Below, piece after piece: positions 1 through 41,186 of a DNA stretch of 41,186 nucleotides. A program made the translations under genes and the position numbers. Each line of letters begins with the position of its first letter. Position 1 is the first letter of the stretch. The stretch comes from an uncultured Acidimicrobiales bacterium. Its GTDB lineage: Bacteria; Actinomycetota; Acidimicrobiia; Acidimicrobiales; SHLQ01. Under the pieces are notes generated by a model. It saw only the letters and a list, made by a program, of their open reading frames with translations. It did no database searches and was not told the DNA's origin. Where the stretch lies: positions 1-41,186 of the forward strand of contig CALLAA010000152.1 of NCBI GenBank assembly GCA_938002955.1. The letters run 5' to 3'.

Positions 1-48
1 GCCGAGCGCGACGACCTATTCCCGCCGACCCCGGTGATCGACTGGTAG
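1..48 (+). CDS. C-terminal end of an unidentified protein (partial)
   Basis: Frame 1 is open from the window edge to a TAG at 46-48 and reads as a plausible C-terminus ending in PTPVIDW. Only 15 codons are visible, so no family can be named. It runs in the same direction as the Rieske gene, 51 bases upstream of that gene's start, so the two could be co-transcribed. It may equally be chance. Confidence 0.35.
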   Translation, partial: AERDDLFPPTPVIDW

Positions 49-99
49 CGACCAGCGCTCGTACCGTCGTGGACGACCCGCCACCGATAGTGTCTGGAC

Positions 100-1257
100 A
101 TGCAGACCAGCGCAGAAGAGCGGGACATCATCCGCAAGATCCTGGAACTCACCAACGACGACACAACGCACATGTTGGACGAGGTGATGCACAACCCGGT
201 GTCGAAGTACACCGACCCCGCACAGCTGCAAGCCGAGATGGATGTGTTGTTCCGCAACTTCCCTATCGTCGTTGCCCACAGTTCTGCGTTGGCTGAAGTC
301 GGCGACTTCGTTACTCACGACGAACTCGGTGTGCCAATCGTGGTGACCCGCAACGATGCTGGCGTCGTCAACGCGTTCTACAACGTGTGCCGTCACCGCG
401 GCGCCCGTATCGAATCCGAGCCGTGCGGCAATGCTCGGCGCCTCACATGCCCGTATCACGCATGGACCTACGACCTCGACGGTGATCTTCGGGGCATGCC
501 CCAACCGGTTGGCTTCGATGGGCTCGACCGAGATGACCGGAGCTTGGTTCAGCTACCAGCGTTCGAACGATTCGGCCTGATCTGGGTCGTGCCGTCGCCG
601 CAAGATCACGACGTCGACATCGATGCGTGGCTCGCACCGATGGCCGAACACCTCGAACGGTTACGCCTTGAAGACCATGTCGTCTTTCGCACGTGGTCCC
701 TCCATAAGGACATGAGCTGGCGACTTGCACTCGAAGGATTTCACGAGTCGTACCACTTCTGCTCGGCCCATCGAGATACCGCATGCTCGAACTACCTCGA
801 TAACCAAAGCCTGTGGCTAAACCTCGAACCTCACATACGCCATGCCGTGCCGCTCCCAAAGATCCTCGAGCTTCGAGATCAGCCCGAAGACGCCTGGGAG
901 TACCGGCCGAACTTCATGACCCAGAACTATGTGTTCCCCGCCAACTTCGTGCAGGCCATGACCGACCACGTGTACATCCACACGATCATCCCGACCGGCC
1001 CCGGCACGTGCGTGTTCCAATGCACCATGTTGATCCCTGAGGAGCCGGTAACCGAGAAGGCCGCCCGATACTGGGAGAAGAACTATGACGTCGTCCGAGT
1101 GGTATTCGACGAAGACTTCACCATTGGCGAGGGCATTCAGCAGGGTTTCACTGCAGGCGTGAACACCGACGTCGTCTTTGGCCGGTATGAAGTTGGCCTG
1201 CACTACGGCCAAAAGGCGATCGACGCGGCGCTTTCCGGCGAGATCGTCTGCCCCTAG
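100..1257 (+). CDS. Rieske [2Fe-2S] ring-hydroxylating oxygenase, alpha subunit
   Basis: This 385-residue protein has the two-part layout of Rieske non-heme iron oxygenase large subunits. The Rieske ligands are Cys97-x-His99 and, 17 residues on, Cys117-x2-His120. The mononuclear iron site is in the C-terminal domain at His219-x4-His224. Glu216 stands where the bridging Asp usually sits; Glu is a known variant. The family uses O2 and electrons from a reductase to hydroxylate or demethylate aromatic, quaternary-amine or similar substrates. No reductase, ferredoxin or beta subunit gene is in view, so electron supply must come from elsewhere. The substrate cannot be told. The TAG stop overlaps by two bases the stop of the convergent PhyH gene, leaving no terminator between them. 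Confidence 0.9.
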   Translation: MQTSAEERDIIRKILELTNDDTTHMLDEVMHNPVSKYTDPAQLQAEMDVLFRNFPIVVAHSSALAEVGDFVTHDELGVPIVVTRNDAGVVNAFYNVCRHRGARIESEPCGNARRLTCPYHAWTYDLDGDLRGMPQPVGFDGLDRDDRSLVQLPAFERFGLIWVVPSPQDHDVDIDAWLAPMAEHLERLRLEDHVVFRTWSLHKDMSWRLALEGFHESYHFCSAHRDTACSNYLDNQSLWLNLEPHIRHAVPLPKILELRDQPEDAWEYRPNFMTQNYVFPANFVQAMTDHVYIHTIIPTGPGTCVFQCTMLIPEEPVTEKAARYWEKNYDVVRVVFDEDFTIGEGIQQGFTAGVNTDVVFGRYEVGLHYGQKAIDAALSGEIVCP

Positions 1258-2168
1258 CTGAGCTCGCCCACCGTCTCCTCGGCGGGACGGGCGAACTCGG
1301 CGTTCGGTTCATCGGTCGCCCCGTAACCGTTCCACGGCGCAAAGCCGAGCAGCCGCTTCATCTCATCGTCGAGCTCGTCGTAGACCTCAGGCCGCGTTCC
1401 GTAGGTCATGTTGGTCAGCGAGCGCACCACTGGAGCGCAAAAGAACGTGGTCAGGCCCAGGCGATGCCCATCGGAGGTGTTCGCTCCCGAGCCGTGCCAC
1501 GTTCGCCCTTCCCATACCAACGCTGACCCTGCAGTCCCCTCCGGCTGCACCTCGTCAGCGCGAGGTTCTCCCGTAGGTTGCACCCCGCTCAGGTGGCTGC
1601 CGGGCACGACCCGTGTGCCGCCGTTTGCGACGGTGAAGTCCGTGATCATCCACATGAAGTTGAGCACCATGGGCGGAGCGATTGCCCGATCCGCCGGCGT
1701 CGGTTCGCCAAAGGGCCCGTTGCCACGGATGAGGTCGCCCTGACGGTTGTGCCGCTCACCCGGTAGCGCTGGTTGGGGCATCCACCACTGGTCGGTGTGG
1801 AGCGGCATGGGCTTGTTGCCTGGATACGTGATGTGGGAGTCCATTGCCGACAGGTTGTGGTCGACGCCGAGCACATGTGTCGCAAGGGCGCGAGCGGTTG
1901 GATGGAGCGCGAGTTGGTGGAAGACGCTTCCCTTGTTGTGCAAGAGGTAGACCCACTGGTTGATGTGGTCGCCGTCGGCCTCAGCCGGGAATGGATGATC
2001 GAGCTCAGCGGCGCGCTCGCCGGCTGCCTGAGCGGCGAGGCGCTCTGCAATCGCGGCAACGGTGAAGCTGTCGAGGAGGTCCTTGGCAATGCAGTACCCG
2101 TATGCGTCAAGATCGCTGCGCATCTGGTCGAGGTCGGTTGTTCCCGTAGGTAACGAACGGTCTTCCAT
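1254..2168 (-). CDS. Phytanoyl-CoA dioxygenase (PhyH) family protein
   Basis: This 304-residue protein belongs to the PhyH branch of Fe(II)/2-oxoglutarate dioxygenases. The iron site can be read as His124-x-Asp126 (HTDQWW) with the distal His225 in WHGSGAN. Arg236, eleven residues later, suits 2-oxoglutarate carboxylate binding. Members hydroxylate small molecules; only some act on phytanoyl-CoA, so the substrate is open. It is the last gene of a minus-strand run behind the amidase, 40 bases away, and its stop overlaps that of the convergent Rieske gene. A PhyH enzyme beside a Rieske oxygenase, an amidase and beta-oxidation-like enzymes suggests breakdown of an amide or acyl compound, which is inference. 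Confidence 0.88.
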   Translation of the reverse strand: MEDRSLPTGTTDLDQMRSDLDAYGYCIAKDLLDSFTVAAIAERLAAQAAGERAAELDHPFPAEADGDHINQWVYLLHNKGSVFHQLALHPTARALATHVLGVDHNLSAMDSHITYPGNKPMPLHTDQWWMPQPALPGERHNRQGDLIRGNGPFGEPTPADRAIAPPMVLNFMWMITDFTVANGGTRVVPGSHLSGVQPTGEPRADEVQPEGTAGSALVWEGRTWHGSGANTSDGHRLGLTTFFCAPVVRSLTNMTYGTRPEVYDELDDEMKRLLGFAPWNGYGATDEPNAEFARPAEETVGELS

Positions 2169-2208
2169 ACGCAGAACCTACTCGTGCACCAACGGCTCCT
2201 CTAGCCCG

Positions 2209-3642
2209 CTACCGGGACGTGCCTGCGCCGAATAGCCGATCGAGTGGGCGGCCGAGCACCTCCTCGGCAAGTTCGCCGAAACGTAACGTCAAAAGATCGC
2301 CCATGAACGGTCCGAGAATTTGCATGCCGACCGGAAGGCCGTCCGGAGCGAGCCCGACAGGCATCGCGAGCGCCGGCAGGTAGGTCGGGTTGGCCAGGCC
2401 AGCCCAGAACCATTGCTCCCAGACGGGCCGTTCTTCGCCGTTGACCAACACGGTCTGATCGCCGAAGGGACGCTCGGTGTCGTGCGGGGGCGCTGTGGTG
2501 GGAGCCACGGGCGTGATCACGAGGTCGGCGTTCGCGAAGTAGTCCCGCCAACCGAGACGACATCGCTCCCGTTCGTTATTGAGATCGATCCATTGACGGT
2601 AGGTCACTCTCGATGCGTGGGCCATCAACGCTGCGTAGTCGCGTTCCCCGTCGTCGTAGCGAGCGAGCGCGTCGGGATCTGGCGGACCATCGGGCCCCGA
2701 TGCTGCGGCTCGGCCGATCTCCATTCCGGCGTGGTGTCCTCGCAGGACGAAGTCCATGGCGGGCGGTTCGGCAATTCGCATTCCAGCATCTGCGAGCAGT
2801 TCGACAGCGTTGGTTAGTGCTGCGGTAACGGTGTCGTCTTGGGCGCCGAGCGGATTCTCGAGCATCACGCCGACGGTGAAGTCAGCGAGCGACGCTTTTG
2901 CTGTGCGCGGCGGGCACATGAATGGTTGCCACATAACCGGCAACGCGAGTGACAGGTCCGAAACCGTTCGTGCGATCGGTCCGAGCACGTTGTTGTCGAC
3001 CGTGCCCTCGTGCCCGGGAAAGCTATGGCCGTGCGACGAGATCAGCCCGAAGCTTGTCTTCAGGCCAGCCAGGCCGGTGTAGTTCGCTGGCCAGCGGATC
3101 GAACCGCCAATATCGCTACCGACATCGAGCGAGGCCATTCCAGTGGCCACCGAGACGGCTGAACCTCCCGATGAGCCTCCCGCGCTGCGCGAGGTATCCC
3201 ATGGGTTGTTCGTCCGGCCGTAGATCTCGTTGTAGGTCTGCCAGTCACCCAAGTGTTTGGGCACGTTCGTCTTGCCGTAGATCACGGCGCCCGCTGCTCG
3301 CAGTTGCCGGACCACGTCGGCGTCTTCGCCTGGGTGGTACTCGGCGTGTGCGGGGTCGCCCCAGGTCGACGGCATACCGACAAGATCGATCGAATCTTTG
3401 ATGGTCATCGGCACGCCATGCAGTGGGCCGAGCGAACGGCCCGCAGCATGCACCTCATCGGCATTCGTCGCCGCAACCTCGGCCTTCTCGATGTCGGTCA
3501 CAACCACGGCATTGAGCTGTGGGTTGTGTGTCTCGTATTGCTCGAGGCAGGCGTCGAGCAACTCGCGTGCCGACACCTCGCCGCTCGTAAGTAATCGGCT
3601 CTGGTCTGCGGCTGGCATCACCGCCAATTCGTTGGCCCGCAT
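2209..3642 (-). CDS. Amidase (amidase signature family)
   Basis: A 477-residue amidase signature enzyme. The Ser-cisSer-Lys triad is visible as Lys82 (MTIKDS), Ser157 in the GGSSGGS glycine-serine loop, and Ser181 in GGSIRWPA. The 75- and 24-residue spacings match GatA-type amidases. It hydrolyses a carboxamide to acid plus ammonia or amine. The same frame stays open upstream to 4131, but that part lies inside the next gene and does not read as amidase. I chose the ATG at 3642 (MRANEL), 10 bases after the upstream gene's stop; an internal Met (MPAADQ) is an alternative. No gatB or gatC is adjacent, so a stand-alone catabolic amidase is likelier than the tRNA amidotransferase subunit. Confidence 0.9.
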   Translation of the reverse strand: MRANELAVMPAADQSRLLTSGEVSARELLDACLEQYETHNPQLNAVVVTDIEKAEVAATNADEVHAAGRSLGPLHGVPMTIKDSIDLVGMPSTWGDPAHAEYHPGEDADVVRQLRAAGAVIYGKTNVPKHLGDWQTYNEIYGRTNNPWDTSRSAGGSSGGSAVSVATGMASLDVGSDIGGSIRWPANYTGLAGLKTSFGLISSHGHSFPGHEGTVDNNVLGPIARTVSDLSLALPVMWQPFMCPPRTAKASLADFTVGVMLENPLGAQDDTVTAALTNAVELLADAGMRIAEPPAMDFVLRGHHAGMEIGRAAASGPDGPPDPDALARYDDGERDYAALMAHASRVTYRQWIDLNNERERCRLGWRDYFANADLVITPVAPTTAPPHDTERPFGDQTVLVNGEERPVWEQWFWAGLANPTYLPALAMPVGLAPDGLPVGMQILGPFMGDLLTLRFGELAEEVLGRPLDRLFGAGTSR

Positions 3643-3652
3643 CGGCGCTGCC

Positions 3653-4516
3653 CTATGAGTCCAACAACGTGGCCGATGCTTGCATGGCAATGCCTCCACT
3701 AGGCGTCGTCGCCCACAGCGAGAGCTCATCACCGTCTCGTCGTCCGGAGATCGTGAACGGTTCGTCCTCGAAGAGCGGGGCCATGCCGCGAAAAGAGAAG
3801 CTCGCCAGGCGCGCCCCGGTTTCGAGCGCTGCCATGTTTGCGAGCAAGGTCGCGGTGAGTGGACCGTGGAAAACGAGATTCGGGTACCCCTCGACATCCC
3901 TCGCATAGTCGCGGTCGTAATGGATGCGATGACCGTTGAACGTGAGGGCCGAATAGCGGAACAACATGACCGCCGATGGCGTAACCGTCGCGGTGAAGTC
4001 GGCGTCGTCGGGAGCTGGCTTTGGCGTTGGCTGTGGGGCATCGGGCGCTGGGTCGTCGCGGTACACCAGGTCTTGTTCTTCGGTGATTCGAAGCTCGCCG
4101 CCCACAGACAACTCGTGTCGCACCGAGACAAAGCACAGCGAACCGCTTCGCCCCTCCTTCATCTCGACGCCCTCCACCGTCGACCGCTTGGTCACCGTGT
4201 CACCCACCAGGAGATCGCCGTGGAAGGTGAGCCGGCCTCCCGCCCACATTCGACGAGGCAGCGCGACCGGAGGTAGAAACCCACCGCGTTGGGGATGACC
4301 GTCGTGGCCAACGTCGCCCATAGGGACCGCGTCGACATGATTGATGAAGTGCCACAGCGGCGGTAGTACGTCGCCTACCTCAAGCGTCGCGTCCCGCCCG
4401 AGGGTATTGGCCAACTTTCGACATGAGACCGGTGATACAAGGTCCGCACTTTCGGCGGTTCGGCCCACCCAGTTGCGGAGGGTGTCGAGGTCGTTGGTGT
4501 ACGGGATTTCGCTCAC
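3653..4516 (-). CDS. HTD2 / mesaconyl-C4-CoA-hydratase-like hot-dog dehydratase
   Basis: This 287-residue protein has two hot-dog halves. The N-terminal FAS1-like dehydratase half includes PRRMWAGGRL. The C-terminal MaoC-like half has RYSALTFNGHRIHYD followed by YPNLVFHGPL, the usual Asn/His hydratase signature. This architecture is shared by mitochondrial-type HTD2 dehydratases and mesaconyl-C4-CoA hydratases, so it should hydrate or dehydrate an acyl-CoA. A Pro/Asp-rich linker near residue 160 separates the halves. It is the first gene of a minus run (dehydratase, amidase, PhyH). It faces the crotonase gene across 73 bases, so a divergent promoter region probably lies at 4517-4589. Confidence 0.85.
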   Translation of the reverse strand: MSEIPYTNDLDTLRNWVGRTAESADLVSPVSCRKLANTLGRDATLEVGDVLPPLWHFINHVDAVPMGDVGHDGHPQRGGFLPPVALPRRMWAGGRLTFHGDLLVGDTVTKRSTVEGVEMKEGRSGSLCFVSVRHELSVGGELRITEEQDLVYRDDPAPDAPQPTPKPAPDDADFTATVTPSAVMLFRYSALTFNGHRIHYDRDYARDVEGYPNLVFHGPLTATLLANMAALETGARLASFSFRGMAPLFEDEPFTISGRRDGDELSLWATTPSGGIAMQASATLLDS

Positions 4517-4589
4517 GTCTGGACTTTACGGCCTCGACTGTGGACAGAAAGAGTTCGACGCCGGTCGTGCTGGCGCCATAGCCTGAGTC

Positions 4590-5417
4590 ATGGCCAACAA
4601 CGAACGAATTTCCGTCACGATCGAGGACGGCGTTGCCGATGTCCGTCTGAATCGCGCCGACAAAATGAATGCGCTCGACGGAGAGATGTTCGACGCCTTG
4701 CTCGCCCGAGCCGAGGCGCTTCGTAGCGACGCGTCGATTCGAGCGGTCGTCCTCTCCGGCGAGGGTACGTTCTGCGCTGGACTCGACTTCAGCGGCTTTG
4801 AGTCCATGGCATCGCAGGGCCAAGGCGGAGACCCGTCGGCGACGACCTTGGGCGATATTGCCGACGGCCAGATCACACACCGAGCTCAGCAAGCCGTCTA
4901 CGGATTTTCGACGTTGCGGGTCCCGGTGATCGCGGCGATTACCGGCGTTGCGCTGGGCGCAGGAATCCAGCTCGCGCTCGGGTCCGACATTCGGATTATC
5001 GCTCCCGATGCCCGCATGTCGGTTCTCGAGATCCGTTGGGGCATCGTTCCTGACATGACCGGCACCCGCCGCCTCTCCGAGGTCGTTGGTGTCGACGTTG
5101 CGAAGGAACTCATCTGGACCGGACGAATGGTCCACGGTCCCGAGGCAGTTCAGCTCGGACTCGCAACTCGGTTGTCCGACGACCCCCACGCCGACGCATT
5201 GGCCCTCGCGCACGACATTGCGAGCAAGTCACCCCATGCCATTCAGGCAGGCAAACGTTTGGCAAACGGAGCAGCTCAGCTCGATGACGCGGCGGGTTTC
5301 GCTGCCGAACGCGCCGAAATCGGTGCGTTGATCGGACGCCCGAACCAGGTCGAGGCGATTACTGCGTACTTCGAAAAGCGTCCTCCGGTATTTGCCGACC
5401 CGGAGATCTCGTCGTAG
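4590..5417 (+). CDS. Enoyl-CoA hydratase/isomerase (crotonase) family protein
   Basis: A 275-residue crotonase fold protein with the oxyanion-hole segments FCAGLD and GVALGAGIQ. The usual first catalytic Glu of hydratases (GGGCE) is Gln127. Glu147 and Asp155, eight apart, match the spacing of the Glu/Asp pair in dienoyl-CoA isomerases, though the third acidic residue of those enzymes is again Gln127. Isomerase or an unusual crotonase activity is therefore more likely than plain hydration. It leads a plus-strand run with the hydrolase-SARP fusion (38 bases to the chosen start) and the cupin. It is divergent from the hot-dog dehydratase, another acyl-CoA enzyme. Confidence 0.88.
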   Translation: MANNERISVTIEDGVADVRLNRADKMNALDGEMFDALLARAEALRSDASIRAVVLSGEGTFCAGLDFSGFESMASQGQGGDPSATTLGDIADGQITHRAQQAVYGFSTLRVPVIAAITGVALGAGIQLALGSDIRIIAPDARMSVLEIRWGIVPDMTGTRRLSEVVGVDVAKELIWTGRMVHGPEAVQLGLATRLSDDPHADALALAHDIASKSPHAIQAGKRLANGAAQLDDAAGFAAERAEIGALIGRPNQVEAITAYFEKRPPVFADPEISS

Positions 5418-5455
5418 CTCGGTGTCATAGGTGCTCCGACTAAGGTGCGTTGGCA

Positions 5456-6979
5456 ATGCACATCGATGTTCCCGCTATTCAGTTCGCTCCGAGTAACGGG
5501 GCCCGCATTGCCTACCAAGTGTTTGGCGAAGGTGAACACACGGTGGTGGCCATCCCCCCTATGGCGCAGAACATCGAAACCGCATGGGAGCAACCCCTCG
5601 TTCGTGCAATGCTCGAACGCTTCGGGAGCTTTGCCCGGTTCGTGATCTTCGACAAGCGCGGAACCGGCGCCTCGGACCGGTCTAGCCGGATGCCGGGAAT
5701 CGACGAGCGGGTCGACGATCTTCGTGCCCTGATGGACCATGTCGGCATCGACCAGGCGCATCTGATGGGAACCTCTGAAGGCGGGCCAATGGCGATCCTG
5801 TTCGCGGCGACGTACCCCACTCGTGTGCTCAGCCTGACCCTGCATCATTCGGGAGCACGCACGCTGCCAGACCACATGGTGGAGATCGACGCTCAGCAAC
5901 CGGAGCGCCGCTACTACATGGCAGACATTTGGGGTACTGCTGACTCCGAAATAGCCGAACGCTTCGCTCCTAGCCTGGCCCACGATGAGGAGTTCGTTGC
6001 CTGGCACCGACGGTATGAGCGGCTGTCGGCTACGGCGGACTCACTGCGTGACCTGATCGATCTCATGTTTGTCATGGATGTACGTGGCGTGCTCGGTGAC
6101 ATCACCGTGCCGACCTTGATCATGCACCGTACCGACGATCCAATCGTCCCGGTGGAGCTGGCCCGCGAAGCTGCAGCGGGGATACCGGGCGCACAGCTCA
6201 TCGAGTACGAGGGCAACGATCACTTTCCGTACGCTGGCGACACCGAGGGATGGCTTTCCGACCTCGAACGGTTCGTTACCGGAACCGTAAAGGAACGGGC
6301 GCTGCCACGAGCCGTGGGAACGCCCAAAATCGTGTCGCTCGGACGATTCGCGGTCATCGCGGACGACGCCGAGGTAACGGCGTCGGAATGGGGAAGCCGT
6401 CTCGCTCGCCAGCTCTGCAAGCGGCTCGTAGCCGCCCGAGGTTGGCCAGTGCCTCGCGAGCTGCTGATCGAGCAGTTGTGGCCGGACGAAACCGACATGG
6501 GCAAGCTGGGCGCACGACTCTCGGTGCACCTCTCCGCCGTGCGCCGTGTGCTCGGAGGCGGTGTCATTGCCGACCGCGAGACCGTCCGCCTCGACCTCGA
6601 TCATGTCGATGTCGACCTCGAAGCCTTCATGCGCGAAACCGACCTCGAACGAATCGCGTCGAGCTACCGACCGTTCTTACCCGAGGACCAGTACGAAGAT
6701 TGGCCCGTCGGTGTGCACAACGAAGCGCGGGCGCGGTTCATCGATGCAGCCAAGACACTCGCTGCGGCTGCGTTCGAAGATGAGCGCTACGACGACGCTG
6801 GCGGATACGCCCGACAGCTCATCGCTACAGATCCCTTTGACGAGACCGCACACCTGCTGTTGATCGACGCACTTTCCGAGACACAGCAATGGGGTGAAGC
6901 ACAGCGGGCTCACGCGGCCTACGCCTCTGCCATGGCCGAACTCGACGTCGAGGTCGGCCCGTTCACCGGAAGCACCTAG
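5456..6979 (+). CDS. Alpha/beta-hydrolase fused to a SARP-type (winged helix + BTAD) regulator
   Basis: About 507 residues with two clear parts. Residues 1-275 form an alpha/beta hydrolase: DKRGTGASD, nucleophile elbow GTSEGG, acid-region MHRTDDPIVP, and a final His in NDHFPY. This hydrolase type is also found fused to class III adenylate cyclases. The C-terminal part (from about residue 285, SLGRFAVIADD) is a winged-helix segment like those of SARP/AfsR regulators (LLIEQLWPDE, LSVHLSAVRRVL). It is followed by an all-helical BTAD domain with TPR-like helices (FIDAAKTLAAAAF, ATDPFDETAHLLLIDAL). The hydrolase may sense a ligand for the DNA-binding half. The start is ATG 5456; an in-frame TTG at 5450 lies closer to AAGG (5442-5445). 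The cupin follows on the same strand. Confidence 0.85.
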   Translation: MHIDVPAIQFAPSNGARIAYQVFGEGEHTVVAIPPMAQNIETAWEQPLVRAMLERFGSFARFVIFDKRGTGASDRSSRMPGIDERVDDLRALMDHVGIDQAHLMGTSEGGPMAILFAATYPTRVLSLTLHHSGARTLPDHMVEIDAQQPERRYYMADIWGTADSEIAERFAPSLAHDEEFVAWHRRYERLSATADSLRDLIDLMFVMDVRGVLGDITVPTLIMHRTDDPIVPVELAREAAAGIPGAQLIEYEGNDHFPYAGDTEGWLSDLERFVTGTVKERALPRAVGTPKIVSLGRFAVIADDAEVTASEWGSRLARQLCKRLVAARGWPVPRELLIEQLWPDETDMGKLGARLSVHLSAVRRVLGGGVIADRETVRLDLDHVDVDLEAFMRETDLERIASSYRPFLPEDQYEDWPVGVHNEARARFIDAAKTLAAAAFEDERYDDAGGYARQLIATDPFDETAHLLLIDALSETQQWGEAQRAHAAYASAMAELDVEVGPFTGST

Positions 6980-7024
6980 CGAGCCCTTAAGGATTCCCAA
7001 AGGGTCGTGGCCAAGAGTGTTGCC

Positions 7025-7540
7025 ATGAACAACACACGCACACTCCCATCGACCGATTCGCCATATGCCCTAGAAATGGGCGAAGGCGAACACGGTCACT
7101 TTCTCAATCATCTCGCCACCACCAAGGTCCGCTCCGGCGACGGTTCGTTGCTCTCGGTGGTCGAGTTCGTGGCGCCCAAGGGCTTTGGCCCGCCGCTCCA
7201 TCAACACGAAGACGAAGACGAGCTGCTCATTGTGCTCGACGGCGAAATCGCCTTTCGGAGCGGTGATAACGAATTCACCGCCGGAGCAGGCGGCATGGCC
7301 TACCTGCCTCGCCGGGTACCACATACGTTTCAGGTTTTGTCCGAGACGGCGCGATCGGTTTCGGTGACCTCTTCGGAGACGGGTACGCCCTTGTTCGATC
7401 AGTTCGTCGAGACCCTTTCGGTGCCAGCCGATGAGGCCGTGCTCCCCGAACCCGTTGAGATCGACGGCGGGCAGGTTGCAAAGGTGGGGGCTGAGCACAA
7501 GATCTCCATCCTCGGACCTCCACCGGCCCCGCTGCCATAG
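7025..7540 (+). CDS. Single-domain cupin protein
   Basis: A 171-residue cupin. Motif 1 reads PPLHQHEDEDELLIVLDGE, with the His/His/Glu metal ligands, and motif 2 is around LPRRVPHTFQV. This form is common among quercetinase-like and uncharacterised metal-binding cupins, so the reaction is unknown. I chose ATG 7025 because AAGAG at 7013-7017 is suitably placed. A GTG at 7007 would add six residues, but AAAGGG sits only two bases from it. The gene starts 45 bases after the hydrolase-SARP gene and probably shares its transcript, so the cupin may be controlled by or serve that regulator. Confidence 0.85.
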   Translation: MNNTRTLPSTDSPYALEMGEGEHGHFLNHLATTKVRSGDGSLLSVVEFVAPKGFGPPLHQHEDEDELLIVLDGEIAFRSGDNEFTAGAGGMAYLPRRVPHTFQVLSETARSVSVTSSETGTPLFDQFVETLSVPADEAVLPEPVEIDGGQVAKVGAEHKISILGPPPAPLP

Positions 7541-7551
7541 CGAAGCTTGTC

Positions 7552-7581
7552 GAGCGGCGGGCGGGGCTGGGCTCGCCGCTC
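7552..7581. terminator. Inverted repeat between convergent genes, probable terminator
   Basis: GAGCGGCG (7552-7559) is perfectly complementary to CGCCGCTC (7574-7581), with a 14-base GC-rich loop. It lies between the convergent cupin and metallopeptidase genes and overlaps the latter's stop codon. No T-run follows, as is usual in actinobacteria. It could serve both strands. Confidence 0.5.
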
Positions 7582-8410
7582 AGAAGCCCAAGGTCTCGCA
7601 GGTACAGGAACCGAGGGCATCCCGATCGGCATCACCGATACGAATTTGGCCATCGAGGCTCGGGTCGAGGACCGTTCCATCGCTCACATGGGCGGCACCG
7701 ATCAGCACGTGTCCAAGCTCGTGAGCAATGACCTCAGCGAGCGCTGGCTCCATCGTCGAGCCGGGGTGGTTCGGGTTGATCAGGATCGAACGCCTCGTTG
7801 GGTCCGTCCAGCCAAGGGCGGCCACATCGGCGGGCCATTCGCCGCCGAAGCCGATCGTGACCGTTCCGGAGTTCGAGAGTTCGAGGCGGACGTTGACGAG
7901 CTCGACGTTTAACGCCGCGAGCGCTGCACTCGCCGGGCCCCGAAGTGATGCTTCGACGGACACCTGGATCGTGCACTGCTCGATCGGTTCGGCCGGTTCT
8001 GGTAGCGACAACGACCGTCCAGCGTGCGCTGGGGGCTCAGCCATAGTGGCGGGCTCTGGAGCAGTCTCATCGTGGTCGTGGTCATCGTGAACGTGGTCAT
8101 CGTGATCGGTTGGTGTGTGCAGCGATGAGGTCGGAGCCACCGTGGTCGACGCAGGCACAGCGGTAGTCGAGGAGTTGACAGTGCTCGAAGGCGGGGCCGT
8201 GCTCGAAGACGTGACAGCGATCGAGGATGCGACAGTGCTCAAAGGCGGGGCCGTGCTCGAGACGGGCATGGCGACGGGTGTTGGTTTCGGTGCACTCGCT
8301 GCCACCGGATCCGCCGAGAACGCTCCGACGATCGAGAGCGCCAGTGTTGCTATGACCAGCGACGCAGCAAGAAAGCTCAAAGATGTTGAGTGCTCAGGGC
8401 CTGGTTTCAT
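7580..8410 (-). CDS. Secreted or anchored metzincin-like zinc peptidase with His/Asp-rich linker
   Basis: A 276-residue protein. Residues 10-40 form a signal peptide or anchor; residues 40-100 are a Ser/Thr/Ala/Pro linker; residues 100-115 are His/Asp-rich (DHDDHVHDDHDHDE); the rest is a catalytic domain. The zinc site is HELGHVLIGAAH (His230, Glu231, His234, His241). Metzincins usually read HExxHxxGxxH; here one extra residue sits before the Gly. The region where the Met-turn is expected (SDGTVLDP) has Leu instead of Met. CTCE near the end may form a disulfide. The start is ATG 8410 (MKPGPEH); the frame is open to 8530 but the extra 40 residues would bury the signal peptide. It is probably a matrixin-like exoenzyme of unknown substrate. 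Confidence 0.78.
   Translation of the reverse strand: MKPGPEHSTSLSFLAASLVIATLALSIVGAFSADPVAASAPKPTPVAMPVSSTAPPLSTVASSIAVTSSSTAPPSSTVNSSTTAVPASTTVAPTSSLHTPTDHDDHVHDDHDHDETAPEPATMAEPPAHAGRSLSLPEPAEPIEQCTIQVSVEASLRGPASAALAALNVELVNVRLELSNSGTVTIGFGGEWPADVAALGWTDPTRRSILINPNHPGSTMEPALAEVIAHELGHVLIGAAHVSDGTVLDPSLDGQIRIGDADRDALGSCTCETLGF
8177..8260 (-). repeat. Two 30-base direct repeats inside the peptidase linker
   Basis: The 30-base units at 8177-8206 and 8231-8260 differ at one base and start 54 bases (18 codons) apart. On the minus strand they encode the linker pieces STAPPLSTV and STAPPSSTV. This looks like a recent in-frame duplication in a low-complexity stalk. Confidence 0.7.
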
Positions 8411-8744
8411 AGGTTGACTATCTGACAAGGATGACGTTTCTGGTAGGGACCTTGGCCCCATCGCCGAATCTGCAATGAAGCGGGACGGCTGACCAGGGGC
8501 TGAACTCTGTAGATGGTTGTTGAATCGCACACGGCGTTAACGGCAGTGAGACTCAACGGGGTCGCAAGTGAACCTCAAGTCTTCGTCAAGACCTCCCACC
8601 TGGCCCAGAATCTGGCTTATCTAACAGATGCGCTCAAGGTCACGGCGCTAACGGCAGAGAGACGGCTCGAAGTGACCTTTCGGTAACCGGACGCGCCGAC
8701 ATGTGCTCGCTACGCTCAAGGCTGCTTTCTCCCGAGGACTCGCT
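8411..8744. promoter_or_regulatory. 334-base divergent intergenic region with direct repeats and palindromes
   Basis: No convincing gene lies here between the peptidase (minus) and desaturase (plus). A near-palindrome GGGACCTTGGCCCC occurs at 8446-8459, 36 bases upstream of the peptidase ATG. Two 17-base near-identical copies, CACGGCGTTAACGGCAG (8530-8546) and CACGGCGCTAACGGCAG (8641-8657), lie exactly 111 bases apart. Between them is the perfect inverted repeat CCAGAATCTGG (8605-8615). Promoters for both genes must lie here, but I cannot place -35/-10 boxes with confidence. The repeats are candidate operator sites. Confidence 0.5.
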
Positions 8745-9512
8745 GTGAAGATTCTGAAATACAAAGCAGACCGGCTGCCGGTGACGGTGTTCTTTTCGCT
8801 CACGTTGCTCGACTTTGTGGTCTTCTTCGCCGTCGACCGGGTGTGGTTGATCGTTCTGTATTGGCTAGCGATGATCCCTGTGAAGGCCCTGGTAAGTGCC
8901 TGGAATCACCACCATCAGCACGTCCCGATGTTCCATTCGAGGCCACTCAACAGGCTGCTCGAGATGTCGTTCGCGCTCCACACCGGAGCGACGACCCACG
9001 CGTGGACACTTCATCATGTTCACGGACACCACAAGAACTACCTCGATCAGGACAAGGACGAGAGCCGATGGCGACGTCGTTCCGGCCAGCCCTATGGATA
9101 CATCGCATACACGGCGATCACCGCGCTGACCTCGTATCAGCGTGCCTTTGTCGTTGGTCGCAATCATCCCCGGCTGCAGCGGGCATTCGTCGGGTATGGC
9201 CTGCTCACCCTCGCCTTCGTCGCGACGCTCGTCGCCATCAAGCCGCTGAGCGGGCTACTTCTCTTTGCGCTCCCGATGGCGACTTCGCTCATCATTACGA
9301 TCGCTGCGACCTACCACCATCATTCGGGCCTCGATACCCAAGATCACATGCTGGCATCGCACAACTACACCCACCGGATCCGCAACATTCTGACCGGCAA
9401 CCTGGGCTATCACACAGCCCATCACTATCGCCAAGGATTGCATTGGTCGAAGCTCCCCGAGCTCCATGCATCGATCGCGGACAAAATCCCCGACGAGTAC
9501 ATCCGGGCGTAA
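8745..9512 (+). CDS. Membrane fatty acid desaturase
   Basis: A 255-residue integral membrane di-iron desaturase. The histidine clusters are HHHQH (residues 55-59), HHVHGHH (90-96), HHHSG near 190 and HTAHH near 226, all on the cytoplasmic side in this superfamily. Hydrophobic segments flank them (LLDFVVFFAV, IVLYWLAMIP, LLFALPMATSLIITIAA). It should insert a double bond in, or hydroxylate, a lipid acyl chain or related lipid. It is shorter than typical acyl-CoA desaturases. I prefer GTG 8745 (MKILKYK) because CGAGGA precedes it; a GTG at 8703 would add 14 residues. Its stop is 13 bases from the convergent exporter gene. Confidence 0.85.
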   Translation: MKILKYKADRLPVTVFFSLTLLDFVVFFAVDRVWLIVLYWLAMIPVKALVSAWNHHHQHVPMFHSRPLNRLLEMSFALHTGATTHAWTLHHVHGHHKNYLDQDKDESRWRRRSGQPYGYIAYTAITALTSYQRAFVVGRNHPRLQRAFVGYGLLTLAFVATLVAIKPLSGLLLFALPMATSLIITIAATYHHHSGLDTQDHMLASHNYTHRIRNILTGNLGYHTAHHYRQGLHWSKLPELHASIADKIPDEYIRA

Positions 9513-9525
9513 GGTCGGCGGCCGG

Positions 9526-10728
9526 CTACGTCGAGTGGTCGATGGGCCGTCGAGCAGTCCCCGCCCACCACATCGAGATCAGCCCAACGCTCGTATAGAT
9601 AGCGAAGCCCAACACCATTGGCGTCACGGTGTTGTCGATTTGCGCGTCGAATATGGCCGCGAGTCCTGCACCGAACGCAAAGCCCGAAAAGTACAGCAGC
9701 GATGACGCTGTTCCCGCTAGCTCCCCCATTGGCTCAAGGGCGAGTGCGCTGAGCGCTGGAGAGGCCACGGTGATCATGCTCGACGTGAGCGCAAGCCACA
9801 CAAACCACAGCCAGAACGCGGGCTGAACGTCCAAGACCAGGATCCCGAGGGCAGCCCCGACCGACAACACCACCGCTGCAGTGCCAGCGAGCATCGACAT
9901 TCGTCGGGCTCCGAACCGCCCGATCAGTGTGTTGTTCAGCAGCAGGGGCGGAATGGTCAGCGCACCAATAAGCGCAAAGAGACGTGCGAATTGCGACGAC
10001 CGGTCAAAGACCTGGTCGAAGACCGGCTGCGAACTCCCAAGGAAGATAAAGAACGCTCCGGAGAAGAACACGTTGGCGATCATGTGCCCGAGCGTCACCC
10101 GAGTGCGGCCGATCTGCTTCAGCGCAATGACGAGCGACGAGTAGTCAAGGGCCCGACGATTCTCCTCGGGCAATGTCTCGCCGAAACGAATGGTCCAGAA
10201 CGCTCCGGCGATGGCGAGCAGCGCTGCGAACCAGAAGATGCTCTGCCAGGGAGCCACGCTGATCATCAGGTCACCGAGCAGCGGGATGAAGATTGGCCCG
10301 AGGAGAAATACCGCCATCATGATGGTGGTGACGCGAGCCATAGCATCACCCGAGTACAGGTCTCGGGCGATCGCGGTTCGCAGACCTGCGGGGGCGGCAG
10401 CGCCTAAGCCCCACAGCAGCCGAGACCCGAGCAAGAACCCAAAGGACGGGGCGAGCGCAGAGAGAACCGCACCCAATGCATAGAGTGCGAGACCGCCAAG
10501 AATGGCCGGCTGTCGGCCGAAGCGGTCGGCGAGCGGGCCATAGACCAACTGCCCAAGCGCCATACCGACGATGTAGAGCGTGATGACGAGCGAGGTGTTC
10601 GCTGTTCGATCAAAGCCCTCCTCGATCGCGTCAAACGCGGGTAGGGCAATGTCGATGCCGGTGGCCAGCAGGACCCCCATAAACGCGAGGTAGCTGATCA
10701 CCGCACGTTCGGACCGGACACGATTCAC
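9526..10728 (-). CDS. Bcr/CflA-type MFS drug exporter
   Basis: A 400-residue protein with about 12 hydrophobic segments and the MFS signature between helices 2 and 3 (YGPLADRFGRQPAILGG). The LPAFDAIEEGF segment after helix 1 and the repeat of gene halves match the Bcr/CflA subfamily of proton-driven multidrug exporters in the inner membrane. The substrate is unknown. The GTG at 10728 has AGGG seven bases upstream; a TTG at 10731 is the alternative. It is divergent from the SDR gene, with about 55 bases between. Confidence 0.85.
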   Translation of the reverse strand: MNRVRSERAVISYLAFMGVLLATGIDIALPAFDAIEEGFDRTANTSLVITLYIVGMALGQLVYGPLADRFGRQPAILGGLALYALGAVLSALAPSFGFLLGSRLLWGLGAAAPAGLRTAIARDLYSGDAMARVTTIMMAVFLLGPIFIPLLGDLMISVAPWQSIFWFAALLAIAGAFWTIRFGETLPEENRRALDYSSLVIALKQIGRTRVTLGHMIANVFFSGAFFIFLGSSQPVFDQVFDRSSQFARLFALIGALTIPPLLLNNTLIGRFGARRMSMLAGTAAVVLSVGAALGILVLDVQPAFWLWFVWLALTSSMITVASPALSALALEPMGELAGTASSLLYFSGFAFGAGLAAIFDAQIDNTVTPMVLGFAIYTSVGLISMWWAGTARRPIDHST

Positions 10729-10783
10729 CAACAGACCCTACAGACGACCGGCCTCTGCCCGCCGACCTGTGGGATGATGAAGG

Positions 10784-11581
10784 ATGCACGACCTGCTCCG
10801 ATTTGCTGGCAAGACGATTGCGCTCACTGGCGCTGCGAGCGGGATCGGCGCCGCCACACTCAAACTTCTGAGCGAGACGGGTGCGGACGTTCATGCGGTC
10901 GACTTGGCCCCGATAGCACCCGGAACCTACGGCAGCTACCGGACCGACCTCGGAAGCCCTGACTCCATCGATGAATTGGTCGGGCGGTTGCCCGACAGCA
11001 TCGATGCACTCATCAACTGCGCTGGCTTGCCCAATGGCGGCCGTTTCACTCCGGCTCAGATCATGGCCGTGAACTGGTTTGGGCTGCGAATGCTTACCGA
11101 GAAGCTCATGCCACGGATGCCGGAGGGCAGCGCCGTTGTTCACGTGGCGTCTACCGCAGCGCGGAACTGGAACGAGCGACAACCCGCACTCGCCGAGTTA
11201 CTCGCCATCGAGTCGTTCGACGAAACTATGGCCTGGGTCGACGCGAATCCTGAGGTGGTCGGCGATGGCTATGCGCTGTCGAAGGAAGCCGTGTGCTACT
11301 ACACGATGCAGCGGTCGGCATCAGCGGTTGCTCACGGAGTTCGGATGAACAGCGTGAGCCCGAGCGTGACAGACACCCCAATCGCCGCAGACTTTGTAGC
11401 GGGCGTCGGCGCGGCAGCAATCGACCGTGCGATCGAGTCGGCCGGACGGATCGCCCAGCCCGAGGAAATGGCGCCTGCGATTCTGTTCCTCGCCGACGAT
11501 CGGAGTTCGAGCTTCATCAGCGGCATCGATCTAACGGTCGACCGAGGTGTCGGAGCGGCTCGAGTAATGAGTGGTTTCTAA
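10784..11581 (+). CDS. Short-chain dehydrogenase/reductase, coniferyl-alcohol-dehydrogenase-like
   Basis: A 265-residue classical SDR. The nucleotide site is TGAASGIG near the N-terminus, the NAG segment is INCAG, and the catalytic pair is in YALSK. An insertion of about 25 residues follows the active-site strand (ASTAARNW to VVGDGY). It resembles coniferyl-alcohol and 3-alpha-hydroxysteroid dehydrogenases. It should oxidise a secondary or benzylic alcohol with NAD(P). The stop TAA is followed directly by the GTG of the CocE-type hydrolase, so the two form a tight operon and may work on one ester-containing substrate. Confidence 0.88.
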   Translation: MHDLLRFAGKTIALTGAASGIGAATLKLLSETGADVHAVDLAPIAPGTYGSYRTDLGSPDSIDELVGRLPDSIDALINCAGLPNGGRFTPAQIMAVNWFGLRMLTEKLMPRMPEGSAVVHVASTAARNWNERQPALAELLAIESFDETMAWVDANPEVVGDGYALSKEAVCYYTMQRSASAVAHGVRMNSVSPSVTDTPIAADFVAGVGAAAIDRAIESAGRIAQPEEMAPAILFLADDRSSSFISGIDLTVDRGVGAARVMSGF

Positions 11582-13426
11582 GTGGCGAATCACCCGGAGC
11601 GCTACGAAGGCTCAGCCCAGGAGTACGACGTCGTCATCCAACGCGATGTGCCGATCACCATGACCGATGGCGTGACCCTGTTTGCCGATATCTACGTTCC
11701 GGCACTTGGCGGCGAGCAGCTACCCGGTCGGTGGCCAGTGTTGTTGGAGCGCTCTCCATACGACAAAGGCCGGGTCGGGTACTCGGCGAATAGCCGGTTC
11801 TTTGCAAAGCGCGGGTACGTGGCTGTCGTTCAAGACGTTCGTGGCAGGTACACCTCGGAGGGCGAGTTTGCGTTCTTACGCAACGAGGCCGACGACGGCC
11901 GAGCAACGATGGAGTGGCTCGATGCGCAGGAGTGGTGCGGCAATATCGCCACCCTTGGCATTAGCTACACAACGGCAACTCAACAGGCGCTGGCCGTTCG
12001 CCAGCCGCCCAAGCTTGCAACTCAGGCTCTCTTCGATGGCCCGTACAACTACTTCCGTCAGACGATGCGACACGGCGGGGCCTGTGAGTACGGCATTGCG
12101 TTTCAGTACGTGGTCTTTATGGCTCGGGCATCAAAGCAAGCCGCCGAGGACCCGGTGGTTCAGCAGGGTCTCGACGCCATGTGGGCGTCGCTCACCGAAT
12201 GGCTCGGACATCAGGCCATCGTCAAGGGCGAGACGCCACTCAGCCTTACTCCGGACTATGAACAATGGTTCTTCGACATGCTCACCACGTCGGACTACAC
12301 CGATTACTGGATCAGCCCAGGCCTGAGCATTGAAGAGTTCGTCGACGACTACCCCGACATTCCGCTGCTGCTCGAAACGTCGTGGTTTGGCCATCACATC
12401 ACGGCGACGTTGTGGAAGTACGAACAGTTGAAGCAGCGTCATCGCACGCCGAAGAAGCTCGTCATCGGCACGTGGTTACATGGCGGTGACATGTTCACCC
12501 AGTCGGTCGCTGGCAACGTCGAGTTCGGCGCCGAAGCTGCACTCGAAGACAACAACAGCTTGCGGCTGCGCTGGTTCGATCAGCACCTCAAGGGACTCTC
12601 GACGGGACTCGATGACGAAGCCCCAATCCAGCTCTTCGTGATGGGCGGTGGCCCCGGTACGAAGGACCGGGCAGGTCGGCTGTTGCACGGCGGCCGTTGG
12701 CGCGACGAATACGAGTGGCCACTTGCTCGCGCCGTAGATACAACCCTGCACCTTCGTGCCGACGGCTCGCTATCGGACTCGCCGCCTGACATCGACGAGA
12801 GGCCCACGGCATATACCTTCGACCCCACAGATCCGGTGCCGACGGTTGGCGGCAATTTCACAAACTACGGCACGTCCGGGTTCCTCGAAGGTGGGGGCTA
12901 CGACCAGATCAGCGGCACGATGTCAGGCGACCGTTCAGCCCCAGCACCGCTTGAGGATCGCCACGACGTCATCGTCTTTCGAACACCGCCGCTCGAGGCT
13001 GGAATCGAAGTCACCGGTGTCGTCACCTGCACCCTGTGGGTGAGCTCGACGGCGGTCGACACGGACTTCACCGTGAAGTTGATCGACGAATATCCGCCGA
13101 ATGAGCACTACCCGAACGGCTATGCCCTAAACCTTGGCGATTCGATTCTGCGCATGCGCTACCGCGACGGCTTCGATCGTGCCAGGTTCATGCAGCCCGG
13201 CGAGGTCTATGCGGTGGAGCTGTCGCTGCAAGCAACGAGCAACTACTTCGCTCCTGGTCACCACATTCGCGTCGATGTTTCCAGCAGCAACTTCCCGCAC
13301 TACGACGTCAATCCCAACACCGGCGAGCCGTTGGGGCTTAACACCGGGTTCACCCGTGCTGAGCAGTCGCTCTACCACGACCGCGAACGACGTTCCTGCG
13401 TGGTGCTCCCGGTTATTCCGTCGTAA
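11582..13426 (+). CDS. CocE/NonD-family hydrolase (X-Pro dipeptidyl-peptidase-like)
   Basis: A 614-residue serine hydrolase of the CocE/NonD family. The N-terminal half is an alpha/beta fold with VVQDVRGRYTSEGEF and the nucleophile Ser in LGISY. The family's GxSYxG reads GISYTT here. The C-terminal half is a jelly-roll domain (TCTLWVSSTAVDTDFTVKLID to HHIRVDVSSSNFPHYDVNPNTGEP) typical of the family. Members cleave esters such as cocaine or acylated amides and peptides. The GTG start abuts the SDR stop. No signal peptide is seen, so it is cytoplasmic. Its stop is four bases from that of the convergent SRPBCC gene. Confidence 0.88.
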   Translation: MANHPERYEGSAQEYDVVIQRDVPITMTDGVTLFADIYVPALGGEQLPGRWPVLLERSPYDKGRVGYSANSRFFAKRGYVAVVQDVRGRYTSEGEFAFLRNEADDGRATMEWLDAQEWCGNIATLGISYTTATQQALAVRQPPKLATQALFDGPYNYFRQTMRHGGACEYGIAFQYVVFMARASKQAAEDPVVQQGLDAMWASLTEWLGHQAIVKGETPLSLTPDYEQWFFDMLTTSDYTDYWISPGLSIEEFVDDYPDIPLLLETSWFGHHITATLWKYEQLKQRHRTPKKLVIGTWLHGGDMFTQSVAGNVEFGAEAALEDNNSLRLRWFDQHLKGLSTGLDDEAPIQLFVMGGGPGTKDRAGRLLHGGRWRDEYEWPLARAVDTTLHLRADGSLSDSPPDIDERPTAYTFDPTDPVPTVGGNFTNYGTSGFLEGGGYDQISGTMSGDRSAPAPLEDRHDVIVFRTPPLEAGIEVTGVVTCTLWVSSTAVDTDFTVKLIDEYPPNEHYPNGYALNLGDSILRMRYRDGFDRARFMQPGEVYAVELSLQATSNYFAPGHHIRVDVSSSNFPHYDVNPNTGEPLGLNTGFTRAEQSLYHDRERRSCVVLPVIPS

Positions 13427-13429
13427 CCC

Positions 13430-13894
13430 TCAGGCGGAGCGACCCTGGTCGACGTCTTCATGCGAAAGAAACGCTTCGAGCCCATTGCGGGCCACGTCGA
13501 CGTTCGCTGCAAACAGGCTTGCGAGGCGGTCGTCGTCAAGCGGGGGGTTATCGCCGAGAAGGATCAGGCTCGCCTCATACGTCAGCCGGCTACCAGCGCC
13601 ATGTGGCGCAATGGTCACCGTGTCGTCGGCTTGGAAGTCTTGGTGCGATCCTCGAATCGTGAACGAGGATGGACGGTCGACGGCGGTCAACGCGTAGTCG
13701 ACGATGGTTGGTTGGCCGTCGAAACCCCGGACGGAGACGTCGTAACGTGCTCCAACTTCGCCGACCTGTCCATGGACCAACGACGAGGAACGAATGCCCC
13801 GATCCCATTCCGTCACCCGTGACAAGTCGATCACACGGTCGAATGCGGCATCAGCCGGGAGAACGGAATCGACAACGAACGTCACGGTGGCCAT
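13430..13894 (-). CDS. SRPBCC (START-like) family protein
   Basis: A 154-residue protein with the SRPBCC pattern: an N-terminal strand (VTFVVDSVLPADAAFDRVIDL), a helix-grip midsection with WDRGIRSS, paired strands (ARYDVSVRG, DTVTIAPHGAGSRLTYEASL), and a C-terminal amphipathic helix. Members bind hydrophobic ligands or act as cyclases or dehydratases; no function can be assigned. Its start faces the selenoprotein start across 56 bases, so the two are divergently transcribed. Confidence 0.75.
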   Translation of the reverse strand: MATVTFVVDSVLPADAAFDRVIDLSRVTEWDRGIRSSSLVHGQVGEVGARYDVSVRGFDGQPTIVDYALTAVDRPSSFTIRGSHQDFQADDTVTIAPHGAGSRLTYEASLILLGDNPPLDDDRLASLFAANVDVARNGLEAFLSHEDVDQGRSA

Positions 13895-13950
13895 TGCTCG
13901 ATTGTTTCACAACCAGCATGTGCGGAGAGCAATCGTGAATACTTGTGGGC

Positions 13951-15705
13951 ATGGAACGCGCTGACTCCCGGGAACCGATCTACGACGTCGTGTGGCCGCG
14001 ATCTCCGCGGGGTGTGCAACAGCATCGGCGTGCCGCTCGTCTCGATACGTTGGCTGGCAAGCGCGTCGCCTTTCTCTGGGACTACTTGTTCCGAGGCGAT
14101 GAGCTGTTCCCGATCTTGGCCGAGCAACTCACCGAGCGATTCTCCGGCATTGAGATCGTCGACTTCGTCGAGTTCGGCAATCTCCACGGTGCCGACGAGA
14201 AGGAACGAGTCGGGCGACTGCCAGACGACCTTCGAAGCCGTGGGGTTGATGCTGTGGTGTCGGGGATGGGCTGTTGAGGCAGCTGCACGCCCGCCGTGAT
14301 GCGGGCATCTATCGCTGCTGAGTCAGCTGGCATCCCGTCGGTTTCGATCGTTTGCGAAGGGTTTGCTGGCCAAGCGTCAGCCACTGCCCGCGGCCTGGGT
14401 TTCGATGGCCTACCGCTGGCGGTAACGGTTGGACACGTCGATGCCCAATCTGTGGACGAAATGACCACGAACTTCATTGCGACGACCGTTGATGACATCG
14501 TGTCCGGACTCACCGACGACGACACGGTGGACGCCGCGACCAACACCGAGCCTGCGGCCCTCGACATCGCCGTCAGTGGATCGATAGATGCGGTCAACGA
14601 GCACTTCATCGCAATGGGGTGGAGCGATGGCAACGCGTTCATCCCACCGACCCAGGGCCGGGTCGAGCGATTTCTCGACGGCTCGGGCCATGACCCCTGG
14701 AAGACCCTCGGCACGTCGCCATCGTCCGGTAGGGACCTGACGATCTGGTCCATTGCGGTCAACGCCGTGATGGCGGGCTGTCGGCCCGAGCTCCTGCCGA
14801 TTCTCATCGGGCTGACCGAAATCCTCGCCGACCCCGCGTACGGGTCCGAGCACTCCGGCAACACCACCGGCGCCGACGCCCTCATCGTGCTCAACGGACC
14901 GAACGCCGCCGCCCTTGGCTTCAACGCCGGGCCGGGAGCTCAACGTGAAGGAGTGCATGCGAACACGAGCGTTGGTCGCTGGCTTCGCCTGTATTTGCGA
15001 AACGTGTGTGGGTTCACCGCCGACGAGCACGACAAAGCAACGTTCGGCAATCCCGCCCGGCCCGTGCTCGCCGAGGACAACCGCTCTATCCGTTCGATCT
15101 CCGAGGACGTGGTGTGGCCATCGCTTGCCGAGCAGCTCGGCCATGCCGCTAGCGACGACGTGGTGTCCATGGCACGAATGAACAGCGGCCTACTCATCGG
15201 CAGCGTGTTCGGCTCTACTCCAGAGGAGATCACCCCGTATCTGGCGAACGGACTCGCCCGAGTCGCCGCCTGGGACCTCACCCATGTTCACGGCCTTGGG
15301 ACAGACCAGTTCCAACCCCTGCTGGTCGTGTCGCCCCTGCTCGCTCGCACCTATGCGAACGCTGGCTGGGGACTCGCTGAGGTCCAGGCGCGCTTGTTCG
15401 ACCTTGCGCGCATTCCAGCGAGTACGTTCGAGCGCTTCATTGGCGAGTGGACAAACCTGACCGCCGGCCGCCAAAAGCTCATCGACCTCGCCGCCGCAGG
15501 CGTGCTCCCATCAGTGTTCGCCGAGTCAGCCGACCCCGACCGGCTCGTCCCAATCGTTACTCGACCCGAACAACTGCTCGTCGCCGTCGCCGGCGACCCG
15601 AACCGCGCAAATGCCTATGCCTTTAGCAACGACGGCCCCCACGGATGGTGGACCTCCAAGCGCATCGACCACACTCCGGCGAGCGATCTCGTCTGCAAGA
15701 TCTAG
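13951..15705 (+). CDS. UGSC-family selenoprotein, read through an in-frame UGA (Sec109)
   Basis: One 584-residue protein in a single frame, interrupted only by TGA at 14275-14277. The codons around it read Gly-Met-Gly-Cys-[UGA]-Gly-Ser-Cys-Thr-Pro, the Sec-Gly-Ser-Cys motif that names the UGSC (seleno)protein family. The flanks continue the same fold: the strand AVVSGMGC before, the helix PAVMRASIAAESAG after, then SVSIVCEGF. Without selenocysteine the gene would be wrongly split at 14277, leaving two halves each incomplete. A SECIS-like hairpin follows the UGA. Sec109 and Cys112 form a UxxC redox pair with a further Cys108. The role of the family is unknown; a thiol or selenol redox or lyase function is plausible. 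ATG 13951 is preferred over GTG 13945. The CDO-like gene is 23 bases downstream. Confidence 0.9.
14275..14319 (+). promoter_or_regulatory. Selenocysteine UGA codon and bacterial SECIS-like hairpin
   Basis: After the UGA (14275-14277), GGCAGC (14278-14283) can pair with GCTGCT (14314-14319), with one G-U pair. Above an internal loop, GCCCGC (14289-14294) pairs perfectly with GCGGGC (14301-14306). The apical loop is CGUGAU (14295-14300), starting 17 bases after the UGA, with G at its second position. This agrees with the bacterial SECIS model of a short stem-loop just downstream of UGA with a G in the first two loop bases. SelB would bind here. The fold is by eye, not computed. Confidence 0.8.
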
Positions 15706-15728
15706 GCTTGCCTGAAAGGAGCGTGACG

Positions 15729-16292
15729 ATGGAACTATCGCAAGAATTCGACGCATTCGTCGAGGCATGCATTCCTCTGGCGGCCAACGCAGACCACGCT
15801 GGCGTGCAGCGTCTGCTCACCGATCTCATTTCGGATCACGCTGACTTCGCTGCCAACGTTCCGCAATTCGGCGAGGTCAAGCCGTCGCCGCTCGGTTGGA
15901 CGTTGGGCGGCGAGTACGTTCACCACACGTCCGACGAACTCACGGTGATGGTGCTGGACACCCTGCCGGGAGTTCTTCAGCCGCCCCACGACCACGCCAT
16001 GCATGCCATCATCGGCGTATTCCAGGGCTGTGAGGAACAGCGCTTCTTCGCTCGGACGAATACCGGTGTCGTGCCCGCTGCAGGCCGAACGCTCGAAGCC
16101 GGCGATGTCGTGGTGCTCGGCGAGCAAGCCATCCACGCGATCAGCGCTCCGCCCGGACAACCCGCTCGAGCTGTGCATGTGTATTTCGGCGACATTTATG
16201 CCGCCGAGCGGTCGCTCTTCGACCCGGACACCCTCGAACCGCTCCCCTACACCGCCGAACGGTACGACGAGCTCTGTCGCCCAGCGAGCTAA
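15729..16292 (+). CDS. Cysteine-dioxygenase-like 3-His cupin
   Basis: A 187-residue protein with the double-stranded beta-helix pattern of thiol dioxygenases. The iron ligands would be His87 and His89 (PPHDHAMH) and His136 (GEQAIHAI). The residue matching the crosslinked Cys of mammalian cysteine dioxygenase is not Cys, as in many bacterial members. It could oxidise a small thiol such as cysteine, mercaptopropionate or a related compound to a sulfinate. AAAGGAG at 15715-15721 sits seven bases before ATG 15729, which fixes the start. It lies 23 bases after the UGSC selenoprotein on the same strand, so they form a probable operon, suggesting linked thiol or organosulfur chemistry. Confidence 0.8.
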   Translation: MELSQEFDAFVEACIPLAANADHAGVQRLLTDLISDHADFAANVPQFGEVKPSPLGWTLGGEYVHHTSDELTVMVLDTLPGVLQPPHDHAMHAIIGVFQGCEEQRFFARTNTGVVPAAGRTLEAGDVVVLGEQAIHAISAPPGQPARAVHVYFGDIYAAERSLFDPDTLEPLPYTAERYDELCRPAS

Positions 16293-16327
16293 ACGTTGCC
16301 ACTGTTGCCCCGCCAGGCTGGTGCGCT

Positions 16328-18382
16328 TCAGATAGTGCCGCAATCCAGTTCAAGAGAAATGCCACCAGGCATGCGCACGCGAGCCATGTACGAACCGTCG
16401 TGATTGACGTCGGTCCACACCGTCGTTGCCTGTTCATCGAGCGTGGCTAGCCAAGTACCGTTCCGACGAAGCACGAGCGACCGGGGAATGTCATCGAGCT
16501 TCACGGTGACCACAACCCGACCATTCGCGTCGGTGCCCAGTGAGCAGACGGGTGTGGGCGCCGGCGGTTGCGGCGGCAGAACGTCAACGCGTACACAGGC
16601 CAGTTCGCGGGTGACACCGTTCTCGCGAAAGCGAATGAGGTAGGTATCGTCGTCGGCTCCGATCGGATCCGTCCAGGTCGCCACACCCTCGTCTGCGGTG
16701 TACGCCCAGGAATCATTGCGGCGAACGATTGTGCGCTCGTCGTCAGGCGTATCGAACCGGAGGATGTTGCCGTCGACGGTGCATGTTGCGTCGCCCGGGG
16801 TGGGTGCCGGAGGAGGCGTAGGTGCAGCCGGAGGAACGATCGGGGCGACTTCCACTAATGGCGTTCCCTCCGTACAGACAAGTTCGAGGCGAGGTCCGCC
16901 GTCGACGCTCATGCGGGTCAGGAAACTCCCCTCCAACGGGTGTTCGTGGGGCACGCTCCACTGCGTCGTATACCCGCCACCGAACTGATCGAACTCGGTG
17001 AACACCAGATCGTCGATTGCCGGCGACGCGAGCCACGAGCCGTTGTGCCGGATGACGAATTCGTCGGGCTGTTGGAAGGAGACAACGGTGACCGTGCGAT
17101 ACACGCCGTGGAACTGGGTCGTGCATTCCGCGTCTGGCAATGCAGGCGGCTTTATGGCCGGCGGCGCGGCAAGCGGCGCCGGCAGTGGACCGACGAAGCG
17201 GGCCAGGTGACCCTGCGGGAACCAATTCACGCGGTCGAAGTCACCGCCGACGATCAGCCCGCCCGACGTAACACGAAGATGCCACACGCCCAGCACGGAA
17301 GTGAGGTGCGGGTTCCACGAAGTGAGCTCACCATCGGAGGCTTCCACGCTCAGGATCTTGCGTCGTTCATTCGAGTCCGGGTCGATTTCGATGCCCTTGC
17401 CCTCGTAGTCGAAGTGACCTCCGGCGTAGACCCAACGTCCGTCGGTTGCAACCGCCTGATAGTCGCCATCTGCCTGGCGAGTCCACGCCGGGCGACCGTC
17501 AGCCACCGAATGGAACTTCGAAAGTCGGTTTCCGCCAAGGGACAACGAGCCACCTTCGGCGACGTACACCCATTCGCCAGATGGGTCGAGAGCAACGTCC
17601 CAGATCAGGAACGGAGTGGTTGGACGCCAGTCCGAGATACCGCCGACTGCGAGATCGATGCTTCCCATAAAGGGCTGCCCAGTCCCGCCCAGGTCGGTGA
17701 ACTTTCCGGCGACGTATACGAGGTCGTGCCCGTTCCATTCGAGGTCGAAGACCTCTTCGTCAGCAGAGAGTGAGCCCATGAGCCGCTCCCCCGTCTCGGC
17801 GTCAACGGCTGCGAGCCGATCAGCGTGTTCCCCTGCGATCTCGGAGAAGTCGCCGCCGATGACCATCGTCGACCCATCCGTTGCAAGTGCATTGACGCGC
17901 TTGTTGGCGCCTGGGTTCCAGGGCAGGACGGAGCCGTCACGTAGATCTATTGCAGCAAGTCGCGTCCGAGGAAAGCCGTCGACCATCTTGAAGCGCCCTC
18001 CGAGGTAGAGGATATTTCCGTCCGGGCTAGTCGCGAGGGCGTACACCGCTCCGCCAGAGACCTCAAGATCGAACGAACGGACGAGCACACCGGTCGTTGG
18101 GTCGATCTCGGCAACGTGTGCCTGGTTCACACCACCGATCGAGGTGAAATCGCCAGCTACGAAGAGGCGACCGTTCGCTTCGATGCTGTCTCGAACTCGA
18201 CCCGATGGCCCCATCGGGTCATCGATCGACACAATATTCGAGTCCTCACGCTGTGGGTGGGTGCTGTCTGCAGCGGATGCGGCGCCGATCGTCGCGAGCA
18301 GCGCTGCAAGAATTACGCCAACCACTAACGAGGTCAATCCGATCGAGGGCAGGTGGTTGTGAGATTTCATGCGAACGCTCAT
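16328..18382 (-). CDS. Secreted beta-propeller protein (delta-60-type repeats) with three C-terminal Cys/Trp repeats
   Basis: About 684 residues. A signal peptide (SLVVGVILAALLATIGAASA) precedes a propeller-like region of repeats such as LFVAGDFTSIGG, LYLGGRFKMVDG, MVIGGDFSEIAG, VYVAGKFTDLGG and LIVGGDFDRVNW, the delta-60 pattern. After a Pro-rich stretch come three related modules of about 75 residues. Each has an early Cys, an I/L-RxNGSW-like core (VIRHNGSW, IVRRNDSW, VLRRNGTW), and LELVC, ELAC or LELDC at the end, probably disulfide-closed. It is likely exported and may bind polymers or surfaces; no enzyme signature is seen. The start may be ATG 18382 or ATG 18370; both keep the signal peptide. 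It is convergent with the CDO-like gene. Confidence 0.75.
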   Translation of the reverse strand: MSVRMKSHNHLPSIGLTSLVVGVILAALLATIGAASAADSTHPQREDSNIVSIDDPMGPSGRVRDSIEANGRLFVAGDFTSIGGVNQAHVAEIDPTTGVLVRSFDLEVSGGAVYALATSPDGNILYLGGRFKMVDGFPRTRLAAIDLRDGSVLPWNPGANKRVNALATDGSTMVIGGDFSEIAGEHADRLAAVDAETGERLMGSLSADEEVFDLEWNGHDLVYVAGKFTDLGGTGQPFMGSIDLAVGGISDWRPTTPFLIWDVALDPSGEWVYVAEGGSLSLGGNRLSKFHSVADGRPAWTRQADGDYQAVATDGRWVYAGGHFDYEGKGIEIDPDSNERRKILSVEASDGELTSWNPHLTSVLGVWHLRVTSGGLIVGGDFDRVNWFPQGHLARFVGPLPAPLAAPPAIKPPALPDAECTTQFHGVYRTVTVVSFQQPDEFVIRHNGSWLASPAIDDLVFTEFDQFGGGYTTQWSVPHEHPLEGSFLTRMSVDGGPRLELVCTEGTPLVEVAPIVPPAAPTPPPAPTPGDATCTVDGNILRFDTPDDERTIVRRNDSWAYTADEGVATWTDPIGADDDTYLIRFRENGVTRELACVRVDVLPPQPPAPTPVCSLGTDANGRVVVTVKLDDIPRSLVLRRNGTWLATLDEQATTVWTDVNHDGSYMARVRMPGGISLELDCGTI

Positions 18383-18416
18383 ACCTGGAAGGTAAATGCA
18401 GAGCATGCAGCCAGCG

Positions 18417-18431
18417 AGAGTCTTTCGGCCC
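18417..18431 (-). promoter_or_regulatory. GGGCC-type imperfect inverted repeat upstream of the propeller gene
   Basis: On the minus strand this reads TGGGCCGAAAGACTC, an imperfect inverted repeat 34 bases upstream of ATG 18382. A similar GGGGCCAAGGTCCC lies at the same distance upstream of the secreted peptidase gene at 8446-8459. The form resembles boxes bound by DosR/NarL-type regulators in actinobacteria, but this is only by eye. Confidence 0.3.
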
Positions 18432-18470
18432 AGTTTGGCCTACTAATCTCGGCGATGTGTTCGCACGCTG

Positions 18471-19265
18471 TTAGTACTCGTCGTAGACGCCAGTCTGGGC
18501 GCCAGTAATCGAGTAGCCGGCTGTCGCGAGATCGGTTTCGGCGCCGTCGACGGCCAAGGTTCCGGCGACCCACACCGCACCCCACGACTCTTCGATGGTG
18601 AGGCCTTCGCCGTCCTGCAACGTCACGATGATCGTTTGGTTGACCGGCGGCGGCGGAACGTGAATGCATGCGCCGAAGTACGGGACGAGCAGGAACTCGG
18701 TGATGATGTCGTCCTCGTAGGTGAGCGGTGCGACGAAACCTGCGAGTTGAACGACGTCTCCGTCGACGTCGGGGTTCACGGGTTGGTTGTCGAACTCGGC
18801 TTGTAGCTCTGCGAAGACTTCGTCGGCTTCAGGCGAGCCTGGCTCGACCTGCGCAATACGTTCGTCGAACCGCGCCGAAATCTCGGCAGCGGTAAACCCG
18901 GGCGGGATGAGGTAATCCCAGTCGATCGCCTCGAATCCTTCGGGTGGCGGTGTGGCCTTGGGCCGTTCGCGGCCCTTGAGGAGGTATTCGTCGAGGGTGG
19001 CCCCGTATGCGGCATCCTCAGGGTTCTCGGGTTCGGCCAGCGCCCGTGAAACGTCGTCCGTTGCAGGGTCGGCGGTTTCGTTCACCACGGCGTCACTCGC
19101 CGCCGTGTTATCGATGGCGGGGTCGACAGGAGCGGCAAGCGGCGCGACGCTGCTCGTGGTCTCTGCGGTTGAACCACACGCTGCCACGATGATCGCAACG
19201 GCACACAGCACCGCAGTGCGCATTCGTGGCGGCCGGGTAACGGCTGATGAGGGGTGTGTGGTCAT
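18471..19265 (-). CDS. DUF3299 lipoprotein of the zinc-uptake operon
   Basis: A 264-residue lipoprotein. The lipobox is VAAC after a hydrophobic stretch (AVLCAVAIIVAAC), followed by a low-complexity Ala/Thr/Asp segment. The C-terminal domain carries the DUF3299 pattern: IDWDYLIPPGF, then VQLAGFVAPL, then FLLVPYFGACIHVPPPPVNQTI with one conserved Cys and His. In proteobacteria DUF3299 genes sit with an FtsX-like permease, an ABC ATPase and ZrgA (DUF2796). The same set and order of partners is seen here. The molecular role is unknown; it may deliver or receive zinc at the cell surface. It is the last gene of the run, 25 bases after the permease. Confidence 0.82.
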   Translation of the reverse strand: MTTHPSSAVTRPPRMRTAVLCAVAIIVAACGSTAETTSSVAPLAAPVDPAIDNTAASDAVVNETADPATDDVSRALAEPENPEDAAYGATLDEYLLKGRERPKATPPPEGFEAIDWDYLIPPGFTAAEISARFDERIAQVEPGSPEADEVFAELQAEFDNQPVNPDVDGDVVQLAGFVAPLTYEDDIITEFLLVPYFGACIHVPPPPVNQTIIVTLQDGEGLTIEESWGAVWVAGTLAVDGAETDLATAGYSITGAQTGVYDEY

Positions 19266-19290
19266 AGGTAGAGGTATCGAGTCAACAGGT

Positions 19291-20547
19291 TCATACTTTG
19301 AGTGCCAATCCGTCCTGGATCGACCGACGGTACGCGACGATACCAGGGATGAGCGCGACGACTCCGGCACCGATGATCACACCTCCGAGGATCGAGAGCT
19401 GGGTCGCGTCGAGCCACGTCACCGCCAAATCGACCCCGGTCCGACGAGCGATCATCGGCCGAGCCGCAAAAAGCAGGCCGTAGAACAAGCCGACTCCGGC
19501 GACACACCCAGCCGTAACGACCAAGAGCGTCTCGACAAGGATGAGGGAGACCACATGACTCGCCCGCGCCCCGATCGATCGAAGCACCGCGATCTCTCGT
19601 CGGCGCTCGTTCAGCGTTGACAGGATCGTCGTCAACATGCCGAGCAACCCGACGATTAAGACGAAGCCAGAGATGACGAACAGGACTTGTTCGATCGTCG
19701 AGATCGTGCGCCAGAACTCGGCGAGCGTCGCACCGGGCAGGATCGCCGACATTGGCTCGTCGGGGTACTCGTTGATCTGGCGCTGCACGCGGAACGTCTC
19801 CGCCCGGTTGTCCAGGCCAACGAGGAACGCCGTGATCGACGTTGGGGTGAGGTCGAGCAACAGCGCTTGCTCTGCGTTGAGCTCCACCCCAGAGCGGCCA
19901 CCGCCTTGCCAGTCGACATGGATCGCCTCAATCCCAGCGAGGCTGACGTGGACCGTGCGATCCACCGGCGTCCCCGTCTTCTCGAGGATTCCGACGACCG
20001 TAAAGGGCTTGTCGTCGTGTTCGGCAAAGTCGGCCGAGACCAGCCCGTGGGCGATGATGATCTCATCGCCGAGTGCATAACCGAGGTCGTTGGCAACGTC
20101 GGCCCCGAGCACCGTGTCGTACACGCCGTCGAATCGCTGCCCTTCGCCCACCACGAGCGGTCGCTGATCGCCGTATTGGTAAAAGTCGAAGTAGTCGGTG
20201 CTCGTACCCATGACTCGGAAGCCGCGGTGCGAGTCGCCAAGCGAGATCGGCACTGTCCACGCCACGCCGTCCTGGTTTGCGATCGATTCATAGGTTTCCC
20301 AGGACACGTTGTTCGTGGCGTTGCCGATGCGAAACACGCTGTACAACAGCAGATTCGCCGGTGAACTGCGGGCGCCGACGATCAGGTCGGTTTGGGAGAC
20401 GGTGTTGACGAAGCTGCTCCGCGATTCCTTGCGAATCTTGTCGACTCCGACCAGCAGCGTGACGCTGATGGCGATCGTAAAGATGGTGAGGAGCAGACTC
20501 GTGCGCCGAAACCGGGCGCTCTTGATGGCGATGCGTAGGACGTTCAC
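19291..20547 (-). CDS. FtsX/MacB-like ABC transporter permease
   Basis: A 418-residue permease with the FtsX/MacB layout. One N-terminal helix (SLLLTIFTIAISVTLLVGV) is followed by a large extracytoplasmic domain of about 220 residues. Three helices come at the C-terminal end (VLFVISGFVLIVGLLGML, VETLLVVTAGCVAGVGLFYG, LGGVIIGAGVVALIPGIVAY), with the coupling sequence LNERRREIAVLRSIGA between. Such permeases act mechanically on exported partners rather than as plain channels. The GTG at 20547 overlaps the ATPase stop as GTGA, so translation is coupled. An upstream open extension to 20646 lies within the ATPase gene and was not used. Confidence 0.88.
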   Translation of the reverse strand: MNVLRIAIKSARFRRTSLLLTIFTIAISVTLLVGVDKIRKESRSSFVNTVSQTDLIVGARSSPANLLLYSVFRIGNATNNVSWETYESIANQDGVAWTVPISLGDSHRGFRVMGTSTDYFDFYQYGDQRPLVVGEGQRFDGVYDTVLGADVANDLGYALGDEIIIAHGLVSADFAEHDDKPFTVVGILEKTGTPVDRTVHVSLAGIEAIHVDWQGGGRSGVELNAEQALLLDLTPTSITAFLVGLDNRAETFRVQRQINEYPDEPMSAILPGATLAEFWRTISTIEQVLFVISGFVLIVGLLGMLTTILSTLNERRREIAVLRSIGARASHVVSLILVETLLVVTAGCVAGVGLFYGLLFAARPMIARRTGVDLAVTWLDATQLSILGGVIIGAGVVALIPGIVAYRRSIQDGLALKV

Positions 20548-21287
20548 GAAGCCAACTCCTGATCGGCGTCGGGGGAACGAAGCTCGATCGTTCGCGAAAA
20601 GCGGTCCGCGAGCTGCGGGTCGTGGCTCACAAATACCAGGGTGCAATGCTGCGCTTCGGCCTCGCGGAACAGCAGGTCGAGAAAGCGATCTCGATTGTCG
20701 GCGTCGAGTGCGGAGGTTGGCTCGTCGGCGATGAGTATCTCCGGGCCGCCAATCAGCGCTCGGGCCACCGCAACACGTTGCTGCTGCCCCACGCTCAACC
20801 GATTGACCTGAGCATCATGAAACCGTTCGGCCAGGTTCAGTGCATGAAGCAGACGACGAGCGGTCGCCTCGACGTCGCCGTCGGCGGCCGCTCGGACGCG
20901 TTTGCGATCAGAAAATGAGCATGCGAGCGTGACGTTCTCGAGCGTCGTGAGATACGGGAGCAGGTTGAACTGTTGGAAGATGACCCCGATGTGATCAGCT
21001 CGGAACTGGTCTCGACGGCTGGCGGACAGTTCGGACAGATCGGTGCCCAGGAGCCGAACCGAACCGCTCGTCGGAGTGTTCACACCTGCGAGCAGGTTGA
21101 GCAGGGTTGTCTTTCCGCTTCCGCTGGCACCGCGCACGAACAGGTGCTCGCCGGCCTCGAGGCGCAGATCATCGATCGAGATCAGGTCGTCGCTCTGGCC
21201 CGGCCACCGAAACCGGGCACCATCGAGACAAAGAACGGCGCCTGGTTGAGCGACGCTCGTCTTGGACGGGTCGGCCTCCGCGCTCAA
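20544..21287 (-). CDS. ABC transporter ATP-binding protein (LolD/MacB type)
   Basis: A 247-residue ATPase. It has Walker A GASGSGKTT, Q-loop FQQFNLLPYLT, signature LSVGQQQRVAVARAL, Walker B ILIADEP and a final VSHD switch His. This is the MacB/LolD subfamily that pairs with FtsX-like permeases. The frame is open to 21521, but the upstream part lies in zrgA. I place the start at TTG 21287, which overlaps the zrgA TGA as TTGA; no strong ribosome site is seen, so translation is probably coupled. It energises the zinc-linked complex with the permease at 19291-20547. Confidence 0.88.
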   Translation of the reverse strand: MSAEADPSKTSVAQPGAVLCLDGARFRWPGQSDDLISIDDLRLEAGEHLFVRGASGSGKTTLLNLLAGVNTPTSGSVRLLGTDLSELSASRRDQFRADHIGVIFQQFNLLPYLTTLENVTLACSFSDRKRVRAAADGDVEATARRLLHALNLAERFHDAQVNRLSVGQQQRVAVARALIGGPEILIADEPTSALDADNRDRFLDLLFREAEAQHCTLVFVSHDPQLADRFSRTIELRSPDADQELAS

Positions 21288-22018
21288 GGCTGGAGACGCA
21301 GTGTTGTTTCTGCTGGAGAAAGCTCCGCCGACGACTGATTCGTCTCCGAGACCCACTCTGCATCGATGTCCTCGAACCCGGGAAACGCTGCGAACAGTGA
21401 GCTGAAGTCGACCTCGCTGATCTCGGCTGGCTCGCCACAGGAGAATGTCCACGACACGGTGATCTCCGAATGACTCCCGTCGCGTTCGATCTCGGTCGAT
21501 GCCGGTTCGGTGAGGTCGCAATCGGCTTGGTCGTTGATGGCGACAACGCCGTCAGCGGTTATTGCTTCGGTCCGCTCGGTGGCTGTAGCCAGGTCCTCAT
21601 CGGACTCGGGCTCGTACTCGAAGCCAAACACGTTCTGGGTGGGGCTGATCAGATCGATCACGATGTCGGAGCCAACCCACGCGACCGAGAGATCGGCCGA
21701 TCCATGCTCATGGGCGTCGAGCCCCGCAGAGCCACCGTCATCGTGGTCGTCGTCATGGTCATCGTCATCGTGATCATCGCCGTCATGGTCATCGTCATCG
21801 TGATCGTCGCCGTCGTGATCGTCGCCGTCGTGATCATCGCTGCCGGTCGCGGCAGCTGCGTCTTGGTCGACCTCGCTTGCTGTGTCGTCGGGAGAACCGC
21901 ATGCGGAAAGCACGACCATCAGCACCAAAAGCACAAGAACATCCAGCCGACCACGGACGCCTCCGTTGGCAGACACTGGATCGGTGCTCTCGGGCTCTGC
22001 ACTAGCGGTGGATGGCAT
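21284..22018 (-). CDS. zrgA: ZrgA-like (DUF2796) zinc-uptake lipoprotein
   Basis: A 244-residue lipoprotein. A lipobox (VVLSACG) follows a hydrophobic segment. Then comes a long run of His, Asp and Gly (repeated DDHDGDDHD units, roughly residues 60-95), a likely zinc sponge. The folded domain opens with AHEHGSADLSVAW and continues with DLISPTQNVFGFEYEP, the DUF2796/ZrgA signature. ZrgA is the periplasmic zinc protein of the Zrg uptake system described in Vibrio cholerae. The start is ATG 22018 with CGAGGAG just upstream; the frame is open to 22162 but that would include the promoter. It is the first gene of the operon, and a Zur-like box lies about 80 bases upstream. Confidence 0.85.
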   Translation of the reverse strand: MPSTASAEPESTDPVSANGGVRGRLDVLVLLVLMVVLSACGSPDDTASEVDQDAAAATGSDDHDGDDHDGDDHDDDDHDGDDHDDDDHDDDHDDGGSAGLDAHEHGSADLSVAWVGSDIVIDLISPTQNVFGFEYEPESDEDLATATERTEAITADGVVAINDQADCDLTEPASTEIERDGSHSEITVSWTFSCGEPAEISEVDFSSLFAAFPGFEDIDAEWVSETNQSSAELSPAETTLRLQP

Positions 22019-22097
22019 CAAGGCTCCTCGAAGCAATGGGCGAGATGCCGTGGCAGCCCGATGCGTAGGTTTGCACGCGAATCCCGCCACGACGTTT

Positions 22098-22112
22098 TGA
22101 GAATGATTATCG
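22098..22112 (-). promoter_or_regulatory. Zur-like operator upstream of the zinc-uptake operon
   Basis: The minus strand reads CGATAATCATTCTCA, matching 12 of 15 positions of the actinobacterial Zur palindrome TGAAAATCATTTTCA. It contains GATAAT, which could be the -10 box, so zinc-loaded Zur would block RNA polymerase. The surrounding 22019-22202 holds no gene: it is the leader of zrgA and the tail of the racemase gene. Confidence 0.7.
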
Positions 22113-22202
22113 AAAGTGATCGTAGACCACCGGCCGCGCTGTTCGCTACCACCCAGCACCATTGATCCTAGTTGGCCTTCGATGCCGTTGGCCGCGACGT
22201 TG

Positions 22203-23264
22203 TCAGAGCGCTCGGCAAGCTGGGCTCGACACGAACGGCGAGGTCATTGACCGGAGTAGTGCCGCGTAGCCGGGTTCAAATCGAACTTCTTGCCCCGGAC
22301 GCATCTGACCGTCCGTTCGTAGGATCAGGTGATCGCTGCTCGCCGCCAGAATGTCCACGCCACTCGGTGCAGTAAGATCGGTTGCGTCCGTGTCCTGACG
22401 GCCGACCGCCAGGATGGTCTGCCAAATATCGCCTCGATCGTCCAGATCTGCGGTCTCCCCGAACGAGTTCTGGCCGGTTCGGCCCCAGGGTTTGGTCGGT
22501 TTCCGTTTGGACTCAATGACTTCGGCGACGAGGACGAATGCGTCTGTGTGAAGGCCCGCAATCGGTCGCCGATGAAGCGGTTCTCGCCCAAGAAGAATGG
22601 ACTCGCCGAGCCGCAGATTATTGACTCGACCAGGTTCTGAATCGAACGCCCAATCGAGGTTCGCCGAATTTCCGCCGGAGATGATGCCGATTCCTACGCC
22701 GAACGTCTCCTCGATCGATTCAACGATCGAGGAAAGAACACCCATATTTCTGGCACTTGGCTCAACCCCGTTGCGACACGCGAGATTCGCTCCGACACCG
22801 GCTAGACGAAGCGACGGCAGCTCAAGAATATGGCGCACGGTTTCAACGACCTGGTCGGGCATAACCCCTTCGCGCAGATCTCCAAGCTCGACCATGACCA
22901 TGACGTCATGCACGCGGCCGGCAGAGCGTGCCACCGAGGCAAGCGCAGAGAGGACATCAACCTCGGTGTTCACGCTCATCGCTCCACTTTCGACGATGCG
23001 GTCGATCTGGCTCGGGGCAGGAGATCGCAGCAGAAGCATCGGCGTATCAATCCCTGTGCTGCGCATGCGTTCGATATTTTCGATTCGGGAATCTCCCAAC
23101 GTGCACGCACCGGCGCTGCTCACCACCGAAGCAAAGCCATGAACCCCCAACATGGCCTTTGTGACCGCCGTAACCGAGATATTTCGGTGCCCCATCCGAT
23201 CGACGAGTTCCCGGGTGTTATGGCCGATCTTGTCGAGGTCGACCTCAAGGCGGAGCCCTCTCAT
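22203..23264 (-). CDS. Fold-III PLP-dependent alanine/ornithine-racemase-like enzyme
   Basis: A 353-residue protein of the alanine racemase N-terminal fold. It starts with RLEVDLDKIGHNTREL, and the PLP lysine is in TAVTKAMLG. Later segments (MVMVELGDLREGV, GIISGGNSANLDW, NNLRLGESILLG) fit the ornithine/alanine racemase-like subgroup rather than Alr itself. It should racemise or otherwise act on the alpha-carbon of an amino acid. Its ATG overlaps the stop of the DUF1611 gene as ATGA, so the two proteins are made together. That suggests a D-amino-acid substrate shared with the DUF1611 protein. Confidence 0.83.
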   Translation of the reverse strand: MRGLRLEVDLDKIGHNTRELVDRMGHRNISVTAVTKAMLGVHGFASVVSSAGACTLGDSRIENIERMRSTGIDTPMLLLRSPAPSQIDRIVESGAMSVNTEVDVLSALASVARSAGRVHDVMVMVELGDLREGVMPDQVVETVRHILELPSLRLAGVGANLACRNGVEPSARNMGVLSSIVESIEETFGVGIGIISGGNSANLDWAFDSEPGRVNNLRLGESILLGREPLHRRPIAGLHTDAFVLVAEVIESKRKPTKPWGRTGQNSFGETADLDDRGDIWQTILAVGRQDTDATDLTAPSGVDILAASSDHLILRTDGQMRPGQEVRFEPGYAALLRSMTSPFVSSPACRAL

Positions 23265-24394
23265 GTGGTTTCGATCGGCAACTTCTGATCGAGGTCGGGG
23301 AACGCTGCAAAGACCATGTCGAGCAACCGTCCGGTTGGCCTCGTCAGGGCGTCGGTCGCCGGGATGCCAAGCTCCAACTCGTACAGCGTGATCGCCGCCG
23401 TGACCTCCGCGTCGGTCATATTCTCGTGGTTCAGCGTCAGGCCAACGACCTTCGTGTCCGCAAATGTTTCGATGAGTTTGATCTCGCTCGCTGGCGTCGG
23501 CATTGGAAAGTTCGGGAAGTCACTGATTACCTTGCGGGCCGGTGCATGCTGCAGGATCACTGCGGCAGGGCGACTCCCGCGCAAGATGGCGGTAGAACTC
23601 AAGTAGGTCGGGTGGCTGAGCGCTCCCTGGCCTTCGACAATGATCACGTCGGGCGACTCCCGTTCGGATGCTTCGACGACAGCAGCCTCAAGCTCCCCTG
23701 TCACGAACTGGGCCGGCACAGCATCGAGTGCCACCCCATATCGTGCTCCCTGGATGAGACTGGTCTGCCCGGTGCCGACCAGTACCGCGTGTACACCGAG
23801 CTCATTGAGCGCTGTGGTCAACACCGCTGCGGTCGTGCGCTTCCCTATCGCTCCGTCGGTTCCCAGCACTGCGAGCCGTGGACAGTCGACGTCGAGGATC
23901 GCGCCGGTGAACATGCGCAGATCGACCTTGTCACGGGGTCGGCGAACATCGACAATCTCCACCTCGCAGATCGCTGCCGCCGCGGCGAACTCGGGATCGT
24001 CGTTGAGAAACTCATGCAGGCCATTGATCAGGTTCAACCCACGGCTCATCGCGTCGAGGAGCACCTTGCGTTCCCCTCCCGACAGTAGCCCGCTGGTCGG
24101 AGCGACACCGACGATAAACGCATCAGGTGCCACCACGGCGATTTTCATAGCCTCGTCGAGATCCATACAAAGTGGAATCCCGTTCGATACCCCGTCAAGA
24201 ACAATCCCGGTATCTTGTCCTGCTAGTTGGCTGTCGATCACCGAAATGATCTCGTAGCGCTCGCTATTGCGGACCAGTCCGTTGGCCGTTTTACCGTCTA
24301 TCTGGCCAAAGTTCGCTTCGCAAAACACGATCGCTCTCGGGCGCCGTGGTTGCCCTGTCTCTTCGGGCGAGGCGGAACGAGTGGAATCTGACAT
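23261..24394 (-). CDS. DUF1611 protein, DgcN-like N-acyltransferase candidate
   Basis: A 377-residue DUF1611 protein. The N-terminal Rossmann-like domain (about 20-130) has a VGVAPTSG segment; the C-terminal domain has the P-loop GTDGAIGKRTT and VEGQGALSHP. One DUF1611 branch, DgcN, has been reported to N-acetylate D-glutamate before DgcA acts on the product. Here no DgcA (enolase family) is present; instead a PLP racemase gene overlaps by four bases. AAGGAG stands six bases before the ATG at 24394. The function may be modification of a D-amino acid, but the partner swap makes the exact substrate uncertain. It is the first gene of the pair. Confidence 0.82.
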   Translation of the reverse strand: MSDSTRSASPEETGQPRRPRAIVFCEANFGQIDGKTANGLVRNSERYEIISVIDSQLAGQDTGIVLDGVSNGIPLCMDLDEAMKIAVVAPDAFIVGVAPTSGLLSGGERKVLLDAMSRGLNLINGLHEFLNDDPEFAAAAAICEVEIVDVRRPRDKVDLRMFTGAILDVDCPRLAVLGTDGAIGKRTTAAVLTTALNELGVHAVLVGTGQTSLIQGARYGVALDAVPAQFVTGELEAAVVEASERESPDVIIVEGQGALSHPTYLSSTAILRGSRPAAVILQHAPARKVISDFPNFPMPTPASEIKLIETFADTKVVGLTLNHENMTDAEVTAAITLYELELGIPATDALTRPTGRLLDMVFAAFPDLDQKLPIETT

Positions 24395-24595
24395 GTCATC
24401 TCCTTGAGTAGTGCTCAGAGGAGGCGAAAGGAATATGTCGGGGCCATTGCGGCCCAGATGTCAACGAGAGGTCCCCACCAAGAGGTGGAATCACTACCCA
24501 CCCTACGAGGAGCTCGCCCACAACGTCGCGACGCCCAACGCCATGTGGGATAGTGGAGCCTGATGCACATTCCGTGACGTCAGAGAGAGGCCTCC

Positions 24596-24712
24596 ATGGC
24601 CGGCAAAGACAAAGGTGGTCGGGCTGCAAAGACGCCCGCCGCCAAATCCGCAAAAGAGAAACGTCAGGACAAAAAGGACAAGAAGGCTGGCAAGTCCAGC
24701 GGCTTGACCTAG
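24596..24712 (+). CDS. 38-residue lysine-rich small protein (hypothetical)
   Basis: An ATG at 24596 opens 38 codons to TAG at 24710-24712. The product begins MAGKDKGGRAAKTP and ends GKSSGLT; about a third of residues are Lys and it is strongly basic, with no Cys, Trp or hydrophobic segment. GAGAGAGG lies six bases upstream as a ribosome site. The codons avoid frame-breaking and the gene stands alone between two minus-strand genes, with a strong hairpin six bases after the stop. Its basic, disordered nature suggests RNA, ribosome or DNA contact. I do not recognise a family. Confidence 0.6.
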   Translation: MAGKDKGGRAAKTPAAKSAKEKRQDKKDKKAGKSSGLT

Positions 24713-24718
24713 TTGCGT

Positions 24719-24757
24719 CCGGCGGATACGCGTTTCACGCAGATGCGTGTCCGCCGG
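24719..24757. terminator. Strong 13-base-pair hairpin, probable bidirectional terminator
   Basis: CCGGCGGATACGC (24719-24731) pairs with GCGTGTCCGCCGG (24745-24757) over 13 positions with one G-U-type mismatch, and the loop is 13 bases. It lies between the convergent small lysine-rich ORF and the methyltransferase gene. There is no T-run. Confidence 0.6.
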
Positions 24758-24776
24758 TGACAGCAGGTGATTCCCA

Positions 24777-25673
24777 TCAGGCCGAACACCCAAGGCGCGC
24801 CGCCACACCGGCCTCCAGGTGACGGCCATCCACGGCTTCGATCGTGAGCGCCAGACCCTCGACCCGGGACGTCTCAACATCGGGAAGCACGTCCACAATC
24901 GTCCGGACCGCGTCCTCTACGCCGAATCCGGGAGCGTGGCAGCTAAAGAGGAGAAAGGCTCCGTTTGGTCGGTCTCGGTTGAGCAGCGTGCCGCAGCTCG
25001 CCATGAGCTCGTCGAGGTGTTGTCTGAACTTGAACGGTCGACCCTTTGGGCCATGTCCGTACGTGGGCGGGTCGGCGATGATCCCGTCGTAGCGATTGCC
25101 CCGACGTTCTTCTCGGGCGACGAACTTCATCGCGTCCTCCACGAGCCAACGCACTGGCAGATCGGCGGCTCCCGATACCTCCGCGTTCCGCCTGGCGGCC
25201 GCAACCGTCGGCCCCGATGAATCGACGTGCGTGACCTCAGCTCCGGCAAACGCAGCGGCGAGGCTGGCTCCGCCCGTGTACGCAAAAAGGTTCAGCACGC
25301 GAGGCCGATCGTCGGAGGCGGGGTCGCTACAGCGACGCACCTGCCTAGCAATCCAGTCCCAATTCGGCGCCTGCTCGGGGAACAGCCCGACGTTGCCAGA
25401 CGCACTCAGCTGCACGGCGAGACTGCTGTCGCCATGGCGAACCAACCATGGGTCATCACCGCCGGCCGCGACTCGAGGCGACCGGTGTTCCCAGGCGCCA
25501 TTGCCGCCCCGCTCTATCTCGAACCGTGCGGTGGCCGTTCGCCACAATTCCGGGTCAGCGATCGGGGTGCCTTCTGCTGCGGGACTTGGACGGTCGAGAA
25601 CCGCTCCGCCGAATCGTTCGAGCTTTCGCCCGCCGCCAAAGTCAAGCAAGGCATAGTGGTCCGGTTCAAACAC
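24777..25673 (-). CDS. Class I SAM-dependent methyltransferase, RlmI/RlmL-like
   Basis: A 298-residue methyltransferase. SAM-binding motif I is VLNLFAYTGGASLAAA, the acidic residue follows in THVDSSG, and motif IV is IIADPPTYG, with the DPP typical of rRNA cytosine or guanine methyltransferases of the RlmI/RlmK group. It lacks the N-terminal PUA domain of RlmI. The likely target is rRNA, but another substrate is possible. GTG 25673 (MFEPDHYALLDFGGG) starts 10 bases after the DUF4326 stop, so it closes that run. Confidence 0.82.
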   Translation of the reverse strand: MFEPDHYALLDFGGGRKLERFGGAVLDRPSPAAEGTPIADPELWRTATARFEIERGGNGAWEHRSPRVAAGGDDPWLVRHGDSSLAVQLSASGNVGLFPEQAPNWDWIARQVRRCSDPASDDRPRVLNLFAYTGGASLAAAFAGAEVTHVDSSGPTVAAARRNAEVSGAADLPVRWLVEDAMKFVAREERRGNRYDGIIADPPTYGHGPKGRPFKFRQHLDELMASCGTLLNRDRPNGAFLLFSCHAPGFGVEDAVRTIVDVLPDVETSRVEGLALTIEAVDGRHLEAGVAARLGCSA

Positions 25674-25682
25674 GCTGGCACG

Positions 25683-25970
25683 TTACCCGTGGTTGTCAGC
25701 GAGTTCCGCAAGCACGTCTCCATGGCACGGCTTGGGGGCGCACCAGCATCCGAGCCGGAGTCCTCGAAGCTCATCGAGCGAGGCCATGAGTTCTGGCTGT
25801 TCAACGATCCAGGCTCGAAACTCATCGATCGCCCGTGTCCGTTCGGCATCGCTGTCATCCTGCATGATGAATGGGTTTCCCCACTTGCTCGCCGCAAGCC
25901 CGGCTTCGGGTACGGCACGTCCGATGTACACGTCGTACTCATCGTGCTGGTTGTGTACCGCCGAAGTCAC
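25683..25970 (-). CDS. DUF4326 small protein
   Basis: About 95 residues. The core VYIGRAVPEAGLAASKWGNPF, then IVEQPELMASLDELRGLRLGCWCAPKPCHGDVL, matches DUF4326, a small domain with conserved CWC and CHG cysteines and His. It may bind a metal or nucleotide; no function is established. I take the GTG at 25970, overlapping the DUF1304 stop as GTGA; the open frame to 26123 lies in that gene and does not look like coding sequence. Confidence 0.75.
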   Translation of the reverse strand: MTSAVHNQHDEYDVYIGRAVPEAGLAASKWGNPFIMQDDSDAERTRAIDEFRAWIVEQPELMASLDELRGLRLGCWCAPKPCHGDVLAELADNHG

Positions 25971-26344
25971 TTGTCGCTCATGTACGCGATCGATGTTGCG
26001 ATCATTGCAAGCACCGCAGGCACGAGTTGCGGCAGTCCGCTCGAGACCTCGATCGTGACCGCCGCAGCAATGCCTGCAACTGCGACGAATCCGAGAAAGC
26101 ACATTGCGATGCGAAAGCGCCATTGCGGATCGCCGATGACCAACGACCAGATAAGCCCAGCTGCCAAGAAGAGGTTGTACACACCTTGGTTTGCTGCGAG
26201 CTCAACCGTGTCGGGAAAGAGCTCCGGGTCGAACGTCGAAAAGACGTCCGCACCAACGGTTGTCCAGGCGAACATCTCGAACCAGGCGATGTACAAATGC
26301 AGCGCAACGATAAGTAAGATGAGGCCTCGCGAGATCCATGTCAT
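25967..26344 (-). CDS. DUF1304 membrane protein
   Basis: A 125-residue protein with four hydrophobic helices (ILLIVALHLYIAWFEMFAW, NLFLAAGLIWSLVI, CFLGFVAVAGIAAAVTIEV, LVPAVLAMIATSIAYM). HLYIxxxEMF near the N-terminus and ANQGxYNxFLAAGL are the hallmarks of DUF1304 inner-membrane proteins, whose role is unknown. It is translationally coupled to DUF4326 by a GTGA overlap. A gap of 78 bases (26345-26422) separates it from the phosphatase-like gene; that gap holds a short palindrome GCGCTGCAGCGC but no clear promoter. Confidence 0.85.
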   Translation of the reverse strand: MTWISRGLILLIVALHLYIAWFEMFAWTTVGADVFSTFDPELFPDTVELAANQGVYNLFLAAGLIWSLVIGDPQWRFRIAMCFLGFVAVAGIAAAVTIEVSSGLPQLVPAVLAMIATSIAYMSDK

Positions 26345-26422
26345 GGTCTGACCCTACAGACGGCGGCGCTGCAGCGCTGGCGAGACAGCGTCAGACCACC
26401 GTCGGGCAACAGCGGCGGTACG

Positions 26423-27289
26423 TCATTGATGCAACGTTCGCACCCGCTGCGCGAGCTCGTCATCGCTCGCGAACAGCACGCCGCGATGGTTCATGAAGGT
26501 GGAATCTGGCCGGTTGAGGTCGAGCCGGGCGCCGTAGATGTCGGTGGCCGATGCACCCGCTTCGGTGAAGATGCACGATGTTGCCGCAAAGTCCCACAGG
26601 CTTCCACCGCCCGCTGTTGGTTTCGGGAATTTGATGTAACACGCCGGAGTGTTCGCAAGCACCGCACATGCATTCATCACCGCGCCGCTCGACGATTCGA
26701 TGCGAACTCCGGCGAACCCCATATCTTGTGCGATTCGCTCGAGCCCATCGACGAGACCAGCGCGCTCGTCGCTGGCCAGAAAGCTTCGGTCGGCGAAGAC
26801 CGAAAGTTCTCCGTGACGTGCTGTTTCGAGCAACCACCTTTGTTGGTCGCGGTAGACACCCGAACCCGCCACTGCATGAATCAACGTGGATTCGACAGGG
26901 TCGTAGACGACGCCGATGTGCGGAGTGCCATCATTACCGACGAGGGCGATCGAGACCGCGTAGCCGGGCGTTCCTTCGATGAACGGCAGCGTGCCATCGA
27001 GCGGATCGATGCACCAGAAGTTGTCGGCCGTCAGCCGGCCGCCATCGTCCTGTTGTTCTTCGGTCAGCAGCCCGAGTGCAAACGGTTCGAGGGTCGGGCG
27101 GAGAACTTCGAGGATGATGTCCTCGCTGCGCTTGTCGATCTCGGTGACGACCTGTGAAGCAAGGCTCGCTCCTCCTGCCTTTCGCTGAACATCCTGAGGC
27201 CGCGACCGGGCGATCATCTGCCCGGCCTCGGTCGCAGCTGCGATAGCGCAATCGGCGAGTTCGTGGAGATCGTTCGTAGAGAGCTTCAC
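26423..27289 (-). CDS. Inositol-monophosphatase / 3'(2'),5'-bisphosphate nucleotidase family protein
   Basis: A 288-residue metal-dependent phosphatase of the IMPase superfamily. Motif A is [10 protein letters not shown], the DPxDGT motif is [15 protein letters not shown], and motif B is LWDFAA near residue 235. The family removes phosphate from inositol-phosphates, PAP/PAPS or fructose-bisphosphate; the subfamily here cannot be settled, though CysQ-like action is possible. GTG 27289 overlaps the kinase-like gene's stop as GTGA; an open extension upstream was rejected. It ends a four-gene coupled run. Confidence 0.85.
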
Positions 27290-28293
27290 TGCGCCGGTCC
27301 GTGGTTGATGGACGCGAGCACTTCGGTCGCCAAGCGTTCGCTGTAACGGTGGAGTTTCCAGTGTCCGGGGCTCCAACCCTGCAAGAACCGATAGAAGTCC
27401 GTCCACGCAACCGGGTATAGGGCCCGCCAGTTGGCCTCCAACGCCGCGAAGTCGAGCTCGTTGCCGGCATCGACCAGCGCATTGCGCAGTAGCTCGAAGT
27501 AGCGATCGAGCAGTCCCGGGGCGAGGGTCTCGCTTTCGTCCTCATCGAGGCAACTACTGATGAAGTAGGCGACGTCCTTCATGCCGCACCCACCGCCGAC
27601 ATATTGAAAGTCAACAGCCGCAGCCGTAGTGCCATCGGCGCTGAAGCAGAAGTTGGCGAGCTTTGCATCGCCATGGACGAACGTTTGGAACGGGGTTTTG
27701 GAGAGTTGTTCGTCGATGAGGCTCGCCGCCGCCTTCAGCGGACCGTCGTCGAGTGCTGCGAGTTCGTCCGGCCGGGTGGCCAAGTGCCAGTAGGTGCCGG
27801 TGGGCCACAGCCCAGCGGGCCGCTCCTCCATGAAGGTGGCGTGGAAGCTTGCTAACCAGGCAATGCAGGCGTCGATCTCGTCGTTCTTCACGTGCTGGCG
27901 TCGGTCACCAAAGCCCGAGGCGTCGAGGTCCTCCATCACCATGAGGGCCCCGTCGGCACGGGGCTCCAGAGCGAGACACCGTGGGACTCGACAGGTATCT
28001 GGACACTTGGCCGCGTACCGTTCGTACCATGCGGACTCGACCCGATACGACTGTAACTTTCGCTCGTGTGACACGTCTGAAGTCCATCCGTACGGATGAT
28101 CACGCTCGCTCGGGAACCGCACGTGCTTGACGATCACGCTTGGAACCGGTCCACCGGCGAGAACGCAGCGAAGGATCTGGCCGTAGCCGCTCCAGAGGCG
28201 TTGCACCACCTCGGTATCAACGATCATCTGAGCGCCCGAGGAGCTCAGTACCACAGCCTCAAGGTCCGCTTCGGTTGGAGCCCGGTCCATCAC
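27286..28293 (-). CDS. Aminoglycoside-phosphotransferase-like / ecdysteroid-kinase-like small-molecule kinase
   Basis: A 335-residue kinase-like protein. The catalytic loop is [13 protein letters not shown] (HGDxKxxN) and the metal-binding Asp is in [21 protein letters not shown], the DFQ variant of the ecdysteroid-kinase-like (EcKL/DUF1679) group. A possible ATP lysine is in VIVKHV. It should phosphorylate a small hydroxyl compound; the substrate is unknown. It overlaps by ATGA with the reductase upstream and by GTGA with the phosphatase-like gene downstream. A kinase coupled to a phosphatase may indicate a phosphorylation cycle or one pathway. Confidence 0.82.
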
Positions 28294-28937
28294 GACAACT
28301 CGGGGAAGAGTCGCTTTGTGGTCTTGACCTTGGATCGGCTGGTTCGGTTGCGTTTCAGCTCGAAGAAGTCCGGGTAGGTCGCGAGGGTGTGAATGCTGTC
28401 CCAGAGCTCTAGGCCCCGTTCGAGGGTTGGCAGACGGCGAAGTACCGGGCCGAAGTAGCCAACGCGTTGGCCCTCCTCGTTGTCAAAGATGATCAGCGGC
28501 ACGCCGACGTCGTCGCCTGCGATCTCGATGGCATCGGCCATGTGTTGGCGGAGCGCCTCGTCGTGGTCGGTGTTGTCCAACTCATCGAGATACCGCAGAG
28601 GCAGGCCCATTCGCTCCACCACAGCCTGAAAGAAGTTGTCATCATCGAGCTTGGGATCGATGAAGTACGACTTGCCGAATTCGGTGAACAACTCTCCCCT
28701 GCCGATGCCTTCTTCGTCATGCACTGCCTCGACCAGGCGTAGCGTTCGGTGCGCAATCGTGTGCGTGTCGAGATGCCCGGTGACATCGTCGCCGTCGAGC
28801 TCGCCGTTCTTCAGGGCCAAGCTGAAGGGAAGCCAATCGATCGAGATATCGCGCGCGGTCTGCACCTCGCTCAACCAGCGGCTCGTGATCCAGCACCATG
28901 GGCAGCTGGGGTCGTAGTAGAACGAGATCGACGTCAT
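28290..28937 (-). CDS. Rv2466c-like mycothiol-dependent DsbA-family reductase
   Basis: A 215-residue thioredoxin-fold protein of DsbA type. The active site is [11 protein letters not shown] near residue 11-21. The segments [30 protein letters not shown] and [16 protein letters not shown] match my memory of the Mycobacterium protein Rv2466c, a mycothiol-dependent reductase. It therefore likely reduces disulfides or nitro compounds using mycothiol in the cytoplasm, and supports an actinobacterial host. ATG 28937 (MTSISFYY) overlaps the VOC gene's stop as ATGA; an open extension to 29006 lies in that gene. Confidence 0.87.
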
Positions 28938-29296
28938 TGGTGGGACGCCTTGCCATCTCCCAGCACACAGAACTCGTTGCCTTCGGGGTCGGCCAGAACG
29001 GCCCACGGTACGTCGCCTTGTCCGACGTCAACGCGAGTGGCGCCGAGTGCGATGATCCGCTCAACCTCAGCAGCGTGGTCATCCGGGCGTAGGTCGATAT
29101 GGAGACGGTTCTTTGTGTCCTTGGCGTTCTCGACTGGCAGGAACATCATTCCGGGCAGCCGGTCGGGCTCGGCCTGAATCTCAAAGACTGGTGGCGTCTC
29201 GTCGACAACGACCCAGTCGAGGACCTCACACCACCAACGACCGAGGGTTGCTGGGTCTTGGGCGGCGATGACTACTTGTTCCCATTCGAGGCTCAT
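28934..29296 (-). CDS. VOC (glyoxalase/bleomycin-resistance) superfamily protein
   Basis: A 120-residue protein with the paired beta-alpha-beta-beta-beta modules of the VOC superfamily: WEQVVIAAQDPATLGRWWCEVLDW at the start and ADPEGNEFCVLG at the end. NRLHIDLRPDDH in the middle supplies a possible metal His. The substrate is unknown; members include glyoxalases, dioxygenases and drug-binding proteins. It is the first gene of the coupled run with the reductase, kinase-like and phosphatase-like genes. A 106-base divergent region separates it from the response regulator gene. Confidence 0.82.
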   Translation of the reverse strand: MSLEWEQVVIAAQDPATLGRWWCEVLDWVVVDETPPVFEIQAEPDRLPGMMFLPVENAKDTKNRLHIDLRPDDHAAEVERIIALGATRVDVGQGDVPWAVLADPEGNEFCVLGDGKASHQ

Positions 29297-29402
29297 GGCG
29301 GCACGTTAGCGGAGCCCAGGATGGAGTGGATGCAAGTGTTGACCTGCCGGTGCATCGCGGCGTTCCCAGCGAACTCTCAGGTTCGGGTGGTTGGATAGAG
29401 GC

Positions 29403-30100
29403 ATGCAAACAAGCAACCGCTTGGGCGGCCGGAACTTGTTGGTCGTCGACGACGAGGACAACCTCCGTTCGATGCTTGCGGCTGCGTTGCGTCATCACGG
29501 CTTCGATGTTGCGCTCGAAGCCGATGGCGAGGGAGGCTGCGAGCACTGTCGGACCGTCGGCCGGACCTCGTTGTCCTCGACGTCATGATGCCGGGCATTG
29601 ACGGGTTCGAGGTTTGCCGCCGAATGCGTGCCGACAACGATCTCACGCCGGTCTTGTTTCTCACGGCGCGAGACGCAACGGTCGACAAGGTGCGAGGCTT
29701 ACGGCTCGGCGCCGATGACTATCTGGAGAAGCCGTTCAGCCTCGACGAGCTCGTGGCACGAATCGAAGCGATCCTGCGCCGAACGGGTTCGGTGGAAACG
29801 AATGTGCATCAGCTCGAGGATTTACGGGTCGACGACGACGCACACACGGTGGTGAAAGCCGGCACCCACGTCCATCTCTCCCCCACCGAATACAAGCTGC
29901 TCCGCTATTTGCTCATCAATCAAGGCCGGGTCGTGTCGAAGTCGCTGATCCTGGCGCAAGTGTGGGACTACGACTTTGATGGCGACGCCGGCGTGGTCGA
30001 GACGTATGTGGGCTATCTGCGCCGAAAGGTCGATACCGGCGAGCAGAAGCTGATCCACACGATTCGCGGTGCCGGCTACACGATGCGTGTCCAGCCATGA
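29403..30100 (+). pseudogene. OmpR/PhoB-type response regulator with a one-base frameshift
   Basis: The gene starts at ATG 29403 with the acidic pocket LLVVDDED. The frame is lost at about 29530-29537. The reading switches to the frame of ALSDRRPDLVVLDVMMPG, which carries the phosphoacceptor Asp. One missing base (in GAGGGAGGCTGC) explains the break. After it the receiver (KPF) and the winged helix (LSPTEYKLLRYLL, VVETYVGYLRRKVD, IRGAGYTMRVQ) are intact. The broken first frame ends at TGA 29586-29588, next to ATG 29585; restart there would give a protein without DDE and Asp. It may be a sequencing error, a true pseudogene or a recoding site. The histidine kinase overlaps its stop. Confidence 0.8.
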
Positions 30101-31515
30101 CCCTCAACCTGCGCACTCGATTGCTCACAGGCGTGGCGATCATCGCGGTAGTGCAAGTCGTTGCTGCGGCGGCGGTGATCTCGATCACGAGCGACCAACT
30201 TCTCGATCAGGTAGACGATCGACTGGTCGCTGCCGCCGATGTTGTGGAGGACAGCGATCGAGATCGCATCGAGCGAATTAGCGATGTCTTCCAAGGCATC
30301 GTGACCGCCGATGGCACTCTCGTCACGCTCAATTCGATCGTCGAACGAGGGTCGACAGCACCCAACCCTGTCGTCACGCCAGCTGCGATCGCGGCTGCGG
30401 GCGGCGAGCCCTTCACGGCCGAAGCCGAGCGAAGCAAAGACGAGTATCGGGTCATCGCTGTGAACACGAGCGATGGGTCATGGTTTGTCGTGGCTGGTCT
30501 CCTCGATGGGTACGAGTGGACGATTAACCGTCTCGTCAGGGCGATCGCCACGGCTACTGCGGTCGTTGGTCTCGTTCTTGCGGCGGTCACCTGGTGGGTG
30601 ACACGCCTCGGGATTCGGCCCGTCAAACACATGACGGCGACAGCCGAAGCCATCGCCGCCGGCGACCTGTCGGAGCGCATTGAAAACACTCACGCCGGGA
30701 CTGAGGTCGGCCAGTTGGGCGAGGCGCTGAATGCGATGATGGGACGAATCGAGCACTCCTTCGAAGACCGCGTACGGGCCGAGGAACGGTTGCGCCAGTT
30801 CATTGCGGACGCCTCGCACGAGCTGCGCACTCCCGTTGCGACAATTCGGGGCTACGCCGAGCTGTACGAAGCGGGCGGCCTCGCCAATGCCCACGATCTC
30901 GACGACGCAATGCGTCGCACGAGCCAAGAAAGCGAGCGGATGTCTCGGCTGATCGCCGACATGTTGCATTTGGCCAAGCTCGACCGCGACCCGTCGGTAG
31001 CCACCCAGCCCGTCGATCTGGACCAGATCGTGCGAGACGCAGCAGCTGATGCAGCCGTGCGACACCCGCAGCGCACGATCAGTACAGATCTGGCCATCGA
31101 TGCCGTCGTTGCAGGCGACGAGGACCTTCTGCGACAAGCCGTCGGAAACCTGGTGGGCAATGCGCTCGTCCATACCAATGACACCGCTGATGTCTCGATC
31201 TCGTTGACGGCTCGATCCAATCTCGCGATGGTCACGGTCAGCGACGGTGGCCCGGGCATGTCGTCAGATGAGGTGCGAAGGGCCACCGAGCGTTTCTATC
31301 GGGCAGATCCGTCTCGTAGCCGTCACCGCGGCGGAAGCGGCCTCGGGCTCGCAATCGTGCAAAGCGTTGTCGAGGCACACGGCGGAGAGCTCGACATCGT
31401 GAGCACGCCGACGGGCGGAACGACCGTCACAATCGCAATCCCGTTCCGAACAACCGATTCTCGGCAAACTCACAGCGAGCTCGGAGCTGAGTCGGAGGTT
31501 CGGTCGTCAGACTGA
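30097..31515 (+). CDS. Sensor histidine kinase (HAMP, HisKA, HATPase)
   Basis: A 472-residue membrane kinase. A first helix at about residues 10-30 and a second at about 150-168 flank an extracytoplasmic sensor domain of about 115 residues. HAMP follows (GIRPVKHMTATAEAIAAGDLSERI). The phosphorylated His is His241 in ASHELRTPVATIRGY. N-box VGNLVGNALVHT, G1 GGPGMS and G2 RGGSGLGLAIV mark an intact HATPase. It partners the frameshifted response regulator, whose stop it overlaps as ATGA. The gene following is a multicopper oxidase, so copper or periplasmic redox stress is the likely signal. Confidence 0.9.
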   Translation: MTLNLRTRLLTGVAIIAVVQVVAAAAVISITSDQLLDQVDDRLVAAADVVEDSDRDRIERISDVFQGIVTADGTLVTLNSIVERGSTAPNPVVTPAAIAAAGGEPFTAEAERSKDEYRVIAVNTSDGSWFVVAGLLDGYEWTINRLVRAIATATAVVGLVLAAVTWWVTRLGIRPVKHMTATAEAIAAGDLSERIENTHAGTEVGQLGEALNAMMGRIEHSFEDRVRAEERLRQFIADASHELRTPVATIRGYAELYEAGGLANAHDLDDAMRRTSQESERMSRLIADMLHLAKLDRDPSVATQPVDLDQIVRDAAADAAVRHPQRTISTDLAIDAVVAGDEDLLRQAVGNLVGNALVHTNDTADVSISLTARSNLAMVTVSDGGPGMSSDEVRRATERFYRADPSRSRHRGGSGLGLAIVQSVVEAHGGELDIVSTPTGGTTVTIAIPFRTTDSRQTHSELGAESEVRSSD

Positions 31516-31519
31516 GTCT

Positions 31520-33028
31520 GTGAAGTCAAGCATCTCCTCCGACCTCCCAACCGACACGCCCGGTGAACACAGAAGCGTCGGCCGAACGTTCCTCGGTCGA
31601 GCGTTCCGTCGTCGCCGACGGAGTGCAGTTACGCTCTCGATCGTCCTGGCCGGATCGGTAATGCTCGCGGCGTGCGCTGACGGCAACTTCGTGGCCGACA
31701 ACGTGCAAGTCAACGCAGCCGATATCTCCGATCCTGGCGTCAATCCGTTGATGATCCCTGAGCTGCTCGAACCAGCGCTCGTCGACGGCGTGCATCGTTA
31801 TGAGCTCTCGATCGACGAGTCGAACCATGACTTTGGTTCGGGCACAGCGGTCGAGACGATCTCGTACAACCGACAGTCGATTCTCGGCCCGACGCTGAAA
31901 TGGACAAGCAACGCCAATGTCGAACTTCACGTCACGAACAACCTCGACGCCGGCACCACTGCGCATTGGCATGGGGCCGACGTGCCGGCTGACGATGACG
32001 GCGGACCGCACAGTCGGATCGACCCTGGCCAAACGTGGGTTGCTGACTTCAAAGTGATTCAGCCCGCTGCAACCCTGTGGTATCACCCACACATGATGGG
32101 CACCTCGGCCGAGCAGGTGTTCCACGGGGCCGCGGGCATGATCATCGTGGAAGACGACAACCCGGCAGCGGCGGATCTACCGAACACGTATGGGGTCGAC
32201 GACATACCGGTGATCCTCCAGGACCGAGAGTTCGGAGCCGACGGCCAGCTCTCCTTCGAGATCGATAACGACGATGACGGAGACCTCAACCCCGACCTGA
32301 CCGTCAACGGGACGTTCGATCCGTACACGACGGTTCCCGCTGGACCCGTTCGACTTCGCCTGCTCAACGGCAGCCAGGCTCGGGTCTATGAGCTCAGCGT
32401 CGACAACGGTTCGATGGTCAAGATTGCGTCGGATGGCGGCTACCTTCCCTCTCCCGCACCGATGGACACGCTGGTTCTCGGCCCCGGCGATCGAGCAGAA
32501 ATTGTCGTCGACACAACAAACGGCCCTGCTGTCCTGATCGACGCGGCCTTCGGTCGAGTCCTCGAGCTGCGTCCAGACAGCACACTTCCGGCCGCTCAGT
32601 TTCCCCCAGCCCAGCTCGCCGAGATCGACCGAATCACCGTCGATGAAATCGACGCCGATCGATCGTTCAGCATGAACGAAGTAGGCGACGGTTGGGGTAT
32701 CAACGGCAAGCAGATGGACATGATGCGTGTCGACGAGTCGGTGCGCTTTGGTGATACAGAGCGATGGACGATCACGGTTGAAGACGGCATCCATACGTTC
32801 CACGTGCACCAGACGCAGTTCCAGATCCTGTCAATAAATGGAGAGCCGCCGCCGGCTGAGGATGCGGGGTGGGAAGACACGGTTCTCGTAACCGAGGATC
32901 GTGAGGTGGTCATCGCTGCCCGATTCGATAGCTACGCAAACCCCGACGTGCCCTACATGTATCACTGCCACATCCTCGATCATGAGGACCTCGGCATGAT
33001 GGGCCAGTTCAACGTCGTCGTCGGCTGA
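31520..33028 (+). CDS. Multicopper oxidase lipoprotein, CueO/SufI-like
   Basis: A 502-residue multicopper oxidase. An Arg-rich stretch (RRRRRSAVTL) precedes a hydrophobic segment and a lipobox (MLAACADG). The four copper motifs are HWHG, WYHPHMMG, HVHQTQF and YHCHILDHEDLGMM, the last holding the type 1 Cys with a Met ligand. The enzyme should oxidise Cu(I) or a phenol with O2 on the cell surface. The export signal is consistent with Tat but not certain. GTG 31520 begins four bases after the kinase stop, so regulator, kinase and oxidase form one unit. A Met-rich loop is absent. Confidence 0.9.
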   Translation: MKSSISSDLPTDTPGEHRSVGRTFLGRAFRRRRRSAVTLSIVLAGSVMLAACADGNFVADNVQVNAADISDPGVNPLMIPELLEPALVDGVHRYELSIDESNHDFGSGTAVETISYNRQSILGPTLKWTSNANVELHVTNNLDAGTTAHWHGADVPADDDGGPHSRIDPGQTWVADFKVIQPAATLWYHPHMMGTSAEQVFHGAAGMIIVEDDNPAAADLPNTYGVDDIPVILQDREFGADGQLSFEIDNDDDGDLNPDLTVNGTFDPYTTVPAGPVRLRLLNGSQARVYELSVDNGSMVKIASDGGYLPSPAPMDTLVLGPGDRAEIVVDTTNGPAVLIDAAFGRVLELRPDSTLPAAQFPPAQLAEIDRITVDEIDADRSFSMNEVGDGWGINGKQMDMMRVDESVRFGDTERWTITVEDGIHTFHVHQTQFQILSINGEPPPAEDAGWEDTVLVTEDREVVIAARFDSYANPDVPYMYHCHILDHEDLGMMGQFNVVVG

Positions 33029-33041
33029 ACATCCATCGCAC

Positions 33042-33065
33042 AGAGGCATGCGTCATGTTGCCTCT
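33042..33065. terminator. Inverted repeat at the convergent end of the copper and betaine operons
   Basis: AGAGGCA (33042-33048) pairs perfectly with TGCCTCT (33059-33065) across a 10-base loop. It sits in the gap after the multicopper oxidase stop and touches the stop of the minus-strand flavoprotein gene, suiting a bidirectional terminator. No T-run is seen. Confidence 0.5.
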
Positions 33066-35530
33066 CAGCTTCTTGGACGTTCGTGGTTCGGGTCGTACAC
33101 GCCGTGCTCGTGGCGCACTGCTGGCAGGTCGACGCCGTAGCCGTCGATCGTGAACCCGTTGGTCGTGTCGGCGTGGCGTGCCTCCACGTAGCCGAGGCAG
33201 ACGCGCATTCCGGTGCGGAATCCCATCGATGCCGACGTCACGAACCCAACAGCCTCGCCGTCGACGCGGATCGGGGCGGACGGTGGCGGGTCGCCTGCTG
33301 CACCGGGCATCGAGGAAACGTCGACGGTCCAGACGCCGTAGCTCCACTCGGCGGGGCGGTCGGCCATCGCACGGACGGCGTCTCGGCCGATGAAGTCCGG
33401 CTTGTCCACGTCGAGGAATCGGTCGAGGCCAACATCGAACGGCGTGTATTCGACACCGAACTCGCTCCCCCAACCGTGATACCCCTTTTCGACCCGCATC
33501 GAGTTGAGTGCGTAGGAGCCGAAGTCGCGTAGACCGAGGTCGTCACCGGCGGCAACGAGCGCCTCGTAGAGCTGCACGAGGTCGGCGTCGTCGACGTGGA
33601 GCTCCCAGCCGAGCTCACCAACGAAGCTCACCCGCAGTGCGGTGACCATCACTCCTGCGATCTCGAACTCTCGCAGAGACATCCACGGTGCTGCTTGCTT
33701 TGACACGTCAGCGTTCGTCAGGCGAGACAGCAGTTCCCGAGACTTGGGGCCCATAACCATCAGCGTCGATGTTCGAATTGCGCTGAGTGTGAGCTCGACC
33801 GATCCGTCTGCCGGAAGATGCCGGTGGAGCCAATCGAAGTCACGTTCGCGAGCCGCGGTCGGCCCGAGCCAGAGGAAGTGCTCATCGGACAGGCGGCCGA
33901 TCGTCGCCTCGCTCCACACCGTTCCGTTCGGGCGCAGGAGGTAGGACAGCCGCACTCGGCCAAGGCTTGGTAGCCGGGTGCAGATCATGCGATCGAGGAA
34001 GTCGGCAGCGCCGGGGCCGGTGATCTCGTATCGGGTGAAGCCGCCATGGTCCATGACACCAACGTGGTCTCGGACCGCCAGGCACTCTTCGGCTACGGCG
34101 TCGTGCCACTGCTCATCCCGGTAGCTGAGCGTGTCGTGGGAGTATTCGTCCGCTCCGAACCAGAACGCTCGCTCCCAGCCAGCGATCTGACCGAAACGGG
34201 CACCGTTCGCAGCGAGCGTGTCGTAGAGCGCGGTCTGTTGGACCGGCCGAGCCGAGGTCCACATGCGGTGGGGGTACGGGGCGCCGTATTGATGCTCGTA
34301 CATTTCGCGGACCCGAGTGTTTGCGTATGAGTTTGTCCCTGTGCCCGACAGTGCCCAGTTGCCAAAGCGGCGCGGATCCCATGGCCACACATCCCATTCG
34401 GTGTCGCCGCCGGTGATCATCTCGGTCAGGACCTTGCCTGCGGCAGCCGCATGCGTGATGCCGATCTGGACCCCGACCGCCTGGTAGAAACCGTCGACAC
34501 CTGGGGCTGGTCCGATCAATGGGTTCATGTCCGGGGTGTAGGTGATCGGCCCGTTGACGAACTCGGCGATGCCAACCTCGCCGAGCATCGGCACGTGTGC
34601 CATGGCAAGCTCGGCTATCTCGGCAATGCCTTCGTCATCGGGCGCAAACAGTGAGGAATCAAAGACGTCCGGTTTCGCGTCCTCCCAGACGGTGCGGCCC
34701 GCATGGCCATAATTGCCGAACAGAAGACGGTCGTTCTCTCGGCGTAGGTAGAACATGATCTCGGGGTCCCGAACGAGCGGGAACACGTCGGTGTTGGCGA
34801 CCAGTTCGGGTACTGCTCCAGTCACCAGGTATTGGTGCTCGAGCACAGCGAGCGGCACGTCGATGCCGGCCATTGCCGAGATCTCGGCGCCGTAGAAGCC
34901 TGCAGCGTTGATCACGATGTCGCAGTCGATCGGGTAGGTCTCGCCCGTGGACTCGACGTGCACTCGCCACCGCGCATCGGCCGCCGCAAGCCCCTCGATT
35001 CCCACGACCCTCGAGTGGCGTCGGACCTCTGCGCCGCTCGCCCGCGATCGGCGAGCGAGCGATTGTGTGAGTCCGCTCGGGTCGATGTCGCCTTCGTACG
35101 GATCGAGCAGGCCGGCAATGACGGAGCCGTCGTTTTGCCAGTACGGGTGCATGGCTTCCATCTCGGCAGGCGACACGATCTGGAGGTCGAACCCGAGCCC
35201 TGTCGCGATCGCGACGAGATGGTGGAAGTGATCGATGCGCTCGGGGGTATGGCCTGGCCAGAACGCTTTCGTGTGCCGGTAGGTAATTGGATCACCGGGG
35301 TCGTCGGCGAGTTCGGAATAGACCTGCCACGCGTAGTTTCCGGCGCGCTGACCCAGCCACGAATTGGAAAACGTCGGCACGTTTCCGGCGGCATGCCACG
35401 TCGACCCGGCGGTGAGCTCATGCTTCTCGATCAGCACCGAATCGGTCCGGCCGGCCTGGGCCAGGTGCCACTGAATCGACGCACCGACGGCACCGCCGCC
35501 GATGACGACGATCTCAAATCCTTCGCTCAC
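33065..35530 (-). CDS. Dimethylglycine-dehydrogenase-like flavoprotein with GcvT half
   Basis: About 821 residues. The N-terminal half is a DAO-type FAD domain (VVIGGGAVGAS). STWHAAG holds the His that carries covalent FAD in dimethylglycine and sarcosine dehydrogenases. The C-terminal half, from about residue 430, has GcvT/aminomethyltransferase character (YEITGPGAADFLDRM, VSFVGELGWELHV, DFGSYALNSMRVEKGYHGWG). It should demethylate an N-methylglycine-type substrate and pass the one-carbon unit to tetrahydrofolate. The start is GTG 35530, 22 bases after the MttB-like stop; a longer reading to 35590 would run into that gene. It ends a three-gene operon. Confidence 0.88.
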   Translation of the reverse strand: MSEGFEIVVIGGGAVGASIQWHLAQAGRTDSVLIEKHELTAGSTWHAAGNVPTFSNSWLGQRAGNYAWQVYSELADDPGDPITYRHTKAFWPGHTPERIDHFHHLVAIATGLGFDLQIVSPAEMEAMHPYWQNDGSVIAGLLDPYEGDIDPSGLTQSLARRSRASGAEVRRHSRVVGIEGLAAADARWRVHVESTGETYPIDCDIVINAAGFYGAEISAMAGIDVPLAVLEHQYLVTGAVPELVANTDVFPLVRDPEIMFYLRRENDRLLFGNYGHAGRTVWEDAKPDVFDSSLFAPDDEGIAEIAELAMAHVPMLGEVGIAEFVNGPITYTPDMNPLIGPAPGVDGFYQAVGVQIGITHAAAAGKVLTEMITGGDTEWDVWPWDPRRFGNWALSGTGTNSYANTRVREMYEHQYGAPYPHRMWTSARPVQQTALYDTLAANGARFGQIAGWERAFWFGADEYSHDTLSYRDEQWHDAVAEECLAVRDHVGVMDHGGFTRYEITGPGAADFLDRMICTRLPSLGRVRLSYLLRPNGTVWSEATIGRLSDEHFLWLGPTAARERDFDWLHRHLPADGSVELTLSAIRTSTLMVMGPKSRELLSRLTNADVSKQAAPWMSLREFEIAGVMVTALRVSFVGELGWELHVDDADLVQLYEALVAAGDDLGLRDFGSYALNSMRVEKGYHGWGSEFGVEYTPFDVGLDRFLDVDKPDFIGRDAVRAMADRPAEWSYGVWTVDVSSMPGAAGDPPPSAPIRVDGEAVGFVTSASMGFRTGMRVCLGYVEARHADTTNGFTIDGYGVDLPAVRHEHGVYDPNHERPRS

Positions 35531-35552
35531 TGTTCTGCCACTTCGCTTTCGC

Positions 35553-37058
35553 TCACCGCTTCTCCTCGAGATGAATTGGGAACGCTGCACGGATGGCAGC
35601 CTCGTTCGCCGGGTCGAGGTGGCCCGGGCGACCCGCCGCCAAGATCTCCCTCACCTGCTCCCCCGCCCGATCCCACAAGCTCGGCTCACCGGCCGACACC
35701 CACTCATCGACCGATTGCCGGTCGCCGAGGTCCGGGTAGACGTATTCGCTCCGCATGAGTTCGAGGGTCTGGGCGGTACCGAGATAATGCCCCTCGCCGG
35801 AGACCACTTCCTCGACGATCGCCAGGTCGAGGTAGGAGGTGTCGACCTCGACGCCGCGCACCGAGCGCAGGATCGCTCCGCACATGTCGCTGTCGATCAC
35901 CAGACTCTCGGGGCTCGCCACCATGATCGACCCGAGCATTCCGACGGATAGTTGCACCATGTCGGCTCCGGCGTGCGCCGCGAGCGACACCGTGTAGCCC
36001 TTCTCATAACCCGCTTGGTTGTCGGCCTCTTTCGCCTCGGTGATGCCGGCAGAGACCGCATGGGGAATGTCGAGGTCTCGAAGCAACTGTGCGGCTGCGG
36101 CGCTGATGACTGCGGCCTCGCCGCTTCCGCCGGTCATTGCGCCGGTTCGGAGGTCCGACACGAACGGCATGAACGCGTGGATGCACGGGTGGCCGGGTTT
36201 GATGGCGTCGGCGAGCACGATGCCAGCGAGTATTTCGGCCAGGCCTTGTGCCAGCGATCCGGCGAGCGACGGCGGCGAGGTGGCACCGGCCTGTCCAGCC
36301 GAGCAGGTCTGGACGATCATTCCTCGTTGGATGGCCCGCTCCATGATCTCGCACCCCTCGGGAGAGAACCGGAGGGGCGGCACAACGTGCACGACAACGG
36401 CCATCGAGAACGGTTGGGCAGCAAATCGACCCTCTCCGCCGAGCGCCAGGTCGAACATGTCGACCACGGGATCGACCGTGTCCACCGAGGTGAAGCTGAC
36501 GCCGGTCGGTTTGGCGGTGGCGGCCGTGACGGCAAAGGCGGTGTTCAGGTCGAGTTCGAGAGCATCCTCGATGTCTCGTGCCACGAGCGGTCGCAGGCCG
36601 TAGTGAATGTTGGGCAAGGTATCGACCACGCGCATCATGGTCCACAGGTCGTCGAGCACCGAATCTCGGTAGCGGCCGGTGACTGCATCGAGCACACGCA
36701 CCGCGGCGCCGCCGGTGCCGATGTGGACGCCTTGACCACCGATCGACACCCCTCGATCTTCACGAAAGCCCGGAAGTTCGACGGTCGACGGAGCGCGCCC
36801 GAGCGCGGCGTCGACCATTGGCCGCGGCAGCAGCACACGCCCGTCGTGGCGTAGCGTTGCACCTGCCTCGAGGAGCAGATCTGCGTACCGCGTTGGCGCG
36901 TCGGCCATGCCGACATGTTCGAGCATCGAAAACGCATGCTCGACTATCGCGTCTCGGTCCGCATCGCGCAGTGGACGGAAGGCGCCGCCCGAGGGTGCTG
37001 GCGTCACCGCTGGACGCGGTGGCGCCACTGGACGGTTTCGGTTTCCTCGTCGTGCCAC
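35553..37058 (-). CDS. MttB-family trimethylamine/betaine methyltransferase homolog, non-pyrrolysine
   Basis: A 501-residue member of the MttB family (YGLRPLVARDIEDALE, TAATAKPTGVSFTS, HPCIHAFMPFVSDLRTGAMTGGSGEA). There is no in-frame TAG, so it lacks pyrrolysine, like the glycine betaine and other non-Pyl MttB enzymes. It would transfer a methyl from a quaternary or tertiary amine to a corrinoid protein. No corrinoid protein or activase is in the window. The gene lies five bases after the class V PLP enzyme (stop to GTG) and 22 bases before the DMGDH-like gene, so a stepwise demethylation of betaine-like compounds is inferred. Confidence 0.88.
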   Translation of the reverse strand: MARRGNRNRPVAPPRPAVTPAPSGGAFRPLRDADRDAIVEHAFSMLEHVGMADAPTRYADLLLEAGATLRHDGRVLLPRPMVDAALGRAPSTVELPGFREDRGVSIGGQGVHIGTGGAAVRVLDAVTGRYRDSVLDDLWTMMRVVDTLPNIHYGLRPLVARDIEDALELDLNTAFAVTAATAKPTGVSFTSVDTVDPVVDMFDLALGGEGRFAAQPFSMAVVVHVVPPLRFSPEGCEIMERAIQRGMIVQTCSAGQAGATSPPSLAGSLAQGLAEILAGIVLADAIKPGHPCIHAFMPFVSDLRTGAMTGGSGEAAVISAAAAQLLRDLDIPHAVSAGITEAKEADNQAGYEKGYTVSLAAHAGADMVQLSVGMLGSIMVASPESLVIDSDMCGAILRSVRGVEVDTSYLDLAIVEEVVSGEGHYLGTAQTLELMRSEYVYPDLGDRQSVDEWVSAGEPSLWDRAGEQVREILAAGRPGHLDPANEAAIRAAFPIHLEEKR

Positions 37059-37063
37059 TGCCG

Positions 37064-38323
37064 TCAGGCCCCTGCAAGCCGATTGACGGTTGCCAGCATG
37101 CGTTCGACTTCAGCGCGACTGTTGTAGTGACTTGCCGATGCTCGGACGCAGTTCACGAGGTCGAGTGGTTTCAGCACACCAGCGGAGTAGTAGTCCTGCT
37201 TGCGGGCATGGGTTCGCACGCCATCGGCGTTAAGCTCGTCGACCACGTCGAGGCTGTCGTGCCCATCGATCGTGAACGAGATCATGCCAGAGCGGTGTTC
37301 GCTGTTTGCCGGCCCAACAACGTGCACGCTGTCGAGTTGCCCCAGGCCGGACAATCCGCCCGTCCCCCACATCATGGCGTCGACGAGATCCTGCTCTTGA
37401 GCGCGGATCGCAACCGCCGCGGTCTCGATCAGTTCACGCGGCGACGCAGCCGCTGCATCGCCGGCAACCGCACTGCCGAGCCATTCGAGGTATCGAACGA
37501 CCTCGGAGAAGGCCGCGTACGCCGAGGTGTCGCGTGTGCCAAGCTCCCACACGGTTTCGGGCGCCCCATCGAGCTGGTCGTGTGGCATGGCCGCCAGACG
37601 GTCCGAGATCCAGGCGACACCGAAGTTGTGTCGGGAAAAGAGTTTGTATCCGCTGACGACGTAGCCGTCGACGTCGTAGTCGTCGATGTCGACCCGTCCG
37701 TGGGCAGCGTGCTGGATACCGTCGACGATAATGAAGCAGTCCGGGGCTACCGCCCGGATCTCCGCGGCGATCGCCCCGATGTCGACGTGCATGCCGGTGA
37801 CCGGGCTCGCGTGAATGATGGTGGCAACGGCGAGATCGGGGGTGATTGCGGGTCGATACTGATCGACACTCACCACCGTGGTTTCGGTGTCGAAATCGAC
37901 CTGTTCATAGGTCATGCCTGCAATCGGCGCCCAGCGTCGGCACGGACTGTAGGTTGCCGGGTGCTCGAGGTGACTACCAATCACCAACGAACCGCTCCCG
38001 GCAAAGACGGCGTTACGCACCAGCCGACCGAGGAGCTCGGTTCCGGACTCGCCAATGAACACTTCGCCGCTCGACGCCCCGAGCAACAATTTCATGTCGG
38101 CGCGGCCTTGCTCGATGACGTCGACGAGGTATTTGGACGCCACATTCGTTCGACCCTGATTGTCTGGGAAGGCCAGTAGTTCGGCGGTTCGCTCAACGGC
38201 GGCCTTCAACGTGAGGGAGCCACCAGCGTTCTCGAAAAAGGCACGGGGGCCTTGGATCGGACACACGTCGGCGTGATGGAACTTGTCTCGAATCTCGGTG
38301 AGAAGCGCAGCATCGAACGTCAT
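37064..38323 (-). CDS. Class V aminotransferase-fold PLP enzyme (non-desulfurase)
   Basis: A 419-residue fold-type I PLP enzyme. FENAGGSLT at the N-terminus and the PLP Lys in VVSGYKLFSRHNFG fit the class V group of cysteine-desulfurase-like proteins and isopenicillin epimerases. Where SufS-type desulfurases have the catalytic Cys (HHC), this protein reads DYYSAG, so desulfurase or selenocysteine lyase activity is unlikely. It is the first gene of the MttB/flavoprotein operon and may make or use an amine or amino acid related to that pathway. ATG 38323 is chosen; the frame stays open to 38791 but the extra part is antisense to the MpaB gene. Confidence 0.83.
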   Translation of the reverse strand: MTFDAALLTEIRDKFHHADVCPIQGPRAFFENAGGSLTLKAAVERTAELLAFPDNQGRTNVASKYLVDVIEQGRADMKLLLGASSGEVFIGESGTELLGRLVRNAVFAGSGSLVIGSHLEHPATYSPCRRWAPIAGMTYEQVDFDTETTVVSVDQYRPAITPDLAVATIIHASPVTGMHVDIGAIAAEIRAVAPDCFIIVDGIQHAAHGRVDIDDYDVDGYVVSGYKLFSRHNFGVAWISDRLAAMPHDQLDGAPETVWELGTRDTSAYAAFSEVVRYLEWLGSAVAGDAAAASPRELIETAAVAIRAQEQDLVDAMMWGTGGLSGLGQLDSVHVVGPANSEHRSGMISFTIDGHDSLDVVDELNADGVRTHARKQDYYSAGVLKPLDLVNCVRASASHYNSRAEVERMLATVNRLAGA

Positions 38324-38437
38324 GATCAGAGATCTTTCCACGTGTCTGCGCGTTCTGACGACGCCGAATCTGCCCATGTCAGCGTCCGTTGGGTCACTCG
38401 ACGTCGGGCTGGCGAGAACAATACTGAGTGCGAGCCA

Positions 38438-39346
38438 ATGAACTTCGCACGAGATATCCAAGACTCTGTGGTTCGAGCAGTGACGTCGCTGTTCGACCAT
38501 GGCCCTCAGCCAATGGCGGACACGCTCGATTACCCGGGCGACCCTGGTCTTCTCGGGCCGGATTCGGTGTCGTGGCGCGTCTTGGGCGATGCGTCGGTTT
38601 TCCTCGGAGGGATTCGGGCGCTCGTTGTGCAGTCCGCTCATCCCGAGGTCGCCGCTGGTGTCGAAGACCACTCGACCTACAGACAAGACCCCCTCGGCCG
38701 ACTGTCGAGGACCGCCGTGTATGTCACCGAAACCACCTACGGCGCGCTGCCCGAGGTCGACGCTGCGGTAGACGTTGTGCGCAAGGCGCACCGTCCAATC
38801 ACCGGCACGTCAGAGCGCGATCGCCCCTACAGCGCAAGCCGTCCAGAGATGGCTGCGTGGGTCCACAACGTTCTCACCAACTCGTTCCTCACCGCATATC
38901 AGGCGTTCGGAGATCGGCCCCTCTCCAACGCCGACGCGGATCTGTTCGTCGCCGAACAAACCAAGGTCGGCGAGCTCCTCGGGGCATCGCCACTACCGGA
39001 GACCGCTCAGGGCCTCCACGACTGGATCGTTGGTCACCCGGACATCGCGACGTCACAAGCACAGTCCGATGCCATCAGGTTTCTGCGAAACCCGCCGCTC
39101 GCCCTTCCGATACGCGCTGGCTACAAGTTGCTCTTCAATGCCGCGGTCACGACGATCCCGCCATCGCTTCAGCATCAGCTCGAGCTCGACGAGGCACGGC
39201 TGGCCGCACGCTCTGGCGGGTCTGTCGTGAGCTCGATGCGTTGGGCGCTCGGCGCCTCGCCGTCTTGGCAGTTGGCGCTCACCAGGTGCGACCGGCCAAT
39301 ACCTCCGGGCATTTTCAAACAACCCCTACCGACGAAGGACGGCTGA
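38438..39346 (+). CDS. MpaB-family oxygenase (DUF2236)
   Basis: A 302-residue protein with DUF2236/MpaB-type features: WRVLGDASVFLGGIRALVVQSAHPEVAAGV near the N-terminus, YRQDPLGRLSRTAVYVTETTYG, and VHKAHRPI-like IxGTSE followed by WVHNVLTNSFLTAYQAFG. This family includes rubber oxygenase and MpaB heme or iron oxygenases; conserved His and Arg residues may bind heme. The substrate is unknown. ATG 38438 is taken; the frame is open to 38252 but without coding character. One base separates its stop from the SDR start. Confidence 0.83.
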   Translation: MNFARDIQDSVVRAVTSLFDHGPQPMADTLDYPGDPGLLGPDSVSWRVLGDASVFLGGIRALVVQSAHPEVAAGVEDHSTYRQDPLGRLSRTAVYVTETTYGALPEVDAAVDVVRKAHRPITGTSERDRPYSASRPEMAAWVHNVLTNSFLTAYQAFGDRPLSNADADLFVAEQTKVGELLGASPLPETAQGLHDWIVGHPDIATSQAQSDAIRFLRNPPLALPIRAGYKLLFNAAVTTIPPSLQHQLELDEARLAARSGGSVVSSMRWALGASPSWQLALTRCDRPIPPGIFKQPLPTKDG

Positions 39347-39347
39347 C

Positions 39348-40022
39348 ATGACCGATCTGAACGGCGCATCCGCACTCATCTTCGGAGCAACAGGCGGGCT
39401 CGGTACCGCGCTCGCGGCTGAGCTCCATCGGCGGGGTGCGACGTTGACGTTGTCCGGAAGAGACGAAAGCCGTCTCCAGGCACTCCCGGTCCCGGGTGCC
39501 CATCATGTGGCCGACCTGCGATCACCGACCGCTGCGGCCGACGCAATGGATGTTGCGCTGTCGCATGCGGGCACGCTCGACATCGTCATCAATGCCGTCG
39601 GTGTCGTCGCCTTTGGCCCGATCTCCGAGCTCTCCACCGATGCAATGGAAGAGCTCTTCCTCACCAATACCTTCATTCCAATCATGGTTGCCCAGGCGGC
39701 TCTCGACCGAATGGCCGAGCAGGGAGTCGTCGTAAACATCAGCGGCGTTATCGCCGAGCAGAACCTTCCTGGCATGGCCGCATACGGAGCGTCGAAAGCG
39801 GCAACCCGGTCCTTCGACGAAGCGTTCGCTCGTGAAGCGCGGCGCAAGAAACTGCGGGTGCTCGACGCCCGCCCGCCGCACACCGAAACGGGACTTGCCA
39901 CTCGGCCAATCGAAGGTCAAGCACCCAAGATGCCCCAGGGGCTCACCGCCGAGCACGTAGCAACCACCATCTGCGACGCCATCGAGGGCGGTGACAGCGA
40001 CCTGCCCGCTAGCTCGTTCTAA
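39348..40022 (+). CDS. Short-chain dehydrogenase/reductase
   Basis: A 224-residue SDR, on the short side. The cofactor loop is FGATGGLGTAL with LSGRDESRL after strand 2, favouring NADP. The NAG region is INAVGV and the catalytic YxxxK is YGASKAA. The substrate is unknown. It begins one base after the MpaB-type gene, so the pair may oxidise and then reduce or oxidise one compound. Its TAA overlaps the stop of the convergent HxlR gene. Confidence 0.88.
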   Translation: MTDLNGASALIFGATGGLGTALAAELHRRGATLTLSGRDESRLQALPVPGAHHVADLRSPTAAADAMDVALSHAGTLDIVINAVGVVAFGPISELSTDAMEELFLTNTFIPIMVAQAALDRMAEQGVVVNISGVIAEQNLPGMAAYGASKAATRSFDEAFAREARRKKLRVLDARPPHTETGLATRPIEGQAPKMPQGLTAEHVATTICDAIEGGDSDLPASSF

Positions 40023-40396
40023 GCGTTCGTTGGCGAGGCTGGCAGGCGAGCATCTGCGCTTTCGATGAACGCCTGCTCGTGCTGACTCGTCCAGCTGGCG
40101 ATCGTCTCGAGTACCGGTATAAGCGTGTGTGCCGTGTCGGTGATGTCGTACTCGACCCGCGGCGGAATTTCGTTGAACTGCGTTCTGGTGACCAGGCCGT
40201 CGCGTTCAAGCTCGCGCAGTTGCCGGGTCAGCGTTGTCGGGGTTACTGGGCTCATTCGTTCGGCGAGCTCGTTAAAGCGGGCCTTGCCATCGCACCCAAG
40301 GCTGTACAGGATTCCGATCTTCCAGCGACCGCCAACCATGCGAGTAAAGGTGGCGAGCGAGTCGACGGTGATGGCGGTCGATGTGTGATTTGCCAC
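40019..40396 (-). CDS. HxlR-family transcriptional regulator
   Basis: A 125-residue winged-helix protein of the HxlR family: VGGRWKIGILYSL, RFNELAERMSPVTPTTLTRQLRELERDGLVTR and PRVEYDIT are typical. There is one Cys (Cys35 in LGCDGK), which could sense thiol-reactive agents, as some HxlR members do. GTG 40396 with GGA upstream is preferred; TTG 40405 would add three residues. It is divergent from hchA, which it may repress, and its stop overlaps that of the convergent SDR. Confidence 0.85.
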   Translation of the reverse strand: MANHTSTAITVDSLATFTRMVGGRWKIGILYSLGCDGKARFNELAERMSPVTPTTLTRQLRELERDGLVTRTQFNEIPPRVEYDITDTAHTLIPVLETIASWTSQHEQAFIESADARLPASPTNA

Positions 40397-40461
40397 GTGT
40401 TCCAACTTTCTGCGTTAGTACCGTAGAAGATACTACTACCTTAACGATACCGTGCTCCGTC
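40397..40461. promoter_or_regulatory. Divergent HxlR/hchA promoter region with inverted repeat
   Basis: This 65-base AT-richer spacer holds both start regions. GTAGAAGATACTAC contains the inverted repeat GTAG-N6-CTAC, and ACCGTA and ATACCGT occur on either side. It is a reasonable HxlR operator candidate, but the -10/-35 elements cannot be fixed by eye. Confidence 0.4.
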
Positions 40462-41186
40462 ATGCGCACTCCACTCTCTCCCCAAGCCGAAGAAGATGGC
40501 ACGTTTCGCCCGTCGCGTCTCGCCATGAAACTCGCCACCCAAGACCGGACCGACTACGACGGTCACGTCTATGCAAACCCGTACCAGGGCGATCAGAAGA
40601 TCCTGATGATCTGCACCGAGCAGAAGGCCATGACGATGGCCAACGGCAAGAAGTTCTCCACCGGCAACCACCCGGTCGAGATGCTCGTTCCCATGTTGCA
40701 TCTGCGGGCAGCCGGCTTCGAAATCGACATCGCAACGCCAACCGGTGCGCCTGTCCAGGTCGAGATGTGGGCGATGCCAGAAGCGGACAAGGCCGTGCTG
40801 GGCATCTACAACGACTTCAAGGAACGGTTCGACAATCCGATCGCGTTGACCGACTTCGTCGATGAGTCGCTTACCGACACCTCTCCCTATTGCGCGGTCT
40901 TCGCACCGGGCGGCCACGGCGCAATGCTGGGGCTCCCCGACGACGTGAATGTCGGCAAGATTCTCCACTGGGCGAACAACCGGGACCTCTACACGCTCGC
41001 ACTCTGTCATGGGCCAGGGGCGCTACTTGCAGCTGACCTCGCCGAAGCCAAAGCGGGACAACCGAACACCGGATTTCCCTACGAGGGCTACGACATGGTG
41101 GTATTCCCCGACTCGGTCGACAAGCAAACTCCACTCATTGGCTATCTGCCCGGGCGCATGCCGTGGTGGCTCGGCGAACGCCTCAG
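40462..41186 (+). CDS. hchA: HchA/Hsp31-type glyoxalase III / protein deglycase (cut by window end)
   Basis: 241 codons are visible without a stop; E. coli HchA has 283. The DJ-1/PfpI core is clear: STGNHPVEMLVPMLHLRAAGFE, FAPGGHGAMLGLPDDVNVGKI, and the nucleophile Cys182 in ALCHGPGALLAA. Long N-terminal residues 1-45 precede the core, as in Hsp31. It should detoxify methylglyoxal and act on glycated proteins. It starts at ATG 40462, divergent from the HxlR regulator. About 40 residues and the stop lie beyond the edge. Confidence 0.88.
   Translation, partial: MRTPLSPQAEEDGTFRPSRLAMKLATQDRTDYDGHVYANPYQGDQKILMICTEQKAMTMANGKKFSTGNHPVEMLVPMLHLRAAGFEIDIATPTGAPVQVEMWAMPEADKAVLGIYNDFKERFDNPIALTDFVDESLTDTSPYCAVFAPGGHGAMLGLPDDVNVGKILHWANNRDLYTLALCHGPGALLAADLAEAKAGQPNTGFPYEGYDMVVFPDSVDKQTPLIGYLPGRMPWWLGERL

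Follow-up and report, generated by a model that had tools for sequence, protein, structure and literature searches.

Selenoproteins of the UGSC family (PF24696/NF041046) share a domain with a U-G-S-C motif, in which the first residue is selenocysteine (Sec) in most members and cysteine in a few. They are among the most abundant selenoproteins of marine and fresh water (PMC2398784, PMC9402790). The 2008 Global Ocean Sampling survey describes UGSC fused to an unknown conserved domain, Unknown_1 (PMC2398784). No biochemical work on the family was found in the literature searched.

The closest described systems outside the family are PrdB of D-proline reductase (TIGR04483) and GrdB of glycine reductase (PF07355/TIGR01917), which, like UGSC proteins, carry Sec in a UxxC motif placed after a strand and followed by a helix. 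In these reductases the Sec selenolate is reported to attack a carbon of the substrate to give a selenoether, whose selenium–carbon bond is then cleaved by a thiol to yield a selenenylsulfide (PMC10298544).

The gene described here lies in a 41,186-nucleotide stretch of DNA, hereafter the window (contig CALLAA010000152.1, assembly GCA_938002955.1), from an uncultured Acidimicrobiales bacterium whose genome is a draft MAG of 3.93 Mb with 90% completeness. It joins a known family, and its arrangement, a UGSC domain followed by a further conserved domain designated U1 in this work, resembles the fusion already reported in 2008 (PMC2398784); Unknown_1 is likely to be the same domain as U1.

The fused UGSC-U1 gene

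The gene occupies positions 13951–15705 of the plus strand and consists of a 584-codon frame terminated by TAG, with a single internal TGA at 14275–14277 (codon 109) in the context GMGC-U-GSCTPAV; with this TGA translated as Sec, the product has 584 residues. Under the standard code (table 11) the frame is broken into two ORFs located at 13945–14277 (110 codons) and 14296–15705 (469 codons). The first-pass annotation, made from the letters alone, had proposed a UGSC-family selenoprotein read across a lone TGA at 14275 within Cys-UGA-Gly-Ser-Cys-Thr-Pro, and had expected automatic annotation to split the gene in two. Translation confirmed the frame and its context, the standard code did yield separate products of 110 and 469 aa, and the family assignment agrees with a PF24696 match which spans the UGA (E 5.7e-29). 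The SECIS element, the C-terminal partner domain and the relation to PrdB/GrdB described below are additions to that annotation.

This match covers residues 13–188 (13987–14514, plus strand) and scores 101.9 bits, where the cut-off is 25, and the equivalog model NF041046 gives 55.6 bits, which is below its NCBIfam cut-off of 125. The protein possesses the [Sec/Cys]-Gly-Ser-Cys motif of the family and differs from the family as described in the long fusion with the C-terminal U1 domain and in belonging to a separate clade. G110, S111 and C112 are invariant in an alignment of 37 sequences; Cys112 (14284–14286, plus strand), the cysteine of the UxxC pair, is likely to be the resolving thiol.

Comparison with close relatives revealed a -10-like element, AATACT, at 13938–13943 on the plus strand, ending 7 nt upstream of the ATG; the window has it in common with the loci L047, L048 and L050. 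Its position suggests that the selenoprotein mRNA may be leaderless.

The same genome harbors a second, stand-alone UGSC selenoprotein gene at 76357–76857 of contig C45, with UGA in the context ALADUGSCTTC, the product of which exceeds the NF041046 cut-off with 152.2 bits. On this contig (L105:4886–6867) a pyridine-nucleotide-disulphide oxidoreductase gene is followed by a gene coding for a thioredoxin-like stretch joined to U1 and then by the second UGSC gene.

Conservation of the UGA codon and the selenocysteine insertion machinery

A scan of public genomes revealed 56 loci encoding relatives of the fused protein, mostly from Acidimicrobiales with a few from Candidatus Binatia, the nearest named one being L047 from an uncultured Acidimicrobiales bacterium (97% protein identity). 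TGA is present at the site in all 51 relatives spanning it, with 59–97% protein identity on both sides, and none of these 51 ends at the UGA; homologues that stop there had been named beforehand as evidence that would speak against a selenoprotein. Nearly all the listed stand-alone UGSC proteins of related genomes also have one TGA, and in the 7 stand-alone genes without an internal stop, which come from six genomes, Sec is replaced by Cys (CGSC) in every case; the first-pass annotation had proposed to look for such a Cys in non-selenium relatives.

The four components of the Sec pathway, for which the first-pass annotation had recommended a search, were all found in the genome: a tRNA-Sec scoring 64.5 bits, above the Rfam cut-off, with the anticodon tca according to ARAGORN, selA (386.8 bits), selB (278.7 bits) directly adjoining selA on contig C145, and selD (263.3 bits) located inside a 732-codon open frame. 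Fusions of the Ndh-SelD type are known from ocean metagenomes, and the selD frame (L016, C145:20731–21624) is long enough to allow one.

Among 197 related genomes, UGSC and selA occur together in 91, UGSC alone in 8, selA alone in 29 and neither in 69 (Fisher p about 1e-20). Three of the eight genomes with UGSC alone (G070, G169 and G193) are carriers of the Cys forms retrieved, the UGSC match in G036 is weak, and the remaining four (G010, G019, G080 and G184) are MAGs with 73–84% completeness. The earlier remark on the rarity of selenoproteins among actinobacteria is not true of this lineage, in which selA was detected in 120 and UGSC genes in 99 of the 197 genomes.

The SECIS hairpin

The 18 nt at 14289–14306 on the plus strand, starting 12 nt after the UGA, can form a hairpin with a GCCCGC stem side, a CGUGNU apical loop and a GCGGGC stem side. 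This stretch is the same in all 52 sequences except for the position N, at which an ATG, TTG or CTG codon begins, and the loop contains a G, as expected of a bacterial SECIS element just 3' of the UGA. Codon usage was analysed at the 135 positions with a degenerate amino acid conserved in at least 95% of the loci. The most frequent codon averages 54% over these positions, and at least 98% use of a single codon is observed at only five of them, namely Thr113, Pro114, Ala115, Val116 and Arg118, which are the codons of the hairpin, with Thr113 at its foot. The codons for Gly110, Ser111 and Ala119, which are beside the hairpin codons, vary freely. Judging by this pattern, selection at the protein level alone does not explain the fixed codons.

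Stand-alone UGSC genes have a hairpin at the same place, its stem being 8 bp long and its loop 3 nt, with 96.1% of cells pairing; in seven cells both sides show compensatory changes (G-C to A-U and C-G to G-C), which none of 500 shuffles reached. Since the folding energy of the UGA region is unremarkable in the single sequence (z = -1.6), the case for a SECIS element is built on synonymous-site conservation and not on folding energy. No Rfam match was obtained for the whole window. By the comparative evidence, the hairpin at 14289–14306 is the predicted SECIS element directing Sec insertion at the UGA at 14275.

A sequencing error, a pseudogene lesion and a reassigned codon were considered for the TGA, any of which would mean that no Sec is incorporated; the origin of the window in a draft MAG is the one point in their favour. 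An identical TGA in 51 further loci, the constraint at the RNA level downstream of it and the full Sec machinery in the genome leave such explanations hardly credible, and all three were rejected on sequence grounds; nor is TGA a general sense codon, as the selA, selB and selD matches contain no internal stop. It is almost certain from these comparisons that the UGA at 14275 is decoded as Sec.

The U1 domain and its pairing with UGSC

The U1 domain comprises residues from about 203 to 584 (14557–15702, plus strand) and belongs to no Pfam or NCBIfam family; the Pfam search returned no match for residues from about 218 to 584 even at E = 1. Further U1 loci were found with a profile built from the C-terminal domain of the window protein. 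The sole other copy in the same genome is directly upstream of the stand-alone UGSC gene on C45, and in related genomes 24 of the 30 loci with a stand-alone UGSC gene, as well as all seven Cys-form loci, have a U1 gene just upstream on the same strand. Of the 197 genomes, 98 have U1 and 99 have UGSC, with 97 sharing both (Fisher p about 4e-53). On this distribution, U1 is an obligate partner of UGSC, and the two are tied in function.

The gene order is U1-UGSC when the genes are separate and UGSC-U1 when they are fused. In the trees of both domains a branch with full support (100/100) sets the fused proteins apart, which would fit a fusion that arose once.

Of 25 stand-alone U1 proteins, about 10 begin with a thioredoxin-like stretch, which contains a CxxC motif where the N-terminus is complete. 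Cys277 (14779–14781, plus strand) in the motif NAVMAGC is invariant in the aligned stand-alone and fused U1 proteins, the exception being Leu in the fused relative L088, seen in a separate alignment; this residue may belong to the active site. A Foldseek search with a stand-alone U1 model (pLDDT 86.8) placed class-I fumarate hydratase (E 2e-4) and cyclic amide hydrolases on top, and these matches were set aside with TM-scores of 0.2–0.3 and rmsd values of 12–17 Å.

Relation to PrdB and GrdB

The Pfam and NCBIfam searches with the window protein gave no match to TIGR04483, TIGR01917 or PF07355. The stand-alone UGSC protein matches TIGR01917 (GrdB) around Sec at model positions 333–375 with an E value of 3.9e-5, its 22.7 bits being far under the cut-off of 602.2. 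For profile comparison, a PrdB-like family was built from the same set of genomes. With hhalign, the stand-alone UGSC profile scored 95.9% against this family over 54 columns with the UxxC motifs aligned, and the fused UGSC domain scored 92.8% over 93 columns with Sec placed on the UxxC position of PrdB. In the control comparisons, 60 column-shuffled PrdB profiles reached no more than 1.2% and 2.0%, reversed profiles gave 0.1–0.2% and U1 gave 0.3–0.5%. By these profile alignments, UGSC is homologous to PrdB/GrdB around Sec, with the similarity limited to 54–93 columns. Unlike PrdB and GrdB, UGSC proteins have U1 as their partner in place of PrdA/GrdE, and they score below the PrdB/GrdB cut-offs; U1 itself has no detectable homology to PrdA/GrdE or to any Pfam family.

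Modelled with AlphaFold2 (pLDDT 85.7, pTM 0.88), the fused protein has alternating strands and helices, the alternation running through five repeats in the UGSC domain. Sec109 is located after the third large strand, between strand 101–107 and helix 112–125. Foldseek found no PDB match for this model at E ≤ 0.001, and the PDB contains no sequence relative or solved structure of UGSC, U1, GrdB or PrdB.

One member of this PrdB-like family is encoded in the same genome as the window (C270:18278–18571, corresponding to L125:1012–1920 on the minus strand). It contains TGA at the Sec position of PrdB in the context LLVPV-U-PVCHQ and likely codes for another selenoprotein.

Genomic neighbourhood

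The neighbours of the gene in the window were discarded as a clue to function: apart from single matches in L050 and L051, L047, which is nearly identical, is the only other locus with the cocE-type hydrolase, SRPBCC and cupin-like genes. The downstream gene at 15729–16292 (187 codons) matches no family above the cut-off and shows a weak cupin hint (E 0.052); it is conserved in L047, and only a fragment is matched in L050. Just upstream of the selenoprotein gene, L047 has about 3.2 kb of extra genes (1741–4980) at the place corresponding to window positions 13915–13930, a difference between closely related species due to an indel or island.

A divergent Lrp/AsnC-like regulator gene, named by eye from the sequence, is present in 15 of the 50 fused loci whose upstream sequence is long enough (L048, L050, L057, L059, L073, L075, L076, L080, L081, L083, L088, L090, L091, L094 and L098), mostly at a distance of 53–84 bp from the fused gene, with 163 bp in L098 and the genes touching in L083. 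No such regulator is located beside the selenoprotein gene in the window or in L047. In the Binatia, an amidase-like gene is just upstream in L087, L089, L092 and L096 and a sodium:solute-symporter-like gene is downstream in L087, L089 and L092, both also named by eye and found together at most of the Binatia loci.

Proposed reaction and alternative functions

Because UGSC is homologous to the Sec segment of glycine and D-proline reductases, the same chemistry is proposed for it. The Sec109 selenolate would attack a small substrate, held or activated by U1, at a carbon or some other electrophilic centre, and a leaving group would depart. Cys112 would then resolve the adduct to give a Sec-Cys selenenylsulfide, from which a thioredoxin-type dithiol donor would regenerate the selenolate; the thioredoxin-like stretches fused to some U1 proteins may be counted in favour of such a donor. 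The pyruvoyl group of PrdA/GrdE is derived from a Cys, and U1 has a near-invariant Cys; as U1 shows no detectable homology to these proteins, their pyruvoyl activation is not to be assumed for it. Since a divergent Lrp/AsnC-like regulator often adjoins the gene, though in a minority of the loci and not in the window, the substrate is first guessed to be an amino acid or some other nitrogen compound; the amidase-like and symporter-like neighbours in Binatia, together with the regulator, are a weak pointer in the same direction. That the protein is a Sec-dependent reductase of the PrdB/GrdB kind, found outside clostridia, is put forward tentatively with the whole mechanism, including the Sec-Cys step and the role of U1, at slightly under an even chance.

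The UxxC motif could also be read as one of the thioredoxin or peroxiredoxin type, in which case the protein would be a Sec-containing thiol-disulfide or peroxide reductase engaged in redox defence or protein-thiol maintenance, with U1 as a docking or electron-transfer partner. The 2008 survey proposed a likely thioredoxin-like fold and a redox role for the family (PMC2398784), and this reading would also accommodate the fusion of some U1 proteins to a thioredoxin-like stretch and the pyridine-nucleotide-disulphide oxidoreductase gene directly upstream of the thioredoxin-like-U1 gene in this genome and two relatives. The profile comparison, however, favours PrdB/GrdB. The predicted topology, a repeated series of strands and helices, looks unlike the thioredoxin fold, for which neither the model nor the profiles give support; no thioredoxin was present among the 50 Foldseek matches listed, and that search gave no significant PDB match of any other kind either. 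The flavoprotein gene is kept in close relatives only; having been found at just 2 of 20 relatives' loci, it was dismissed as a general partner and is regarded as a local neighbour. A thiol or peroxide reductase is judged unlikely on balance, yet it is the more serious of the alternative functions considered. It is rather improbable that the Sec-Cys pair binds or cleaves metals, metalloids or organometals with U1 as a binding domain: several little-understood prokaryotic selenoproteins have indeed been assigned to metal handling (PMC13188914), but no metal-resistance gene was recognised among the recurrent neighbours of the fused or stand-alone genes, and the nearest homologues are amino-acid and amine reductases.

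In a broader and more speculative form of the PrdB/GrdB-type proposal, which we regard as unlikely as a whole, UGSC and U1 would add a third branch to the selenium reductases of the PrdB/GrdB type. This branch, common among free-living Acidimicrobiia and also found in Binatia, would make and break a selenium–carbon bond with U1 in the role of PrdA/GrdE.

The literature searched contained no paper linking UGSC to PrdB/GrdB, no description of the strict UGSC-U1 pairing beyond the fusion of 2008 and no synonymous-site evidence for a SECIS element in UGSC genes, and further work on each may exist beyond the search; within these bounds, the obligate pairing, the SECIS evidence and the PrdB/GrdB homology appear to be new. 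UGSC proteins are abundant in natural waters and yet have had no assigned function since they were described. The homology to PrdB/GrdB, together with the U1 partner, makes this function assayable, the activity to be assayed with the expressed pair being the reductive cleavage of nitrogen compounds such as amino acids and betaines.
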